Source of the DNA: an uncultured Bacteroidota bacterium
Lineage (GTDB): Bacteria > Bacteroidota > Bacteroidia > Flavobacteriales > Flavobacteriaceae
Assembly (NCBI GenBank): GCA_902598295.1
Contig: CACKBA010000003.1
Location: forward strand, 24,544 to 88,543
Length of the DNA stretch: 64,000 nucleotides
Reading direction: 5' to 3'
Part shown: positions 1 through 64,000 of the stretch, piece after piece
Layout: each line of letters opens with the position of its first letter
Numbering within the stretch: the first letter of the stretch is position 1
Translations under genes and position numbers: made by a program
Notes under the pieces: model-generated
Seen by the model: the letters and a program-made list of their open reading frames with translations, nothing else
What the model was told of the DNA's origin: nothing
The model's database searches: none

Positions 1-2385
1 GTTTTTTAACATATATTGCATTCGTTCTAAAGTTTTTCTTTCGCCACATAGGGAAATAAAAGCCTCTCTCTCAAGTTCAAGCAAATATTGCTCGGAAACT
101 TTTGTTGGTTGAGAGAGGTCTCCACCACATAACACATATGCAATCTTATTTGCAATTTTTTTATCATGATCTGAAATATAATCACCAGCCCTTAATGAAT
201 CAACACCGACATAAAGCATTCCTAGTGCTTGTTTACCCAATACTTTTATATCATTCCTCTCTATTGGCTTTGTGTATCCTGCTTCAAACAAATTTAAAGC
301 CTTTTGTTTTGCAATATAGATTTGATTTTTTTTGTTCATGACAGTTATATCTCTCCCCTTGATAAAGTAATCCAAATCATAACCCTCAAATCCTGATGTT
401 GCTGTTTTTCCCATTCCAATATTCATAAAGTATTCTTGTAGGATGTTTACTTCAACATCATTTTTTTTGAATTTATCGGATGCACGCAAAATCATTTCCT
501 TCATTCCTCCCCCGCCAGGAAGCAATCCGATTCCAGCTTCAACCAATCCTATGTAGGTTTCACTATAAGGTATTACTGCGTCACATTGTAGACATAATTC
601 ACATCCACCACCAAGAGTGTAACCGTGAGGTGCAGCAACAACTGGGATAGCAGAATATCTTAATCTCATCATGGTGTCTTGGAAAATTTTCATGACATGA
701 TTAAGTTCATCATATTCTTGCTCAATCGATAGCAAAAAAATCATACTTATATCAGCACCAGCTGAAAAGTGAGATCCCTCATTACCAATAACTAAACCTT
801 TGAAATCTTTTTCTGCAATTTCAACACCTTTTTTAAGTGAGCTGATTATATTTTGATTGATGACATTCATTTTGGAGGAAAACTCAAGATTTACGATGTC
901 ATCTCCTATGTCATATAGAGTGGCTTCTGAGTTTGACCAAACGATTTTATCTCCTAAAATATTTTTAAGTATTATGAAACCTTCTTGACCGGGTTTTATT
1001 TTATATTTTTTTGATGTTAGGTCATAATATTCAACAATACCTTCAGATTCTCTGTAGAATTCATTGTATCCATTTAATAACATGTCATCAATCCATTTAG
1101 CAGTTTCTAAACCATATACTTTCATCAATTCTTTCCCCTCATTTATACCGATATAATTCCATATTTCGAACGGACCATCTTTCCATCCAAATCCAGCTTT
1201 CATTGCTTCGTCAATACTAAAAATTGAATCAGAGATTTCTGGAATTCTGTTTTGAATGTAGTGAAACATCCTTGAGAAATTTTCTTTGTAAAAATTAGAT
1301 GCTTTATCATCACCGCTGACTAAAAATTTAAATTTTTCATTGGATGCCTTAATTTTTCTTGCTTTAGAAAGAATATCAAAATTGACTTTTTTTTGCTCAA
1401 CATATTCCATAGAATCAAAATCTAAGCGAAGTATTTTAGATTTCCCGCCTTTGTCTTTAATTTTTTTATAAAAACCCTTGCCTGTTTTGCTGCCTAAGGC
1501 ATTATTTTCAACCATTTTTTTTAAAAAATCAGGCTCTTTAAAAATCTCAATTGATTCATCATTTTTGCAAGAGTCATAAATTCCTTTTGATACGCTTATT
1601 AGAGTATCAAGTCCAACAACATCAGCAGTTCTGAAAGTCGCTGATTTTGGTCTACCAATAATACTTCCTGTAAGCTTATCAATTTCTTCAATAGTATAAT
1701 CTCCATTTTTAACCTGGTGAAACAAGCTTTGTATTCCAAAGGTCCCTATTCGATTTCCTATGAATGCAGGTGTATCTTTGGCCAAAATGGAGGTTTTGCC
1801 TAAATATTTTTCACCATATTTCAATAAAAAATTAAGAAGATCTTTATCGCAATTGGGGCTAGGAATAACCTCAAATAAATTAAGATAACGTGGTGGATTA
1901 AAAAAATGAGTAATCGCAAAATTTTTATTAAAATCATCGGATCTTCCTTTACTCATTAGTTTAATTGGTATTCCAGATGTATTTGAAGTTACTATAGTTC
2001 CAGGTGTTCTGTGCTTTTCAATCAAATCAAAAACTTGTTGTTTTATCTCTAGTTTTTCTACAACAACTTCTATAATCCAATCAGCATTCTTGATTTCATG
2101 AATATCATCATTAAAATTTCCAAGTTTTATTCGATTAAGAAAGTTTTTTGAATAAATCGGAGAGGGTTTTGATTTAATACATTTGTTAAACATTTCATTT
2201 ACAATCCTATTTTTAACAGCTTTTGAATCTAAACTTAATTTCTTTTGTTTTTCACTTTCGTTAAGTTCATTCGGGCAAATATCCAGTAACAGTACCTCAA
2301 TACCAATGTTTGCAAAATGGCACGCGATACCTGAACCCATGATACCTGAACCTAAAACTGCAACTTTAGAAATATTTTTTTTCAT
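1..2385 (-). CDS. fadN: 3-hydroxyacyl-CoA dehydrogenase / enoyl-CoA hydratase (FadN-like), C-terminus cut by window edge
   Basis: Bifunctional beta-oxidation enzyme that hydrates 2-enoyl-CoA and oxidises 3-hydroxyacyl-CoA with NAD+. The N-terminus carries the Rossmann motif VAVLGSGIMGSGIA (about residues 8-21), followed by the dehydrogenase C-terminal domains (NRIGTFG region) and then a crotonase-type domain (GNEGSHFSAGAD, HGYTLGGGCE). This dehydrogenase-first order is that of Bacillus FadN, not Escherichia FadB. All 795 codons to the window start are open, and the last visible residues, ERMQYMLKN, match the usual end of the family, so only a few residues are probably missing. The ATG overlaps the marR TGA by four bases (ATGA), so the two genes are probably translated together. 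A thiolase gene would be expected just beyond the window start. Confidence 0.93.
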   Translation of the reverse strand, partial: MKKNISKVAVLGSGIMGSGIACHFANIGIEVLLLDICPNELNESEKQKKLSLDSKAVKNRIVNEMFNKCIKSKPSPIYSKNFLNRIKLGNFNDDIHEIKNADWIIEVVVEKLEIKQQVFDLIEKHRTPGTIVTSNTSGIPIKLMSKGRSDDFNKNFAITHFFNPPRYLNLFEVIPSPNCDKDLLNFLLKYGEKYLGKTSILAKDTPAFIGNRIGTFGIQSLFHQVKNGDYTIEEIDKLTGSIIGRPKSATFRTADVVGLDTLISVSKGIYDSCKNDESIEIFKEPDFLKKMVENNALGSKTGKGFYKKIKDKGGKSKILRLDFDSMEYVEQKKVNFDILSKARKIKASNEKFKFLVSGDDKASNFYKENFSRMFHYIQNRIPEISDSIFSIDEAMKAGFGWKDGPFEIWNYIGINEGKELMKVYGLETAKWIDDMLLNGYNEFYRESEGIVEYYDLTSKKYKIKPGQEGFIILKNILGDKIVWSNSEATLYDIGDDIVNLEFSSKMNVINQNIISSLKKGVEIAEKDFKGLVIGNEGSHFSAGADISMIFLLSIEQEYDELNHVMKIFQDTMMRLRYSAIPVVAAPHGYTLGGGCELCLQCDAVIPYSETYIGLVEAGIGLLPGGGGMKEMILRASDKFKKNDVEVNILQEYFMNIGMGKTATSGFEGYDLDYFIKGRDITVMNKKNQIYIAKQKALNLFEAGYTKPIERNDIKVLGKQALGMLYVGVDSLRAGDYISDHDKKIANKIAYVLCGGDLSQPTKVSEQYLLELEREAFISLCGERKTLERMQYMLKN

Positions 2386-2816
2386 TTAAATATTTGACCG
2401 TCTTTAATTGTTTTGTTAATTGATTTTAAAACATCAAAAAAAATGTCTAGCTTTTTTTCCCCAATTTTATTTAAAACTATCTTATTAAATTTGTTACCAT
2501 TTTTTTTTGATATTGCCCTTAGTTCTTTTCCTTTATTTGTTAATAAAATAAAAACACCTCTTCTATCTTCCTCATTGGGAACCCTTTTTATTAAACCATT
2601 AATCTCCATTGACTTAAGGGTTCTGCCTAAGCTTGTGGATTCAAGTCCCATCTTTGGACCAAGAGATGTTGAGGGTGTTCCTTTATTTGGATTTAAATTC
2701 AATAATACAACAGCTTGGGCTAATGTACCACCTGCTTTAATTGCTTGTTCATTATGCATCTTATATATAGACCTCCAAGTATATCTAATATGATGCTCAA
2801 CAAATTTTTCTGACAT
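2382..2816 (-). CDS. MarR-family transcriptional regulator
   Basis: Winged helix-turn-helix regulator of 144 residues. The central part (MGLESTSLGRTLKSMEINGLI) is the recognition-helix region and VPNEEDRRGVFILLT is the beta-wing with the typical DxR motif. It is the first gene of an operon with the beta-oxidation gene downstream, which it overlaps by four bases, so it probably represses fatty-acid breakdown in response to an acyl-CoA or fatty acid (inference). A perfect 28-bp palindrome lies 16 bases upstream of its start codon and is the obvious candidate operator. AAAGGA directly abuts the ATG, too close to act as a Shine-Dalgarno site. Confidence 0.9.
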   Translation of the reverse strand: MSEKFVEHHIRYTWRSIYKMHNEQAIKAGGTLAQAVVLLNLNPNKGTPSTSLGPKMGLESTSLGRTLKSMEINGLIKRVPNEEDRRGVFILLTNKGKELRAISKKNGNKFNKIVLNKIGEKKLDIFFDVLKSINKTIKDGQIFK

Positions 2817-2832
2817 TCCTTTAATTTACAAA

Positions 2833-2860
2833 AAAAATACTATGCATGCATAGTATTTTT
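2833..2860. promoter_or_regulatory. Perfect 28-bp palindrome, probable MarR operator
   Basis: The sequence reads identically on both strands; the half-site is AAAAATACTATGCA and the centre is at 2846/2847. It sits between the end of purL and the start of marR. It is too symmetrical, with no loop and no one-sided T-tract, to be a simple terminator, and its position is that of an autoregulatory operator for a dimeric MarR protein. The assignment rests on position and symmetry; no binding data are available. Confidence 0.7.
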
Positions 2861-2894
2861 GAATTTATTAAAGAAAATATAATCTAAAATTAAA

Positions 2895-5800
2895 CTAAGT
2901 GGACTTTAACCATTCATAGGCGTTTTTGAAAGCCTGTATCCAAGGTGAAATATTGTGAGCGTTTTTTTTATCTGGATAAAAACCCCAGTTCCAAGGAAAT
3001 ATTGATCTTTCTAGATGAGGCATCATTGCAATATGTCGACCATCTTTATTTGCTAAAATTGCTGTATTGAAATCAGATCCGTTTGGATTGGATGGAAATG
3101 AGTTTTTTGCATATTTACCAATTATATTATAATCAGTTTCTTTACCAGGAAGTACAAATTTTCCCTCTCCATGGGCGGACCAAATACCCAGGTTTGTATT
3201 TTGAAAGTTCTTAAACATTATAGAATTATTTTCTTCAATTTTGACTGAAGTAAATACACACTCAAATTTACCTGAATCATTAAAGTCCATAAATGTTTTA
3301 TTTTTTGAGTCAACAGTTATTAAACCAAGTTCCATGAATAACTGACAACCATTACAAACCCCCAATGATAAATTATCATTTTTTGAGTAAAAATTTTTAA
3401 GACTTTTTTTTGCTTTTTCATTATATAAGAAAGTCCCTGCCCATCCCTTTGCAGATCCTAGAACATCGGAATTTGAAAAACCTCCAACTGCAACCAAAAA
3501 TTTTATATCACGGAGATTCTCTCTGCCTGACATTAAGTCTGTCATGTGTATATCAACAACATCAAAACCTGAAACATACATTGCATACGCCATCTCTCTT
3601 TCTGAGTTACTTCCTTTTTCTCTAAGTATTGCTGCCTTAATTTTATTATTATGGATTTTTTTAAATTCACCATCAAACCACTTTGGAAATTTAAATTTTA
3701 GCCCATTTGATTTTAAATTTGTGTATCTTTTTTTAGCATATTTTAATCCACTTTGTATGGAATCGAGTTTAAGTGATTTATCGAACCATTTTTTTCTGTA
3801 TTCATCAATATTGAGTGTATAATTTTTTTTATTTTTTTGAATTTCAATATTATCTGAACCAACAGTTTTTCCTAAACGTAAAAACTTTATGTTATTATTA
3901 ATCAAATCAGATTCAATTGTTTTTTCAGCTTCTACAACTATCGCATGATTTTCCGCAAATAAAATTTTAATTAAATCATCATTAAATTCATCTAAAAATA
4001 TTTCTAAACCAATTCCACGTGAGACAAAAGACATCTCAAGAATTGTTGTTATTAGTCCTCCAGAACTCACATCATGACCCGAATATATTTTTCCTTCATT
4101 AATTAGTAGTTGTATGGAATTAAATACCTTTTTAAAATATTTAGCATTTAAGATGTCATTTGATATATGACCTACTTTATTGTTTGATTGCATTAATGCA
4201 GATCCGCCCAAATTTAAGTCACATGATGACATATCAATGTAATATAAATTTGAGTTTAATTTTTTAAAAAACGGTTCCACACACTTACTTACATCACTAA
4301 CCTCACCAACTGCAGAAATTATGACCGTACCAGGTGAAAGAACTTCATCATTTTTGTATTTCTGTTTCATGGACATTGAGTCTTTGCCCGTAGGAACATT
4401 AATACCAAGTTCAATGCAAAAATCAGAACAAGCTTTAACAGCTGAATAAAGCCTGTCATTTTCGCCAACATTGTTTGCTGGCCACATCCAATTAGCAGAT
4501 AGAGATACAGATTTAAGTCCATTTTTTAATGGTGCCCAAATAATATTTGTCAATGCTTCACCTACTGAATTTCTTGAGCCTGTTGCAGGATTGATTAAAG
4601 CTGTTGTTGGACTATGTCCCACTGACGTTGCGACACCGTATTTTGATTCGTAATCTAAAGCCATTACTCCACAATTATTGAGAGGAAGTTGGTATGGACC
4701 TGTACATTGCTGGAGTGCAACTTTTCCTGTTACACATCTATCAACTTTATTTGTTAACCAATCTTTACATGAGATAGATTCTAATTTAAAAATTTCATCC
4801 AAATAGTTTTTGAAGTTATCTGGTTTAAATTCGTGGTCAGTAAAAACTATTTTTTCAGAATTATCTTTCAATATGGTTTGAGGTGAATTTCCAAAAAAAT
4901 CATCAATTGTTAAGTCAATAGTGTATTCATCTTTATTCCATGATTTGACTTTAAATTTTTTATCTTCAGTGACTACTCCCACAATATAGTAAGGAGCATT
5001 TTCTCTCAAGCATATTTGCTTCAGTTTACTTAGATATTTTTTTTCAATTACGATGCCCATTCTTTCTTGAGATTCATTGCCAATTATTTCCTTTTCGGAT
5101 AGTGTTTTATCTCCAATTGGCAACTTATTTATGTCAATTGTACCACCGACATTTTCTACAAGTTCAGAAAGACAATTGAGATGCCCTCCAGCACCATGAT
5201 CATGAATAGATTTGATGAAATTTTCCCCAGACTCAAGTATTGATCTAATTACATTGAAAACTCTTTTCTGCATCTCTGGATTTGATCTCTGTACTGCATT
5301 AAGCTCTATACCAGAGCTATACTCACCTGTATTTGTAGAAGAAACAGACGCACCACCCATCCCAATTCTATAATTATCTCCCCCCAGCACAACTATTAAA
5401 TCCCCTTTCGATAAATTTGATTTAAATGAATATTCTTTTTTCCCATAACCAATTCCACCTGCCAGCATAATAACTTTATCATATCCCCATGATTTTCCAT
5501 TTTCTTGGTGTTCAAATGTAAATAGCGACCCTGCAATTAGAGGTTGTCCGAACTTATTGCCAAAATCTGATGCACCATTTGATGCTTTAACTAGTATCTC
5601 CGCAGGTTTTTGATACAACCATTCGCGTTTTTTAAAACCAAACTTTGAATCGTCAAACCTGGGGTAGGGTGTCATATAAACAGCCGTACCTGCAAGGGGA
5701 ATTGAACCCTGACCTCCAGCCATTCTATCTCTAATCTCTCCTCCTGAACCAGTAGCTGCTCCACTGAAAGGTTCAACTGTAGTCGGAAAATTGTGAGTTT

Positions 5801-6536
5801 CTGCCTTTATAGAAATTATGGATTTGAAGTTAGACAACTTGTATTCAGACTGAGTTTCAGCTTTTATGGGTGCAAATTGTTTAATGTTAGGTCCTTCAAT
5901 AAACGCCACATTATCCTTGTAGGCAGAGACCACACTATTCTTATTAAGTTTTGTTGTTTTCTTAATTAGATCAAAAAGTGAGTCTTTTCTTTCAATATCA
6001 TCAATAATAAATCTACCGTTGAATATTTTGTGTCTACAATGCTCAGAGTTGACTTGAGAAAAACCAAACACTTCAGAATCTGTTAGTTTTCTGCCTATTT
6101 TTTTTGATAATGATTCAAGGTAAGTTATTTCATCATCACTTAACGCGAGTCCTTCACTCAAATTATATTGATGTATGTTGTCAATGTGTTGTCTTTTTTC
6201 AGGATTTCGACTTATTTTAAACAATTCCTGATCCAACTTCACATATTTTTCTGAAATCATGTAATCAAATACATCAGATTCACCAATGGGATTAAATAAT
6301 TCAATCCTATCAATAAATTCAATACCCATATTTTTAGTTATTTCAACAGCGTTTGTTGACCAGGGGGTAACCATTGCTTTTCGTGGACCAATAAAAGTAG
6401 ATTCAATGATTTTTGTTTTTAGAAATTTACTATTTCCAAACAACCATGCTAATTTTCTTATATCATTTTGGGAAATGGGATTCTTACTATCAACAGCATA
6501 AATTTGTTTATTGTTGTTTTGAAAGAATGATATCAT
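2895..6536 (-). CDS. purL: Phosphoribosylformylglycinamidine synthase (large single-chain type)
   Basis: Fourth step of purine synthesis: converts FGAR, glutamine and ATP to FGAM in the cytoplasm. At 1213 residues this is the long form in which the glutaminase is fused to the synthetase. The N-terminal and AIRS-like synthetase domains show EHCRHKIFNG, KAETHNFPTTVEPFSGAATG and GKDSMSMK. The C-terminal class I glutaminase has nucleophile Cys1061 (GVCNGCQ) and the His1174/Glu1176 pair (PHLERS). Transcribed alone: 90 bases separate it from the upstream gene and 78 from marR. A TACTTTTG box (6548-6555, minus strand) lies 11 bases before the ATG and is a candidate -7 element. Confidence 0.97.
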   Translation of the reverse strand: MISFFQNNNKQIYAVDSKNPISQNDIRKLAWLFGNSKFLKTKIIESTFIGPRKAMVTPWSTNAVEITKNMGIEFIDRIELFNPIGESDVFDYMISEKYVKLDQELFKISRNPEKRQHIDNIHQYNLSEGLALSDDEITYLESLSKKIGRKLTDSEVFGFSQVNSEHCRHKIFNGRFIIDDIERKDSLFDLIKKTTKLNKNSVVSAYKDNVAFIEGPNIKQFAPIKAETQSEYKLSNFKSIISIKAETHNFPTTVEPFSGAATGSGGEIRDRMAGGQGSIPLAGTAVYMTPYPRFDDSKFGFKKREWLYQKPAEILVKASNGASDFGNKFGQPLIAGSLFTFEHQENGKSWGYDKVIMLAGGIGYGKKEYSFKSNLSKGDLIVVLGGDNYRIGMGGASVSSTNTGEYSSGIELNAVQRSNPEMQKRVFNVIRSILESGENFIKSIHDHGAGGHLNCLSELVENVGGTIDINKLPIGDKTLSEKEIIGNESQERMGIVIEKKYLSKLKQICLRENAPYYIVGVVTEDKKFKVKSWNKDEYTIDLTIDDFFGNSPQTILKDNSEKIVFTDHEFKPDNFKNYLDEIFKLESISCKDWLTNKVDRCVTGKVALQQCTGPYQLPLNNCGVMALDYESKYGVATSVGHSPTTALINPATGSRNSVGEALTNIIWAPLKNGLKSVSLSANWMWPANNVGENDRLYSAVKACSDFCIELGINVPTGKDSMSMKQKYKNDEVLSPGTVIISAVGEVSDVSKCVEPFFKKLNSNLYYIDMSSCDLNLGGSALMQSNNKVGHISNDILNAKYFKKVFNSIQLLINEGKIYSGHDVSSGGLITTILEMSFVSRGIGLEIFLDEFNDDLIKILFAENHAIVVEAEKTIESDLINNNIKFLRLGKTVGSDNIEIQKNKKNYTLNIDEYRKKWFDKSLKLDSIQSGLKYAKKRYTNLKSNGLKFKFPKWFDGEFKKIHNNKIKAAILREKGSNSEREMAYAMYVSGFDVVDIHMTDLMSGRENLRDIKFLVAVGGFSNSDVLGSAKGWAGTFLYNEKAKKSLKNFYSKNDNLSLGVCNGCQLFMELGLITVDSKNKTFMDFNDSGKFECVFTSVKIEENNSIMFKNFQNTNLGIWSAHGEGKFVLPGKETDYNIIGKYAKNSFPSNPNGSDFNTAILANKDGRHIAMMPHLERSIFPWNWGFYPDKKNAHNISPWIQAFKNAYEWLKST

Positions 6537-6547
6537 AAAGTATCACT

Positions 6548-6555
6548 CAAAAGTA
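6548..6555 (-). promoter_or_regulatory. Candidate -7 box upstream of purL
   Basis: TACTTTTG on the minus strand matches the Bacteroidota -7 consensus TAnnTTTG and ends 11 bases before the purL ATG. No good TTTG -33 partner is visible at the usual spacing, so this is a weak call. Confidence 0.35.
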
Positions 6556-6626
6556 TGTTAAAAAATGAAAGAAATAATAAGCGGTTTGTGATGATTTTAA
6601 TAGACTTCTAAAAAATTTATTAACAA

Positions 6627-7061
6627 TTATTTATTATTTCTAGCTCTTGAAATCATAAGTTGTCTGAATTTTAGTTCAACCGAGGGAAGCCTAACAAGAT
6701 TTTCATTTTCGATAATTTTGGAAAGTTCTGAAAACATATTCTTTTTTAATTCTAAACTTTTTGAACCATTTTCATAGGTTTTTTGAATTAATTCTTGGAT
6801 TTCAAAGTCTTCAATTATCTTATTTTGAAGAAGTTTCCTGTTTGTCATAGCGATTTCTCGACTTAAAACCAACCTTTGCGAGTCATATTTTTCATAAATA
6901 TCCCAAAACTTTTTTTCGATATCTTCATTCAGTTCTAATTCGTTGAGTATAAACAGTTTTTTTTCAGCATAGAATTTTTCTTGCGTCATTCTTTTTGCTT
7001 CATCTTGAGCAACGTTGGTTTGAAAAAAAAAGACAAATAATATTAAAAAAAACCTTATCAT
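6627..7061 (-). CDS. Periplasmic Spy/CpxP-like 'sensor of ECF sigma factor' protein
   Basis: A 144-residue exported protein: an N-terminal hydrophobic signal (FFLILFVFFF, residues 4-13) with a likely cleavage near Ala18, then an almost entirely helical, charged region rich in Lys and Glu. The architecture resembles the small Spy/CpxP-type proteins that Bacteroidota encode as the third gene of ECF sigma operons. It follows the anti-sigma-like gene with no gap. A role in sensing envelope stress and feeding it to the sigma factor is inferred from this arrangement; no catalytic motif is seen. Confidence 0.65.
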   Translation of the reverse strand: MIRFFLILFVFFFQTNVAQDEAKRMTQEKFYAEKKLFILNELELNEDIEKKFWDIYEKYDSQRLVLSREIAMTNRKLLQNKIIEDFEIQELIQKTYENGSKSLELKKNMFSELSKIIENENLVRLPSVELKFRQLMISRARNNK

Positions 7062-7481
7062 TTATTCAACTATTATATAATCAAAATCGTTATCTAAATT
7101 AGACATAATTATCTGATTATCAAAGTTTTGATATGTGTAGTTTTTGGAGTATTGGTTGATATAGAGATTTTCACCAATGTAATCATAATTTTCTTCCAGA
7201 ATGTCGTTGACTAAAAAAGTTTCATCAACAAATTCTTTTTCACCAAAATTATTAAAGACCAATAGAATAATAAGAACCAGTGTAATGGAACTTGTTATAA
7301 ATAAGTTTCTATAAAAAGTCTTTGTTTTTTCTTTTTCAATAATTCTTTCCGTGCTAATACTTTCAAAATAGTTTTCAGGAACATTAAAAATATTTTTATT
7401 AAGTTTTATTTTTTCTAAGATTTCAACATCAAAATTCTTAAAATATTTATTAGGGACTTTAAATGAACTACTACTTCTCAT
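7062..7481 (-). CDS. Single-pass membrane protein, probable anti-sigma factor
   Basis: A 139-residue protein with a charged cytoplasmic N-terminal half of about 78 residues, one transmembrane helix at about 79-101 (NLFITSSITLVLIILLVF) and a short acidic outer tail. It lies 22 bases after the sigma factor gene and abuts the next gene, which is the layout of an anti-sigma factor. No zinc-binding HxxxCxxC motif is present, so it is not a classical ZAS-type anti-sigma factor and the function is inferred from position. The N-terminus has two PENYFE/PNKYFK-like repeats (residues 10-14 and 35-40), a pattern seen in Bacteroidota proteins of this type. Confidence 0.6.
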   Translation of the reverse strand: MRSSSSFKVPNKYFKNFDVEILEKIKLNKNIFNVPENYFESISTERIIEKEKTKTFYRNLFITSSITLVLIILLVFNNFGEKEFVDETFLVNDILEENYDYIGENLYINQYSKNYTYQNFDNQIIMSNLDNDFDYIIVE

Positions 7482-7503
7482 ATAATCTAAGACAATTGTT
7501 TTG

Positions 7504-8082
7504 TCAAAAGGTTTGATTATCAGATATTTCTTTTTTTATTTTATTTTTTGCAAGATGATATGAAGTTTTTAATGCACCAACTGAGGTTCCAAGTATCTGA
7601 GATATCTCTTTGAACTTTAAATCATCATAATATTTCATTTGAAAAACTACCTTTTGTTTTGGTGGAAGTTTAGCAATTATTGCCTGTAATTTAATGTCTA
7701 ATTCATCCCCATCAAAATATGGATCTTCCCTTAAATTATTAATCATCGTATTATACATAACATCTGAACTAAAAAGGTATTTTTTTTCTTTAGATTTTAG
7801 ATAATTAATTGATTCGTTGTAAGCAATTCTATACATCCATGTTGAAAGTTTACTTTCTTCTTTAAATTTTTGAATTGATCTGTAGATTTTTATATATACA
7901 TTTTGTAATACATCGTTTGTGTCTTCATGGTCTAACAATAATCTTCTGATTTGAAAGTATAGATTTTTTTTACTTTGATTAACTAATTCCCTAAAGGCAC
8001 TATCTTTTGATTTTGAGTTTTTAAGTTTTTTTATTAACTCTTTTTCTAGTGCTGATATTACAACTGATTTCTTTTGCCTCAT
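7504..8082 (-). CDS. RNA polymerase ECF-family sigma factor
   Basis: A 192-residue sigma factor with only regions 2 and 4. Region 2 is seen in DTNDVLQNVYIKIYRSI and LSTWMYRIAYNESINYLK; region 4 in LPPKQKVVFQMKYYDDLKFK followed by the helix-turn-helix EISQILGTSVGALKTSYH. Its downstream partners are an anti-sigma-like membrane protein and a periplasmic protein, so it probably serves envelope-stress control. It starts 16 bases after the ABC exporter and is likely co-transcribed with the glycan and exporter genes upstream, tying the regulator to envelope synthesis. Confidence 0.93.
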   Translation of the reverse strand: MRQKKSVVISALEKELIKKLKNSKSKDSAFRELVNQSKKNLYFQIRRLLLDHEDTNDVLQNVYIKIYRSIQKFKEESKLSTWMYRIAYNESINYLKSKEKKYLFSSDVMYNTMINNLREDPYFDGDELDIKLQAIIAKLPPKQKVVFQMKYYDDLKFKEISQILGTSVGALKTSYHLAKNKIKKEISDNQTF

Positions 8083-8098
8083 ACAATAATAATATTCA

Positions 8099-9913
8099 TC
8101 AGTTCAAAGATTGTAGTGAGATTAAATTGTTGTAAATACCTTTTTTCTTAATTAAATCATTATGCGTACCCATTTCAATAATTTTACCTTTATCCAATAC
8201 AACTATATTTTGGGCATATTTAACAGTAGATAATCTATGCGCAATCACAATTGATGTTTTATTATCCATTAACTTAATAAGCGCATCTTGTACTAGTTTC
8301 TCTGATTTCGAATCAAGCGATGATGTGGCCTCGTCTAAGATTAGGATTGGAGATTTTGAAATAATAGCACGAGCTATGGAAATTCGTTGCTTTTGACCAC
8401 CAGAAAGGTTTGCTCCGTTGTCAGCTATTTTGTGATCTAACTTCTCACTAAATTCATTAATAAAATCAAGAGCATTGGCGGTTTTAAGAGCATCATAAAC
8501 CTCATTATCATCAATTTGTTTTCCTAACAATATATTATCTCTAATAGTACCATTAAATAGGATAGATTGTTGACTAACAATTCCTATCAGTGATCTTATA
8601 CTCTTTTTACTAATTTTCTTTAATTCAATACCATCAATTAATATTTCACCAGAATTATAATTATAAAACCTAGGTAAAAGGTTTGCAAGGGTAGATTTAC
8701 CACTACCTGATGGACCAACAATTGCTAAGGTTTCACCCTTTTTTATATTTAGATTAATATTTTTTAAAATCTCTAATTCCTCATAATTAAACGAAACATT
8801 TTTTATTTCAATTTTTTGGTTAAACGATTTAATGTTTTCAAGGTTTTGTGACTCAAATTCATTTTCTGAGTCGATAAGTTCATAAACTCTTTCTGCAGCA
8901 GCATTCCCTTTTTTCAAAGCATAAAGTGCTTTACTGATTGATTTAGCAGGTGTCAAAACACCATATGCTAAGCCCATATAGGTTATAAAGGCAGCAGGTT
9001 TTAAGTTCATATCAATTAAAACTAATTTTCCTCCATACCAAAGCAAAACACCAATCACTAATATTCCAAGAAATTCGCTTAGAGGGGCTGCAATATTTTG
9101 TCGATTTACCAAACTATTAGAATACTTGAAGAATTTTGAATTAGATTTCAAAAACTTTTTCGTAAAAAAGGTTTCTGAAACAAAAGCTTTAATTACACTA
9201 ATTCCGTTTAAAGTTTCCTCAGTAATTGATGTCAACTCACCTTGTTCTTTTTGAACAATTAAAGATCTTCTTCTCAAAGTTTTACCTATGTAAGAAATGA
9301 TAAACGCTGAAAATGGAATGAATACGATTACAAATAAAGTAAGTTCCATGCTTATTATAAACATTGCTGTAATTGTAAAAATTATTGATAATGGATCTCT
9401 GATAAAAATTTCGATAATGGATAGATAAGAATTTTGAACTTCAATGACATCTGATGTTATTCTTGAAATAATATCACCTTTCTTGTTTTTTGAAAAAAAG
9501 TTCATTGGAAGAACAATTAGGCTTTCAAATATTTGTTTTCTGATGATTCTAATAACCCCATTTCTCATGATTGTTGAAAAGAAAAGAGCAAAATAATTGA
9601 AGACATTTTTTAAAAAAAATAAGAAAATAACAACAAAAACTACAAATATTATTGCTTTTTGATTGTCCTCACCAGCAAATACAACAACCTGGTAATTTAA
9701 CCAGTTTTCTAAAAAACTTCCCAAATTCACTGATGAATCATATGTGGGCTTAACTATTGTTTGATTTGTGCCATTGAATAAAACTTCGAGCATTGGCATT
9801 AGAGAGAAAAAAGCAATGGCACTGAACAGAGCGTATAATGCACTAAATAATATATTAAGAAGAAATTCTCTTTTAAATAATTTTAAATTTTTTATAACTC
9901 TATTAAAATACAT
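8099..9913 (-). CDS. MsbA-type ABC exporter (fused membrane and ATPase domains)
   Basis: A 604-residue half-transporter that would work as a homodimer in the inner membrane. Residues 1-340 form the six-helix type I exporter domain. The ATPase has Walker A GPSGSGKST (400-408), Q-loop near 448, signature LSGGQ (503-507), Walker B ILILDEATS (524-532) and the switch His559. Its start directly abuts the end of the phosphohexomutase gene. Substrate is not readable from sequence; lipid A or another lipid-linked glycan is plausible given the glycosyltransferase neighbour. Confidence 0.92.
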   Translation of the reverse strand: MYFNRVIKNLKLFKREFLLNILFSALYALFSAIAFFSLMPMLEVLFNGTNQTIVKPTYDSSVNLGSFLENWLNYQVVVFAGEDNQKAIIFVVFVVIFLFFLKNVFNYFALFFSTIMRNGVIRIIRKQIFESLIVLPMNFFSKNKKGDIISRITSDVIEVQNSYLSIIEIFIRDPLSIIFTITAMFIISMELTLFVIVFIPFSAFIISYIGKTLRRRSLIVQKEQGELTSITEETLNGISVIKAFVSETFFTKKFLKSNSKFFKYSNSLVNRQNIAAPLSEFLGILVIGVLLWYGGKLVLIDMNLKPAAFITYMGLAYGVLTPAKSISKALYALKKGNAAAERVYELIDSENEFESQNLENIKSFNQKIEIKNVSFNYEELEILKNINLNIKKGETLAIVGPSGSGKSTLANLLPRFYNYNSGEILIDGIELKKISKKSIRSLIGIVSQQSILFNGTIRDNILLGKQIDDNEVYDALKTANALDFINEFSEKLDHKIADNGANLSGGQKQRISIARAIISKSPILILDEATSSLDSKSEKLVQDALIKLMDNKTSIVIAHRLSTVKYAQNIVVLDKGKIIEMGTHNDLIKKKGIYNNLISLQSLN

Positions 9914-11611
9914 TTAAATTAATTCTTTAATAAGTTGATTCAATTTTGAATCCAAATCACTCTTTATTTTGATATAGTGGTCTGCTGATTTTAAACTTGA
10001 ATTAACACTAAAGTAATATTTTATTTTAGGTTCAGTTCCACTTGGGCGTAAACAAACTGATGTTTCGTCTTCACATTTTAGGATTATTAAGTTTGACTTT
10101 GGCAATTTAATTTTTTCTGTTTTTTTTGTTTTTAGATTTAATTTCTCACCCAAAAGATAATCTTCCTTAATCAAGACATCACTATTACCAATTTTTTTTG
10201 GAGGGTTCTTTCTTACATCATCTATAATTGACTCTATTTTCTTTTTTCCGTCTAAACCATTTAGTTTTTTTGTAACTAATTTTTCGCTGTAAAATCCGTA
10301 TTTAGTGTAACAATCAATAAGTATACTTAAAAAAGATTTATTTTTCTCTTTCAATTCATTAAATATTTCACAAATTAGTAGAGAAGAAGCAATTGCATCT
10401 TTATCTCTTACAAAATCACCAAATAAAAAGCCATAACTCTCTTCACCGCCTGCAATAAAATACTTTTGAGGAAAATCATTAATCATCTTACCAATCCATT
10501 TAAAACCGGTTAAAGAAAGTTTTATTTCAACATTGTTTTGCTTTGCTATTTTTTCAATCATTGGTGTTGAAACAACTGTTGACGCAATAAATGAACTTTT
10601 TTGATTTGTTTTTATTTTTTTTAATAAATAATCTAGCATTACCGCCATTGTTTGATTGCCATTAAGTAAAATAAATTCATTGTCATGCTTGAAAGCAATT
10701 CCAAATCTATCAGAGTCTGGGTCTGTACCAACTACAATATCATAATTATATTTTTTTGCCAAACCAATACCATGAGCTAGTGCTTCGGCTTCCTCTGGAT
10801 TTGGAGATTTAACAGTAGAAAAGTTACCATCTGGAATCATTTGTGATTCTACAGTTTTGTATTCAAACCCGTAATCTTCCAACAATAATGGAATCATCTT
10901 ATATGAGGTGCCATGAATTGGTGTAAAAACAACTTTTAATTTTTTCTTCTTCTTTTTTATATTGATTCTTTTTAGATAATCGCTTAATTTTTTTAAATAT
11001 TCCTTTTCAATTTTATTATAGTCAGTTGTTTTTAAATTATTTTTGGCTGCAAAATTTATGTCTGTATAATTCGTTCTAGAAATTGAATCAATTAATTTTT
11101 TATCAATAGGTGGAACAATTTGACCTCCATCAGACCAGTATACTTTGTATCCATTGTAATCAGGTGGATTATGGGAAGCAGTAATAACAATACCACAAAC
11201 ACAAGATAATTCTCTGACTCCAAAGGAAATAATTGGTGTTGGTTTGATTTCGTCAAAAATATATGTTTTTATATTATTTGCAGTAAAAATATCTGCAACA
11301 ACTTCAGAAAGGTACTTGCCATTATTTCTACTGTCATAACCTATTATAACTTTAGGATTTTTAGTACCCAAATCATGAATAAAATTACATATCCCCTGAG
11401 TTGCTTTTCCCAAGCTGTATTTATTTATCCTATTTGGTCCTACACCCATAATTCCTCTAATTCCCCCAGTACCAAATTCTAGATTTTTGTGAAAAATGTC
11501 ATTAAAATCTGATTGATTAAGTTCTTTTTTTAGTTTGTAAACTTCTTTAATTGTTTCCTTATCAAAAGGTTTTTTCGACCATACTTTAAAATTTTCTTCA
11601 GAGGAGTCCAT
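9914..11611 (-). CDS. Phosphoglucomutase/phosphomannomutase (alpha-D-phosphohexomutase)
   Basis: A 565-residue enzyme that interconverts hexose 1- and 6-phosphates, supplying precursors for sugar nucleotides and storage glycan. Diagnostic loops: phosphoserine loop ITASHNPPDYNG with Ser146, metal loop DPDSDRFG, sugar-binding loop GGEESYGF and phosphate-binding loop RPSGTEPK near the C-terminus. Length and motifs fit the bacterial PgcA/phosphomannomutase branch; glucose versus mannose preference cannot be decided here. It lies 6 bases after the glycosyltransferase gene and touches the exporter gene. Confidence 0.93.
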   Translation of the reverse strand: MDSSEENFKVWSKKPFDKETIKEVYKLKKELNQSDFNDIFHKNLEFGTGGIRGIMGVGPNRINKYSLGKATQGICNFIHDLGTKNPKVIIGYDSRNNGKYLSEVVADIFTANNIKTYIFDEIKPTPIISFGVRELSCVCGIVITASHNPPDYNGYKVYWSDGGQIVPPIDKKLIDSISRTNYTDINFAAKNNLKTTDYNKIEKEYLKKLSDYLKRINIKKKKKKLKVVFTPIHGTSYKMIPLLLEDYGFEYKTVESQMIPDGNFSTVKSPNPEEAEALAHGIGLAKKYNYDIVVGTDPDSDRFGIAFKHDNEFILLNGNQTMAVMLDYLLKKIKTNQKSSFIASTVVSTPMIEKIAKQNNVEIKLSLTGFKWIGKMINDFPQKYFIAGGEESYGFLFGDFVRDKDAIASSLLICEIFNELKEKNKSFLSILIDCYTKYGFYSEKLVTKKLNGLDGKKKIESIIDDVRKNPPKKIGNSDVLIKEDYLLGEKLNLKTKKTEKIKLPKSNLIILKCEDETSVCLRPSGTEPKIKYYFSVNSSLKSADHYIKIKSDLDSKLNQLIKELI

Positions 11612-11617
11612 AATTGG

Positions 11618-12559
11618 TCATTTAGTTTTTTCAACTATTGAATAATTATCACCATTTCTTTTAGATCTTAGAATTAGCTCACCCAAAAATCCAGCAATAA
11701 AAAAAATCAACCCCATTAACATAGTAACAAGTGAAATATAAAATAGAGGTCTTTCTGTAATCAATCTTCCAGTTTTATTTACAAAAAGTTTATCATAACC
11801 AATGTAAATAGAAATTATCAATCCAGTTAAAACCATAACAGTTCCAATTAATCCAAAAAAATGCATTGGTCTTTTACCAAATCTTTGGATAAAGGACAAT
11901 GTCACAAGATCTAAAAACCCTTTAATAAATCTATCAGCACCATATTTTGTTTTCCCATGTTTTCTGGGGTGGTGCTTGACCTCTTTTTCGGATATTTTAG
12001 AAAAACCAGCATTTTTAGCTAGAACTGGAATGTATCTGTGCATTCCATCAGTAAGGGTTATGTTTTTAATTACTTCTGATTTATATGCCTTTATTCCACA
12101 GTTAAAATCATTTAATTTTATTCCAGATGCTTTTCGTGCTGCCCAATTAAAAAGTTTAGATGGTATGTTTTTAAAAATGATTGAGTCGTATCTCTTTTTT
12201 TTCCAACCTGAGACTAAATCTAAGTTTTGCTTAGTGATTATATCAAATAGTGGATAAATTTCGTTTGGATCGTCTTGTAAATCAGCATCCATAGTGACAA
12301 CAATATTTCCAATAGCTCTTTTGAAGCCTGCATGAAGGGCCATGGATTTTCCATAATTTTTTTGAAACTTAAGTCCATAGATGTTTTTATTTCTTGACAA
12401 ATTACTTATAATGGACCAGGAATTATCAGTGCTGCCATCATCAATATATATTATTTCAAAGTCTAAATTTTTTCCGTTTAATGACCTTATGATAGATTTA
12501 TTAAGTTCATTTAGGGATTCAGACTCATTATATAATGGTATTATAATAGATAGATCCAT
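11618..12559 (-). CDS. Family 2 glycosyltransferase, polyprenyl-phosphate type (DPM1/ArnC-like)
   Basis: A 313-residue membrane enzyme. The N-terminal GT-A domain starts SIIIPLYNESESL and has the nucleotide/metal motif MDADLQDDP (about residues 90-98). The C-terminus has two transmembrane helices (about 233-257 and 270-297), as in enzymes that move a sugar from a nucleotide to polyprenyl phosphate. This is followed within an operon by a phosphohexomutase and an ABC exporter, which suggests glycan export or modification of a surface lipid (inference). Gap to the upstream DUF4199 gene is 6 bases. Confidence 0.88.
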   Translation of the reverse strand: MDLSIIIPLYNESESLNELNKSIIRSLNGKNLDFEIIYIDDGSTDNSWSIISNLSRNKNIYGLKFQKNYGKSMALHAGFKRAIGNIVVTMDADLQDDPNEIYPLFDIITKQNLDLVSGWKKKRYDSIIFKNIPSKLFNWAARKASGIKLNDFNCGIKAYKSEVIKNITLTDGMHRYIPVLAKNAGFSKISEKEVKHHPRKHGKTKYGADRFIKGFLDLVTLSFIQRFGKRPMHFFGLIGTVMVLTGLIISIYIGYDKLFVNKTGRLITERPLFYISLVTMLMGLIFFIAGFLGELILRSKRNGDNYSIVEKTK

Positions 12560-12565
12560 TTTAGA

Positions 12566-13090
12566 TTAAGATTTTTTTATAATCAAACCCAAAATTAAAC
12601 TAAACATAAATCCAACAAAAAGATTAGATACAATTGTAAATGGATACACTAAGTTTTTAGTCCATTCAACATAGCCAATAAATTCTTCTTTAGTCCAGAA
12701 CTCTCCACTTTCAGGATTAGTCATCTGCTCAGGATTTTGTTCAATTGCAACCTCATATGCAATATTCCATGCCGTTTCCCAAAAATTAGGCTCAATAACA
12801 TTAGTAAGTAATAAAAAATATAAAATAAAAACAATAGCATTAACTACGGATATTCCAGTCCCCAACTTCAAAACAGTTTTTAAATCTATTATTCCTTTAT
12901 TTATTTTTTTAAAATTTAAACTACACGCTGTTATTCCCACAATTAAGATTAACAAACCTACAATGTTTGATGTTGTATCGTTTTCATAATGAGTGCCCAG
13001 GACTACCTGCATTATTGAAAAGGATACAGTGAAAAATGCAGTGTATATTCCAAATTTCTTTATCTCATTTTTGCTTGATATTGTTTCCAT
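12566..13090 (-). CDS. DUF4199-family four-helix membrane protein
   Basis: A 174-residue inner-membrane protein with hydrophobic segments near residues 12-30, 40-58, 72-97 and 150-170. The long loop between the third and fourth helix is acidic (WDIAYEVAIEQNPEQM-like region with ESGEFW). This matches DUF4199, a Bacteroidota family of unknown function commonly next to a family 2 glycosyltransferase, as here. It is the first gene of the leftward operon and its start lies 91 bases from the divergent L31 gene. Confidence 0.75.
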   Translation of the reverse strand: METISSKNEIKKFGIYTAFFTVSFSIMQVVLGTHYENDTTSNIVGLLILIVGITACSLNFKKINKGIIDLKTVLKLGTGISVVNAIVFILYFLLLTNVIEPNFWETAWNIAYEVAIEQNPEQMTNPESGEFWTKEEFIGYVEWTKNLVYPFTIVSNLFVGFMFSLILGLIIKKS

Positions 13091-13135
13091 TTTTTACTTG
13101 TAAATTTATGTAGAAATTATCTATTATTGATATTC

Positions 13136-13166
13136 ATTGCATAAATTAAAAAAAAACTTATTTTTG
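13136..13166 (+). promoter_or_regulatory. Promoter of rpmE2
   Basis: ATTG at 13136-13139 (one mismatch to the -33 box TTTG), 19 bases, then TATTTTTG at 13159-13166, a perfect -7 box TAnnTTTG. The L31 ATG follows 15 bases later, which gives a very short leader. Confidence 0.7.
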
Positions 13167-13181
13167 CTCACTCAATTAAAA

Positions 13182-13673
13182 ATGAAAAAAGGTATACATC
13201 CAGAAAATTATAGACTTGTTGCTTTTAAAGATATGTCCAACAACGATGTTTTTATCACCAAATCAGCTGTTGAAACCAAAGATACAATAAATCACGAGGG
13301 TGTAGATTATCCATTAGTGAAGTTAGAAATTTCACGAACATCTCATCCATACTATACAGGTAAAACAAAACTTGTTGACACTGCCGGTAGAATAGATAAG
13401 TTTAAAAACAGATATGCTGCTTTGTCATTGAAAAAAAACGAGGGTTCAAAACCGTCTGAAGCCACACCTGCTAACGAACCTGTTGCTGAAACCACACCTG
13501 CTAACGAACCTGTTGCTGAAGCCACACCTGCTGAAGAGCCTGTTGCTAAAGAGGTACCTGCCGAAGAGCCTGTTGCTGAAGAGGCACCTGCTGAAGAGCC
13601 TGTTGCTGAAGAGGCACCTGCTGAGAATCCTGAGGATTCAGATGAAAATACAGACTCTGAGTCCGTTAAGTAA
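13182..13673 (+). CDS. rpmE2: Ribosomal protein L31 type B with a long acidic repeat tail
   Basis: Residues 1-85 are a complete type B L31 ([18 protein letters not shown], then [12 protein letters not shown] and [14 protein letters not shown]) with no cysteines, the zinc-independent form. The start at 13182 matches the family; an in-frame TTG at 13137 would add 15 unrelated residues and lies inside the promoter. The remaining ~75 residues are unusual: five and a half copies of a ten-residue unit of type [10 protein letters not shown] (residues 93-152), then a Ser/Asp/Glu-rich end. Known L31 type B proteins are about 80-95 residues. The tail is strongly acidic and probably disordered. Confidence 0.93.
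13458..13637 (+). repeat. 30-bp tandem repeat coding for the L31 tail
   Basis: Six consecutive 30-base units, the last degenerate, encode [50 protein letters not shown] and [10 protein letters not shown]. The first two units are nearly identical at the base level, as are the fourth and fifth, so the array probably grew by recent slippage or unequal exchange and may vary in number between strains. Confidence 0.9.
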
Positions 13674-13680
13674 TTGTATA

Positions 13681-15252
13681 TTACAGTTTATTTACCTCCT
13701 CCAGATTAAGCATATTAATTGCATTATTCGACATACCAACAATGTTATTGTTTAGAAGTCTTATTGACATGTCATAGTATAATGGAATGATAGGGGAGAA
13801 GTTGTATATAATATTCTCCAGTATTTCAAAATTTTTTTCAATGTGCGATTCTTCCTCGTTTAATATGTTATAGATACTATCAAATTTTTCATCCATAAAA
13901 TACGTATAATTAGGTCCATTGGGTGTTTTGTTTTTTGAAGAAAAAAGATCAAAGTAATTTTCGGGGTTGGGGTAGTCTGCAATCCAACTTGCCCTAAAAA
14001 AATCATATTTTCCTTTTGCTTTTCCTTGTCTTAGTATTGAAGGAGGAGTAATTTCAATTTTCATGTTTATACTTAGTTTCTTAAGTTCAGATTGAATAAA
14101 TTCTATTACATCTAGGTATTGGGCGTCAGTCACTACATTTAATTCAATAGATTTCTTTTTATTTTTTTCCAAATACTTATTTAAATATTTTTTAGCTAAA
14201 TCAGTATCGTAAAAATATCGTTCATTAAAAAAATCTTCATTTAGACCCGTTGGTACAATACCGCTTAAAGCTGGGTAGCCAATATTTTGTCTTAAATATT
14301 TCATCATTTTTTTTCTATCAATTGCATGATTGATAGCTAACCTTAGGTACTTTTCAGTTTCTAGTGAGTTGGTTGTATTAAATCCTAAATATTCAGTGTT
14401 TAAATACGGATTTTTTATAACATTGATATTAGAATAATCATTCTTCAATTCACCATTATTATCAAAAATTAACTCAACAATAGAATTTTCTGGTGAATTT
14501 ATCATATCAAGATTGTTGGATATAAATTCCATGAATTCACTTTTTTTATCCGGGATGAATGAGATTGCAACGCCATCAAGGTAAGGTAGTTTTTTTCCAC
14601 TCTTATCAGTTTTGAAATAGTTATTATTTCTTCTTAAAACTAATTTTATGTTTTTATCCCATTTTTTGAATATAAATGGACCTGTGCCAATAGGAATTTT
14701 ATTTAATAGTTTACCCTCATTAAATGATTCGAAGGGAACAACGGAGGAATATTTCATTGTAAGTTTGCCTAAAAAACTATTTGATTTATTTTTTAGTGTA
14801 ATTTTTAATATTGTATCGTTGACTGCTTTAAATTCCTTTACATTTTTAAAAATCCATGATCCAGGGGAAGCTAACTTTTTATCTAATATTCTGTTGAAAC
14901 TGTAGACAAAATCATTTGAAATTACTTTTCTTGTAGAGTCAATGCCAAAAATCTCTGATTTATGATAAAATACATTATCATTTAAAAAGAAAGTATATTC
15001 GTTTTTTCCCTCATCATAATACCATTCTTTTGCTATGTCAGGTTTAATTTTAAGGTTTTTATCCAATTTGACTAAGCCATTATATAACTGGTTACATGGC
15101 CACATATTTCTCAATGATGAAGAAAATGCAGGGTCTAAAGAACTGATATTTGAATATTCATTATACTTAAAAATCTTAAGATTATTTTCAGTTGGTTTTT
15201 GACAGGAAACAAAAATTAATGATAAAAAAAGACTAGAAAATATGTATTTCAC
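13681..15252 (-). CDS. Family 5 extracellular solute-binding lipoprotein (OppA/DppA type)
   Basis: A 523-residue lipoprotein: signal MKYIFSSLFLSLIFVSC with lipobox Cys17, then the large two-lobed fold of peptide-binding proteins (SLDPAFSSS, GLVKLDKNLKIKPDIAKEW, and the late WIADYPNPENYFDLF motif). These proteins bind peptides or other solutes for ABC import. No permease or ATPase gene is nearby; the neighbours are L31 (8 bases, tail to tail) and mtaB (divergent, 35 bases). It may work with a transporter encoded elsewhere. Confidence 0.88.
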   Translation of the reverse strand: MKYIFSSLFLSLIFVSCQKPTENNLKIFKYNEYSNISSLDPAFSSSLRNMWPCNQLYNGLVKLDKNLKIKPDIAKEWYYDEGKNEYTFFLNDNVFYHKSEIFGIDSTRKVISNDFVYSFNRILDKKLASPGSWIFKNVKEFKAVNDTILKITLKNKSNSFLGKLTMKYSSVVPFESFNEGKLLNKIPIGTGPFIFKKWDKNIKLVLRRNNNYFKTDKSGKKLPYLDGVAISFIPDKKSEFMEFISNNLDMINSPENSIVELIFDNNGELKNDYSNINVIKNPYLNTEYLGFNTTNSLETEKYLRLAINHAIDRKKMMKYLRQNIGYPALSGIVPTGLNEDFFNERYFYDTDLAKKYLNKYLEKNKKKSIELNVVTDAQYLDVIEFIQSELKKLSINMKIEITPPSILRQGKAKGKYDFFRASWIADYPNPENYFDLFSSKNKTPNGPNYTYFMDEKFDSIYNILNEEESHIEKNFEILENIIYNFSPIIPLYYDMSIRLLNNNIVGMSNNAINMLNLEEVNKL

Positions 15253-15287
15253 TTCCCCAATTTAAGTATATATTTGCAATTCTTTTA

Positions 15288-16604
15288 ATGATGAAAGTCG
15301 CATTTAAAACACTAGGGTGTAAGTTGAATTTTTCTGAGACATCAACTATATCTAGGGAATTTACCAAAAATGGATATGAAAAAGTAGATTTTGATGAAAA
15401 ATCCGACATATATGTAATTAATACTTGTTCAGTCACTCAAAATGCCGATAAGGAGTTTAAATATCTTGTAAATAAAACAAAGAAAAATAATCCAAATGCG
15501 TATGTCGTAGCCATAGGTTGTTACGCCCAGTTAAAACCTAGAGAAATATCATTAATTGATGGAGTTGATTTAGTCTTGGGAGCAGATAAAAAGTTTGATA
15601 TTCTTAATTATTTAGAATTTGATAAAAAAATCAGCCAAAACTATCATTCTTGTGAAATAACTAATGTTGATAAATTCAAACCATCATATTCTTTTGGTGA
15701 TAGATCTAGATCATTTTTAAAAATTCAAGACGGCTGTGATTATCAATGTTCTTATTGTACAATACCACTTGCCAGGGGAAAATCAAGAAGTCCCTCTGTT
15801 GATAGTGTTATAGATAGTATTAAAATCTTAATTGATAAAGGAGTACAAGAGGTTGTTTTAACTGGTGTTAACATTGGAGATTTTGGAATAACTGAAAATG
15901 TAAAACCCAGGAAAAGTAATTTTTTTAATTTGCTGAATCAAATAAGTCATATAAGTGACTTAAAAAGATTAAGAATATCATCTATTGAGCCAAATCTTTT
16001 GAATAATGATATTATTGATCTTGTTAGTGACTGCGAAAAAATACTTCCTCATTTTCATATACCACTGCAAAGTGGATCTGACACGATATTGAAGCTTATG
16101 AAAAGAAGATATTTGAGAGAAGTTTATGAAACCAGATTTGATTACATAAAAGAAAAAATCCCAAATGCATGTATAGGTTCAGATGTAATTGTGGGATTTC
16201 CTGGTGAAGATGACTTAGAATTTACAGAAACTTATAATTTTCTCAAATCTATTGATATTTCTTACTTACATGTATTTTCTTATTCAGAAAGATCAAACAC
16301 CTCATCAATATCAATTAACAATAAGGTGTCTAAATCAGTTAAAAATAAAAGGAGTAAAATATTGAGAGAACTGTCTAATTCAAAAAAACTTGAGTTTTAT
16401 AAAAAGAATATCAACAACTATCATAATGTTCTTTTTGAAACAGAAAATAAAAATGGGTATATATATGGCTATACCGAAAATTATGTTAGAGTAAAATCTC
16501 TATGGTCTAACTCAAAACAAAATAAGATACTAAATTGTTACTTGGATGGTATTGACGGGGATTTCAATTGTATTGCAGAGGAAACAGTTGAACTTAAAGT
16601 CTGA
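15288..16604 (+). CDS. mtaB: tRNA t6A37 methylthiotransferase (MtaB)
   Basis: Radical-SAM enzyme that adds a methylthio group to t6A at position 37 of tRNAs reading ANN codons. At 438 residues it has the MiaB/MtaB layout: N-terminal domain with three cysteines for the auxiliary cluster (Cys11, Cys47, Cys78), the radical-SAM motif at Cys150, Cys154 and Cys157 (DGCDYQCSYCTIP), and a C-terminal TRAM-like part. GCKLN at the N-terminus and the sequence after the SAM motif favour MtaB over MiaB and RimO. Two adjacent ATG codons can serve as start. The 3' end overlaps the convergent small gene by 11 bases. Confidence 0.93.
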   Translation: MMKVAFKTLGCKLNFSETSTISREFTKNGYEKVDFDEKSDIYVINTCSVTQNADKEFKYLVNKTKKNNPNAYVVAIGCYAQLKPREISLIDGVDLVLGADKKFDILNYLEFDKKISQNYHSCEITNVDKFKPSYSFGDRSRSFLKIQDGCDYQCSYCTIPLARGKSRSPSVDSVIDSIKILIDKGVQEVVLTGVNIGDFGITENVKPRKSNFFNLLNQISHISDLKRLRISSIEPNLLNNDIIDLVSDCEKILPHFHIPLQSGSDTILKLMKRRYLREVYETRFDYIKEKIPNACIGSDVIVGFPGEDDLEFTETYNFLKSIDISYLHVFSYSERSNTSSISINNKVSKSVKNKRSKILRELSNSKKLEFYKKNINNYHNVLFETENKNGYIYGYTENYVRVKSLWSNSKQNKILNCYLDGIDGDFNCIAEETVELKV

Positions 16605-16884
16605 CACCAACAGGAAGTAGGTCCATATATTCCCTGTTTTTCTTCAAAAAAACTTTTATCTCACTCGATGTTGGCATCATTCTTAATTTCCTGTCCTTTA
16701 TATGTTCAAAAATTGAGACTAAAAATTCTTCTTTAAAATTATCATCAGTATTTTCTGGAATTATAATTTTTGTCAAAAAAATCTTTCTTTCTTGTAAAGC
16801 GTACTCAACTTTTGCCAGTTTGCCATTAATTTCAACTTCAAATTGACGCAAAAAGTCATTGTCATTGATCGAGAAATTGTTCAT
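16594..16884 (-). CDS. Small GNAT-like (YjdJ/COG2388-type) protein, degenerate
   Basis: A 96-residue protein with the overall plan of the short GNAT proteins of the YjdJ group: strands around VEINGKLAKVEYALQERKI, then the FLVSIFEHIKDRKLRMMPT helix-strand and a final KKNREY. The acetyl-CoA loop (R/Q-x-x-G-x-G) that should follow the IIIPENTDD region is absent, replaced by DDNFKEEF, so acetyltransferase activity is doubtful. It converges on mtaB (11-base overlap) and diverges from an alpha/beta hydrolase gene. Family call is moderate; function unknown. Confidence 0.6.
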   Translation of the reverse strand: MNNFSINDNDFLRQFEVEINGKLAKVEYALQERKIFLTKIIIPENTDDNFKEEFLVSIFEHIKDRKLRMMPTSSEIKVFLKKNREYMDLLPVGVRL

Positions 16885-16893
16885 AAAAGTTAG

Positions 16894-17622
16894 TTGTTTA
16901 GTTGTTTTGTTACTACAAATATAGTAAAATTGAAAGAACTATTTTTGTATATAATTCTGAATCAGGGAGATACATATGATGTTTTTTTTATGCCAGGAAT
17001 GGCAGCTAACAGTAAAATTTTTGAATTTATAAAACTTCCAAAAAATTTTAAACTTCATTATTTGGAATGGTTTCATTCAAATGAGAATGAAAACCTTAAA
17101 TCATACGTTAATAGGTTGTCAAAAGAAATCAATGGAAAAAATATTGTTCTTGTAGGTGTTTCTTTTGGGGGTATTATTGTTCAGGAGCTTTCCAAAATTA
17201 TGGTTGTGAAAAAAGTAATTATTATATCTAGTGTAAAATCCAGACATGAACTTCCCCTTATGATGCAATTAAGTAGAAAAACAAAAGCTTACAGGTTTCT
17301 TCCTTTAAATTGGATTGACGATTTTGAATCTTTAGTTGTGTTTGTTTTTGGACCTATGATAAAAAAAAGAATTTCATTGTACAGGAAGTATCTATCATTT
17401 AGGGATGAAAATTATTTAAAATGGGCTATTCACCAAATTGTGAATTGGGAGCAGAATAAACCTAACAAAAACACAATTCATATTCATGGAACACATGATC
17501 TGGTTTTTCCTTCAATTTATATTAAAAATGCAATTTTTGTAAAAGGAGGTAATCATGCCATGATTCTTAGAAAAGCAACATGGTTTAATGAAAATCTACC
17601 GAAATTAATTACCGTAGAGTAA
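16894..17622 (+). CDS. Alpha/beta hydrolase-fold protein
   Basis: The frame gives up to 242 residues. The nucleophile elbow is GVSFGG, the acid is probably Asp in HGTHDLVFP and the base His in GGNHAMIL, so a complete serine-hydrolase triad is present. The start is unclear: the frame opens with TTG at 16894, another TTG lies at 16930, and the first ATG is at 16990 (MPGMAANSKIFEF), where related proteins have their first strand (DVFFMPGMAAN). A TTG start that keeps this strand is most likely. Substrate unknown; it is monocistronic. Confidence 0.75.
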   Translation: MFSCFVTTNIVKLKELFLYIILNQGDTYDVFFMPGMAANSKIFEFIKLPKNFKLHYLEWFHSNENENLKSYVNRLSKEINGKNIVLVGVSFGGIIVQELSKIMVVKKVIIISSVKSRHELPLMMQLSRKTKAYRFLPLNWIDDFESLVVFVFGPMIKKRISLYRKYLSFRDENYLKWAIHQIVNWEQNKPNKNTIHIHGTHDLVFPSIYIKNAIFVKGGNHAMILRKATWFNENLPKLITVE

Positions 17623-17693
17623 TTTATGGTAGGTTTTAATTCTAAAGGCCTTTCCATTTGTCAAAAAAATATCCATCCGCAATGCTGATGCTT

Positions 17694-18008
17694 TTAGAGT
17701 CCAAGAAATTTTCCTCGTGTAAAAGTTAAATTAATTGAATCATAATCATCAGGGGTTTCCCCCAATATTTCATTTCCTCTCAATATTAATGATTCAATAT
17801 CATTTCCTTCGTATGAATCAAGACCAGCACTCACAAAATCGTATCCTGGATTTGGATTATGAGTAAGTTTTACACACTCTAAAAACTTAAAAAATCGAGG
17901 GTCATCATCTTCAATATCAAGTATAAACTCATCGTCTGAAACGTATGGTTCAAAACCTTCAATCTCAAGTTTACGGTGTAATGAAAAATTATTATAGTAG
18001 AATGTCAT
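17694..18008 (-). CDS. Hypothetical acidic protein
   Basis: A 104-residue protein of no family I recognise. It is rich in Asp and Glu (DDEFILDIEDDDPRFF, residues 25-40), has no signal peptide and no membrane segment. It starts 11 bases after the TPR protein gene, so the two are probably one operon. The reading frame is intact and its base use is like that of its neighbours, which supports a real gene. Confidence 0.55.
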   Translation of the reverse strand: MTFYYNNFSLHRKLEIEGFEPYVSDDEFILDIEDDDPRFFKFLECVKLTHNPNPGYDFVSAGLDSYEGNDIESLILRGNEILGETPDDYDSINLTFTRGKFLGL

Positions 18009-18019
18009 TATTTAAATTA

Positions 18020-18535
18020 TTATATTTTCTTCATTTGGCTTTGCATAATTTTTATTTGCTGAGTCATCATACCATGCTTATCTAATTTTTTTGCTTCATT
18101 AAGTAGCATTGTTGCCTCTCTTTTTCTTCTTTTTTGCATCAATATTCCAGCAAGGCTCAATTTTGCCATCGCAATATCATGATTCATATTAAGACCTAGC
18201 GAAAGGGCCTTTTTAAAAAACTTCTCAGCTTGAGTTAGGTTTTTTTGTGAATATATGATTCCAAATAGATAATTGTAGTATCCGTGTTGTTTTTTGATTA
18301 AAGATTTTTCCGGATTTTTGATCATGTTCAAATATCTTTCAGTGCCATCAAAATCTTGTTTTCTCATCCTTAAAAATGCCAAGATTAACATTTCATTTTT
18401 AAAATACAGTAAAATAAAGATTAGTGATAAAAATATTAGCGCTATTCCGTTCCCAATGTTATCATTCATAAACTGGATAACACAAAAAACTATGGACAAA
18501 AACGCAAGAACTAGTTTAAATAATTTATTAAACAT
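18020..18535 (-). CDS. Small membrane-anchored TPR-like protein
   Basis: A 171-residue protein with two N-terminal transmembrane helices (about residues 5-22 and 28-50) and a cytoplasmic helical domain with TPR-like pairs: DFDGTERYLNMIKNP, YYNYLFGIIYSQKNLTQAEKFFKKALSLG and MAKLSLAGILMQKRRKREATMLLNEAKKLD. It resembles the short DUF2892/TPR proteins of Flavobacteriia. Probable protein-protein interaction role at the membrane; no enzyme motif. Divergent from rpmH (87 bases between start codons). Confidence 0.65.
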   Translation of the reverse strand: MFNKLFKLVLAFLSIVFCVIQFMNDNIGNGIALIFLSLIFILLYFKNEMLILAFLRMRKQDFDGTERYLNMIKNPEKSLIKKQHGYYNYLFGIIYSQKNLTQAEKFFKKALSLGLNMNHDIAMAKLSLAGILMQKRRKREATMLLNEAKKLDKHGMMTQQIKIMQSQMKKI

Positions 18536-18598
18536 TTGTTGTTATTTATTTCGTAAAATTAAAAAAAACTTTTATTAATGAATTAATTTCAATTATTG

Positions 18599-18606
18599 TA
18601 TATTTG
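18599..18606 (+). promoter_or_regulatory. Candidate -7 box of rpmH
   Basis: TATATTTG is an exact match to TAnnTTTG and lies 16 bases before the L34 ATG. A convincing -33 TTTG is not seen at 17-23 bases upstream. Confidence 0.45.
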
Positions 18607-18622
18607 GCGAAATTTATTCTTG

Positions 18623-18781
18623 ATGAAAAGAACGTTTCAACCATCAAATAGAAAAAGAAAAAACAAGCACGGATTTAGAGAAAGAATGTCTACACCTGAA
18701 GGACGTAAAGTGCTTTCATCTAGGAGAAAGAAAGGCAGAAAAAAATTGACTGTTTCAAGTGAATTAAGACACAAAAAGTAA
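18623..18781 (+). CDS. rpmH: Ribosomal protein L34
   Basis: A 52-residue basic protein of the large subunit. [20 protein letters not shown] and the end [11 protein letters not shown] are classic L34. The ATG at 18623 is the family start; the frame extends upstream to a TTG at 18596 but that part overlaps the -7 box. It is not next to rnpA, yidC or dnaA as in many bacteria. A strong terminator follows 19 bases after the stop. Confidence 0.96.
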
Positions 18782-18800
18782 GTTGAAAAAAAGATTACAA

Positions 18801-18837
18801 AAAAGGGTGTTGTTTTTTAAAATAACACCTTTTTTTT
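18801..18837 (+). terminator. Rho-independent terminator after rpmH
   Basis: AAAGGGTGTTGTTTT pairs with AAAATAACACCTTTTTTT across a very short loop: a stem of about 14 pairs with one or two G-T pairs, ending in a run of T. It separates rpmH from carB. Confidence 0.85.
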
Positions 18838-18856
18838 GATATATTGAAAAACGGTT

Positions 18857-21706
18857 ATGCCGCTAAGAAAAGATCTAAAAAGTATACTCATAATTGGATC
18901 AGGACCAATAGTAATTGGTCAAGCATGCGAGTTTGATTATTCTGGTTCTCAAGCCCTTAGGTCATTAAAAGAAGATGGGATTGAAACCATTTTAATTAAT
19001 TCAAATCCTGCTACTATCATGACTGATCCCGTCATGGCCGATCATATTTATTTACTCCCACTTAATACCAAATCAATTCGCAAAATTGTTCAGAAGCATA
19101 ATATTGATGCTGTTTTACCAACAATGGGCGGACAGACTGCATTAAACTTGTGTATTGAAGCAGGTGAAAAGGGGATTTGGGATGAGTTTGATATCGAAAT
19201 TATTGGAGTTGATATTGATGCAATTCAGATTACTGAGGATAGAGAAAAGTTTAGATTACTATTAGAAAAAATAGATATTCCTTATGCACCATCAGAAACA
19301 GCAACATCATTTTTAAAAGGAAAAGAAATTGCACAAAAGTTTGGTTTCCCTCTTTGTGTTAGACCCTCATTCACTTTAGGAGGTACAGGTGCTTCAATTG
19401 TATACCAAGAGGAAAAATTTGACACACTTCTAAACAGAGGTTTAGAGGCTTCACCAATTCATGAGGTAATGATAGACAAAGCCTTGATTGGATGGAAAGA
19501 ATATGAATTAGAATTATTAAGAGATAAAAATGACAATGTTGTAATAATTTGTACCATTGAAAATATGGATCCTATGGGCATTCATACTGGTGATTCAGTA
19601 ACTGTTGCTCCAGCAATGACTCTCTCTGATACAACATATCAAAAAATGAGAGATATGGCTATAAAAATGATGAGAAGTATAGGCGATTTTGCAGGCGGTT
19701 GTAATGTTCAATTTGCTGTAAGTCCAGATGAAAATGAGGACATAATTGCCATTGAAATAAACCCCAGAGTGTCAAGGTCATCTGCCCTAGCATCAAAAGC
19801 TACAGGATATCCCATTGCAAAGGTTGCAAGTAAATTAGCGATAGGTTACTCGTTGAATGAATTAGATAATCAAATAACAAAATCAACGTCTGCATTATTT
19901 GAGCCAACAATAGATTATGTAATTGTAAAAATTCCAAGATGGAATTTTGATAAGTTTGAGGGTTCAGAAAGAACTGTTGGATTGATGATGAAAGCTGTAG
20001 GAGAGGTTATGGCTATTGGAAGATCATTTCAAGAGGCTCTTCACAAGGCTACCCAGTCATTAGAAATAAAACGAAACGGTCTAGGTGCTGACGGAAAAGG
20101 ATATAGAGATTATGAAACAATTATGTCCAAATTAAAAAATCCCTCATGGGATAGGGTTTTTGTTATTTATGATGCAATTAAAGCAGGAATATCAATTAAT
20201 AGAATTCATGAGATTACAAAAATTGATTTGTGGTTTTTAAATCAATATGAAGAATTATCAAATCTGGAGGATGAAATTTCTAAATACAATATTGAATCAT
20301 TGAACAAAGAATTATTACTTGAAGCTAAGCAAAAAGGATTTGCAGACCGTCAAATTGCCCACATGTTAAAATGTCTTGAAAGTCAAGTTTACAAAAAGCG
20401 AATAAAGCTTGGTGTTAATAGAGTATATAAACTAGTTGATACTTGTGCTGCAGAATTCAAAGCTGTTACACCTTATTATTATTCTACTTTTGAGGAAGAA
20501 GTAATGGACAAAAATGGTAATATTTTTGTTGATAATGAGAGTAAATCAAGTAAGAAAAAGAAAATTATTGTTCTTGGTTCTGGTCCAAATAGGATTGGTC
20601 AAGGAATTGAATTTGACTATTGTTGTGTTCATGGTGTACTTGCAGCTTCAGAGTGTGGTTATGAAACCATCATGATTAATTGTAATCCTGAAACAGTTTC
20701 AACTGACTTTGATGTAGCTGACAAGCTTTATTTCGAGCCTGTATTTTGGGAACACATCTATGATATAATTCAACATGAAAAACCGGAGGGGGTTATAGTT
20801 CAACTTGGTGGTCAAACAGCACTTAAATTAGCTGAAAAGTTAGATAGATATGGAGTTAAAATAATCGGCACTACTTTTAAATCTCTTGATTTAGCTGAGG
20901 ACAGGGGTTCTTTTTCTGAACTTTTAAAGAAAAACAATATTCCTTATCCTGAATTTGGGGTTGCTGAAACTGCTGAGCAAGCTTTGGAATTATCAGAAAG
21001 TTTAAATTTTCCAATCCTAGTCAGACCTTCTTATGTTCTTGGTGGACAGGGAATGAAAATTGTAATTAATAAAGAAGATTTAGAAAAACATGTTGTGGAC
21101 CTTCTACAAAAAATTCCAAATAACAAATTACTTCTTGACCATTACTTAGATGGTGCAATTGAGGCAGAAGCTGATGCCATCTGTGATGGTGAAAATGTTC
21201 AAATAATTGGAATTATGGAACACATTGAGCCGTGTGGAATACATTCTGGTGATTCAAATGCAACACTTCCTCCATTTAATTTAGGTGATTATGTCATGCA
21301 GCAGATTAAAGATCATACAAAAAAAATCGCTCTTGCTTTGAAAACAGTCGGGTTAATTAATATTCAATTTGCTATTAAGGATGATACCGTTTACATAATC
21401 GAGGCAAATCCAAGAGCATCCAGGACAGTTCCCTTTATTTCAAAAGCTTACAAGCAACCTTATGTTAATTATGCCACTAAAATAATGTTGGGAAAAAATA
21501 AGATAGGTGACTTTAAATTTGAATCCAAATTAAATGGATTTGCCATAAAACAACCTGTTTTTTCTTTTAGTAAGTTCCCAAACGTAAATAAAAATTTAGG
21601 TCCAGAAATGAAAAGTACTGGTGAAAGTATTTTATTCATTGATGATCTGAAAGATGATGATTTTTATGAGATATATTCTAGAAGGAAAATGTATTTAACC
21701 AAATAA
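18857..21706 (+). CDS. carB: Carbamoyl-phosphate synthase large subunit, without the C-terminal regulatory domain
   Basis: Makes carbamoyl phosphate for arginine and pyrimidine synthesis together with CarA. The two homologous synthetase halves are clear: GSGPIVIGQACEFDYSGSQA (residues 13-32) and GSGPNRIGQGIEFDYCCVHG (about 573-592), each followed by an ATP-grasp domain (RPSFTLGGTG; RPSYVLGGQG). The protein ends at residue 949, shortly after GPEMKSTGESI. Enterobacterial CarB continues for over 100 residues as the MGS-like allosteric domain, which is missing here. Flavobacterial CarB proteins are commonly this length, so this is a lineage trait and not a fresh truncation. carA is not in the window. 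Confidence 0.97.
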   Translation: MPLRKDLKSILIIGSGPIVIGQACEFDYSGSQALRSLKEDGIETILINSNPATIMTDPVMADHIYLLPLNTKSIRKIVQKHNIDAVLPTMGGQTALNLCIEAGEKGIWDEFDIEIIGVDIDAIQITEDREKFRLLLEKIDIPYAPSETATSFLKGKEIAQKFGFPLCVRPSFTLGGTGASIVYQEEKFDTLLNRGLEASPIHEVMIDKALIGWKEYELELLRDKNDNVVIICTIENMDPMGIHTGDSVTVAPAMTLSDTTYQKMRDMAIKMMRSIGDFAGGCNVQFAVSPDENEDIIAIEINPRVSRSSALASKATGYPIAKVASKLAIGYSLNELDNQITKSTSALFEPTIDYVIVKIPRWNFDKFEGSERTVGLMMKAVGEVMAIGRSFQEALHKATQSLEIKRNGLGADGKGYRDYETIMSKLKNPSWDRVFVIYDAIKAGISINRIHEITKIDLWFLNQYEELSNLEDEISKYNIESLNKELLLEAKQKGFADRQIAHMLKCLESQVYKKRIKLGVNRVYKLVDTCAAEFKAVTPYYYSTFEEEVMDKNGNIFVDNESKSSKKKKIIVLGSGPNRIGQGIEFDYCCVHGVLAASECGYETIMINCNPETVSTDFDVADKLYFEPVFWEHIYDIIQHEKPEGVIVQLGGQTALKLAEKLDRYGVKIIGTTFKSLDLAEDRGSFSELLKKNNIPYPEFGVAETAEQALELSESLNFPILVRPSYVLGGQGMKIVINKEDLEKHVVDLLQKIPNNKLLLDHYLDGAIEAEADAICDGENVQIIGIMEHIEPCGIHSGDSNATLPPFNLGDYVMQQIKDHTKKIALALKTVGLINIQFAIKDDTVYIIEANPRASRTVPFISKAYKQPYVNYATKIMLGKNKIGDFKFESKLNGFAIKQPVFSFSKFPNVNKNLGPEMKSTGESILFIDDLKDDDFYEIYSRRKMYLTK

Positions 21707-21732
21707 TTAGAATTTTTCATACCTTTTAACAA

Positions 21733-22869
21733 TTGGAAACAATTCTTTTCATAGTAATTTCTGTATTGGCATCTGCATCAATGTATTTTTTCTTAAAAAA
21801 AAATCAGTTCGGTTCAAAGATTTCGGATTTAAATCGAGAAAATGAAATGCTGAAAGTTAGATTGGAGGAGTTAGGGATTCTTAAAGATGAAAAAAAGGAA
21901 CTAGATATAAAACACCAATCCCTTGAAGAAAAGCTTTCAGATTTGGAAAAAATTAATGTTGGTTTAAAAAAAGATTTAGAACAAAGTCGGGAGACTAAGG
22001 ATGAAACGGTTGATAAATTTGCTGCGCATACCAATAGATTAAATGATCTTGAAGAAAAAAGGCAACAAAAACTACTAGATGATAAAGAATTTGAACTAAA
22101 CGAAAAAAAACTTCAGTGGAAGCAACATGAGAATGATGTTCAAAATCACATCCAGATTATATGTAAAAAAAATATAATTGAATATGTTAGTCAGGAAGAT
22201 TTTCCCCATCCTAGAAACAAACCTGATTGTTCAATTAAAATATTAGATCAACTAATTGTGTTCGATGCAAAAAGCCCGTTAGGTGACGACACCTCAAAGT
22301 TCATGACATATCTTAAAGATCAGGCAACAAATCTTAAAAAATATGCAAAACATGGTGACGTTAGAAAAGAGTTTTTTTTAGTTGTACCTACTAATACGGT
22401 TAGTTCAATAAAAGACTTTAGAATTGATTGTGGAGATTACATGGTTTTCATTGTTACTAAGGATGCTCTAGAACCAATTATCTTAAGTTTAAAAAAAATT
22501 GAGGATTATGAGTTTGCTGATAAATTAAGTCCTGACGAAAGAGATGATATATGTAGGGTAATAGGTACTTTTGCACACGCAGCAAAAAGGAGAATTCAGA
22601 TAGATCAATGGTATAACGAAATAGTTATTAATGATATCCAAAAGGCTGGAAAAATATTACCTAAAGAATTTGTTAGGCTTGTGCAACAATATGATTTAGC
22701 AGAAAAGTTAAATCCACCAATTGAAAAAAGAAATAAAAAGATTGAATTAAGTGAGTTGAAGGACAATAGTGAAGATTTTAAGAAGGAAATGAATACAAAA
22801 TTTGAAATTCTTGATAAAAATATACCTCAAATTGATCCCAAGATTATTGAAAAAACTAATGATTCTTAA
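21733..22869 (+). CDS. rmuC: DNA recombination protein RmuC-like
   Basis: A 378-residue protein: N-terminal transmembrane helix (about residues 3-20), a long coiled coil (about 25-140, rich in Lys, Glu and Leu), then the nuclease-like RmuC domain with PDCSIKILDQLIVFDAKSPL and its Asp/Lys residues typical of a PD-(D/E)xK-like fold. RmuC limits inversions between short repeats. The start is TTG at 21733, chosen because it keeps the membrane helix intact. The 3' end overlaps the convergent DUF6580 gene by four bases. Confidence 0.88.
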   Translation: METILFIVISVLASASMYFFLKKNQFGSKISDLNRENEMLKVRLEELGILKDEKKELDIKHQSLEEKLSDLEKINVGLKKDLEQSRETKDETVDKFAAHTNRLNDLEEKRQQKLLDDKEFELNEKKLQWKQHENDVQNHIQIICKKNIIEYVSQEDFPHPRNKPDCSIKILDQLIVFDAKSPLGDDTSKFMTYLKDQATNLKKYAKHGDVRKEFFLVVPTNTVSSIKDFRIDCGDYMVFIVTKDALEPIILSLKKIEDYEFADKLSPDERDDICRVIGTFAHAAKRRIQIDQWYNEIVINDIQKAGKILPKEFVRLVQQYDLAEKLNPPIEKRNKKIELSELKDNSEDFKKEMNTKFEILDKNIPQIDPKIIEKTNDS

Positions 22870-23357
22870 GAAATTAAATTAATATAGTTTTTTCTTGTAA
22901 AATAATTGTAAACCAATTTTATTAAAAAAGAATAAAACAAGTCGCCTAAAATTGTGTACCCAAAAAAAGGTATTGCATTAAAGTAGCATAAAAAAAATCC
23001 CTCAAATGTTTTGGGGTAACCTAATATCCAAACTCCAAAATTAGAAATTATAAAAAATAATAAACTTGATAAAAGAATGGAGTATAAGTTTATTTTTCCT
23101 ATAACATAACCCAATATGCTTACCAATGTGAAGGATAAGTAAACAAATATATTAATGGTATAAAATCCTAAAAAAATATCCGATAGATATAGACAAAACA
23201 GCGGAGTTAAAGTCGCTAAAAATTTGTTATCGAGTTTCGTAACTGAAAATAGAGCTATAGCAGTTATAGGGGTAAAATTTGGAGGGTGGGGAATTAACCT
23301 AGAGATAGTGGCGATTAATATCAGCAAAAAAATAAATTTGGTCTTTCCTAATTTCAA
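22866..23357 (-). CDS. DUF6580-type membrane protein
   Basis: A 163-residue membrane protein of five to six helices. RLIPHPPNFTPITAIALF (residues 20-37) and YLSDIFLGFY are signatures of DUF6580, a Bacteroidota family with the look of an ECF-transporter substrate-binding (S) component. The substrate is unknown. Its ATG overlaps the end of purB by four bases, so the two are translationally linked. Confidence 0.7.
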   Translation of the reverse strand: MKLGKTKFIFLLILIATISRLIPHPPNFTPITAIALFSVTKLDNKFLATLTPLFCLYLSDIFLGFYTINIFVYLSFTLVSILGYVIGKINLYSILLSSLLFFIISNFGVWILGYPKTFEGFFLCYFNAIPFFGYTILGDLFYSFLIKLVYNYFTRKNYINLIS

Positions 23358-24715
23358 ATTCCAGTATAATTATGAGGGCTAATTTTTTTTAGTTCATTTT
23401 TTATGTTTTCATCTATGTCCAAAGACTCAATAAATTTCATAAAAACACCCTTATCTATCTTCCTGTTGTTTCTTGTAAGTTTCTTCAGCTCTTCGTATGG
23501 ATTAGGATAACCTTCTCTTCTTAATATGGTTTGGATACCTTCAGAAATTACAATCCAGTTTTTATTCAATTCATCATTTATTTTTTCTTCATTCACTAAG
23601 AGTTTATCTATGCCCTTAATTGTTGACTTTATCGCAATGATTGAATGAGCAAAAGGAACTCCTATATTTCTTAGAACCGTACTATCAGTTAAATCTCTTT
23701 GTAGTCTAGATATGGGAAGTTTTGATGATAAGTGATTGAATATAGAATTAGCCATACCAAGATTCCCTTCAGAGTTTTCAAAATCAATAGGGTTTACTTT
23801 GTGTGGCATTGCTGACGAACCTATTTCCCTTTTTTTAATTTTTTGCTTGAAATAGTCCATTGAAATGTAAAGCCACATGTCCTGATTAAAATCAATAATT
23901 ATGTTATTTATTCTCTTAATGTTATCAAACAAAGCCGCCAAATTATCATAGTGTTCAATTTGGGTAGTAGGATAAGACAATTTGAGGCCTAAATGACTTA
24001 CAAAATCATTGGCAAATTTTTTCCATTTAATTTTAGGATAAGCTGTGTGATGTGCATTAAAATTTCCTGTTGCTCCCCCAAATTTAGCTGAATATGGAAT
24101 TTTCTTTAAAAATTTAATTTGTTCAATGATTCTTGTTGAGAAAACCCTGAACTCTTTACCAAGTTTTGTTGGTGATGCTGGTTGACCATGTGTTTTAGCC
24201 AATATCGAAATATTTTTATATTTTTTTGCTTTTTCCTCAATTTTATCAATTAACCTTACAATTTGCGCGAAGTATCCAATGTTATTATCGTCCTTGTTAT
24301 TAAATTCCAAATAATCCTTAATTAGTAGCGGTATCGCAGTGTTATTAATGTCTTGAGAAGTTAGTCCAAAGTGAATAAATTCAGAAAATTTTTTATAACC
24401 AAGTATTTCAAATTTATTTTTTAAAAAATATTCAACTGCTTTGACATCATGATTTGTGATACTTTCTATTTTTTTAATTTCTAAAGCATCGCTGTCATTG
24501 AAATTGTAATATATTTCTCTTAATGCTTTGTTGTTTTGTTTATTCCAACTCCGTAACTCCTTGATTCCTAAATTGGTTAAGGAAATAAAATATTCAATTT
24601 CAATTCTAAGCCTGTACTTGATAAGGGCTTTTTCTGAGAAAAAATTGGATAAAACTTGAACTTTATCAAAATATCTTCCATCAATTGGTGAAATTGAATT
24701 AATTTTCTGGTTCAT
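23354..24715 (-). CDS. purB: Adenylosuccinate lyase
   Basis: Catalyses two fumarate-releasing steps in purine synthesis (SAICAR to AICAR, and adenylosuccinate to AMP). The signature loop with the catalytic Ser is GSSAMPHKVNPIDFENSEGN; THGQPASPTKLGKE is the substrate-binding motif. At 453 residues it belongs to the Escherichia-type group rather than the shorter Bacillus-type. A TATCTTTG box on the minus strand (24723-24730) lies 7 bases upstream. Confidence 0.96.
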   Translation of the reverse strand: MNQKINSISPIDGRYFDKVQVLSNFFSEKALIKYRLRIEIEYFISLTNLGIKELRSWNKQNNKALREIYYNFNDSDALEIKKIESITNHDVKAVEYFLKNKFEILGYKKFSEFIHFGLTSQDINNTAIPLLIKDYLEFNNKDDNNIGYFAQIVRLIDKIEEKAKKYKNISILAKTHGQPASPTKLGKEFRVFSTRIIEQIKFLKKIPYSAKFGGATGNFNAHHTAYPKIKWKKFANDFVSHLGLKLSYPTTQIEHYDNLAALFDNIKRINNIIIDFNQDMWLYISMDYFKQKIKKREIGSSAMPHKVNPIDFENSEGNLGMANSIFNHLSSKLPISRLQRDLTDSTVLRNIGVPFAHSIIAIKSTIKGIDKLLVNEEKINDELNKNWIVISEGIQTILRREGYPNPYEELKKLTRNNRKIDKGVFMKFIESLDIDENIKNELKKISPHNYTGI

Positions 24716-24722
24716 TCTTTTA

Positions 24723-24730
24723 CAAAGATA
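24723..24730 (-). promoter_or_regulatory. Candidate -7 box of purB
   Basis: TATCTTTG on the minus strand is an exact match to TAnnTTTG and ends 7 bases before the purB ATG, so the transcript would be almost leaderless. No clear -33 box is visible. Confidence 0.45.
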
Positions 24731-24750
24731 GTATATATAGGTAAAGAAAT

Positions 24751-25512
24751 TTATTTTCTGTTAAGTAGTTTGAATTCCTCATAACACTGGCTTATGGCTT
24801 GAAGAATTTGTAAGTCATTAGCCGACAAAATAAAACTTTCTGAGTAGCTGCAATTTCTTAGGATTTCATCAATATCAAACTTATCTATTTGCAATAATTC
24901 TACTAAAGTTTCACGATCAAATTTTGTACTTAAAAGTTCTCTAATTTGATAATCTTCCTTCATCAACTTAAGTTTTTTCATTTGTTTAGGCTTTTTCCCA
25001 AATATGTTATAAAGAAAATCAACTGGATTAAATATGGCAGCAAAAACTTTAGTTATAGCACCGGGACTGTTAGAACCTCCTTCATATCCTCTGGAGGGTA
25101 GTCCGGGTATATTGTATCGGTATGTTTTGCTTAAAGGGATATTTCTTGCATCAATTTCTAGATAACCAGTTAGTTGGTATGGGCTTACAACAACTTCTTC
25201 TAATGCGTAGGCAAGTTCGGTTAATTTAATCTTAGATTTCTTGAACTTTATAAGGTCATTTGTAACTCTAATTTTTATAGACTTAAATCCTAAATAAGAA
25301 AAGAATAAGGTGTCATTAACCTCAGCTTTAATTTCAAACTCACCATTCTTATTTGTTATTGTGCCCTCAACTCTGTTAAGATTGATTACATGAACATTTG
25401 ATATAGGTTTTGAATCTGCGTCATTTTCTACAATTCCAACGACCAAATCTTGTGAAAATATAAACCAACTGGCACTAAAAAAAAATACAAGAAAAAAATT
25501 AATTACCCTCAT
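24751..25512 (-). CDS. Exported protein with carboxypeptidase-regulatory-like domain
   Basis: A 253-residue protein with signal peptide (FFLVFFFSASWFIFSQ, residues 6-21) and then a beta-sandwich of the CarbopepD-reg type (VVGIVENDADSKPISNVHVI, EGTITNKNGEFEI, LFFSYLGFKSIKI), as at the N-terminus of TonB-dependent receptors. No receptor barrel follows. The C-terminal half is helical and charged. It is probably periplasmic or surface-associated; function unknown. It lies 9 bases after rdgB. Confidence 0.75.
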   Translation of the reverse strand: MRVINFFLVFFFSASWFIFSQDLVVGIVENDADSKPISNVHVINLNRVEGTITNKNGEFEIKAEVNDTLFFSYLGFKSIKIRVTNDLIKFKKSKIKLTELAYALEEVVVSPYQLTGYLEIDARNIPLSKTYRYNIPGLPSRGYEGGSNSPGAITKVFAAIFNPVDFLYNIFGKKPKQMKKLKLMKEDYQIRELLSTKFDRETLVELLQIDKFDIDEILRNCSYSESFILSANDLQILQAISQCYEEFKLLNRK

Positions 25513-25521
25513 AAATTAAAC

Positions 25522-26106
25522 TTACAATAAATTATTTTCTTTTAAATATTGTGTCATTTTATTAATTGCAATTGATCTATGACTAATTTTATTTTTTTCT
25601 TCCAGTGACATTTGAGCGAATGTTAATACATTACCATGGGGTTGAAAAATTGAATCATATCCAAAACCATTTTCTCCTTCTCTTTTGTTTGTAATTTGAC
25701 CTTCAACTATTCCTTCAAAATTTATTGTTTTATTGTTATGGATTAGAGATATCACTGTCTTAAATCTTGCTTTTCGATTTTTCTTATTTTTTAACTTATT
25801 CAACACCAAATCAATATTTTTCTCAGAATTTTTCTCAATTCCTGCATACCTTGCTGAGTAAACTCCAGGTTCTCCATTTAATGAATCAATTTCTAAGCCA
25901 GTATCATCAGCGAAAACATTTTTTCCGGTCTCTTTATTAATATATTGAGCTTTGAATACTGCATTTTTCTCAACAGTTTTTTCTCTCTCAGGAATTTCAT
26001 CATTAAACCCAAGTTCATATAAACTGTAGAGTTTAATTTTATTCCCTATAATTTTTTTAAACTCATTTAATTTATCTTGATTATGACTAGCAATAATAAG
26101 TTCCAT
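25522..26106 (-). CDS. rdgB: Non-canonical purine NTP pyrophosphatase (RdgB/HAM1)
   Basis: Hydrolyses ITP, dITP and XTP to keep them out of nucleic acids. The N-terminal SHNQDKLNEFKKI is the nucleotide-binding motif, VFADDTGLEIDSLNG holds the catalytic acidic residues, YSARYAG and GFGYDSIF are further family blocks, and SHRSIA closes the active site. At 194 residues it has family length. Divergent from priA with 42 bases between the start codons. Confidence 0.95.
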   Translation of the reverse strand: MELIIASHNQDKLNEFKKIIGNKIKLYSLYELGFNDEIPEREKTVEKNAVFKAQYINKETGKNVFADDTGLEIDSLNGEPGVYSARYAGIEKNSEKNIDLVLNKLKNKKNRKARFKTVISLIHNNKTINFEGIVEGQITNKREGENGFGYDSIFQPHGNVLTFAQMSLEEKNKISHRSIAINKMTQYLKENNLL

Positions 26107-26148
26107 AAATTCTATTAAATTGCTAAATTAACTAAAACAAATTTTAAG

Positions 26149-28548
26149 TTGTCTGATAGATATACAGTTGAGGTTGTAATTCCAATTCCATTAAGTCAAA
26201 CTTTTGACTATATCGTTTCAAAATTGGAATTTGAAAATCTAAATATAGGTGCTCGAATCATAGTAAGTTTTGGTCAAAAGAAATTGTATACTGCAGTTGT
26301 TGTAGATAAATACATTAATAAACAATATGATTTTAATCTAAAGCAGATAGAATTCATTATAGATGATGCTCCATGCGTTTCTATTGAGCAAATTGTTTTA
26401 TTTAAATGGATTAGTGATTATTATTTATGTCCAATTGGTAAGGTTTATGAAACAGCATTACCAAAGATGTTTTTAGTTAAAAGCGAAACGGTAATAAAGT
26501 TAGCAAAAGAAGAAAACAGTATAAAACTCTCAGATCAGGCTAATTTAATATTAAAAAATATTAGTAAGAGTGGTGAAGTTAGTTTAAAAGATATAATAAA
26601 AATTTATGGAAAAGAATCTATAAAATTAGTTGATGAGTTGATTGATAAAAATAAAATTATTTTAAATGAGGAAGTATTTGATTATTACAATCCAATATTA
26701 AAAAAATATTTAAGAATCAATCACTCTGCAGATCCTTACAGTAAAGCCAAAACTCCACTTCAAAAAAAAATTATTGATTTATTTTTCCAACTAGATGAAC
26801 CTGAATTAAGTAAAAATAGAGTTTTAAATGAATTAAATATTACGGATTCTGCAATTAAATCTTTGTTAAAAACTAAGGCCTTAATCGAATCAAAAAAAAA
26901 TATTTTAAGATCTCAAGAAATTAAAAGGAAAACCAAAAGCAATATTGAATTGTCAACACATCAAAAAACTGCTTATCAGCAAATAAGTAAAGTGATTGAA
27001 GAACAAAAAGTAGTTCTATTTCATGGTGTTACATCATCAGGTAAAACTGAAGTTTATGTAGAGTGTATAAAAACCCAATTACAAAAAGGTAAGTCTGTTC
27101 TTTTTCTTGTACCAGAAATTGCATTAACTACTCAACTAGTAACAAGATTAAACTCTTTCTTTGATGACGAGTTAATAATTTATCATTCATCTGTGAATCC
27201 CCAAACTAGATATGAACTTTGGAAAAAAATAATTTGTTCAGAAAGGCCTCACTTAGTTCTAGGTGCCAGGTCAGCAGTTTTCCTGCCATTGAAAAACAAT
27301 GGTTTGATAATAGTGGATGAAGAACATGAAAACGCATACAAACAAACACAAAAATCACCATTTTATAACTCAAGAGATATTGCAGTTTATTTGTCGAAAA
27401 TTCACAAGTGTTCCGTAATACTAGGTTCTGCAACACCCAGTTTAGAGTCTTATTATAATGCAAAAACTGATAAATACTCAAAAGTCAATTTAAATAAAAG
27501 ATTTGGGAATTTTGACCCACCAAAAATTATTTTCTATAATCATTCATCAGCAAAAAAATTATTTAATGATGATATTTTAGCTCAAATCAAATCCAGATTA
27601 GATAAAAAGGAACAGGTGATAATTTTTAGAAATAGAAGAGGACATTCAACTTTTCTACAATGTAGTGCATGCAATGAGGTTGAAAATTGCCCCAACTGTG
27701 ACATTACTTTAACTTACCATCTAAAGTCCAATATATTGAAGTGTCATTACTGTGGTCACAGTGAAATGGAGAAAAAAAATTGCTCGAGTTGTGGGCTTCC
27801 ATCGTTGGAGAGAAGGGGGGTTGGCACCCAATTGATTGAAGATGAAATTAAAAAACAATTTCCAAATACTAAAGTGGCTAGAATGGATTATGATTCAACT
27901 CGATCAAAAAGAAGTTTTAAATTGTTAATTAAAGGATTTGAGGGTAAAGAGTTTGATATTTTAGTGGGTACTCAAATGGTAACTAAGGGTCTTGATTTCA
28001 GTAATGTTTCATTAGTCTGTGTCATTGAATCTGATTTTTTATTGAATTTTCCTGATTTTCGTGCTAATGAGAAATATTTTCAAATGATAAGACAAGTCTC
28101 TGGTCGAGCTGGTAGATCTAAATCTCAAGGAACTGTTCTTATTCAAACTAAGAACATAAACCACAGTTTAAATAGAAAGTTACAATCGAATGATGACGAT
28201 AATTACTACATGAGAGAATTAGCTCAAAGAGAAGAATTTAGTTACCCACCATATGTTAAACTGATTAAGATAAAATTTAGATCGAGGAATAGAAACATTG
28301 TTTACGATGGTTCTAATTGGTTTGCAAACACATTGAAAAATAATATGGCTTGTAAAATTTTAGGACCAGAGTATCCAATTATATCCAAAATAAAAAATGA
28401 ATTTCTAATGAATTTATTAATAAAAATAAAACCTGATGATAATCTATCTTCAACAAAAAAAATTATATCAAAAGTTCTAAAAAAATTTAATACGTATACT
28501 GAGTTTAGATTAATAAAGACCGATGTTGATGTAGATCCTTATAATTAA
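26149..28548 (+). CDS. priA: Primosomal replication protein N' (PriA helicase)
   Basis: Restarts stalled replication forks by loading the replicative helicase. At 799 residues it shows the N-terminal DNA-binding domain, Walker A GVTSSGKT (293-300), the DEEH Walker B, and the two-zinc cysteine cluster (CSACNEVENCPNC and CHYCGHSEMEKKNCSSCG) between helicase motifs. The start is TTG at 26149; no ATG lies upstream in the 42-base divergent gap and the N-terminal RYTVEVVIPIPLSQTFDY matches the family. Confidence 0.96.
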   Translation: MSDRYTVEVVIPIPLSQTFDYIVSKLEFENLNIGARIIVSFGQKKLYTAVVVDKYINKQYDFNLKQIEFIIDDAPCVSIEQIVLFKWISDYYLCPIGKVYETALPKMFLVKSETVIKLAKEENSIKLSDQANLILKNISKSGEVSLKDIIKIYGKESIKLVDELIDKNKIILNEEVFDYYNPILKKYLRINHSADPYSKAKTPLQKKIIDLFFQLDEPELSKNRVLNELNITDSAIKSLLKTKALIESKKNILRSQEIKRKTKSNIELSTHQKTAYQQISKVIEEQKVVLFHGVTSSGKTEVYVECIKTQLQKGKSVLFLVPEIALTTQLVTRLNSFFDDELIIYHSSVNPQTRYELWKKIICSERPHLVLGARSAVFLPLKNNGLIIVDEEHENAYKQTQKSPFYNSRDIAVYLSKIHKCSVILGSATPSLESYYNAKTDKYSKVNLNKRFGNFDPPKIIFYNHSSAKKLFNDDILAQIKSRLDKKEQVIIFRNRRGHSTFLQCSACNEVENCPNCDITLTYHLKSNILKCHYCGHSEMEKKNCSSCGLPSLERRGVGTQLIEDEIKKQFPNTKVARMDYDSTRSKRSFKLLIKGFEGKEFDILVGTQMVTKGLDFSNVSLVCVIESDFLLNFPDFRANEKYFQMIRQVSGRAGRSKSQGTVLIQTKNINHSLNRKLQSNDDDNYYMRELAQREEFSYPPYVKLIKIKFRSRNRNIVYDGSNWFANTLKNNMACKILGPEYPIISKIKNEFLMNLLIKIKPDDNLSSTKKIISKVLKKFNTYTEFRLIKTDVDVDPYN

Positions 28549-28560
28549 ATTATAATTTTT

Positions 28561-28591
28561 TTTGGAAGTCTTGATATAAAGAGTATTTTTG
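28561..28591 (+). promoter_or_regulatory. Promoter of rpsF-rpsR-rplI
   Basis: TTTG at 28561-28564, exactly 19 bases, then TATTTTTG at 28584-28591: a perfect match to the Bacteroidota housekeeping promoter TTTG-N19-TAnnTTTG. The S6 ATG follows 12 bases later. Confidence 0.85.
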
Positions 28592-28603
28592 CCCTCGAAA
28601 ATT

Positions 28604-28951
28604 ATGAGTCACTACGAGTCCATATTCATTCTAAATCCTGCATTATCTGAATCTCAGGTTAAGGATGTTATTAAAAAATATCAATCCTTTCTTAAGGATA
28701 ATGGTTCTAAGATTATTGACACAGAAAACTGGGGTCTGAAAAAGTTGGCTTATTCAATTCAAAATAAGCTCAGTGGGTTTTATGTGTTAATTGATTTTGA
28801 ACATGATGGAGAGTTAAATGTTATTGATAGCTATGAGACGGAGTTGAAGAGAGATGAAAGAATAATGAGATATTTAAACGTGAAACTTGACAAATATGCC
28901 ACAGAGTGGTCGGTTAAAAGAAGAAGTAGAATGAAAAAAGAAAAAGTTTAA
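28604..28951 (+). CDS. rpsF: Ribosomal protein S6
   Basis: A 115-residue small-subunit protein. [16 protein letters not shown] and [17 protein letters not shown] are typical of S6. The ATG at 28604 is the family start; the frame extends to a TTG at 28589 that lies inside the promoter. First gene of rpsF-rpsR-rplI, 5 bases before rpsR. Confidence 0.96.
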
Positions 28952-28956
28952 CAATT

Positions 28957-29244
28957 ATGGCGGATTTAAATGTAAACACAAACCAAGGTGAAATTAGATA
29001 TTTAACCCCATTAGATATCTCAACAAAAAATAGAAAAAAGTACTGTAGATTCAAGAGACTTGGAATAAAATACATTGATTATAAAGATCCCGATTTCTTA
29101 TTAAAGTTCATAAATGAGCAAGGCAAAATCTTACCAAGGAGATTAACTGGTACATCCCTGAAATTCCAAAGAAAAATATCTGTAGCTGTAAAAAGAGCAC
29201 GTCATCTTGCTTTACTTCCTTACCAATCCGATTTACTTAAATAA
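28957..29244 (+). CDS. rpsR: Ribosomal protein S18
   Basis: A 95-residue small-subunit protein that pairs with S6. [20 protein letters not shown] and [18 protein letters not shown] are S18 signatures. Five bases separate it from both rpsF and rplI, a classic ribosomal operon. Confidence 0.97.
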
Positions 29245-29249
29245 AAAAT

Positions 29250-29699
29250 ATGGAGATAATTTTAAAAAAAGATGTTGAAAACTTGGGCTTTGCTGACGAT
29301 GTCGTTACTGTCAAGAACGGTTATGGAAGAAACTTCTTAATCCCTCAGGGAAAAGCTATATTAGCAACAATATCAGCTAAAAAAGCCCTTGCGGAAAAAC
29401 TAAAACAATCTGCCAATAAAGACAAATCTGCAATTGAAGAAGCTAACAAAATTCTTAAAAAATTAGAAAAGTTGGAACTTACTATCTCCGCAAAAGTTAT
29501 CGAATCTGATAAACTATTTGGTTCAGTTACCAATTTGGATATTAGCAAGAAACTTACAGAAGAAGGATTTGAAATAGAAAAAAATAGTATTATTTTATCC
29601 TCAAACATCAAGAAAACTGGTAAGTATTCCGCAAAAATAAGACTACACAGAGAAGTTAATTTTGAGCTTTCATTCGAAGTTGTTTCTTCAGAAAAGTAA
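29250..29699 (+). CDS. rplI: Ribosomal protein L9
   Basis: A 149-residue large-subunit protein with the N-terminal RNA-binding domain (MEIILKKDVENLGFADDVV, VKNGYGRNFLIPQGKA), the long connecting helix (about residues 41-75) and the C-terminal domain (LFGSVTNLDISKKL). Last gene of the S6 operon. Confidence 0.97.
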   Translation: MEIILKKDVENLGFADDVVTVKNGYGRNFLIPQGKAILATISAKKALAEKLKQSANKDKSAIEEANKILKKLEKLELTISAKVIESDKLFGSVTNLDISKKLTEEGFEIEKNSIILSSNIKKTGKYSAKIRLHREVNFELSFEVVSSEK

Positions 29700-29739
29700 T
29701 TCCTTAATTTTTTTATTTTTTTTAAAAGAGTGATATTTG

Positions 29740-31116
29740 ATGAATATGTCAAATAAATCAACCAACCCAAAAGGAACTAAAGATTATGGACCAAGTGAAT
29801 TGCTTTCAATAAGATTCATAATAAATAAAATTCGAAACGTTTTTATTTCCTTCGGCTACTCTGAAATAGAGACGCCATCAATTGAAAAAAGAGCGACACT
29901 TTACGAAAAATATGGTGATGAGGGTGATAAATTTATTTTCAATATAATTAACAGTGGGGAAAAGGTAAAAAAAGCTGATATTGAGTCATTATCTGCTGGT
30001 AAATTGAATCAGTTTGTATCATCGATTAGTGAAAAAGGTTTAAGGTTTGATTTGACTGTTCCTTTGGCGCGATTTGTTGCTCAGCACTTTAATAAGATAA
30101 ACTTCCCTTTTAAAAGGTTTCAAATTCAAAAAGTATGGAGATCTGATAGACCTCAGCGAGGAAGGTTTCAAGAGTTTACACAATGTGATGTTGATGCTAT
30201 TGGTTCTAACTCATTCCTACTCGAATTCGAGATGATTCAAATTTATTCTAAGGTTTTCAGAGAATTAGGTTTGAAAGATGTGAAAATCAAAATTAATCAC
30301 CGACAAATTTTAAATTCTATTGCCAATAAAATTGGAATAAGTGATAGTTTCAATGAATTTATAGTCCTGATCGACAAGCGAGATAAGATTGGGTCAGAAA
30401 AACTAAAAAACTTACTTAGAAATGATTTAAACATTAATGATAGTCATATAGATTATCTATTCGAATTATTTGAGTATTCAGGAAAATTTTCTGATTTAAT
30501 AAATAAAATCACAAATGAATTTTCAGACGCATTATCAATCAAAGCAGCTGAAGAAATTAATAAGATTTATGAAATGATGGAAAATTCAGATGAACTAGTT
30601 GAAATCGAATTTGATTTATCTTTAGCTAGAGGTCTGAATTATTATACAGGTATAATTTATGAAGTTGTTGCTCCTGACTCTAATATAGGATCATTGGGTG
30701 GTGGTGGAAGATATTCGGATTTGACAAAATCTTTTGGTGTTGATAACCTACCAGGCATAGGAATATCCTTCGGACTTGAAAGGATTCATTTGTTAATGGA
30801 TGAGAAGAATCTTTTTCCAGAACTAAAGGTACTTTCTAATGATATTCTAATTATCAACTTTGATATTAATTTTATTAATGAAATCAAAAATATAATAGAT
30901 GGTTTAAGATCTCATGGTAGAAATGTATTTGTTTATCCTGATTCAACAAAAGTTTCAAAGCAGTTTTCATTTGCAGATAAGAATAACTTCAATTTTGTAA
31001 TAATTTATGGTCAAGAAGAAAAAGATGGAGATAATATTAAAATAAGATTAATGGATAATGGAGAGGAGAGATTATTCAAGCTCAAAAATTTTATTCAGGA
31101 ATTTTCTAAAATGTAG
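29740..31116 (+). CDS. hisS: Histidyl-tRNA synthetase
   Basis: Charges tRNA-His. Class II motifs: KGTKDYGPSE at the N-terminus, motif 2 WRSDRPQRGRFQEFTQCDVD, the histidine-binding ARGLNYYTGIIYEV and motif 3 PGIGISFGLERI, followed by an anticodon-binding domain. At 458-460 residues it is the usual size. ATG at 29740 or 29746 can serve as start; a TTG at 29737 is less likely. The stop codon TAG (31114-31116) is shared with the last three bases of tRNA-Met on the other strand. Confidence 0.96.
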   Translation: MNMSNKSTNPKGTKDYGPSELLSIRFIINKIRNVFISFGYSEIETPSIEKRATLYEKYGDEGDKFIFNIINSGEKVKKADIESLSAGKLNQFVSSISEKGLRFDLTVPLARFVAQHFNKINFPFKRFQIQKVWRSDRPQRGRFQEFTQCDVDAIGSNSFLLEFEMIQIYSKVFRELGLKDVKIKINHRQILNSIANKIGISDSFNEFIVLIDKRDKIGSEKLKNLLRNDLNINDSHIDYLFELFEYSGKFSDLINKITNEFSDALSIKAAEEINKIYEMMENSDELVEIEFDLSLARGLNYYTGIIYEVVAPDSNIGSLGGGGRYSDLTKSFGVDNLPGIGISFGLERIHLLMDEKNLFPELKVLSNDILIINFDINFINEIKNIIDGLRSHGRNVFVYPDSTKVSKQFSFADKNNFNFVIIYGQEEKDGDNIKIRLMDNGEERLFKLKNFIQEFSKM

Positions 31117-31187
31117 CGAGGGGGAGACTTGAACTCCCGACCTCCGGGTTATGAATCCGACGCTCTAACCACCTGAGCTACCTCGCC
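31114..31187 (-). tRNA. tRNA-Met (CAT), elongator type
   Basis: 74 bases on the minus strand. The acceptor stem is GGCGAGG/CCTCGCT with a G-T first pair and discriminator A; the anticodon loop is TTCATAA (CAT) and the T-arm is GGGAGTTCAAGTCTCCC. An A-C mismatch closes the anticodon stem. CCA is not encoded. The non-C1:A72 first pair and D-arm mark an elongator and not an initiator tRNA. Its 3' end overlaps the hisS stop codon. Confidence 0.93.
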
Positions 31188-31196
31188 AAAAGTGCT

Positions 31197-31227
31197 CAAA
31201 GATAAAAACAATATAACTACAGTCAAA
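31197..31227 (-). promoter_or_regulatory. Promoter of tRNA-Met
   Basis: On the minus strand TTTG (31227-31224), exactly 19 bases, then TATCTTTG (31204-31197); the tRNA begins 9 bases later. This is a full consensus match, and a poly-A tract of about 15 lies just upstream (31235-31250 on the plus strand), which could act as an UP-like element. Confidence 0.85.
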
Positions 31228-31287
31228 CACTGTTCAAAAAAAAAAAAAAAATAGTTGATTTTGATTTTTTAGTATTATATTGTCTGT

Positions 31288-31674
31288 ATGTCAGAAAAAA
31301 TTAAATATGAGCTAGAGTTCCCTATTCAAGCATCTCCAAACATGCTTTATCAGTATATCTCATCAGCCTCAAATTTATCCGAATGGTTTGCAGATAATGT
31401 AAACTCCAGAGGAAAGATTTTTTCTTTCTTTTGGGACGGAGTTGAGGAAAAGGCTGAACTAATTTCTTTTAAGAATAACAAGTATGTTCGATTTAAGTGG
31501 TTGGATAATGATGATGATTCTTTTTTTGAAATTAATATTGTGGTTGATGAGCTTACTAAAGACGTTTCACTTGTTGTATTTGATTTTGCCGAAGAAGACG
31601 AGGTAGAGGAGGGAAAAATGCTATGGGAAAGTCAAATTTCTGACCTAAAACAGGTTATTGGATCTTCTCAATAA
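31288..31674 (+). CDS. START-like (AHSA1/SRPBCC-fold) protein
   Basis: A 128-residue cytoplasmic protein with the helix-grip pattern: YELEFPIQASPNMLYQYISS, LSEWFADNV, FFWDGVEEKAELISFKNN and a final amphipathic helix. Flavobacterial genomes name it 'START-like domain protein'; ligand unknown. Very acidic near the C-terminus (EEDEVEEGK). It lies 5 bases upstream of the aminotransferase gene, so the two form an operon. Confidence 0.75.
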   Translation: MSEKIKYELEFPIQASPNMLYQYISSASNLSEWFADNVNSRGKIFSFFWDGVEEKAELISFKNNKYVRFKWLDNDDDSFFEINIVVDELTKDVSLVVFDFAEEDEVEEGKMLWESQISDLKQVIGSSQ

Positions 31675-31679
31675 ATTTA

Positions 31680-32510
31680 ATGATTAATTTTAACGGTCAG
31701 CTTACAGAGCAATCATATCAAATTGAAAATAATCGAGGTTTTTTATATGGCGACTCAGTATTTGAATCGATAAGAATAATTGATGGAAAAATATGTTTTT
31801 GGGAGGATCATTATTTTAGATTAATTTCTTCAATGAGAATCCTTAGGATTGATATTCCCGATCATTTTACACCCGATTTTTTTGAGGAAAATATAATGAG
31901 ATTACACAATGTTACTTCAAATAATGCTTGTTCAAGAGTTCGTTTATCAGTTTTTAGAAACTCTGCGGGCAAATACAGACCTTTATCGAATGAATGTAAG
32001 TTTTTGATATCCTGTGAAAATTTGAAATCAAAAAAATTTACAATTAATCAAGGTAACTATAAAGTTGATATTTTTAAAGAATATTACATAGACAAACAAT
32101 TAATTTCCTCAATAAAATCAAATAATAAAATTATAAATGTAATTGCATCCATATATGCAAAAGAGAATCTTTTGGATAATTGTATACTGCTAAATAACGA
32201 CAAAATGGTATGTGAATTTATTAATGCAAATCTATTTTTGATTAAGGATGGTTGTTTTTTAACACCTGATTTGAAGTCGGGTTGTTTAAATGGAGTTATG
32301 CGAAAAAATATTATTAGGATTCTAAAAAAAAATAATATTGAAATAGTTGAGAGGAGTATTCATTCTTATGAATTGATTGATTCGGATGAGATTTTTGGTT
32401 GCAACTCTATCGAAGGAATTTTTTCAATTACAGAATATAGAAAAAATAAATTAAAGTCTGATTTGACTAATAAAATATTATCAATTTTGAATGATCAAGT
32501 TCAATTATAA
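31680..32510 (+). CDS. Class IV (fold type IV) PLP aminotransferase / aminodeoxychorismate lyase-like
   Basis: A 276-residue PLP enzyme. NNRGFLYGDSVFESIRI at the N-terminus, the PLP Lys in SSIKSNNKIINVIASIYA and GCLNGVMRKNII near the C-terminus identify the fold that includes branched-chain aminotransferase, D-amino-acid aminotransferase and PabC. Which reaction it performs cannot be told; the short length favours a PabC-like lyase over IlvE. Tail-to-tail overlap of 10 bases with the YqgE gene. Confidence 0.85.
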   Translation: MINFNGQLTEQSYQIENNRGFLYGDSVFESIRIIDGKICFWEDHYFRLISSMRILRIDIPDHFTPDFFEENIMRLHNVTSNNACSRVRLSVFRNSAGKYRPLSNECKFLISCENLKSKKFTINQGNYKVDIFKEYYIDKQLISSIKSNNKIINVIASIYAKENLLDNCILLNNDKMVCEFINANLFLIKDGCFLTPDLKSGCLNGVMRKNIIRILKKNNIEIVERSIHSYELIDSDEIFGCNSIEGIFSITEYRKNKLKSDLTNKILSILNDQVQL

Positions 32511-33046
32511 TTTGGGTTTTGCGGTGAGTTTGCCCATATTTTATATTTGTCTCCTAAATTTAAGAGTATTTTTTTCCAAAAATCTTTCTTGCATTTAAAA
32601 ATATCATCTGAACTGAAATTATTTTGAATCAACCATGAATTTTCACTTATTTCACTCTCCAGCTGTTTATGTTCCCAACCTGAATAGCCCATAAAAAATT
32701 TAATATTCCCAATATCAATTTTTTTTTTTCTAATCAGCGATATTAACTTGTCAAAGTCTCTACCCCAATATATTTCATTTGAAACTTTTTCACTGCTACT
32801 TAACATTTTATTTTCTCTGTGTATGAAATGAATAGTATCTACGCTAACAGGGCCTCCGAAGTATATAGGGGCTTTAATATCACTGAACTCTTTGTCTAGA
32901 TCACAAATTTTATAAGAAGATTTTTTATTTATAACAAAGCCAATAGAACCCTCATCATTATCCTTTGTAAGGTAAATTACTGACCTGTTAAATTCTAGAT
33001 CATTGATGAGTGTATAATTTGATATTAATAAGTTTCCCTTTCTCAA
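32501..33046 (-). CDS. YqgE/AlgH family protein
   Basis: A 181-residue protein. KGNLLISNYTLINDLEFNRS, GSIGFVINK, YFGGPV and FFMGYSGWEHKQLESEI are the conserved blocks of the UPF0301 (YqgE/AlgH) family, whose biochemical role is unsettled. Its start overlaps the end of fmt by four bases. Confidence 0.92.
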   Translation of the reverse strand: MRKGNLLISNYTLINDLEFNRSVIYLTKDNDEGSIGFVINKKSSYKICDLDKEFSDIKAPIYFGGPVSVDTIHFIHRENKMLSSSEKVSNEIYWGRDFDKLISLIRKKKIDIGNIKFFMGYSGWEHKQLESEISENSWLIQNNFSSDDIFKCKKDFWKKILLNLGDKYKIWANSPQNPNYN

Positions 33047-33975
33047 AAAAATTGTATTTTTTTTCTTTGGATTCCATTAAGAAAATCAAGACCACTTTGC
33101 TCTTTTTTACCCTCAACTTTTATTTTAAAAATATTAATGTATCCATCTTTTACTTTTACCATACAATTTTTATTAATCGATAAAACACAGCCGTTAATAC
33201 CTTTCAGACCTTGTTTAGGAATAAATGACGAATCTAGAATTTTTAATCTAATTTCACTGGATTTTATAGTTGACCATGCTCCTGGGTATGGTGAAAGCCC
33301 TTTAATTAAATTATTAATTTTCCGACCATCAATATCCCATCTAATCCTCGTATTTTTTTTATCAATTTTAGGTGCTTTCAAAAGTTCTGATTTTATTTTA
33401 GATTGTTTTACTGGTTTTAATCCATTCTCAATGCATTCGATTGTATCAATTATAAAACCCGAGCTTAATTTCTTCAATTTTGTATAAAGTGAACCAAAGT
33501 TATCACTCTCAGATATTTTTAATTCTTTTTTCATAATAATATCTCCAGTATCAATACCTTCATTTATATAAAAACTTGTAAGTCCTGTCTTTCTAAGTCC
33601 ATTAATTATAGCCCAGTTAATAGGAGCAGCTCCGCGAAGTTGTGGTAATAAAGATGCGTGTATATTAATGGTCCCCTTACTAGGTATTTCCCAAATGATT
33701 TTCGGTAGTATTTTAAAAGCAACAACAACGAAAAGATCTGCTTTAAAACTTTTTAGACTATTGATAAAAACTTTATCATTAAAAGCAAGCGGCTGCAAGA
33801 GTTTTATACAATTTGAAATACAATATCTTTTAACTGCACTTTCTTTCATCTTTTGACCTCTACCTGCTTTTTTATCTGGTGTTGTGACAACACCACATAA
33901 ATCATGATTTGATTTGTAAATAGAATCAAGACTATCAACAGCAAAATCAGGCGTCCCCATAAAAATAATCCTCAT
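33043..33975 (-). CDS. fmt: Methionyl-tRNA formyltransferase
   Basis: Formylates initiator Met-tRNA. A 310-residue protein with catalytic Asn104, His106 (INIHASLLP) and Asp142 (GIDTGD), the RGAAPINW block and a C-terminal OB-like domain. Four-base overlaps on both sides link it to the ATPase upstream and yqgE downstream. def (deformylase) is not in the window. Confidence 0.95.
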   Translation of the reverse strand: MRIIFMGTPDFAVDSLDSIYKSNHDLCGVVTTPDKKAGRGQKMKESAVKRYCISNCIKLLQPLAFNDKVFINSLKSFKADLFVVVAFKILPKIIWEIPSKGTINIHASLLPQLRGAAPINWAIINGLRKTGLTSFYINEGIDTGDIIMKKELKISESDNFGSLYTKLKKLSSGFIIDTIECIENGLKPVKQSKIKSELLKAPKIDKKNTRIRWDIDGRKINNLIKGLSPYPGAWSTIKSSEIRLKILDSSFIPKQGLKGINGCVLSINKNCMVKVKDGYINIFKIKVEGKKEQSGLDFLNGIQRKKIQFF

Positions 33976-34502
33976 ATATTGATTCTATTTAATATAAATT
34001 CTACTCTATCATTAACTGATCCAAAAGGTAAACTTATTAATTCAGCATTAAATTGTTTGTATGTTGATACTATACTCTGATGAATCACTTCACATTGATT
34101 AAATGTCTCTTCTCTGATTTCATCATTTACATAGATTTTTTCCCAAGGCTCAGCAATGAAATAAAAATCATATTTAATCGTTTTGGAGAGATTAATTAGT
34201 CTTTCAGGACAATTAATTTTCTTGAATTTAAGATATGCAATGGAATCAATTGGTCCTCTGTCGTAAAATATACTGTCAGTTTTTATTTCTTTTACGTATT
34301 GATTTCTTCTTAGATCAAATAATTTATTTGTAAAATCTATTGGGTTAGAATCAAAATAATTTTTCACACCATCACTTCCACTCGAAAATTTTAATTCTCT
34401 TACAATTTCAGGAAAACAAAAGTATCCTCTGTTCAATAGTTCATTTATTACAGATGTTTTTCCTGTACCTGGACCGCCCGTTATTAAAATTTTAGTAGAC
34501 AT
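33972..34502 (-). CDS. AAA_28-type P-loop ATPase / NadR-like kinase
   Basis: A 176-residue single-domain P-loop protein: Walker A GGPGTGKT at residues 9-16, the FPEIVREL motif after it, a FYDRGPIDSIAY motif resembling the DR-x-x-x-D of nucleoside-kinase-like proteins, and a lid of charged helices. It matches AAA_28 proteins of Bacteroidota; the substrate is unknown. First gene of an operon with fmt and yqgE, joined by four-base overlaps. Divergent from DUF493 by 54 bases. Confidence 0.8.
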   Translation of the reverse strand: MSTKILITGGPGTGKTSVINELLNRGYFCFPEIVRELKFSSGSDGVKNYFDSNPIDFTNKLFDLRRNQYVKEIKTDSIFYDRGPIDSIAYLKFKKINCPERLINLSKTIKYDFYFIAEPWEKIYVNDEIREETFNQCEVIHQSIVSTYKQFNAELISLPFGSVNDRVEFILNRINI

Positions 34503-34544
34503 TAATCTTAAAAATTACGTAAAAATAAAACTATAATTTGTTAG

Positions 34545-34552
34545 TATATTTG
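34545..34552 (+). promoter_or_regulatory. Candidate -7 box of the DUF493 gene
   Basis: TATATTTG matches TAnnTTTG exactly and ends 4 bases before the GTG start, which would place transcription start at or next to the start codon. No clear -33 TTTG. Confidence 0.45.
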
Positions 34553-34556
34553 AATT

Positions 34557-34841
34557 GTGACAAAATCCTCAGAAATTTTTTATAATAACTTGAAACAAAG
34601 TCTAGATGAATGCCATCATTGGCCTACACAATACCTCTTTAAATTTATAGTGGAAAATACTCCGAATAAAAGAGAGCAGTTAATATCATTATTTGATTCA
34701 GAAAATGTTTCTGTAAAAGAGAAAATATCTTCTAACTCAAAATATATTTCATTTTCAATCACTAAAAAGGTTTCATCTGCAGAAAGTGTAATAAAAACAT
34801 ATAAATCAGTTTCTAAAATTGAGGGTATTATATCTCTATAG
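34557..34841 (+). CDS. DUF493 (YbeD-like) small protein
   Basis: A 94-residue protein with the ferredoxin-like pattern of YbeD: YLFKFIVENTPNKREQLISL, then ISSNSKYISFSITKKVSSAE and a closing helix-strand IKTYKSVSKIEGIISL. Function of the family is not established. The GTG start lies just after a -7 box. Likely co-transcribed with the DUF4290 gene 27 bases downstream and murA. Confidence 0.82.
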   Translation: MTKSSEIFYNNLKQSLDECHHWPTQYLFKFIVENTPNKREQLISLFDSENVSVKEKISSNSKYISFSITKKVSSAESVIKTYKSVSKIEGIISL

Positions 34842-34868
34842 TTAAAAAAATCTATTACTTTTGAAATT

Positions 34869-35507
34869 ATGATAGATTCGTTAGAATATAATAGTGAGAG
34901 AATCGACTTAATTATTCCTGAGTATGGCAGACACATACAAAAGATGGTAAATCAAGCTGTTGAGTGTGAAAATAAGTCAGAGAGGAATAATATGGCTAAG
35001 GCAATAATTGGAGTAATGGGTAATTTAAACCCTCACCTTAGAGATGTTGCAGATTTTCAACATAAACTATGGGATCAATTATTTATAATGTCAGAATTTA
35101 GGTTGGATGTAGACTCACCATTCCCTAAACCTGAAAAAGAATTATTGGAAGAAAAACCAGAAAAGCTAAACTATCCACAAAATTATCCGAAATACAGATT
35201 TTATGGTAATAACATAAAAAAAATGATTGACATAGCTGTTAGTTGGGATCAAGGTGAACTAAAAGATAAATTAATCTATGTCATAGCAAACCACATGAAA
35301 AAATGTTTTCTGACTTGGAATAAGGATACCGTAGATGACAAGGTCATATTTGACCACATGTTTGAACTATCGGATGGTAAAATTAAGTTAGATAGAGATT
35401 CGAAACCTCTAACTGATTCAAAAGATCTAATTATAATGTCTAACAAAAGGTTTACAAAATCTCCAAAAAAAGGGAAAAAGTCCTATCGAAATTATAAAAG
35501 AAAGTAA
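34869..35507 (+). CDS. DUF4290 protein
   Basis: A 212-residue, mainly helical cytoplasmic protein. LIIPEYGRHIQKMV, IGVMGNLNPHLRD and FQHKLWDQLFIMS are the conserved blocks of DUF4290, found across Bacteroidota and regularly next to murA. The C-terminus is a basic tail (KRFTKSPKKGKKSYRNYKRK) that could bind nucleic acid (inference). Its TAA shares one base with the murA ATG. Confidence 0.82.
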   Translation: MIDSLEYNSERIDLIIPEYGRHIQKMVNQAVECENKSERNNMAKAIIGVMGNLNPHLRDVADFQHKLWDQLFIMSEFRLDVDSPFPKPEKELLEEKPEKLNYPQNYPKYRFYGNNIKKMIDIAVSWDQGELKDKLIYVIANHMKKCFLTWNKDTVDDKVIFDHMFELSDGKIKLDRDSKPLTDSKDLIIMSNKRFTKSPKKGKKSYRNYKRK

Positions 35508-36817
35508 TGAGCTCTTTTGAAGTAGTTGGAGGAAAAAAACTATCTGGAACAATTTATCCCCAAGGTGCTAAAAATGAAGCACTACAAATAATTTGCGGAG
35601 TACTATTGTCTGACCAAAAAATAACTATCAAAAACGTTCCTGATATAATTGACGTAAATAAATTAATTGATTTATTAAAATCACTAGGAGTTCTAGTGGT
35701 AAAAGTTTCTAAAGGAGTATTTCAATTTCAGTCCAAAAATATTGATTTAGGTTACTTAAACTCTGAAGATTTTGAGTTAAAATGCAAAAGTCTGAGAGGT
35801 TCTATAATGATTGTGGGGCCATTACTGGCCAGGTTTGGCTCAGCTTCCATCCCTAGACCTGGTGGTGATAAGATTGGTAGAAGAAGATTGGATACACATT
35901 TTGAAAATTTAATAAAATTGGGTGGAAAATTTAGTTATGATAAAGAAAATAAGAAATATAAGATTGAAACTAAAAAATTAAAAGGTTGTAAAATTTTATT
36001 AGATCAGCCGTCGGTTACAGGCACTGCAAATATCATTATGGCATCCGTCTTGGCTGAGGGAAAAACAACAATCTACAACGCAGCTTGTGAACCTTACATT
36101 CAGCAATTGTGTTCAATGCTAAGTTCAATGGGGGCATCAATAAGTGGAGTAGGTTCAAATTTATTACATATCGATGGTGTTGATAGATTAAATGGTTGTG
36201 TTCATACAATTCAACCAGATATAATCGAAATTGGAAGTTGGATTGGTCTCGCAGCATTGACTCGAAGTGAATTAAGAATTAAAAATGTTCATGTAGAGTC
36301 CTTGGAACAAATTTTATCAGTTTTCTCTAAAATAGGTGTTAAAACATATATAGAAGGTAATGACATAAAGATTCCCGCTCATAAAAATGGTTATGAAATT
36401 CAGAATAATATTGATGGTAGTGTTCTAACAATTTCCGATGGACCGTGGCCACTTTTTACACCTGACTTAATTAGTATAATTTTGGTTGTTGCTACACAGG
36501 CAAAAGGTAGTGTATTGATTCATCAAAAAATGTTTGAAAGCAGATTGTTTTTTGTAGATAAATTAATTGATATGGGAGCGAAAATTATTTTATGTGACCC
36601 CCACAGAGCTGTTGTTATTGGACATAATTTTAAGTCTAGATTAAAAGCAACTAAGATGTCCTCGCCAGATATACGGGCTGGAATATCATTATTAATCGCT
36701 GCTCTTTCTGCAAAAGGAATTAGTACAATAAATAATGTTGAGCAAATTGATAGGGGATATGAGAATATTGATGAGAGGTTGACTGCAATTGGAGCAAAAA
36801 TAAATAGAGTTATTTAA
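35507..36817 (+). CDS. murA: UDP-N-acetylglucosamine 1-carboxyvinyltransferase, Asp variant
   Basis: First committed step of peptidoglycan synthesis: transfers enolpyruvyl from PEP to UDP-GlcNAc. KNEALQIICG and RGSIMIVGPLLARFG are MurA blocks. The residue that is Cys115 in Escherichia, the target of fosfomycin, is Asp121 here (PRPGGDKIGRRRLDTH). The same Cys-to-Asp change occurs in Mycobacterium, Chlamydia and other Bacteroidota and gives active but fosfomycin-insensitive enzyme. The 3' end overlaps the convergent DUF2805 gene by 8 bases. Confidence 0.96.
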   Translation: MSSFEVVGGKKLSGTIYPQGAKNEALQIICGVLLSDQKITIKNVPDIIDVNKLIDLLKSLGVLVVKVSKGVFQFQSKNIDLGYLNSEDFELKCKSLRGSIMIVGPLLARFGSASIPRPGGDKIGRRRLDTHFENLIKLGGKFSYDKENKKYKIETKKLKGCKILLDQPSVTGTANIIMASVLAEGKTTIYNAACEPYIQQLCSMLSSMGASISGVGSNLLHIDGVDRLNGCVHTIQPDIIEIGSWIGLAALTRSELRIKNVHVESLEQILSVFSKIGVKTYIEGNDIKIPAHKNGYEIQNNIDGSVLTISDGPWPLFTPDLISIILVVATQAKGSVLIHQKMFESRLFFVDKLIDMGAKIILCDPHRAVVIGHNFKSRLKATKMSSPDIRAGISLLIAALSAKGISTINNVEQIDRGYENIDERLTAIGAKINRVI

Positions 36818-37079
36818 ACTTATTATTAGAAATATTTTTTTGTCTACTGCATTTAAATTTTACAAAATCTATTTCTCTATTCTCCCTCAATTTTAGATGT
36901 TTTGTAGTTCTTCCGTTAACTCTTTTCCGCCAAAGTTTAAAACTGGATTTCTTTAAATTGTTTCTCATTAACTTGATAACTTCGCTCTCATCAAAGCCAA
37001 ACTGATTTTTGATTGCCTCAAAGGGTGTTCTGTCTTCCCAAGCCATTTCAATGATACGATCAATTTTTTCAATTTCCAT
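36810..37079 (-). CDS. DUF2805/TIGR03643-type small HTH-like protein
   Basis: An 89-residue basic protein. AWEDRTPFEAIKNQFGFDES, EVIKLMRNNLKKSSFKLW and RKRVNGRTTKHLKLR are the family blocks; the first 45 residues read like a helix-turn-helix. It is the last gene of the photolyase operon: its ATG overlaps the cryptochrome TAA by one base (TAATG). Function unknown. Its strict linkage to photolyase genes and its basic character suggest a DNA- or RNA-binding helper or regulator (inference). Confidence 0.78.
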   Translation of the reverse strand: MEIEKIDRIIEMAWEDRTPFEAIKNQFGFDESEVIKLMRNNLKKSSFKLWRKRVNGRTTKHLKLRENREIDFVKFKCSRQKNISNNKFK

Positions 37080-38548
37080 TATGAAATTGATTTTAAAAAG
37101 TTATCGGAAGTTACGTTGATGGTTTCCTTTTTTTCTGGATTCATTTTATCATAAGTACTTACTAACATTCTCATTCTCGGATTGGTAATAAAAAAATCTC
37201 TTTGATTATTTATGAAATTCCAAAATAAAGAGTCCCAAATTGGACACCATTCCCCTTTTTTATAATTACTCATTTTAAGAACGTAACTACTTCCACTGAT
37301 ATAGGGTTTAGTTGACATCAATCCACCATCAGCAAATTGGCTCATTCCATATACGTTAGGTACCATTACCCAGTCGTATGAGTCAATAAAAAGTTCCATA
37401 AACCACTTATATACATCATCAGGATCAAATTCACATAGAAGCATGAAATTACCTACAATCATCAATCTCTCAATGTGATTTGCATATGCCGAATTGTTTA
37501 TTTTTTTTATTGTGTCGTCAAGTGGTTCAATTCCTGTTGTTCCATCATAAAATGATCTGGGTATTTTTCTTTTGAATCCCCAAAAGTTTTTTGTTCTTTC
37601 TTCTGAACCTTTGGCAATATAAACACCTCTAATAAATTCTCTCCAACCTATAACCTGTCTGATAAATCCTTCACAAGAGTTCAGTCTAATATCATTGTCA
37701 TTATAAAATTTAACCGATTTTTCCATGATTAATTTTGGGTTCAAAAGTCCAGAATTAATAATTGGTGAAAGAACACTATGATTCAGAACAGACTTTTCTT
37801 TAACAACAGCATCTTCATAGGGACCAAATTCATCATATCTTTCAATAAGGAAAGCTTCAAACCAACTATCTGCTGTACTGAAATCATAAGGATAAATTTT
37901 ATCTTTGTTTAATTTTCCAGGATTAAGATTGAAATTTTTTTCTATGTAGCATTTTGCTGATTCATAATCATCATTTGCCTCTACATAATTTATGTTTGGT
38001 GGTGTTTTGTCTTTGGGATATTTTTCACGGTTCATGTCATCATAAGTCCATTTACCTCCCTCAGGTTTCCCCTCTTCCATCAATATGTTGAATTTTAGTC
38101 TCTGGCTTTTGTAAAAACTCGTTTGAAAAAATTTTTTCTTGTCAGCTCTAAAAAAAGAGTACAACTCAATTTTTTTAGTTATAAAAAGTTGATTTTCGTA
38201 TACATTAACTTTTATGTTGTTTTTTGAGCAGGCCTTTATAATTCTTTTTTCTAACCAATTATCTTCGGGATCGTAGATATTTATTGATTTGATAGATTGC
38301 TTTTTATCAAGAAACAACCTTATGTCTGAAATTTCCTCACAACTATCAACATATTCTACATCAATATTTTTTGACTTTAGGAAACTTTCATACTTTTTCA
38401 TTGACATCCTGTGGAAGAGAATTTTTTGTTTGTGAAATTTGAAATGATTAAAAAATAGAAACTCCTCAATAAGAAATGTTTTATTCGAATTGTTGATTAG
38501 TACACCATCTCTGAAAAGTTGATTCGGAAAAATAAGATTTACTTCCAT
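37079..38548 (-). CDS. Bacterial cryptochrome / photolyase-related protein (FeS-BCP/PhrB family), cluster ligands lacking
   Basis: A 489-residue member of the COG3046 'photolyase-related' family, whose studied members are (6-4) photolyases or cryptochromes with FAD, a ribityllumazine antenna and a [4Fe-4S] cluster. FIRQVIGWREFIRGVY, NHIERLMIVGNFMLL and VPNVYGMSQFADGGLMSTKP are the FAD-binding blocks. The MSxYCxxCxY...ACPFNxLYW segment that holds three cluster cysteines is shortened to MSNYKKGEWC (residues 426-435) with one Cys, so a cluster is unlikely. It starts two bases after the phrB stop. Confidence 0.88.
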   Translation of the reverse strand: MEVNLIFPNQLFRDGVLINNSNKTFLIEEFLFFNHFKFHKQKILFHRMSMKKYESFLKSKNIDVEYVDSCEEISDIRLFLDKKQSIKSINIYDPEDNWLEKRIIKACSKNNIKVNVYENQLFITKKIELYSFFRADKKKFFQTSFYKSQRLKFNILMEEGKPEGGKWTYDDMNREKYPKDKTPPNINYVEANDDYESAKCYIEKNFNLNPGKLNKDKIYPYDFSTADSWFEAFLIERYDEFGPYEDAVVKEKSVLNHSVLSPIINSGLLNPKLIMEKSVKFYNDNDIRLNSCEGFIRQVIGWREFIRGVYIAKGSEERTKNFWGFKRKIPRSFYDGTTGIEPLDDTIKKINNSAYANHIERLMIVGNFMLLCEFDPDDVYKWFMELFIDSYDWVMVPNVYGMSQFADGGLMSTKPYISGSSYVLKMSNYKKGEWCPIWDSLFWNFINNQRDFFITNPRMRMLVSTYDKMNPEKKETINVTSDNFLKSIS

Positions 38549-38550
38549 TG

Positions 38551-39837
38551 TTAATTAACAGCCTCTTTGTAAGTTTCAAGGCATCTTTGTCTTGCGAATT
38601 TATGGTCAACAATTGGTTGTTCTTTGTAACCATTTGGAAGCCACTTCTTAACATAGGTTCCAAACTTGTCAAATTTCTTTTGTTGCTCGTAAGGATTAAA
38701 TATTCTAAAGTATGGAGAAGCGTCGACACCGCATCCAGCTACCCACTGCCAATTTCCAACATTACTTGATTGTTCATAATCAAATAACATATCCGAAAAA
38801 TACTTTTCTCCCAATCTCCAATCAATTAAAAGGTGCTTGCAAAGAAAACTAGCAACAACCATCCTAACTCGATTATGCATAAACCCCGTGGAATTTAACT
38901 CATTCATTCCGGCATCTACTATTGGATATCCAGTTTTACCCTCACACCAAAGTTTAAATTCTTCCATATTATTCCTCCATTTAACTCTTTCATATTTTTC
39001 TTTGAATGATGTTTTCGTTGTTTTAGGGAAGTGCCAAAGTATTTGCATAAAAAACTCTCTCCAAATCAATTCTTTTAGGTAGGTTTTATCAATGGCTTTA
39101 TCAGACTTTTTAACTGCTTTTCTAATACTTATATTACCAAATCGAAGAAATACTCCAATTTTGGAGGTTTTGTCAAGATAGGGAAAGTTTCTAGTTTTAT
39201 TGTATTGGTTAATAATTTGTTCTGTAAAACGTAGTTCTGGTGGGTCTATAGTACTTTTACTAAATTTTAATTTGATATCATCATGATTAAAAAAGTCACT
39301 GTTTACCATTCTTTCTAGCAAATTCTCAGACTTATAATTTTTAATTTGTTCTTTAGAAAACTTTTCTAACCATTTTTTTGAATATGGAGTGTATACTACA
39401 TATGGTTTTCCATCATCTTTGGTTACTTCAACTTCTTCAAAAATGACCTGGTCTTTAAAACCCTCAAAGCTTATGGAATTTTTTATTAATAAATTTTTTA
39501 TAGAATTATCTCTTTTTAAAGCATATGGCTCGTAGTCTTTGTTGTAATAAACTTTAGAAATTTTATTATTTCTAATTAATGACTTAAATATTTCTAAGGG
39601 TTTGCCCTTGAATGTGAATATTTTTTTGTTAAGTTTTTTTAAATCTAGATTTAATTTTTCGACTGAATTAAAAATGTGTTTTAGGCGATGATCATTATCA
39701 ATTATCTTATCTGTTATATCACTATCATAAATAAATATTGGTACTACAGAACTGGACTCTTTCAATGCTCTATATAGACCGTGATTATCATCAAGTCTGA
39801 GATCTCTTCGAAACCAAAAAATTATTGAATTTTCCAA
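38551..39837 (-). CDS. phrB: Deoxyribodipyrimidine photolyase (class I CPD photolyase/cryptochrome family)
   Basis: Light-driven repair of cyclobutane pyrimidine dimers with FAD and an antenna. The N-terminal antenna domain begins IIFWFRRDLRLDDNHGLY; the C-terminal FAD domain shows ELIWREFFMQILWHFP, CEGKTGYPIVDAGMNELNST, GFMHNRVRMVVASFL and the WQWVAGCGVDASPYFRIFNP block. I chose TTG at 39837 (428 residues), one base after the SDR stop and at the usual family N-terminus. An ATG at 39873 would add 12 residues and overlap the SDR gene by 35 bases. Third gene of the five-gene light operon. Confidence 0.94.
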   Translation of the reverse strand: MENSIIFWFRRDLRLDDNHGLYRALKESSSVVPIFIYDSDITDKIIDNDHRLKHIFNSVEKLNLDLKKLNKKIFTFKGKPLEIFKSLIRNNKISKVYYNKDYEPYALKRDNSIKNLLIKNSISFEGFKDQVIFEEVEVTKDDGKPYVVYTPYSKKWLEKFSKEQIKNYKSENLLERMVNSDFFNHDDIKLKFSKSTIDPPELRFTEQIINQYNKTRNFPYLDKTSKIGVFLRFGNISIRKAVKKSDKAIDKTYLKELIWREFFMQILWHFPKTTKTSFKEKYERVKWRNNMEEFKLWCEGKTGYPIVDAGMNELNSTGFMHNRVRMVVASFLCKHLLIDWRLGEKYFSDMLFDYEQSSNVGNWQWVAGCGVDASPYFRIFNPYEQQKKFDKFGTYVKKWLPNGYKEQPIVDHKFARQRCLETYKEAVN

Positions 39838-39838
39838 T

Positions 39839-40528
39839 TTAGGATAGAGTAGAGGTTCCACCGTCAACACCAATAATTTGTCCAGTCATCCAACTTGATT
39901 TTTCAGACAAAAGGAATTTGATAATATCAGCTATATCACTTGCTTGACCGATTCTTTTTAGTGGGTGTTTTTCAGCAGACTTTTCAACTTTAAGCTCATT
40001 ATTGAGAAATCGATTAGCTAAGGGTGTATCAACTATTGAAGGTGCTACTGCGTTTACTCTAACTTTTGGAGCATACTCAGCAGCCAATGATTTTGTCAAA
40101 CCTTCAATTGCACCTTTAGAAGCCGCAACGCTACTATGGAAGGGCATTCCCCTTTGTACGGCAACTGTACTCATTAAAACGACACTACTAGATGTTGAGT
40201 TTGTCAATTTGGGCATGACATCCTTCAGGACTTTTATTAAAGAAATTAAGTTTATTTCTAAGTCATCTCTAAAAGCTTCAATTGACAGACCTTTAAATGG
40301 TCTTAAATTTATGCTACCCGGGAGATAGACAAACCCATGTAACTCATCAGGAAGAAGTGATGTGTCAATGGTATCATTCAATGCATCAAATTTGATAAAA
40401 TTTGCGTTTTCGGAATTTAAATTTTCGTTAGTCCTACATGCTGTATAAACATTAAAATTTTCATTGAGTTTTTTTACCAATGATAGTCCAATTCCATAGG
40501 ATCCTCCAATTAATAATATATTCTTCAT
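39839..40528 (-). CDS. SDR-fold protein lacking the catalytic Tyr
   Basis: A 229-residue Rossmann-fold protein of the short-chain dehydrogenase family. The nucleotide-binding loop is GGSYGIG (residues 8-14). The catalytic Tyr of YxxxK is Val134 here (V-A-A-S-K138); Ser120 and Lys138 remain. The NNAG motif is also changed to YLPG (68-71). So it binds a dinucleotide but is unlikely to work as an ordinary reductase. It overlaps the SRPBCC gene by four bases (ATGA) and is one base from phrB. Confidence 0.88.
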   Translation of the reverse strand: MKNILLIGGSYGIGLSLVKKLNENFNVYTACRTNENLNSENANFIKFDALNDTIDTSLLPDELHGFVYLPGSINLRPFKGLSIEAFRDDLEINLISLIKVLKDVMPKLTNSTSSSVVLMSTVAVQRGMPFHSSVAASKGAIEGLTKSLAAEYAPKVRVNAVAPSIVDTPLANRFLNNELKVEKSAEKHPLKRIGQASDIADIIKFLLSEKSSWMTGQIIGVDGGTSTLS

Positions 40529-40989
40529 TTTAGTTCACCAAATATTTCGTTTAACTTTTTTCTTCTGTATTCAAAAATGTGGCCAAGTTTATTTTTAATT
40601 ATTAAATAATTCATCATGTAACCGATGAAGCCAAGAGGGATTTTATAATGAATTATATCTTCCATTTCAATTCCTCCTTCAACCTCTTTTATAAAATGTT
40701 TATGGTGCCAGAGAGAGTATGGTCCAAACCTTTGTTCATCAACAAAAAACTTTTTATCGACCACGTGAGTAATTTCAGTAACCCATTTTAAAGGAATGTT
40801 AAGCAAAGGAGTTACAGTATATTGAATTATTTGACCAGGGTAAATTTTTTTATAATCACAGTCAGTAATATTGAAATTCATCGTGTTTGGTGTAATTTCT
40901 TTTAAATTTTTTGGATTTGAAAGAAAATCCCAAGCGACTTGAATTGTAATTGGAAGTTTTTGTTTGGTATGAAGTTTAAAAATTTTCAT
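40525..40989 (-). CDS. SRPBCC-fold protein (photolyase-linked)
   Basis: A 154-residue ligand-binding-fold protein (YfhH/COG4276-like): FKLHTKQKLPITIQVAWDFL, PKNLKEITP, YPGQIIQYTVTPLLNIP, ITHVVDKKFFVDEQRFGPY and LWHHKHFI. The ATG at 40989 fits the family; the open frame continues upstream to 41133 but that part lies opposite the DUF2911 gene. First gene of the photolyase operon, divergent from DUF2911 with only 25 bases between the two start codons. Ligand unknown. Confidence 0.87.
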   Translation of the reverse strand: MKIFKLHTKQKLPITIQVAWDFLSNPKNLKEITPNTMNFNITDCDYKKIYPGQIIQYTVTPLLNIPLKWVTEITHVVDKKFFVDEQRFGPYSLWHHKHFIKEVEGGIEMEDIIHYKIPLGFIGYMMNYLIIKNKLGHIFEYRRKKLNEIFGELK

Positions 40990-41014
40990 AATATTGGGTA
41001 TATAAACAAAAGTC

Positions 41015-41860
41015 ATGCAAAAATTATTTTTTTTATTATCAATATTTCTAAGCACTGCTACATTAAGTGCACAATTAAAGTCACCAGTTGCCAGTCCAAG
41101 AGCAAAGCTTAGCCAAAATATAGGTTTGGTCAATGTTGCTGTAGATTATTCAAGACCTTCAAAGAAGGGGAGAATAATTTTTGGAAGTTTAGTCCCTTAT
41201 AATAAAATTTGGAGAACAGGAGCCAATCAAGCCACAACATTTAGCGTATCCGATGACATCAAGATAAATAATCAACTAGTGCCTAAGGGTGAATATCATA
41301 TTTATTCTGTTCCAAGGGAAAAAAGATTGGATTTAATAGTTTACAAAAAAACTGATAATTGGGGTTCTTTAAAAGAATTTGATGAAAGTTTAATTGTCGC
41401 GAGAGTGGTGTCAGATTTTATAGAACTCCCATTTTCTGTTGAAACATTTGAAATATCTTTTGATAATATCAGTAATAACGGATCAACCTTAAATTTGATC
41501 TGGGACAACATGCTGGCTATATACTATATTGATGCTTTGACAAAGGACAAAATGGTTAATAATATTAAAAATACTTTATCTAAAAACCCCAAGCCTAGTG
41601 ATTATCAAAAAGCTGCATTATATTATTACGAAGAGGGTTTAGACAAGGAAAAGGCTTATGAGTGGATTAATCTAGCTTTTGAAAGTTATAAGGAACCAAA
41701 ATATTGGCAACTCAGAGTTAAAGCATTAGTTTATAATTACTACGGGAAGAAGAGAGAAGCTTTAAAAATTGCTAAGCAAGGATTAAAGCAAGCCAAAAAA
41801 TCAGATGCTCCAGATGGTTTGAATACATTGAGCTTATTGGTTGATAGGCTTTCTAAATAA
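41015..41860 (+). CDS. DUF2911 exported protein
   Basis: A 281-residue protein with a signal peptide (LFFLLSIFLSTATLSAQ, residues 4-20). The DUF2911 domain follows: ASPRAKLSQNIGLVNVAVDYS, GRIIFGSLVPYNKIWRTGAN and PKGEYHIYSVP. The C-terminal third is helical with a TPR-like pair. Probably periplasmic; function unknown. It ends inside the last 27 bases of the convergent symporter gene. Confidence 0.85.
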   Translation: MQKLFFLLSIFLSTATLSAQLKSPVASPRAKLSQNIGLVNVAVDYSRPSKKGRIIFGSLVPYNKIWRTGANQATTFSVSDDIKINNQLVPKGEYHIYSVPREKRLDLIVYKKTDNWGSLKEFDESLIVARVVSDFIELPFSVETFEISFDNISNNGSTLNLIWDNMLAIYYIDALTKDKMVNNIKNTLSKNPKPSDYQKAALYYYEEGLDKEKAYEWINLAFESYKEPKYWQLRVKALVYNYYGKKREALKIAKQGLKQAKKSDAPDGLNTLSLLVDRLSK

Positions 41861-43504
41861 TGTAAGATTAAAAATTGTTGATAATATTATGGTATTAACA
41901 GCACCGATAAAATTCAACCACAAATATCCAATATCTGTATTAAAATAAATACCAAAAATTATTGCTTGTGAAATGCATGCTGCATAAAAAATTGAATTTC
42001 CACCAACCTTTTTAAAAAAGAAAGCTACTAGAAATATCCCCAAAACAGTACCGTAGAAAATTGAACCTATAATGTTGACAAGTTGAATCAAATTTTCAAA
42101 TAATGTCCCAAAACTTGCGAAACTTATTGCTATTAATCCCCAGACTAGAGTGAAAAATTTTGATGCCATCAAATAATGATGTTCACTTTTACTTTCTTTG
42201 TGATTTCTCTTGTAAAGGTCAATTGTTGTCGTTGCAGCCAATGCGTTAATTTCGGAGGCTGTTGAAGACATTGCTGCACAAATTATAACAGCAATTAAAA
42301 GACCAATAATACCTTTTGGTAGATTGTTTAGTATGTAGTGAAGGAAGACATAGTCTTTATCTAAAACCTCAATTTTTGGATTTTCACTTTTAATTTCACT
42401 ATAAATTTGAGTTTTTATTTTCCTTTCTTCGGAATGGATTTTAGTGATTAGATTTTTATCAAGCCTTGATTTTTTGATATAATCATTCAAAATATCTTTT
42501 TTTTGATCTTGAATTTTTGAATATTTTTCAAGGTAGGTGTTGTAATTAGTATTATTAGATTTCTCAATGTAATTTGTTACTTGTGGATTGAAATTTATGG
42601 GTGCTGAATTAAACTCATAAAAAACAAATACCATAACTCCCAGTAAAAGAATAAAAAATTGCATCGGAATTTTAAAAATTCCATTAAAAATCAATCCTTG
42701 TCTTATTTCTTTAATTGATTTCCCAGAGATATATCTTTGAACTTGGCTTTGATCGGTTCCAAAATAAGAAAGGGCTAAGAATAAACCACCTGTAATTCCA
42801 CTCCAAAAGGTATATCTGCTTTCATAATCAAGTGAAAAGTCCAAAATATTCAGTTTATTACTTGCACGAGAATAATCCAAAAATTTATCCACACTAAAGT
42901 TTTCAGGGTAACTTCCTATCAAAATGAAAAAAACAAAAAATAATCCTAAAAATATTACAAACATTTGTTGTTTTTGAGTCACATTAACAGCTTTTGTTCC
43001 ACCTGCTATTGTATAGATTATCACAAGAAAACCTATTATTACATTTAAAATTTTTAAATCAATATTTAAGAGTGTAGATAGAATAATAGATGGGGCAAAA
43101 ATTGTTATTCCTGCTGCAAGACCTCTTTGAATCAAAAATAACATGGCACCCAAAACCCTAGTTTTCCTATCAAATCTTTTTTCTAAGAATTCATAAGCCG
43201 TATAAACCTTTAATTTGTGATAAAGAGGGACAAAAAATACACATATGATAATCATGGCCAAGGGTAATCCAAAATAGAATTGAATAAACCCCATACCATC
43301 ATTATAAGCTTGTCCTGGAGTTGATAAAAAAGTAATCGCACTTGCTTGGGTTGCCATGACAGACAAACCAATTGTAAACCAGCCTGTGGAGTTGTTTGCC
43401 TTTAAAAATGACTGAATATTACTATTCTTTTTGGTCTTGTAAGATCCATAGATAACGATTGTTAATAAAGTTACAATTAAAACTGTCCAATCGACTAATC
43501 CCAT
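41834..43504 (-). CDS. Sodium:solute symporter (SSS family)
   Basis: A 556-residue inner-membrane transporter with about 13 helices. FTIGLSVMATQASAITFLSTPGQAY and AGGTKAVNVTQKQQ are SSS blocks; QSQVQRYISGKS is the family signature. A hydrophilic insert of about 80 residues (near residues 300-385) separates the helices after PINFNP, as in other Bacteroidota members. ATG at 43504 is chosen over a GTG two codons upstream. Solute not assignable. Confidence 0.9.
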   Translation of the reverse strand: MGLVDWTVLIVTLLTIVIYGSYKTKKNSNIQSFLKANNSTGWFTIGLSVMATQASAITFLSTPGQAYNDGMGFIQFYFGLPLAMIIICVFFVPLYHKLKVYTAYEFLEKRFDRKTRVLGAMLFLIQRGLAAGITIFAPSIILSTLLNIDLKILNVIIGFLVIIYTIAGGTKAVNVTQKQQMFVIFLGLFFVFFILIGSYPENFSVDKFLDYSRASNKLNILDFSLDYESRYTFWSGITGGLFLALSYFGTDQSQVQRYISGKSIKEIRQGLIFNGIFKIPMQFFILLLGVMVFVFYEFNSAPINFNPQVTNYIEKSNNTNYNTYLEKYSKIQDQKKDILNDYIKKSRLDKNLITKIHSEERKIKTQIYSEIKSENPKIEVLDKDYVFLHYILNNLPKGIIGLLIAVIICAAMSSTASEINALAATTTIDLYKRNHKESKSEHHYLMASKFFTLVWGLIAISFASFGTLFENLIQLVNIIGSIFYGTVLGIFLVAFFFKKVGGNSIFYAACISQAIIFGIYFNTDIGYLWLNFIGAVNTIILSTIFNLTLFRKPINQ

Positions 43505-43586
43505 AATCACATAAGGGATAAAAAAAATAAAATATAGAAGAAATTAACGACTAATAAAATAGAATATTCTTTCTTCCAATTGTACA

Positions 43587-44108
43587 TCAAATATTTTTTT
43601 GATTATTTTCTACTTTCCAATCACCATTTAATCTAAGAACTTGTTCAATCACATCTCTGACACATCCATCACCACCTTTTTTGGCTGAGATATAATCAAC
43701 AACTTCTTTAACCTCAGGACATGCGTCGGCCGGACAAGTAGAAAGACCAACATCTTTTAAAATATGAATGTCTGGTAGGTCATCACCCATAAAAAGAGTT
43801 TCCTTAACACTTAAATTATTTTTTGATAAAAAATTGTCAAAAACTTCTTTCTTGTCATCAACTCCTAAAAAAATATCCTTAACACCAAGTCTTGAAAGTC
43901 TTTTTCTAACTCCTTCATTATTTCCACCGCTTATTACACAAATATTGTATCCTATGTCTGTTGCAAATTTAACTGCAATACCATCTTTGGTATTAAAGAC
44001 TCTCATTTCATTACCTTCTGAATCAACAATTATTGATCCATCAGTAAAAACTCCGTCTACATCAAAAATAAAGTTTTTGATATTGATTAATTTTTTCTTA
44101 TAAATCAT
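43587..44108 (-). CDS. kdsC: HAD phosphatase of the KdsC family (3-deoxy-D-manno-octulosonate 8-phosphate phosphatase)
   Basis: A 173-residue cap-less HAD enzyme. Motif I is FDVDGVFTDG with Asp16 and Asp18, motif II is CVISGG, and motif IV is MGDDLPDIHIL. Size and motif I fit KdsC, which makes Kdo for lipopolysaccharide. Kdo synthesis genes are not adjacent, so a related sugar-acid phosphatase is possible. It overlaps the DUF2520 gene by 11 bases, a pairing found in other Flavobacteriia. Confidence 0.85.
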   Translation of the reverse strand: MIYKKKLINIKNFIFDVDGVFTDGSIIVDSEGNEMRVFNTKDGIAVKFATDIGYNICVISGGNNEGVRKRLSRLGVKDIFLGVDDKKEVFDNFLSKNNLSVKETLFMGDDLPDIHILKDVGLSTCPADACPEVKEVVDYISAKKGGDGCVRDVIEQVLRLNGDWKVENNQKNI

Positions 44109-44853
44109 TTCTTCTGATACTTTTTGTTATGATTTTATACAAATTTAGGTAATTAGATTTTTTTAAAATTTCTTCATGTTTTTTTAATGTTTTTACATCG
44201 TTTCTGACTGCGGGTCCAGTCTGAGACTCCTTTGATTTGTTACTCTGAAATTTTTTAAAAGTTTCGTTTGCAATTGGGATGAAAAATTTTTTCTCAAGTT
44301 TGAATTTATTTACTAATTCATCAGTCAACGAAAGAATGTGATTTGTAAAATTATTTGCAAATGAAGCAGCCAAATGGTAATGAAGCCTTTTTTTTGAGTC
44401 AACTTCTTCAAATTCTACTTCCAGTATTCGACATAACTCTTTTAATTTTTCTAAACTTTTTTGAGAATTACCCTCTATAAGTATTGGAGTTTTAGTAAAA
44501 TCTATTTTTTTATTAAAGCTGAATGTTTGTAATGGATAAAATACACCAAAGTTTAAATGATTAGACAAAGCGTCTTTTCCTTTAGTTCCTGATGAATGTA
44601 AAATCATACCATTTTTTGTTTTTATCTTTTTGCTTATTTCTTCAATTGAGTCATCATTGGTTAATATAAAATAAAAATCAGCTTCACTGAGACTACCAAT
44701 TTTGTTAGTGAATTTTATTTTCTTATTAAATAATTTAATGTTTTTGTTGTTTCGTGAGTATATTTCATTTAATCTAAGTTCTTTATTGCTAATAAACGCT
44801 TCACTAAGATTATATGAGAGTTTTCCAGAACCAATTATAGAAATTGTAATCAT
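44098..44853 (-). CDS. Rossmann-like/DUF2520 protein
   Basis: A 251-residue protein: N-terminal NAD(P)-binding fold (ISIIGSGKLSYNLSEAF), then LHSSGTKGKDALSN, FGVFYPLQTFSF and the DUF2520 helical domain (HLAASFANNFTNHILSL, GPAVRNDVKTLKKH). It resembles pyrroline-5-carboxylate or 6-phosphogluconate reductase-like enzymes but the substrate is unknown. Translationally coupled to kdsC. Divergent from ndk by 62 bases. Confidence 0.85.
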   Translation of the reverse strand: MITISIIGSGKLSYNLSEAFISNKELRLNEIYSRNNKNIKLFNKKIKFTNKIGSLSEADFYFILTNDDSIEEISKKIKTKNGMILHSSGTKGKDALSNHLNFGVFYPLQTFSFNKKIDFTKTPILIEGNSQKSLEKLKELCRILEVEFEEVDSKKRLHYHLAASFANNFTNHILSLTDELVNKFKLEKKFFIPIANETFKKFQSNKSKESQTGPAVRNDVKTLKKHEEILKKSNYLNLYKIITKSIRRNDL

Positions 44854-44895
44854 AATAATAGCATAATTTACAATAAATGATTTGAATGTTTTTAT

Positions 44896-44903
44896 TAGGT
44901 TTG
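44896..44903 (+). promoter_or_regulatory. Candidate -7 box of ndk
   Basis: TAGGTTTG matches TAnnTTTG and ends 12 bases before the ndk ATG. A -33 TTTG at normal spacing is not seen. Confidence 0.4.
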
Positions 44904-44915
44904 CAAAAAAAAATT

Positions 44916-45317
44916 ATGAATAATAAAACTTTTATGATGATCAAACCTGATGCAGTTGAAAGAGGGTTAACAGGAAAAATATTAGGCGATATTACAGACG
45001 CAGGTTTTAAAATTATTGAATTAAAAATGGTGAAACTGAGTTTAAATGATGCAAAAAGATTTTATAAAATTCATGAGAATAGACCTTTTTTTGATGATTT
45101 AACGACATATATGAGTAGAAGTCCCATTGTTGCTGCTGTTTTATCAAAGGACAATGCTGTCGATGAATTTAGAAAATTAATTGGCAGTACTGATCCAACT
45201 GATGCTGAGGAAGGAACTATTAGAAAAAAATATGCATTGTCTAAAGGTGAAAATTCAGTTCATGGATCAGATAGTAATGAAAATGCTGAAATTGAATCAA
45301 ATTTTCATTTTTCATAA
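44916..45317 (+). CDS. ndk: Nucleoside-diphosphate kinase
   Basis: Transfers the terminal phosphate from ATP to NDPs. A 133-residue protein with [34 protein letters not shown] and the active-site His in NSVHGSDS. The ATG at 44916 is the family start; the frame runs upstream without support. Convergent with the DciA-like gene, two bases apart. Confidence 0.96.
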
Positions 45318-45319
45318 CT

Positions 45320-45613
45320 CTACAATAGAACTATTTTTTCAATAATATCTTGTTTCAGCTCAGAATTAATTAATTCGATAATTTTATTCTTAGAATAAGA
45401 AATTTCATCCTTAAGTATAGGATTTGAAACCTTAATGTAAAGAGTATTTCTTTTTAAGTAAATGTCTTTAGTATATTTTGAAAACTGTTTCCCGGCTGTT
45501 TTTTTCCATGCGATACCAACTTTTGAATTGAAAACACCCTGACTTATTTGCTTTTGGTTAAAAAAACTATTTAAAATTTCCTTAACGCTATTTGTTTCAT
45601 AGTTTCTCTTCAT
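45320..45613 (-). CDS. DUF721 (DciA-like) protein
   Basis: A 97-residue basic protein with the DUF721 core: SVKEILNSFFNQK, VGIAWKKTAGKQFSKYTKDI and LYIKVSNPILKDEISYSK. DciA is the ancestral loader of the replicative helicase in bacteria without DnaC/DnaI; this short form has only the KH-like domain. It overlaps recF by four bases, a recF-DUF721 pairing known across bacteria, and dnaB is in the same window. Confidence 0.85.
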   Translation of the reverse strand: MKRNYETNSVKEILNSFFNQKQISQGVFNSKVGIAWKKTAGKQFSKYTKDIYLKRNTLYIKVSNPILKDEISYSKNKIIELINSELKQDIIEKIVLL

Positions 45614-46698
45614 ATTTCAAAAATTTCAGAGGAGTTTTTCAAACTTCTTATAACTTTTTCAATTCTAGGTTTATCAGTGTCAGAGACAAATAATTGACCA
45701 AATTCTGAGGAATTAACCAAATCAACAATATTTTTTACTCTGTGAATATCAAGTTTATCAAATATATCATCCATTAAAAGAATCGGGGCGAGGTCGTTAC
45801 TATTTTTTAGAAATTCAAATTCAGCAAATCTTAGTGAAATCAAAAAAGATTTTTGTTGACCTTGACTACCAAATCTTTTAATTGAATTATTATCAATCTT
45901 GAATATCAAATCATCTTTATGAATACCACATGAAGTAAATTGTAAAATCATATCTTTTTGAAAAGATTTTTCCAATAGGTCACCGATTTCATTCTCATTA
46001 AGATCGCTTTTATATTGTAATGTTACTTTTTCATTTTTGCCTGAAATATTATTGTATTTATCAATCACCAACGGAACAAATTCACTTACAAAATTTTTTC
46101 TGCATTCGTGAATTGGTTTGGAGAGTTTAACTATTTGGTCATTGTAAACTAAAATACTATCCATATCAATTTTGGCAGATTTATTAAAATATTTCAAAAT
46201 TTTATTTCTTTGTTTTATTAGTTTTCCGTGGGTTATTATGTTCTGAAGATAGTTTTTATCATAAGTTGATATGATACTGTCCATAAATTTTCTTCTTTCA
46301 GAACTTCCTTCAATAATTAAATTTGTATCGTAAGGAGATATTAATACAACAGGTATTAATCCAAAATGATCAGATAGTTTTTTATATATCTTTTCATTTC
46401 TCTTTAAAACTTTTGTTTCATTTCTTTTTAAGCTACACGTTATATTCTCCTTCTTATTATTTATTGAAAACAAACCGTCTAAAAGCATAAACTCTGACTC
46501 ATGGTTTATATTGTTTTCATTGGAAATCGAAAAAGAGCTTTTACCTATTGCCAAGTGATATATAGAATCTAAAATATTTGTTTTACCAACTCCGTTATTT
46601 CCTACAAAGCAGTTGATTTTATTGTCAAAATTGAATGTTTTATCTAAAATATTCTTGTAGTTTAAAATTGAAATTTTATTAATTAACAAACCTGACAT
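45610..46698 (-). CDS. recF: DNA replication and repair protein RecF
   Basis: SMC-like ATPase that helps load RecA at gaps. A 362-residue protein with Walker A GNNGVGKT (33-40), the block SPYDTNLIIEGSSERRKFMD, the signature GSQGQQKSFLISLRFAE and Walker B APILLMDDIFDKLD. Operon with the DciA-like gene; divergent from the TPR gene by 86 bases. Confidence 0.95.
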   Translation of the reverse strand: MSGLLINKISILNYKNILDKTFNFDNKINCFVGNNGVGKTNILDSIYHLAIGKSSFSISNENNINHESEFMLLDGLFSINNKKENITCSLKRNETKVLKRNEKIYKKLSDHFGLIPVVLISPYDTNLIIEGSSERRKFMDSIISTYDKNYLQNIITHGKLIKQRNKILKYFNKSAKIDMDSILVYNDQIVKLSKPIHECRKNFVSEFVPLVIDKYNNISGKNEKVTLQYKSDLNENEIGDLLEKSFQKDMILQFTSCGIHKDDLIFKIDNNSIKRFGSQGQQKSFLISLRFAEFEFLKNSNDLAPILLMDDIFDKLDIHRVKNIVDLVNSSEFGQLFVSDTDKPRIEKVIRSLKNSSEIFEI

Positions 46699-46768
46699 TA
46701 AATTTAATTTACTCTGAAAATTATAAAAAATAATTAACTAATTATCATGCATCATTTAAATAAAATTA

Positions 46769-46776
46769 TATTTTTG
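46769..46776 (+). promoter_or_regulatory. Candidate -7 box of the TPR-ribH operon
   Basis: TATTTTTG matches TAnnTTTG and ends 8 bases before the ATG of the TPR gene. No clear -33 element. Confidence 0.4.
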
Positions 46777-46784
46777 CCACACGA

Positions 46785-47531
46785 ATGGCAACATATAAAA
46801 AGAAATCAAACAAATTAAGAAAAAGTCGAGTTTCCAGCGAAAATAGCTCAACAAAAAAAGTTTTTGATACACTTGATGTAAGCGCCAGTAAATCGGAATT
46901 TATAATTAGTAAATACCAAAACTATTTCCTTTATGGTGTTTTAGGACTTTTAGTCCTATTTGCTCTCTACTTTACGTACGACAGATATGTTATTCAACCC
47001 AAAATTAATGAATCAAATACTGAAATATTTACCGCTCAAAAGTACTTTGACATGGCTTTAAATACCACAACTGATAAGGATTCACTCTACAAACTTGCAC
47101 TCAATGGCGCAGATGGAAAATTTGGTTTTCTAGATATTATTGATAATTACAAGGGTACTCCAGCAGCAAATATTTCATATTACTCATCTGGTATGGCATA
47201 TTATCAACTAAAAAAATATGATTTAGCTATTGAGTATCTAAATCAATTTTCATCCAAAGATGATGTTCTAAATTCTTTGTCTCTATCAACAATTGGTGAT
47301 TCTTTTGTTCAAATTAACCAATTTGACGATGCACTCAGTTATTATGAAAAAGCTATAAGAGTATCATCTAATAGTTTTACAAAACCAATTATTTTACTTA
47401 AGGCTGGTGATGTGGCAATTAAAACAGGTAACAATAATAAAGCCTTAAAATTTTTCACATCTATAAAAGAAGATTTTCCAAAATCTGCTGAAGCAGATTT
47501 GATAGACATTAAAATTGAGCAACTAAAATAA
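46785..47531 (+). CDS. Membrane-anchored TPR protein (YfgM-like)
   Basis: A 248-residue protein with a basic N-terminus, one transmembrane helix (about residues 48-66, FLYGVLGLLVLFALYF) and periplasmic TPR repeats (AANISYYSSGMAYYQLKKYD, DSFVQINQFDDALSYYEKAI, LLKAGDVAIKTGNNNKALKF). YfgM-type proteins associate with SecYEG and chaperones. Its stop shares one base with the ribH ATG, an arrangement common in Bacteroidota. Confidence 0.85.
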   Translation: MATYKKKSNKLRKSRVSSENSSTKKVFDTLDVSASKSEFIISKYQNYFLYGVLGLLVLFALYFTYDRYVIQPKINESNTEIFTAQKYFDMALNTTTDKDSLYKLALNGADGKFGFLDIIDNYKGTPAANISYYSSGMAYYQLKKYDLAIEYLNQFSSKDDVLNSLSLSTIGDSFVQINQFDDALSYYEKAIRVSSNSFTKPIILLKAGDVAIKTGNNNKALKFFTSIKEDFPKSAEADLIDIKIEQLK

Positions 47532-48031
47532 TGTCTAGTAATTATAAGCCTGATTTAGATTTAGAAAAATTAAAATCTGCCGTCAATCTTGGCTCCGTAG
47601 GGAATCGTTATCCGAACAAAAAGTTTGCGATTATATGCTCGGAGTGGAATACAGAAATAATTAATAGATTACTTGATGGTGCTTATCGTTTTTTTGAGGG
47701 AATTGGTATTAAAAGTGATGATATTTTTGAATTGAAAGTACCAGGAAGTTATGAATTAATATATGGTTGTTCCAAAATCCAATCACTGGAAAAATACGAT
47801 GCTATATTGGCGATTGGAAGTATTATAAAAGGTGAAACTTCTCATTATAAATATATTGCTCAATCAGTTTTTGATGGTATTAAAGATTTAAACAATAATG
47901 GTAAATCTCCTATTATATTATGTCTACTCACTGATGATAACTACCAGCAGGCTTTGGATAGGAGTGGGGGAAAATATGGAAATAAAGGATATGATTGTGC
48001 AGCTGCGGCAGTCAAAATGAGTATTATTTAA
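47531..48031 (+). CDS. ribH: 6,7-dimethyl-8-ribityllumazine synthase
   Basis: Penultimate step of riboflavin synthesis, in the cytoplasm. A 166-residue protein: FAIICSEWNTEIINRLLDGA, KVPGSYELIYGCS, AIGSIIKGETSHYKYI (active-site His) and PIILCLLTDDNYQQALDRSG. The lumazine product is also the antenna of FeS-BCP-type cryptochromes, one of which is encoded in this window. Overlaps crtZ by 8 bases tail to tail. Confidence 0.95.
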   Translation: MSSNYKPDLDLEKLKSAVNLGSVGNRYPNKKFAIICSEWNTEIINRLLDGAYRFFEGIGIKSDDIFELKVPGSYELIYGCSKIQSLEKYDAILAIGSIIKGETSHYKYIAQSVFDGIKDLNNNGKSPIILCLLTDDNYQQALDRSGGKYGNKGYDCAAAAVKMSII

Positions 48032-48470
48032 AATACTTAAAGGGAACTATTAGCATTCCAAAACATTCACCCCCAGTTTTGTGGATATTTTTGTGATGCA
48101 TTTTGTGTGCTCTCCTAATTCCTTTTGCATACCAGTTGTTAGCATTTCTAAATATCTTGAATCTTCTGTGAATAAATATATCGTGTACTATAAAATAAGT
48201 CAGTCCATAAAGGGCAATTCCAATAGCTATTGGTAACCCATAAACAAATCCTAATTGTGCCCATGAAAGAACAAATCCCATACTAATAACAGCATAAAAA
48301 ATGAAGAAAAAATCATTTTTTTCAAACCAGGTGTCATGGTTTTTAACATGGTGATCTTTATGGAGATACCAAAGAAATCCATGCATAATATATTTATGAC
48401 TGAACCAAGCCATGAATTCCATAAAACAAAATGTTCCTATTAATGATAATATCCAAAGAAATGTTTCCAT
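48024..48470 (-). CDS. crtZ: Beta-carotene 3-hydroxylase
   Basis: A 148-residue membrane di-iron enzyme that hydroxylates carotenoid rings. The histidine boxes are present: HKYIMHGFLWYLHKDHH, HDIFIHRRF and RAHKMHHKNIH, with three to four membrane helices. Its ATG overlaps the crtB TAA by one base (TAATG). The product of its likely substrate, a ring-bearing carotene, needs a lycopene cyclase, which is not in this cluster. Confidence 0.93.
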   Translation of the reverse strand: METFLWILSLIGTFCFMEFMAWFSHKYIMHGFLWYLHKDHHVKNHDTWFEKNDFFFIFYAVISMGFVLSWAQLGFVYGLPIAIGIALYGLTYFIVHDIFIHRRFKIFRNANNWYAKGIRRAHKMHHKNIHKTGGECFGMLIVPFKYFK

Positions 48471-49309
48471 TATAAAATGTTTAATCTGTATCTAACATAT
48501 GACCGAGCTAAAACATCTACTTTTTGGTAATTAGGAACTCTAACTCTTTTATTCTTAATTACTGATGTTGATGTTTTATCCAATTTTTTTAACAACCTTT
48601 TGTAATATTTATAAGCAGCATAAACACCAAATTTTGAGTTATTTGGAAGCATATATATACCTTTTAATGCCACCGCGAAATCTTGTTTTATCTCATTTAG
48701 AATTTTTTTCTTTTCTAGATCATCGAATGACTTGTTAACAAGATTGGGGAAATATGTTCTTTTTAATTCTTTTAAATCGTCTTTGTAATCTCTTAAAAAA
48801 TTAACTTTTTGAAAAGCCGATCCAAGTGATATTGCATATGGTTTAAGTTGATTATACATACTAGAATCGCCTTGTACAAAAACTTTAAGACACATCAATC
48901 CAACAACATCTGCTGACCCATATATGTAACTTTTATAATCTTCATAGTTGGCATATTCTTTTTTTTCCAAATCAAGACGCATGCTACTCAAAAATGAATC
49001 AATTAGATGTTTATCAATATTGTGTTTTTTTACAGTTTTTTGAAATGAGTTTAATATAGGGTTTAAACTTATGTTGTTATTTAAAGAATATTCGAGTTCA
49101 TCTATGAATCTGTTCAGAAGTGTTTCTTTATCATAATTATGAAAAGTATCAACAATTTCATCAGCAAATCTTACAAAACCATAAATATTGTAAATATCTT
49201 CTCTAATATTTTTGGATAGCATTCTGGTGGCCAAACTGAAGGAAGTGCTGTACGTTTTGGTTACGTTTCTAGAGCAGTCAGCACATACTTTATCAAATAG
49301 TTCCTTCAT
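48470..49309 (-). CDS. crtB: Phytoene synthase
   Basis: Condenses two geranylgeranyl diphosphates to phytoene. A 279-residue protein: YSTSFSLATRML, IYGFVRFADEIVDTFHNYD (first Asp-rich motif), YGSADVVGLMCLKV and the second Asp-rich motif AFQKVNFLRDYKDDLKELKR with TYFP. Overlaps crtI by 17 bases. Confidence 0.94.
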   Translation of the reverse strand: MKELFDKVCADCSRNVTKTYSTSFSLATRMLSKNIREDIYNIYGFVRFADEIVDTFHNYDKETLLNRFIDELEYSLNNNISLNPILNSFQKTVKKHNIDKHLIDSFLSSMRLDLEKKEYANYEDYKSYIYGSADVVGLMCLKVFVQGDSSMYNQLKPYAISLGSAFQKVNFLRDYKDDLKELKRTYFPNLVNKSFDDLEKKKILNEIKQDFAVALKGIYMLPNNSKFGVYAAYKYYKRLLKKLDKTSTSVIKNKRVRVPNYQKVDVLARSYVRYRLNIL

Positions 49310-50762
49310 TTTTTATAATATTTGCAACAAGTTTACCAGAAACAATTGCAGGTGGGACACCCGGTCCTGGTACTGTTAACTGTCCACTAAAATACAATTT
49401 TTTTACTTTTTTGCTTTTTAATTTTGGTCGTAAAAAGGCAGTTTGTAAAAGTGTATTTGCTAAACCATATGCATTACCACCATAGGAATTGTAGTCTTCC
49501 TTAAAATCTTTGATGCAATATGATCTTTTATAATCAATAAAACTTCTAATTTTCTGCTTTGTCAACTTTTCCATTCTATCCAAAACCATATCAAAATATT
49601 TTTCCCTGATATCATTCGAATCCTCCAAGTTAGTTGCAATTGGTATTAGAATAAAACAGTTTTCATGACCTTTAGGTGCAGTATGCTGAAAAGTTTTTGA
49701 TGTTAAGTTAACATAGAATAAAGGATTCTCAGGCCAAACTGGGTTTGTATAAATCTCGCTAGAATGTTTTTTAAAACTTGTATCAAAAAATAAATTGTGG
49801 TGATTTAGATTTTTTAATCTTTTTTTAATACCGACATAAAATAATAATGAGGATGGAGACCAAACTCTTTTTTCCCAGTATCTGGATGAATAGTTTCTGA
49901 ATTTTTTATCAAGTAAACTTTCAGTATGAGCATAATCAGCACCTGATACAAGGAAATCACAATCTAATTTTTTTCCATTTACTGTTATGCTTTTTACTTC
50001 TCCAGAATCAATATTGATTTTATCAACATTCGAATTTTTATTAAAACTAACACCCTGTTCTTCAGCAATTTTAATCATTGACTTTACCACGTCATAAAAT
50101 CCATTTTTTGGTTGCCATGTTCCTAGTCCAAAATCTGCATAATTCATAAAATTGTAAAAAGCAGGAGTCTTGTTTGGCTTAGCACCTAAAAATAGTACTG
50201 GAAATTTTAAAATTGACCTAAGCATTTCATTTTTGAAAAGGCCATTAACTTGCTTATTTATGTTAGTTAAAAAGAGGTTGAATTTTAAAATTGTTCTTAA
50301 ATTAATTAATTCTAGAATTGAAAAACCTGGCATTTTATATAGCATATCTTTGACAGCTAATTCATAATTATTTTTTGCTTCTCTCAAAAATTTTTTTAAT
50401 TTTTTTCCACTTCCTTTCTCAATATTCTCAAAGGTTTCAATAATTTTATTTACATCAGAGCTGATAGTAACTGCCTCATTATTCTTAAAAAAAACTTTGT
50501 ATCCTGGGTTCAATTTTTTTATTTCATAGAGGTCACTCGATTTTTTATTAAAATCCTTGAAAAATCTGTTAAAAACATCTGGCATCCAATACCAACTTGG
50601 GCCCATATCAAAAGTATATCCATTTGTTTTAAATTGTCTAGCTCGACCTCCAAAACTATCGTTCTTTTCAAAGATTGAAACGTCAAAACCATATTTTGCA
50701 AGATAACATGCCGCTGAAAGGGAGGAAAACCCGGAACCTATTATGAAGACCTTTTTTTTCAA
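49293..50762 (-). CDS. crtI: Phytoene desaturase (CrtI type)
   Basis: FAD enzyme that converts phytoene to lycopene. The dinucleotide-binding motif is VFIIGSGFSSLSAACYLAK near the N-terminus, followed by GGRARQFKTNGYTFDMGPSW; the C-terminus has the FAD block YFSGQLTVPGPGVPPAIVSG. I place the start at TTG 50762 (489 residues), the first usable codon outside tRNA-Leu. The open frame runs on through the tRNA, where a GTG lies at 50777, but the family start fits the TTG. Eleven bases separate the TTG from the tRNA end. Confidence 0.93.
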   Translation of the reverse strand: MKKKVFIIGSGFSSLSAACYLAKYGFDVSIFEKNDSFGGRARQFKTNGYTFDMGPSWYWMPDVFNRFFKDFNKKSSDLYEIKKLNPGYKVFFKNNEAVTISSDVNKIIETFENIEKGSGKKLKKFLREAKNNYELAVKDMLYKMPGFSILELINLRTILKFNLFLTNINKQVNGLFKNEMLRSILKFPVLFLGAKPNKTPAFYNFMNYADFGLGTWQPKNGFYDVVKSMIKIAEEQGVSFNKNSNVDKINIDSGEVKSITVNGKKLDCDFLVSGADYAHTESLLDKKFRNYSSRYWEKRVWSPSSLLFYVGIKKRLKNLNHHNLFFDTSFKKHSSEIYTNPVWPENPLFYVNLTSKTFQHTAPKGHENCFILIPIATNLEDSNDIREKYFDMVLDRMEKLTKQKIRSFIDYKRSYCIKDFKEDYNSYGGNAYGLANTLLQTAFLRPKLKSKKVKKLYFSGQLTVPGPGVPPAIVSGKLVANIIKNEGTI

Positions 50763-50772
50763 AATACTAAAG

Positions 50773-50856
50773 TGCACACGAGAGGACTCGAACCTCCAAG
50801 GGATATTTCCCACTAGGCCCTCAACCTAGCGCGTCTACCAGTTTCGCCACGTGCGC
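50773..50856 (-). tRNA. tRNA-Leu (GAG)
   Basis: 84 bases on the minus strand. Acceptor GCGCACG/CGTGTGC with discriminator A, anticodon loop TTGAGGG (GAG), a long variable arm (about 50800-50816) typical of a class II tRNA, and T-arm GAGGTTCGAGTCCTC. CCA not encoded. It lies 8 bases after tRNA-Lys and just before crtI on the same strand. Confidence 0.95.
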
Positions 50857-50864
50857 TAGAATTG

Positions 50865-50937
50865 TGACCTGGCTGGGGCTCGAACCCAGGACCCTCTCCT
50901 TAAAAGGGAGATGCTCTACCAACTGAGCTACCAGGTC
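50865..50937 (-). tRNA. tRNA-Lys (TTT)
   Basis: 73 bases on the minus strand. Acceptor GACCTGG/CCAGGTC with discriminator A, anticodon loop CTTTTAA (TTT), anticodon stem TCTCC/GGAGA, T-arm CTGGGTTCGAGCCCCAG. CCA not encoded. It leads the unit tRNA-Lys, tRNA-Leu, crtI. Confidence 0.96.
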
Positions 50938-50952
50938 GGATTTAAACGCTTG

Positions 50953-50984
50953 CAAATATAGGACCAATAATATCATTTTTCAAA
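50953..50984 (-). promoter_or_regulatory. Promoter of the tRNA-Lys, tRNA-Leu (and probably crtIBZ) unit
   Basis: On the minus strand TTTG (50984-50981), 20 bases, then TATATTTG (50960-50953), with the tRNA-Lys 5' end 15 bases later. The match to the Bacteroidota promoter is complete. No terminator or second promoter is visible between tRNA-Leu and crtI. Confidence 0.8.
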
Positions 50985-50996
50985 GATAATTTCCTT

Positions 50997-51004
50997 TAAA
51001 TTTG
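50997..51004 (+). promoter_or_regulatory. Candidate -7 box of aroK
   Basis: TAAATTTG matches TAnnTTTG and ends 6 bases before the aroK ATG. The -33 region is not clear, and this site sits back to back with the tRNA-Lys promoter. Confidence 0.4.
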
Positions 51005-51010
51005 TTGTGC

Positions 51011-51571
51011 ATGCACCAACACATTTTAAAAAAAATAAATCGACCAATCATTTTAATGGGTTATATGGGTTCGGGTAAAACAAGTATTGGAAAAAAAATA
51101 TCAAAAATTTTAAATATTAAGTTTTTTGACCTTGATGAATTAATAGAGAAAAACTATAATAAAAACGTTAAAAATATTTTTAATGATTTAGGTGAAATTG
51201 AATTTAGAAAAAAAGAAAGGGCAATGCTCGAAAAAATGATGTCTAAAAAAAACCTTTTTGTTTTATCACTCGGTGGGGGTACACCATGTTATTTTGACAA
51301 TATTGATTTAATCACTAAAAATACAGATTTAACAATATTTTTAAAACCAAATATCCAACAATTATCAAAAAAATTATTTAAGAAAAAATTAAATCGTCCA
51401 TTGATAAAAGAAGTTCAAACAGAGAAGCAGATGCTTGAATTTGTTTCCAAACATATGCTAGAGAGAATTCATTATTATAAAAGAGCAAAATATGAATTAG
51501 ATTATGACTTAGGTAATAAAATGGATGCATGTAACAAGATTCTGAAAATTCTAGACAAGTTCTGCTCGTAA
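51011..51571 (+). CDS. aroK: Shikimate kinase
   Basis: Fifth step of aromatic amino-acid synthesis: phosphorylates shikimate. A 186-residue protein from the ATG at 51011, with Walker A GYMGSGKTS (17-25), FFDLDELIEK with the shikimate-binding Asp, FRKKER, and LSLGGGTPCY. Two TTG codons just upstream are less likely. The end overlaps the phosphoribosyltransferase gene by 21 bases. Confidence 0.95.
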   Translation: MHQHILKKINRPIILMGYMGSGKTSIGKKISKILNIKFFDLDELIEKNYNKNVKNIFNDLGEIEFRKKERAMLEKMMSKKNLFVLSLGGGTPCYFDNIDLITKNTDLTIFLKPNIQQLSKKLFKKKLNRPLIKEVQTEKQMLEFVSKHMLERIHYYKRAKYELDYDLGNKMDACNKILKILDKFCS

Positions 51572-52030
51572 TTTTTTCTTTTCAGATATTATTCTTACGG
51601 TATCTTCGAAATTTGTTGATAAGGAAACACCTTTTATATCTACATTAACAGGGAATTTTTTATGATCTCTATCTATCAAGACAATCGTTTTAATATTTTC
51701 AAGACCTATATTGAAAAAATAATTTACACATTTAAACAATGTTTTACCGGTGTTTAAAACATCATCAATTAAAAATATTAAACAATTTTTAGATAATTTA
51801 TGGTTAAACTTAATTGAATTACTATCATTGTTTTTTTCAATTTCAATGGAATAAAGATTTACCTTTCTTTTGGAAAAAGAAATTATTTGTTTTTCAATTA
51901 TTTCTGCGATTTCAAAACCTTTTTCTTTAATACCAACAAGAAATATGTAATCTGATTCATCGCTTTCCTCAATAATTTGATACGCGAGTCTATTGCATAT
52001 TCTAAAAATTTTGTCATTATCTAATATCAT
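51551..52030 (-). CDS. Phosphoribosyltransferase (PyrR/hypoxanthine PRT-like)
   Basis: A 159-residue PRTase-fold protein with the PRPP loop FLIDDVLNTGKTLF (about residues 86-99), an N-terminal FLVGIKEKGFEIAEII substrate region, and a conserved end VDIKGVSLSTNF. Size and motif resemble PyrR-type bifunctional regulators and purine PRTs; the pyrimidine-attenuator role cannot be inferred, as no pyr genes are near. Divergent from the FKBP gene by 57 bases. Confidence 0.82.
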   Translation of the reverse strand: MILDNDKIFRICNRLAYQIIEESDESDYIFLVGIKEKGFEIAEIIEKQIISFSKRKVNLYSIEIEKNNDSNSIKFNHKLSKNCLIFLIDDVLNTGKTLFKCVNYFFNIGLENIKTIVLIDRDHKKFPVNVDIKGVSLSTNFEDTVRIISEKKKLRAELV

Positions 52031-52087
52031 ATACAGTAAAGTTTTATTATATCAAAAATATTAAGAAAATCGTATCTTGCACCAGAT

Positions 52088-52999
52088 TTGAAAAATAAAT
52101 TTACTTTATCAAACCATAAACACCTTTTCCTTTTTGTAGTTTTTCTTTTTTGTTTAGCATCTTGTAAAAAAGATGATGAAAATACCACTAATGAAATTCC
52201 AGCAAATGATTATGGAGAACAACACATTATTGAAAACGATTCAATAATTGATTTTATGCAAAATCATTTCTATAATTATGAAGATTTCTCAAACCTTGGT
52301 CCAGGTGACGCTCCCGAATTAATTATTGATTCAATCAAAGGTAATAATTCGAATAAAACTTCAATTTATGATCAGGTCAGTAGTTTCCAAATTAATGTTA
52401 AAGATTCAAATGGTGACTTATTCCCGCATACTGCTTATTATGTTATTTTGCGGGAGGGAATTGGAGAGAGTCCCACGGTAGCTGACTCTGTTTATGTTAG
52501 ATACAAAGGAATGTTGTTGAACAAAGATGTATTTGATAAAAGAAATACTCCAATTTGGCTTCAGGCTAAAAATGTTGTTAGAGGTTTTCAGGAGTTTGTT
52601 CCTTTTTTAAAAAAAGGTAATATCGACATAAATCCCAATGGTACTTATAATTTTACAAACTTTGGACTTGGCTTTATTATAATGCCATCCGGTTTAGGTT
52701 ATTACAACACTGCAACAGTTAGTATCCCATCATACTCTCCTTTGATATTTCAGGTTGAGATGATTACTCTCAATAGAACGGACCATGATAATGATACTGT
52801 ACTAACAATTCTTGAAGACTTGGATGGAGATAGTAATTTTGATAATGATGATACCGATTCGGATACAATTCCAAACTATCAAGACCCAGATGATGATAAT
52901 GACGGTGTCCCAACTAAAGATGAGTACGATGTTAATGGTGACGGGGTGGCAGATGACACAGATGGAGATGGGATACCAGACTATCTGGATAATGAGTGA
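52088..52999 (+). CDS. FKBP-type peptidyl-prolyl isomerase lipoprotein with C-terminal Ca-binding repeats
   Basis: A 303-residue lipoprotein: signal KHLFLFVVFLFCLASC with lipobox Cys26, an acidic linker, an FKBP-like domain (DSVYVRYKGMLLNKDVFDKR, GFQEFVPFLKKGN, FGLGFIIMPSGLGYYN), then thrombospondin type 3-like Ca repeats (about residues 240-303: DGDSNFDNDDTDSDTIPNYQ, DPDDDNDGVPTKDEYD, DTDGDGIPDYLDN). The mix of FKBP and TSP3 repeats is common in Flavobacteriia surface lipoproteins. It starts at TTG 52088. Confidence 0.87.
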   Translation: MKNKFTLSNHKHLFLFVVFLFCLASCKKDDENTTNEIPANDYGEQHIIENDSIIDFMQNHFYNYEDFSNLGPGDAPELIIDSIKGNNSNKTSIYDQVSSFQINVKDSNGDLFPHTAYYVILREGIGESPTVADSVYVRYKGMLLNKDVFDKRNTPIWLQAKNVVRGFQEFVPFLKKGNIDINPNGTYNFTNFGLGFIIMPSGLGYYNTATVSIPSYSPLIFQVEMITLNRTDHDNDTVLTILEDLDGDSNFDNDDTDSDTIPNYQDPDDDNDGVPTKDEYDVNGDGVADDTDGDGIPDYLDNE

Positions 53000-53008
53000 G
53001 AGTACAGA

Positions 53009-53962
53009 TTATTTTCTTTTTAAAACTTTTTCACACTTACTAACAATTGAATCTGTTGATAATCCATATTTTTTCATCAAATCGGTAGGCTTGCCAGATT
53101 CTCCAAACTTATCATTGACACCAACAAATTCCATTGGAACCAATTTATTTTTAACAATTAAGGAGGCAACGGATTCTCCTAACCCACCTATTGTGTTGTG
53201 CTCTTCTGCACTAACAACACATCCTGTTTTTTTGATAGACTTAAGGATAATCTCCTGATCAAGTGGTTTAATGGTATGAATATTAATAACCTCAACAGAA
53301 ACACCTTTGTTTTTTAAAAAATCAGCAGCTTCAATAGCATGCCAAACCAGATGTCCTGTACATACAATAGTAATATCATTACCTTCAATTAATCTAACCC
53401 CTTGTCCAATTTTAAACTTTTGATTTTCGTCTGTAAAATTAGGAACTTTTGGTCTTCCAAATCTTAGATAAACAGGACCAATGTATTTAGATATTTCAAT
53501 AGTTGCTGCTTTAGTTTGATTAAAATCACATGGGTTTATGACAACCATGCCGGGAAGCATTTTCATCATCCCAATATCTTCAAGTATTTGATGTGTTGCA
53601 CCATCTTCACCTAATGTAATTCCAGCATGTGATGCACATATTTTGACATTTTTATTAGAGTAAGCAATCGATTGTCTTATTTGATCGTAAACTCTTCCTG
53701 TTGAAAAGTTAGCAAAAGTGCCTGTGTATGGAATTTTATTTCCAATCGTCATACCAGCGGCAATTCCAATCATATTTGCCTCTGCAATACCAATTTGAAA
53801 AAACCTATTTGGAAATTTTTCTTTAAAATCATTCATTTTTAATGACCCAGTTAAATCTGCACATAAAGCAACAATCTCCGTATTTTGAGTTGCAGCTTCG
53901 ACCAAACCAGCTCCAAATCCGCTTCTTGTGTCATTATTACCTAAGTTTTTATATCCAAACAT
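53009..53962 (-). CDS. Transketolase, C-terminal subunit
   Basis: A 317-residue subunit carrying the pyrimidine-binding and C-terminal domains: GIAEANMIGIAAGMTIGNKI (with the thiamine-contacting Glu), HAGITLGEDGATHQ, PVYLRFGRPKVP and EEHNTIGGLGE. It follows the N-terminal subunit gene with no gap. Together they form the split transketolase of the pentose phosphate pathway seen in many Bacteroidota. Confidence 0.94.
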   Translation of the reverse strand: MFGYKNLGNNDTRSGFGAGLVEAATQNTEIVALCADLTGSLKMNDFKEKFPNRFFQIGIAEANMIGIAAGMTIGNKIPYTGTFANFSTGRVYDQIRQSIAYSNKNVKICASHAGITLGEDGATHQILEDIGMMKMLPGMVVINPCDFNQTKAATIEISKYIGPVYLRFGRPKVPNFTDENQKFKIGQGVRLIEGNDITIVCTGHLVWHAIEAADFLKNKGVSVEVINIHTIKPLDQEIILKSIKKTGCVVSAEEHNTIGGLGESVASLIVKNKLVPMEFVGVNDKFGESGKPTDLMKKYGLSTDSIVSKCEKVLKRK

Positions 53963-54799
53963 TTAATAATCATTTAGTGTTTCTGGGTTTTGATTTAAAG
54001 CAATCTCAAGTTCTTTGTCGTTTGGTGCAACTCCGTGCCATTTATGTGTTCCCATCATATAGTCAACTCCATTGCCCATTACAGTTTTCATAATTATAAC
54101 AACTGGCTTACCACTAAAACATTTTTCTTTAGCTTTTATTAATGCTGCCTTAACTTCATCTATATCGTTTCCATTCTCTAAATTAATTGTTAACCAACCA
54201 AAACTTTTGAATTTTGACTCAATATTTCCCAAATCTAAAACATCTTTTAAATCACCATCAATTTGTTTATTGTTATTGTCTATTGTACAAATCAAATTAT
54301 CAACTTTATTTGCAGCGGCATACATGATTGCTTCCCAGTTTTGTCCCTCTTGTAGTTCACCATCTCCATGTAGGCTATATACAATATTTTTTTCTCCATT
54401 CATTTTCTTTGTTAGTGCTGCTCCGATAGATACAGATAAACCTTGTCCTAAAGAACCACTGGCAATTCTAATTCCCGGAAGACCTTCATGGGTTGTTGGA
54501 TGTCCCTGTAACCTTGAGTTAATATCTCTAAAGGTTGATAACTCTTCAATTGGAAAGTACCCAGATCTAGCTAATACACTATAAAATACGGGTGAAATGT
54601 GACCGTTGGATAAAAAAAAGAGGTCCTCATCAAAACCATTCATATCAAAACCATCCTTTCTTTTCATTATTTGAAAAAATAAGACAACCAAAAATTCAGT
54701 ACAACCAAGCGATCCCCCAGGGTGTCCGGAGTTGTTTGAATGAACCATTCTAACAATATCTCTTCTAACTTGAAAAATTAATTTCTGGGTGGTTGTCAT
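53963..54799 (-). CDS. Transketolase, N-terminal subunit
   Basis: A 278-residue thiamine diphosphate-binding subunit. NNSGHPGGSLGCTEFLV, SNGHISPVFYSVL, GSLGQGLSVSIGAAL, GDGELQEGQNWEA with the metal-binding Asp and IDNNNKQIDG are transketolase blocks; KWHGVAPND closes the domain. First gene of the pair; divergent from tgt by 91 bases. Confidence 0.94.
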   Translation of the reverse strand: MTTTQKLIFQVRRDIVRMVHSNNSGHPGGSLGCTEFLVVLFFQIMKRKDGFDMNGFDEDLFFLSNGHISPVFYSVLARSGYFPIEELSTFRDINSRLQGHPTTHEGLPGIRIASGSLGQGLSVSIGAALTKKMNGEKNIVYSLHGDGELQEGQNWEAIMYAAANKVDNLICTIDNNNKQIDGDLKDVLDLGNIESKFKSFGWLTINLENGNDIDEVKAALIKAKEKCFSGKPVVIIMKTVMGNGVDYMMGTHKWHGVAPNDKELEIALNQNPETLNDY

Positions 54800-54878
54800 A
54801 CTATGAAAATATTGATTTATAGCTACTAATCAGTAAATCTTTATCAAACTTATTAACTTTTGTGATATTATATATTAA

Positions 54879-54886
54879 TATATTTG
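54879..54886 (+). promoter_or_regulatory. Candidate -7 box of tgt
   Basis: TATATTTG matches TAnnTTTG and ends 4 bases before the GTG start of tgt. A TTTG lies 16 bases upstream (54859-54862), slightly closer than the usual 19. Transcription would begin at about the start codon. Confidence 0.5.
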
Positions 54887-54890
54887 AAAA

Positions 54891-56021
54891 GTGCACTTCA
54901 AAATTATAAAAAAAGATATAAAAACTAGGGCGAGGGTAGGGGAAATCACGTTAAATGGTAGAAAAATAAATACTCCAATTTTTATGCCTGTTGCAACATC
55001 TGCAGCCATAAAAGGTCTACATAATAGAGATTTGGTAGAATCGTCTGACCCAGATATTTTACTAGCCAATACTTATCACTTGTACCTTCGTCCAGGTGAC
55101 GAAATAATAAAAAAATCTGGCGGAATTCATGATTTTATGTCGTGGGACAAAAATATTTTGACAGACAGTGGGGGGTATCAAGTTTATTCTCTCTCAGCCA
55201 ATAGAAAAATTGAAGAGGAAGGTGTAAAATTTAAATCTCATATTGATGGTTCATATCACTTTTTTAGTCCAGAGAAAGCAATACAAATTCAAAAAAATAT
55301 TGGAGCAGATATAATTATGGCTTTTGATGAATGTACCCCATATCCTTGTAAAAAAGATTATGCTAGAAAATCAATGAATTTAACGCACAGGTGGCTTCAA
55401 AGGTGTATAAATGAATTTCAAAAGAAAAGCGAAAACCCCGTAAGAAATCAGTTTTTATTTCCTATAGTTCAAGGCAGTGTTTACAGTGACCTGAGATCTG
55501 AATCAGCAGAATTTATTTCCTCGATGGATTTACCAGGCAATGCCATTGGAGGTCTGTCAGTAGGTGAACCTCACGATTTAATGTATGAGATGTGTGAGAT
55601 AGTATGTAATAAACTACCTGAAACTAAACCCAGATACTTGATGGGAGTTGGAACACCAAAAAATATTTTAGAAAATATATCTTTGGGTGTTGACATGTTT
55701 GATTGCGTAATGCCCACAAGAAATGCAAGAAATGGTATGCTTTTTACATCAGAGGGAAAAATCAATATAAAAAATGAAAAATGGAAAAAAGACTTTTCTC
55801 AAATAGATCCAAATGGAACAACTTTTGTCGACACTCAATATTCAAAAGCTTACTTACGTCATCTTTTTTCAATAAACGAGAATTTAGGCAAACAAATTGC
55901 AACAATACATAATTTAGGTTTTTACAGTTGGATTATAAAAAAAACAAAAGAGAAAATTTTAGATGGTAATTTTGAAAAGTGGAAAAACATAATGGTTAAA
56001 AAATTAGATAACAAGTTATAA
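54891..56021 (+). CDS. tgt: tRNA-guanine transglycosylase, zinc ligands missing
   Basis: Exchanges guanine 34 for preQ1 in tRNAs with GUN anticodons. A 376-residue TIM-barrel enzyme: LANTYHLYLRPGDEIIKK, LTDSGGYQVYSL (catalytic Asp), GGLSVGEPHDLM and GVDMFDCVMPTRNARNG (nucleophile Asp). The zinc site, CxCxxC before the SRAYLxHL block in Escherichia, is TFVDTQYSKAYLRHL here (311-325) with no cysteine; the His in ATIHNLGFY is kept. GTG start at 54891. Stop shares one base with the next ATG. Confidence 0.95.
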   Translation: MHFKIIKKDIKTRARVGEITLNGRKINTPIFMPVATSAAIKGLHNRDLVESSDPDILLANTYHLYLRPGDEIIKKSGGIHDFMSWDKNILTDSGGYQVYSLSANRKIEEEGVKFKSHIDGSYHFFSPEKAIQIQKNIGADIIMAFDECTPYPCKKDYARKSMNLTHRWLQRCINEFQKKSENPVRNQFLFPIVQGSVYSDLRSESAEFISSMDLPGNAIGGLSVGEPHDLMYEMCEIVCNKLPETKPRYLMGVGTPKNILENISLGVDMFDCVMPTRNARNGMLFTSEGKINIKNEKWKKDFSQIDPNGTTFVDTQYSKAYLRHLFSINENLGKQIATIHNLGFYSWIIKKTKEKILDGNFEKWKNIMVKKLDNKL

Positions 56022-57097
56022 TGAAAATTCTTGATAAATACATAAGTAAGCAATTTGTGAAATCATTTCTTTTTATGTTTCTTCTTTTTATCCCGATAGG
56101 TATTTTAGTTGATATATCTGAAAAAATTGATAAGTTCAAAGAACACGACTTAAGTTTTTACGAAGTTTTTAATTACTACTTGGATTTTATATGGTATTAT
56201 GGATATTTTTTATTTCCTATTTTTGTTTTTCTCGCTGTAATTTGGTTCACTTCTAAATTATCATCAAATTCTGAAGTTGTTGCAATTTTAAGCTCTGGAG
56301 TTTCTTTTAAAAGGTATTTACAACCATTTGTTACAACTTCAATTGTTATTGCAATGGTATCTGTTTTTTCAGGAATGTTTATTGTACCGCAAAAAAATAA
56401 AAACTTTACAATATTTCAGAACAAGTATTTGAGTAAAAAAAATAGAACTAATAGCCTTCAATCTGTTTACAAACAAATATCAGAAAACGAATACCTATAT
56501 GTCAGTTCATACAATAAAACTAGAAATCAGGCTTATAATTTTTCTATTGAAAAATTTAATGGTAACAAACTTCAACAAAAAATATTTGCGAGAAACATTA
56601 GATGGATTGAGAAAGATAGTTTATTTAGACTTACTGATTATTTTAAAAGAACTTTCAAAAATCAATCAGAGGAAATAGTAAGTAAAAGAATCTTTGACAC
56701 CCTTATGAATTTTAATATGTCAGATTTGGAAATTGTAAATTTTCAAGCAAAGACCTTAAATTTTTTTGAGTTAAATAGATTTATTAATAGTGAAAGAAAA
56801 AGTGGTTCACCTCTTTTAAGTAGTCATATCTTGGAAAAAAATAAACGGATAACTATACCGGTTTCAGTAATTATTTTGACAGTTTTAGCTGTTGTAGTTT
56901 CATCTTTTAAAAAAAGGGGAGGTATTGGCTTAAATTTAGCACTGGGTATAACACTTGCTTTTATTTTTGTTTTCTTTGACAAATTTTTTTCAGTTTTAGT
57001 AACTGAGTCAAATTTAAATCCTTACGTAGGAGCTTGGATACCCAATTTAATTTTTGCATTAGTCACTGCATATATTGTCAAATTATCATTAAAATAA
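56021..57097 (+). CDS. LptF/LptG family permease (YjgP/YjgQ)
   Basis: A 358-residue inner-membrane protein with six helices, three at each end (about 12-30, 55-80, 95-118 and 275-355) around a periplasmic domain of about 150 residues. LDKYISKQFVKSFLFM, VVAILSSGVSFKRYL and GIGLNLALGI are YjgP/YjgQ blocks. It is part of the lipopolysaccharide transport complex LptBFG. TAATG overlap with tgt, an arrangement common in Bacteroidota. Confidence 0.92.
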   Translation: MKILDKYISKQFVKSFLFMFLLFIPIGILVDISEKIDKFKEHDLSFYEVFNYYLDFIWYYGYFLFPIFVFLAVIWFTSKLSSNSEVVAILSSGVSFKRYLQPFVTTSIVIAMVSVFSGMFIVPQKNKNFTIFQNKYLSKKNRTNSLQSVYKQISENEYLYVSSYNKTRNQAYNFSIEKFNGNKLQQKIFARNIRWIEKDSLFRLTDYFKRTFKNQSEEIVSKRIFDTLMNFNMSDLEIVNFQAKTLNFFELNRFINSERKSGSPLLSSHILEKNKRITIPVSVIILTVLAVVVSSFKKRGGIGLNLALGITLAFIFVFFDKFFSVLVTESNLNPYVGAWIPNLIFALVTAYIVKLSLK

Positions 57098-57122
57098 AGT
57101 TTGTTGATGTATATTTATAATA

Positions 57123-58076
57123 ATGGAATATCTAGATTTTGAGTTGCCTTTAAAAGATTTGAATGAGCAATTAGAAAATTGTAAAAAATTAGGAGATGAT
57201 GGCAAGGTTGACGTAAAGGATATGTTGAAGGAAATTAAGTCACAGATAGTTTTAAAAAAAAAAGAAATTTACGAATCATTAACCCCATGGCAAAGAGTCC
57301 AACTCTCCAGGCATCCATCTAGACCTTATACTCTCGACTACATAGAAAATATGACATCCAATAATTTTCTAGAGCTTCATGGAGATAGAAATATATCGGA
57401 TGATAAGGCTATGATTGGAGGACTAGGTAAATTAAATAATCAAACTTTTATGTTTATTGGTCAGCAAAAGGGAAATAATATTAAAAGTAGACAGTATAGA
57501 AACTTTGGAATGGCTAATCCCGAAGGTTACAGAAAGGCATTAAGACTGATGAAGTTGGCCGAAAAATTTTCACTTCCAATCGTAACTCTAATTGATACAC
57601 CAGGTGCTTATCCAGGAATAGAAGCAGAAGAAAAGGGGCAGGCAGAGGCAATAGCAAGAAATTTATATGAAATGTTTAAAATAAGAACTCAAATTATTGT
57701 TGTTGTTATTGGTGAGGGTGCTTCTGGCGGTGCTCTTGGAATTGGAGTTGGTGACAAAATAATGATGTTAGAAAATACATGGTATTCTGTCATATCACCT
57801 GAATCATGTTCTTCAATTTTATGGAGAAGTTGGGATCATAAAGAACAAGCTGCTGAGGCATTAAAGTTGACACCAATGGATATGAAAAAAAATAAATTAA
57901 TTGATAAAATCATTAAGGAGCCCCTTGGTGGAGCTCATCAGAATCCAGGAAAAATATACAACTCTCTCAAAAAAGTAATTATAAATACATTTAATGAACT
58001 CAAGAAACAAAGTATTAATGAATTGTTAAAAAAAAGAATGGCAAGGTTCACAGACATAGGTGTATACAGTGATTAA
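57123..58076 (+). CDS. accA: Acetyl-CoA carboxylase carboxyltransferase, alpha subunit
   Basis: Part of the enzyme that makes malonyl-CoA, the first step of fatty-acid synthesis. A 317-residue protein: [16 protein letters not shown] at the N-terminus, [46 protein letters not shown] and [15 protein letters not shown]. The beta subunit accD is not adjacent. 25 bases after the permease gene. Confidence 0.96.
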
Positions 58077-58178
58077 TTTTGCACTATTAACAATTTTCTA
58101 ATAATTATTAACAAATAATGTTTGTTTGTTTTAGTTTAAATTTTCATAAATAATTTTTTATTTTTTTATGTTAGATAC

Positions 58179-59696
58179 GTGAAAAGGATTTCCAATACAA
58201 ATGTTAATCAGTATGGCGAAAATGCCTCCGTTTTTTCCCTTCAGAAAGGTAAATTACCACCACAAGCTATTGATTTAGAAGAAGTTGTATTAGGTGCTAT
58301 GATGATTGATAAAAAGGGAGTAGATGAAGTTATTGATATTCTTCAACCTGAAGCTTTCTACAAAGAAAGTCATCAATTAATATTCAATGCAATTATTAGT
58401 TTATTTGAAAAGCAGGAACCTATAGATATTAAGACTGTATCTTTTCAATTAAAAAAAGATGGTACTTTGAACTCTGTTGGGGGAGATTACTATCTCATTG
58501 AATTATCACAAAAAGTATCATCATCTGCCCACATAGAATTTCACTCAAGAATTATTTTACAAAAATTTATACAACGTAAGCTTATTTCCATTTCAAATGA
58601 GATAATTGAAGATTCATATGATGAAACTTCTGATGTTTTTGATTTATTGGATAAGGCAGAATCAAAAATATATGATATTTCCCAACGAAATTTGAAAAAA
58701 AATACTCAATCTGCAGAGGACTTGGTTTTGGCAGCAAAGAAAAAAATAGAGGAAATATCAAAAAAAGAGGGTTTGAGTGGTATAGCTTCAGGATTTGGCG
58801 AAATTGACAGATTAACATCAGGATGGCAACCAAGTGATTTAATTATTGTTGCAGCAAGACCAGGGATGGGTAAAACTGCATTTACGTTATCAATGGCTAG
58901 AAATATCACAGTTGAAAATAATATTCCTGTCGCTTTTTTCTCATTGGAAATGTCTGCAATACAGTTGATAACCCGTTTAATCTCCTCTGAAACTGGCCTT
59001 AATTCAGAAAAATTAAGAACTGGTAAGTTAGAAAAGTTTGAGTGGGAATTATTAAATGTAAAAGTAACTGATCTTGAGAGCGCTCCTCTTTATATTGATG
59101 ATACTCCCTCATTATCAATTTTTGAATTAAGAGCTAAAGCAAGAAGGTTATCTTCTCAGTTTGGCATAAAACTTATTGTCGTAGATTATCTTCAGCTTAT
59201 GACACTGGGTTCAAGTCAAAAATCTGGAAATAGGGAACAAGAAATATCTACTATTTCAAGAAATTTAAAAGCTCTAGCAAAGGAACTTGATATTCCAATT
59301 ATTGCTCTTTCCCAATTATCTAGAGCTGTAGAATTGAGAGGTGGTACAAAAAGACCAATCCTTTCTGACTTGAGAGAATCTGGTGCAATAGAACAAGATG
59401 CTGATATTGTATCCTTCCTATATAGACCAGAATATTATAAAATTGATGAATGGGATGATGAGGAAAGATCTCCAGCACTAGGTCAGGCAGAATTCATTGT
59501 TGCTAAACACAGAAATGGAGGTCTTAGTTCTATAAAACTTAAATTTATCAACTCTCTTGGTAAATTTGAAAATCTTTCTGCTTTTGAAAACCCCTTTGAA
59601 TATCAGTCAAAAATTAACAAGGATAAAAAAGTAAATCCTGACCAAGCATTTGAAAGTGGTGCATATAGATCTGAGGATGAAGAAGATTTATTTTAA
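58179..59696 (+). CDS. dnaB: Replicative DNA helicase
   Basis: Hexameric helicase that unwinds the fork. A 505-residue protein with the N-terminal helical domain ([18 protein letters not shown]), linker and RecA-like domain: Walker A ARPGMGKT (226-233), Walker [19 protein letters not shown] and [16 protein letters not shown] start at 58179. The upstream gap of 102 bases is very AT-rich with several TTTG words but no clear promoter. The 3' end overlaps rplT by 9 bases tail to tail. Confidence 0.97.
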
Positions 59697-60032
59697 GTTC
59701 TTAATCAATTTAGAAAACCTTTCAGAATCATTCATAGCCATATCGGCCAAAACTTTCCTGTTTATATCTATTTTATTTACTTTTAATTTATGAACTAGTT
59801 CTGAGTATGAAAGTCCATTTTGTCTAGCTGCAGCATTAATTCTAAGAATCCACAGTGACCTAAAACTTCTTTTCTTGTTTCTTCTGTCTCTGTAAGCATA
59901 TGTTAAAGCTTTTTCAACAGCATTTTTTGCGACTGTATAAACATTTTTTCTTCTACCAAAGTAACCTTTAGCTTCTTTTAGTATTTTTTTTCTTTTTCTT
60001 CTTGATGCAACTGAGTTTACTGATCTTGACAT
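59688..60032 (-). CDS. rplT: Ribosomal protein L20
   Basis: A 114-residue basic protein needed for early large-subunit assembly. [20 protein letters not shown] and [18 protein letters not shown] are L20 signatures. It ends the infC-rpmI-rplT operon, 65 bases after rpmI, where a leader for L20 autoregulation might lie. Confidence 0.97.
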
Positions 60033-60097
60033 ATTTTTATTTTTTTGACTTAGGTGTTATTATTAAACTTATACCTTTTGTCTGGTTAAACTATTAT

Positions 60098-60295
60098 TTA
60101 TTTTAGTCTGAGTTGTTTTTTTATGCTGTTCAAATCACTATCACTAACCAGACCATCATGAGTGAGCTTTAACTTTCTCTTTTTAGATTTCTTAGTTAAT
60201 ATATGGTTTTTAAATGCGTGTTTTCTTTTTATTTTACCACTGCCAGTTACTTTAAACCTCTTTTTGGCACTGGATTTAGTTTTCATTTTACTCAT
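60098..60295 (-). CDS. rpmI: Ribosomal protein L35
   Basis: A 65-residue basic protein. [20 protein letters not shown] and [14 protein letters not shown] are L35 signatures. Only three bases from the infC stop. Confidence 0.96.
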
Positions 60296-60298
60296 GGA

Positions 60299-60859
60299 CT
60301 ATTTCTTTACTTTTTTTGGGCTCACAAACATAATCATTTTTTTTCCTTCTAGCACAGGCAATTGTTCAACTTTTCCATATTCCTCCAATTCTTGCGCTAA
60401 TTTTAATAATAAAATTTGTCCCTGTTCTTTAAAAATGATTGATCTACCTTTAAAAAAAACAAATGCTTTTAGTTTTGCACCATCTTCTAAAAATTTTATC
60501 GCGTGCTTTTTCTTGAACTCGTAGTCATGAATATCAGTTTGAGGACCAAATCTGATTTCTTTTACAACTACCTTTTGAGTTTTTGCTTTTAGATATTTTT
60601 CTCTTTTCTTTTGATCATATAAAAACTTTTTATAATCCATTGCTTTACACACAGGTGGAAGTGCTTTTGGAGATATCTCAACCAAGTCCGTTTCTAATGT
60701 TTTTGCAATTTGTAGAGCTTCACCGACTGGATATATTCCAACTTCAACGTTATCACCTACCAGCCTGACTTCATGGGCAGTAATCTCACCGTTAATTTTG
60801 TGAGGATTTTTTTTGATTATTCTTCCGGGTCTTTTCCCTCTTTTTCTTCTTAGTGCTAT
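60299..60859 (-). CDS. infC: Translation initiation factor IF-3 with a non-canonical start codon
   Basis: Binds the 30S subunit and checks start codons. The protein (186 residues from ATA at 60859) begins [20 protein letters not shown] and continues [20 protein letters not shown], the N-terminal domain of IF-3, then [19 protein letters not shown] and [20 protein letters not shown]. No in-frame ATG, GTG or TTG exists between the thrS stop and the TTG of TDLVEIS (60685), which would delete half the N-domain. The likely starts are ATA at 60859 or ATC at 60862, which touches the thrS stop (TAATC). IF-3 genes often use AUU to autoregulate, so a rare codon is expected. Confidence 0.93.
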
Positions 60860-60861
60860 GA

Positions 60862-62811
60862 TTATGAGTTTAGATTAATTATTTGTGATTCGTTTACTTT
60901 ATGACTAATGTATTCTGTTAGAGATTCGATTTTAATGCCACCAACTAAATCACCCCCTCTGAGCCTAATTGTCACTTCATTATTTTTAATTTCTTTGTCT
61001 CCAATTATTCCCATTATATGTGTTTTTTTCATTTCTGCTTCTAGAATTTTTTTACTAACAGTTTCATTTCTAAAATCAGTTGATGCGCGAATTTCGGCTT
61101 TTTCTAATAAATTTAAAACTTTTTGAGTGTAATTTTGGTGTTTTTCACCAACTGAAATAAGGGTAATTTGATTTGTAGCAAGCCACAGAGGAAAAACACC
61201 TGCGGTATGCTCAATTAGAATAGCAATAAATCTTTCTAAACTACCAAATGGTGCTCTATGAATCATTACAGGTCTCTCGTCTTCATTATTCTTGTTTTTG
61301 AAAGTAAGATTAAACCTCTCAGGCAAGTTATAATCTACTTGAATTGTACCTAACTGCCATTCTCTTTTTAAAGCATCTTTAACCATGAAATCAAGTTTGG
61401 GACCATAAAATGCTGCTTCACCATACTCAACTCTGTAATTAAGATTTTTTGATTTTGCAGCCTTGAGAATTGCTTTTTCAGCTAGATTCCAAATATTATC
61501 AGAGCCGATATATTTCTCCATTTTTTCCTTATCTCTTAGAGATATTTGAGCAGTAAATTCCTCAAATCCAAGAGACTTGAACACATAAAGAACTAAATCT
61601 ATTACTTTTATAAATTCGTCCAATAATTGTTCTTGAGTACAGAAAATATGTGCATCATCTTGCGTAAAACCTCTAACTCTAGTTAATCCATGCAATTCTC
61701 CACTTTGTTCATAACGATAAACTGTACCAAATTCAGCGTATCTTACTGGTAAATCTTTATAACTCCACTTACGTGAACTATATATTTCACAATGATGAGG
61801 GCAGTTCATCGGTTTTAGTAGAAACTCTTCATCCTCTTTAGGAGTTTTGATTGGAAAAAATGTGCTTTCTCCATATTTTTCATAATGCCCAGATTGAACA
61901 TATAATTTTTTGTTACCGATGTGAGGTGTTATTACCATTTCATAGCCTGCCTTTTTTTGTGCAGTTTTTAAAAATCCCTCAAGACGTGATCGAAGCTCAG
62001 TTCCTTCAGGTAACCATAATGGAAGACCCAAACCAACATTTTCTGAAAATGTAAATAATCCTAATTTTTTTCCTAAAACCCTGTGATCTCTCTTCTTGGC
62101 TTCTTCAATCAAGTGAAGATATTCTTTTAATAATTTTTCTTTTGGAAAACTGATTCCATAAATTCTGGTAAGTTGTTTATTATTTTCATCACCTCTCCAA
62201 TATGCCCCAGCAATATTTAATAGTTTAACACTCTTTATGTATTTTGTCGATGGTATATGTCCTCCTTTGCACAAATCAGTAAAATCAGCATGATCACAAA
62301 AAGTTATTTTTTCATTGCCAAGACTCTTGATTAATTCACACTTGTACTCATTTTTATGTTTTTTATAGTAACTGAGTGCATCTGAATTTGAAATTTCTCT
62401 CATGTTAAAAGAATGATTTTTTCTCGCTTCCTCAATCATTTTATTTTCGATTTTAGAAAAATCATTTTCAGAAAAGGTTGAGTTTTGGAAATCAACATCA
62501 TAATAAAAACCATTTTCAATTGCAGGTCCAATTGTTAATTTGGATTTGGGAAATAAATCAAGGATAACCTGTGCTAGAAGATGCGCGGTAGAATGCCAAA
62601 AAGCCTTTTTTCCTTCATCATCATCCCATTTGAAAAATTTTATATTTCCATCGGCAAAAAGTTTTGTTTTAGTTTCAATGATTTCATTATTATATTCTAC
62701 ACTCAAAACATCTCTAGCTAATGCAGGACTAATTTTTTCGGCTATTTCAAATGGAGTTATTCCATCATCATAACTTAACTCTTTACCATCTGGAAATTTT
62801 ACTTTAATCAT
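60862..62811 (-). CDS. thrS: Threonyl-tRNA synthetase
   Basis: Charges tRNA-Thr. A 649-residue protein: N-terminal TGS domain ([20 protein letters not shown]), editing domain with [11 protein letters not shown] (HxxxH), catalytic core with the zinc ligand in [11 protein letters not shown], motif 2 [20 protein letters not shown], motif 3 [13 protein letters not shown] and anticodon domain. The ATG at 62811 gives the family N-terminus; the frame extends 14 residues further without support. It overlaps the DUF6095 gene by 8 bases. Confidence 0.97.
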
Positions 62812-63043
62812 TTTTAAAATTATTATACTCTTTTTCAGATAAGGTTCTAACAATTATCATTATTCCTGAATAAAGTAAATATACTGCCATTAAGCAAAAA
62901 ATCGTTCCTAAAATTAAAACAAAATAATAAAATTCATGACCCTCGTTTTTAAAAGCAGAAAATACAACAGTTGGTCCTAAAAACATGAAGAACAAACTTA
63001 TGAGTAAACGATTAAAACCTTTTGACAAATAATTTTTTTTCAA
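62804..63043 (-). CDS. DUF6095 small membrane protein
   Basis: A 79-residue protein with two transmembrane helices (about residues 12-30 and 40-66). KGFNRLLISLFFMFLGPTVV and AFKNEGHEFYYFVLILGTIF match DUF6095, a Flavobacteriia family of unknown function that often sits just upstream of thrS. It overlaps lgt by four bases and thrS by eight. Confidence 0.78.
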   Translation of the reverse strand: MKKNYLSKGFNRLLISLFFMFLGPTVVFSAFKNEGHEFYYFVLILGTIFCLMAVYLLYSGIMIIVRTLSEKEYNNFKND

Positions 63044-63867
63044 ATCCTAGTTGAATTACTTCTCAGAAGTAGTATTAAACCAATAAACATAAAAGGAATA
63101 CTTAGCCATTGGCCAGTGCTAAGTAATCCAAGATAGCTCTCTATCCCTCCTTGACTTTCTTTTACATATTCCACAATAAATCTGACACCAAATAAAAAGA
63201 TTAAGAAAAATCCAAAAAAGAATCCTTTTTTATCGATTAGTTTTGTCTTGTTATACAGTGTATACAAAATTATAAATAGAATTAAATACCCCAATGATTC
63301 GTAAAGTTGAGCAGGATGTCTTGGTAAATTCTCAGATCTATTTAAAAAAATAACACCATAATTTGAGTTTGTATAGTTTCCTACAATTTCAGAATTGAAA
63401 AAATTACCAATTCTAACTAACATTCCACCCAGTGCAACAACAATAACAAGCCTATCAAAAATCCATAATACAGACTCATATTTATATTTTATCTTATAAA
63501 TAATTATCGATAAAATGATTCCAATAGTTGCACCATGACTTGATAGACCCCTGTATCCAACGAAATTCCAACCATTTTCATCAATTTTTATAGGCAGAAA
63601 TATTTCTAATAAATTGTTTTGAAAATATTCCCAATTATAAAAAAAAACTTCACCAAGTCTTGCACCTATGAGAGTACCAAGAACCATATGGACAAGAAAA
63701 GGATCTAGCAGTTTTAGATCTTTATTTTCTTTAACATAAATTTTTTCCATTAGTTTGTATCCAGCAAAAAAAGCTAACAAAAACATGAGGCTGTACCAAT
63801 AAATTGTTATCGGTCCAAAGCTTATTATAGATTCGCTTAAATTATGATTAAAAATTAATTCATCCAT
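63040..63867 (-). CDS. lgt: Prolipoprotein diacylglyceryl transferase
   Basis: First enzyme of lipoprotein maturation; moves a diacylglyceryl group to the lipobox Cys, in the inner membrane. A 275-residue protein with about seven helices; LGTLIGARLGEVFFYNWEYF, HGATIGI (H-G motif) and LVRIGNFFNSEIVGNYT (the Lgt signature with Arg and Asn) and RHPAQLYES are conserved. At least two lipoproteins in this window would be its substrates. Confidence 0.95.
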   Translation of the reverse strand: MDELIFNHNLSESIISFGPITIYWYSLMFLLAFFAGYKLMEKIYVKENKDLKLLDPFLVHMVLGTLIGARLGEVFFYNWEYFQNNLLEIFLPIKIDENGWNFVGYRGLSSHGATIGIILSIIIYKIKYKYESVLWIFDRLVIVVALGGMLVRIGNFFNSEIVGNYTNSNYGVIFLNRSENLPRHPAQLYESLGYLILFIILYTLYNKTKLIDKKGFFFGFFLIFLFGVRFIVEYVKESQGGIESYLGLLSTGQWLSIPFMFIGLILLLRSNSTRI

Positions 63868-63885
63868 ACATTCAAATATAGTTTA

Positions 63886-64000
63886 TTATGGAACAGGGTC
63901 GTACCCACAATTTTTATTCCATGGATTGCATTTAAAAATTCGTATTGTAGTTAAGTATAAACCTTTAATCAGCCCATATTTTTTCAATGCCCCAATAGCA
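63886..64000 (-). CDS. yidD: Membrane protein insertion efficiency factor YidD, N-terminus cut by window edge
   Basis: The open frame runs off the window end; 37 residues are visible. [20 protein letters not shown], then [15 protein letters not shown] and stop match the C-terminus of YidD (typical ending GxHGYDPVP). YidD aids membrane-protein insertion with YidC. It is 18 bases before the lgt start and probably heads the operon. Confidence 0.88.

Follow-up and report, generated by a model that had tools for sequence, protein, structure and literature searches.

The window, the whole 64,000-nucleotide stretch of DNA that was analyzed, begins with a beta-oxidation operon read from the minus strand. 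The marR gene encodes a predicted winged-helix regulator, and its stop codon is overlapped by 4 bp by the start of a fadN-like gene that runs off the window edge (Table 1). The complete fadN-like gene in the genome encodes 801 residues (locus L008) and is followed, almost without gaps, by thiolase, acyl-CoA dehydrogenase and M28-type peptidase genes. The marR product contains a MarR winged helix-turn-helix domain (40 bits against a Pfam cut-off of 24.6) and reaches no NCBIfam equivalog cut-off. The MarR profile matches 108 PDB sequences; MarR-family chains rank at the top, and the CouR and HcaR chains are among the matches. MarR matches were found in 47 of 60 relatives, and recognition-helix residues S62, L63 and R65 are invariant across 25 orthologues. 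A separate open reading frame at 13137-13673 resembles, by eye, type B ribosomal protein L31 with a long, repetitive C-terminal tail rich in A, E, P and V and acidic in character.

Table 1. Features of the marR-fadN locus (window coordinates)
Feature	Position	Strand	Remarks
fadN/fadB-like bifunctional 3-hydroxyacyl-CoA dehydrogenase and enoyl-CoA hydratase	1..2385	-	NCBIfam Staph_FadB, E = 3.6e-168
marR, 144-residue MarR-family winged-helix regulator	2382..2816	-	Pfam MarR, E = 3.6e-10; predicted binder of the palindrome and autorepressor of its operon
Degenerate Bacteroidota -7 box TAAATTAA	2821..2828	-	9 bp after the core towards marR, matching the conserved box position
Perfect palindrome AAAAATACTATGCATGCATAGTATTTTT	2833..2860	.	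Predicted MarR operator with A/T flanks
Conserved operator core, 18 bp, TACTATGCATGCATAGTA (consensus TAYTATGCNNGCATARTA)	2838..2855	.	Kept before marR orthologues across Flavobacteriales
purL	2895..6536	-	Upstream neighbor on the marR strand, outside the system; bounds the intergenic region

The intergenic region between purL and marR contains a perfect 28-bp palindrome that ends exactly 16 bases from the marR ATG, in agreement with the preliminary description. It is the longest perfect palindrome of the window and the only match to its sequence there even when 3 mismatches are allowed. The preliminary description had also placed the symmetry far beyond chance, which overstates the case somewhat. 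When the window (30% G+C) was shuffled 200 times with dinucleotide composition preserved, one shuffle contained a perfect palindrome of equal length, so the symmetry by itself has only a moderately low probability in this DNA. That the palindrome is a real site is virtually certain from its conservation across relatives.

An exact copy of the core lies before the orthologous marR in 72 of the 79 named Flavobacteriaceae loci with enough upstream DNA, and all 79 carry it with no more than 2 mismatches. The best core match in equally long coding control stretches had 5-8 mismatches. Among relatives within the order the core, TAYTATGCRYGCATARTA, lies mostly 20-60 bp before marR over a range of 90% down to 37% protein identity, and some edge orthologues (L099, L102, L103) have only degenerate matches. 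Within the core, variation is almost confined to positions 3 and 16, with symmetric C/T and G/A alternatives, and to a freer central pair. Outside the core there is a strong T-run towards marR, and the outer A/T tract on the far side is weakly conserved. The conserved part is thus the 18-bp core, and the 28-bp extent in the window consists of this core plus A/T flanks; the near-side tract is, on the sequence evidence, part of the promoter spacer. The proposal that the palindrome is a MarR operator kept before marR-fadN operons is thus supported by sequence comparison, with a conserved unit of 18 rather than 28 bp. One genus subgroup (L014-L026) has a second inverted repeat with ATGCAT-like arms (TATGCATTTATAAATGCATA in L016), approximately 67-90 bp before marR and upstream of the operator.

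The position of the core relative to the promoter was examined at 120 marR-associated sites. The Bacteroidota -7 box has the consensus TAnnTTTG, and either TAnnTTTG or TAnnTTTA occurs 8-9 bp after the core in 85 of the 120. TAnnTTT[GA] is found anywhere within 20 nt after the core in 103 of them, compared to a background of 3.6% per 20-nt stretch. The -7 box of Flavobacterium psychrophilum spans -12 to -5 (PMC9723704), and with a spacing of 8-9 bp the core would therefore cover about -38 to -21 and overlap the -33 region. The location of the degenerate box TAAATTAA would place the transcription start of the window operon at or next to the marR ATG. In the window (2816-2828) and several marine lineages the core is 19-22 bp before the ATG, and the -7 box spacing suggests leaderless marR-fad mRNAs; in many relatives the core is about 30-38 bp from the ATG, and leaders of roughly 12-16 nt are expected.

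The distribution of the exact core follows that of the regulator. The core occurs in 139 of 248 Flavobacteriales genomes and a reversed control pattern in none of the 248. Among the 166 genomes with a strong MarR match (E below 1e-40; tallied by hand from two tables), 137 carry it and 29 do not, compared to 2 carriers among the 82 genomes without a strong match (Fisher p of about 2e-37, with genomes counted as independent despite their kinship). One of these two exceptions, G075, is a 370-contig assembly whose fadN match is cut short at the end that should adjoin marR. The other, G046, is a 99%-complete assembly of 2 contigs in which marR and fadN were not found and two exact sites were, at C1:212285 (L040), before a conserved esterase gene, and C2:336865 (L069). 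In a sample of 197 genomes of the class, 25 have exact sites and none has the control pattern. Twenty exact sites were retrieved from outside the order: about 12-13 precede marR-fadN (L229, L230, L232, L235-L239, L241, L243 and others; MarR identity 33-47%), and acyl-CoA dehydrogenase or thiolase genes follow four (L240, L245-L247). The exact core was found in 0 of 75 genomes of other classes in a phylum-level sample, where the control pattern occurred in one. Comparison across these genomes strongly supports a pairing of this MarR with the 18-bp core. The site also occurs in many non-marine Flavobacterium and in several orders of Bacteroidia, and the earlier restriction to marine Flavobacteriia does not hold.

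A second exact-consensus site in the window's own genome lies between etfB and a divergent E1-beta dehydrogenase gene (pdhB), and it was found again in nearly all members of the genus and widely in the family. In Flavobacterium this site is mostly 50-90 bp from etfB versus about 200-500 bp from the E1-beta gene, and the shorter distance makes etfBA the likely target. Exact sites retrieved by the motif (n = 101 distinct) include 47 before etfB and 29 before marR, and most of the others precede fadD, esterase, EMO-like, fadH, DECR, FabH, fadE and fadA genes. Because the retrieval skipped most marR sites, the counts do not give the share of each gene among all sites. A gene of one of the kinds named in this and the next paragraph follows 88 of the 101, acyl-CoA dehydrogenase genes follow 2 more, and about 11 lie before genes for TonB receptors and for secreted or other proteins that show no obvious connection to fatty acids; a few sites of the last kind are expected by chance.

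Individual sites are located before acyl-CoA synthetase genes (fadD; L208, L218, and L227, where fadD is divergent from marR), an old-yellow-type 2,4-dienoyl-CoA reductase gene (fadH-type; L191), an SDR-type dienoyl-CoA reductase gene (DECR; L216) and esterase genes (L040, L224, L225). A site with 3 mismatches precedes a FadL gene (L072; Pfam Toluene_X, E = 1.4e-63). At L226, L055 and L059 the site is followed by an operon for a 4Fe-4S dicluster membrane protein and a CCG-like protein, a putative ETF:quinone (menaquinone) oxidoreductase that resembles a split EtfD/FadF. Genes named here with no Pfam match given, among them the two dienoyl-CoA reductases, fadD and the CCG-like protein, were named by inspecting their sequences for general resemblance, and we presume the likeness to EtfD/FadF from the 4Fe-4S domains, the gene neighbors and general resemblance. 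Sites thus precede both marR itself and genes of beta-oxidation, as in a repressor of fatty acid degradation. The suggestion that MarR controls the linked fadN gene is supported by these comparisons, and the predicted regulon is much wider.

Core-like sites were seen before the starts of TonB-dependent-receptor-like genes, exact at L053, L192 and L222 and with 2 mismatches to the window sequence at L080; the gene at L053 is the one of the four that was checked against Pfam. These sites may mark lipid-uptake receptors. Sites before FabH-like ketoacyl synthase genes (exact at L195; 3 mismatches to the window sequence at L089 and L090) hint at a link between fatty acid breakdown and synthesis. 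A core with 3 mismatches precedes a Rieske protein and photolyase gene pair in the window's genome (G000 C25:2439-2456; L004, L007), is identical in two close relatives, G007 (L081) and G021 (L075), and is possibly an extra regulon member or a site of another regulator. The 3-mismatch site at C2:81777 in the same genome is inside a sulfatase-like gene and was taken as chance.

MarR proteins bind as dimers to palindromes, usually in their own promoters, and mostly repress; several catabolic members are released from DNA by CoA thioesters (PMC5487221). The marR gene likewise has a palindromic site in its own promoter, and, judged by the comparisons above, the repressor that the adjoining marR encodes very probably docks at the palindrome. 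The whole arrangement is very likely that of an autoregulating MarR repressor of a beta-oxidation regulon, with the core as operator and acyl-CoA as the probable releaser. A MarR homodimer would bind the 18-bp core, cover the -33 region of the marR-fadN-fadA-fadE promoter and block RNA polymerase, thereby repressing its own operon. The same dimer would repress etfBA from the second site, which the window's own genome also has, and its further targets in relatives would be fadD, the dienoyl-CoA reductases, fadL, other acyl-CoA dehydrogenases, thiolase, the putative ETF:menaquinone oxidoreductase operon and the esterases. Once fatty acids have been imported and activated, acyl-CoA would most likely bind the dimer and the DNA would be released. 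We infer physical binding, repression rather than activation, and an acyl-CoA ligand; the position of the core over the -33 region fits repression, and the beta-oxidation gene set fits acyl-CoA induction. Conservation of the operator, its placement in the promoter, its pairing with MarR and the beta-oxidation make-up of the regulon are established by comparing the genomes.

A chance palindrome in A/T-rich intergenic DNA would be compatible with the shuffling result, but conservation across the order and the class refutes this reading and leaves it a negligible probability. A role of the palindrome as transcription terminator or RNA hairpin of purL, with a symmetry that serves RNA folding, is very improbable. 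The palindrome comes directly after purL, and its minus-strand RNA has a folding energy of -10.8 kcal/mol (z = -3.65) and is followed by a T-run; however, a terminator scan demanding stems of at least 3 G-C pairs found none, conservation covers the palindrome sequence itself beyond pairing, and the same core is found next to genes other than purL. The core also occurs between divergent genes (etfB/pdhB, marR/fadD), a setting that requires no terminator, and this disfavors the explanation. An intrinsic terminator would have a G+C-rich stem with a T-run and occur at the ends of transcription units only, a description that the core in divergent promoters does not fit.

The binder or its mode of action could also differ from the one proposed. 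A different transcription factor might bind the site and control the fatty acid genes, with marR as merely one of its targets. A motif alone cannot name its binder, and the sites of G046 persist in a genome without marR, although these may be relics, sites of another binder or the result of a gap in the assembly. The near-strict co-occurrence of the site with this MarR over 248 genomes, the fixed spacing of the site in the MarR's own promoter and the nearly invariant recognition helix make a different factor improbable. There is a small but real chance that MarR binds the site and activates the beta-oxidation genes, or senses a signal other than acyl-CoA such as a free fatty acid, acyl-ACP or the redox state. 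Activators exist in the MarR family, and FabT has acyl-ACP as its co-repressor (PMC5487221, PMC13046290). The core, however, overlies the -33 region and is separated from the -7 box by 8-9 bp, which is the position of a repressor, and several catabolic MarR proteins have known CoA-thioester ligands (PMC5487221).

The repressor reading places the window's MarR among several known regulators. FabT, a MarR-family protein of Lactobacillales, is similarly encoded with the fatty acid operon under its control (PMC13046290). FabT governs synthesis with acyl-ACP as co-repressor, whereas here the genes are for breakdown and induction is expected. The marR product was rejected as a FabT equivalog: its score against NCBIfam NF050133 (E = 2.9e-5, 24.4 bits) is far below the 200-bit cut-off, and the gene is in a beta-oxidation operon, not a fab synthesis operon. 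CouR, HcaR and FerC are, like the proposed MarR, repressors of catabolic operons from the same family with CoA thioesters reported as inducers (PMC5487221), but they control hydroxycinnamate (aromatic acid) degradation, have other operator sequences and are distant in sequence. The Fe-S/CCG-like operon (L226, L055, L059) looks like EtfD/FadF split into separate genes. Fatty acid degradation genes are repressed until acyl-CoA accumulates by FadR (GntR family) in Escherichia coli, FadR (TetR family) in Bacillus and PsrA (TetR family) in Pseudomonas. FadR and PsrA would do the same job as the MarR described here with unrelated protein families and operator sequences. A TetR-family FadR is described as a fatty acid degradation repressor in Sulfolobus (PMC6449355), and the mycobacterial membrane oxidoreductase EtfD/EMO (Rv0338c) is described as having a role in beta-oxidation (PMC8593149).

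Fish mucus and plasma strongly raise the expression of the beta-oxidation genes of F. psychrophilum, and the main text of that study names no regulator for them (PMC9723704). No description of the motif or its regulon was found in a search of open-access papers, and these papers yielded no regulator of fatty acid breakdown in Flavobacteriia or the wider Bacteroidia. It is somewhat more probable than not that this MarR is a general master repressor of fatty acid breakdown across much of the class Bacteroidia, acting through one 18-bp operator. If so, it would be a counterpart of FadR built on an unrelated protein, and uptake (FadL, esterases), activation (FadD), the beta-oxidation cycle, the auxiliary dienoyl-CoA reductases and electron transfer from ETF to quinone would be under its control. 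The operator string picks out the regulon with almost no background. It thereby opens the control of lipid use in the class to direct testing and helps to annotate uncharacterized genes such as the split Fe-S oxidoreductase operon that likely links ETF to menaquinone. Flavobacteriia and other Bacteroidia degrade much of the ocean's organic matter, and fish pathogens are among their members. The finding predicts an on/off switch for the use of fat across a class in which some fish pathogens adjust their beta-oxidation genes to host mucus.
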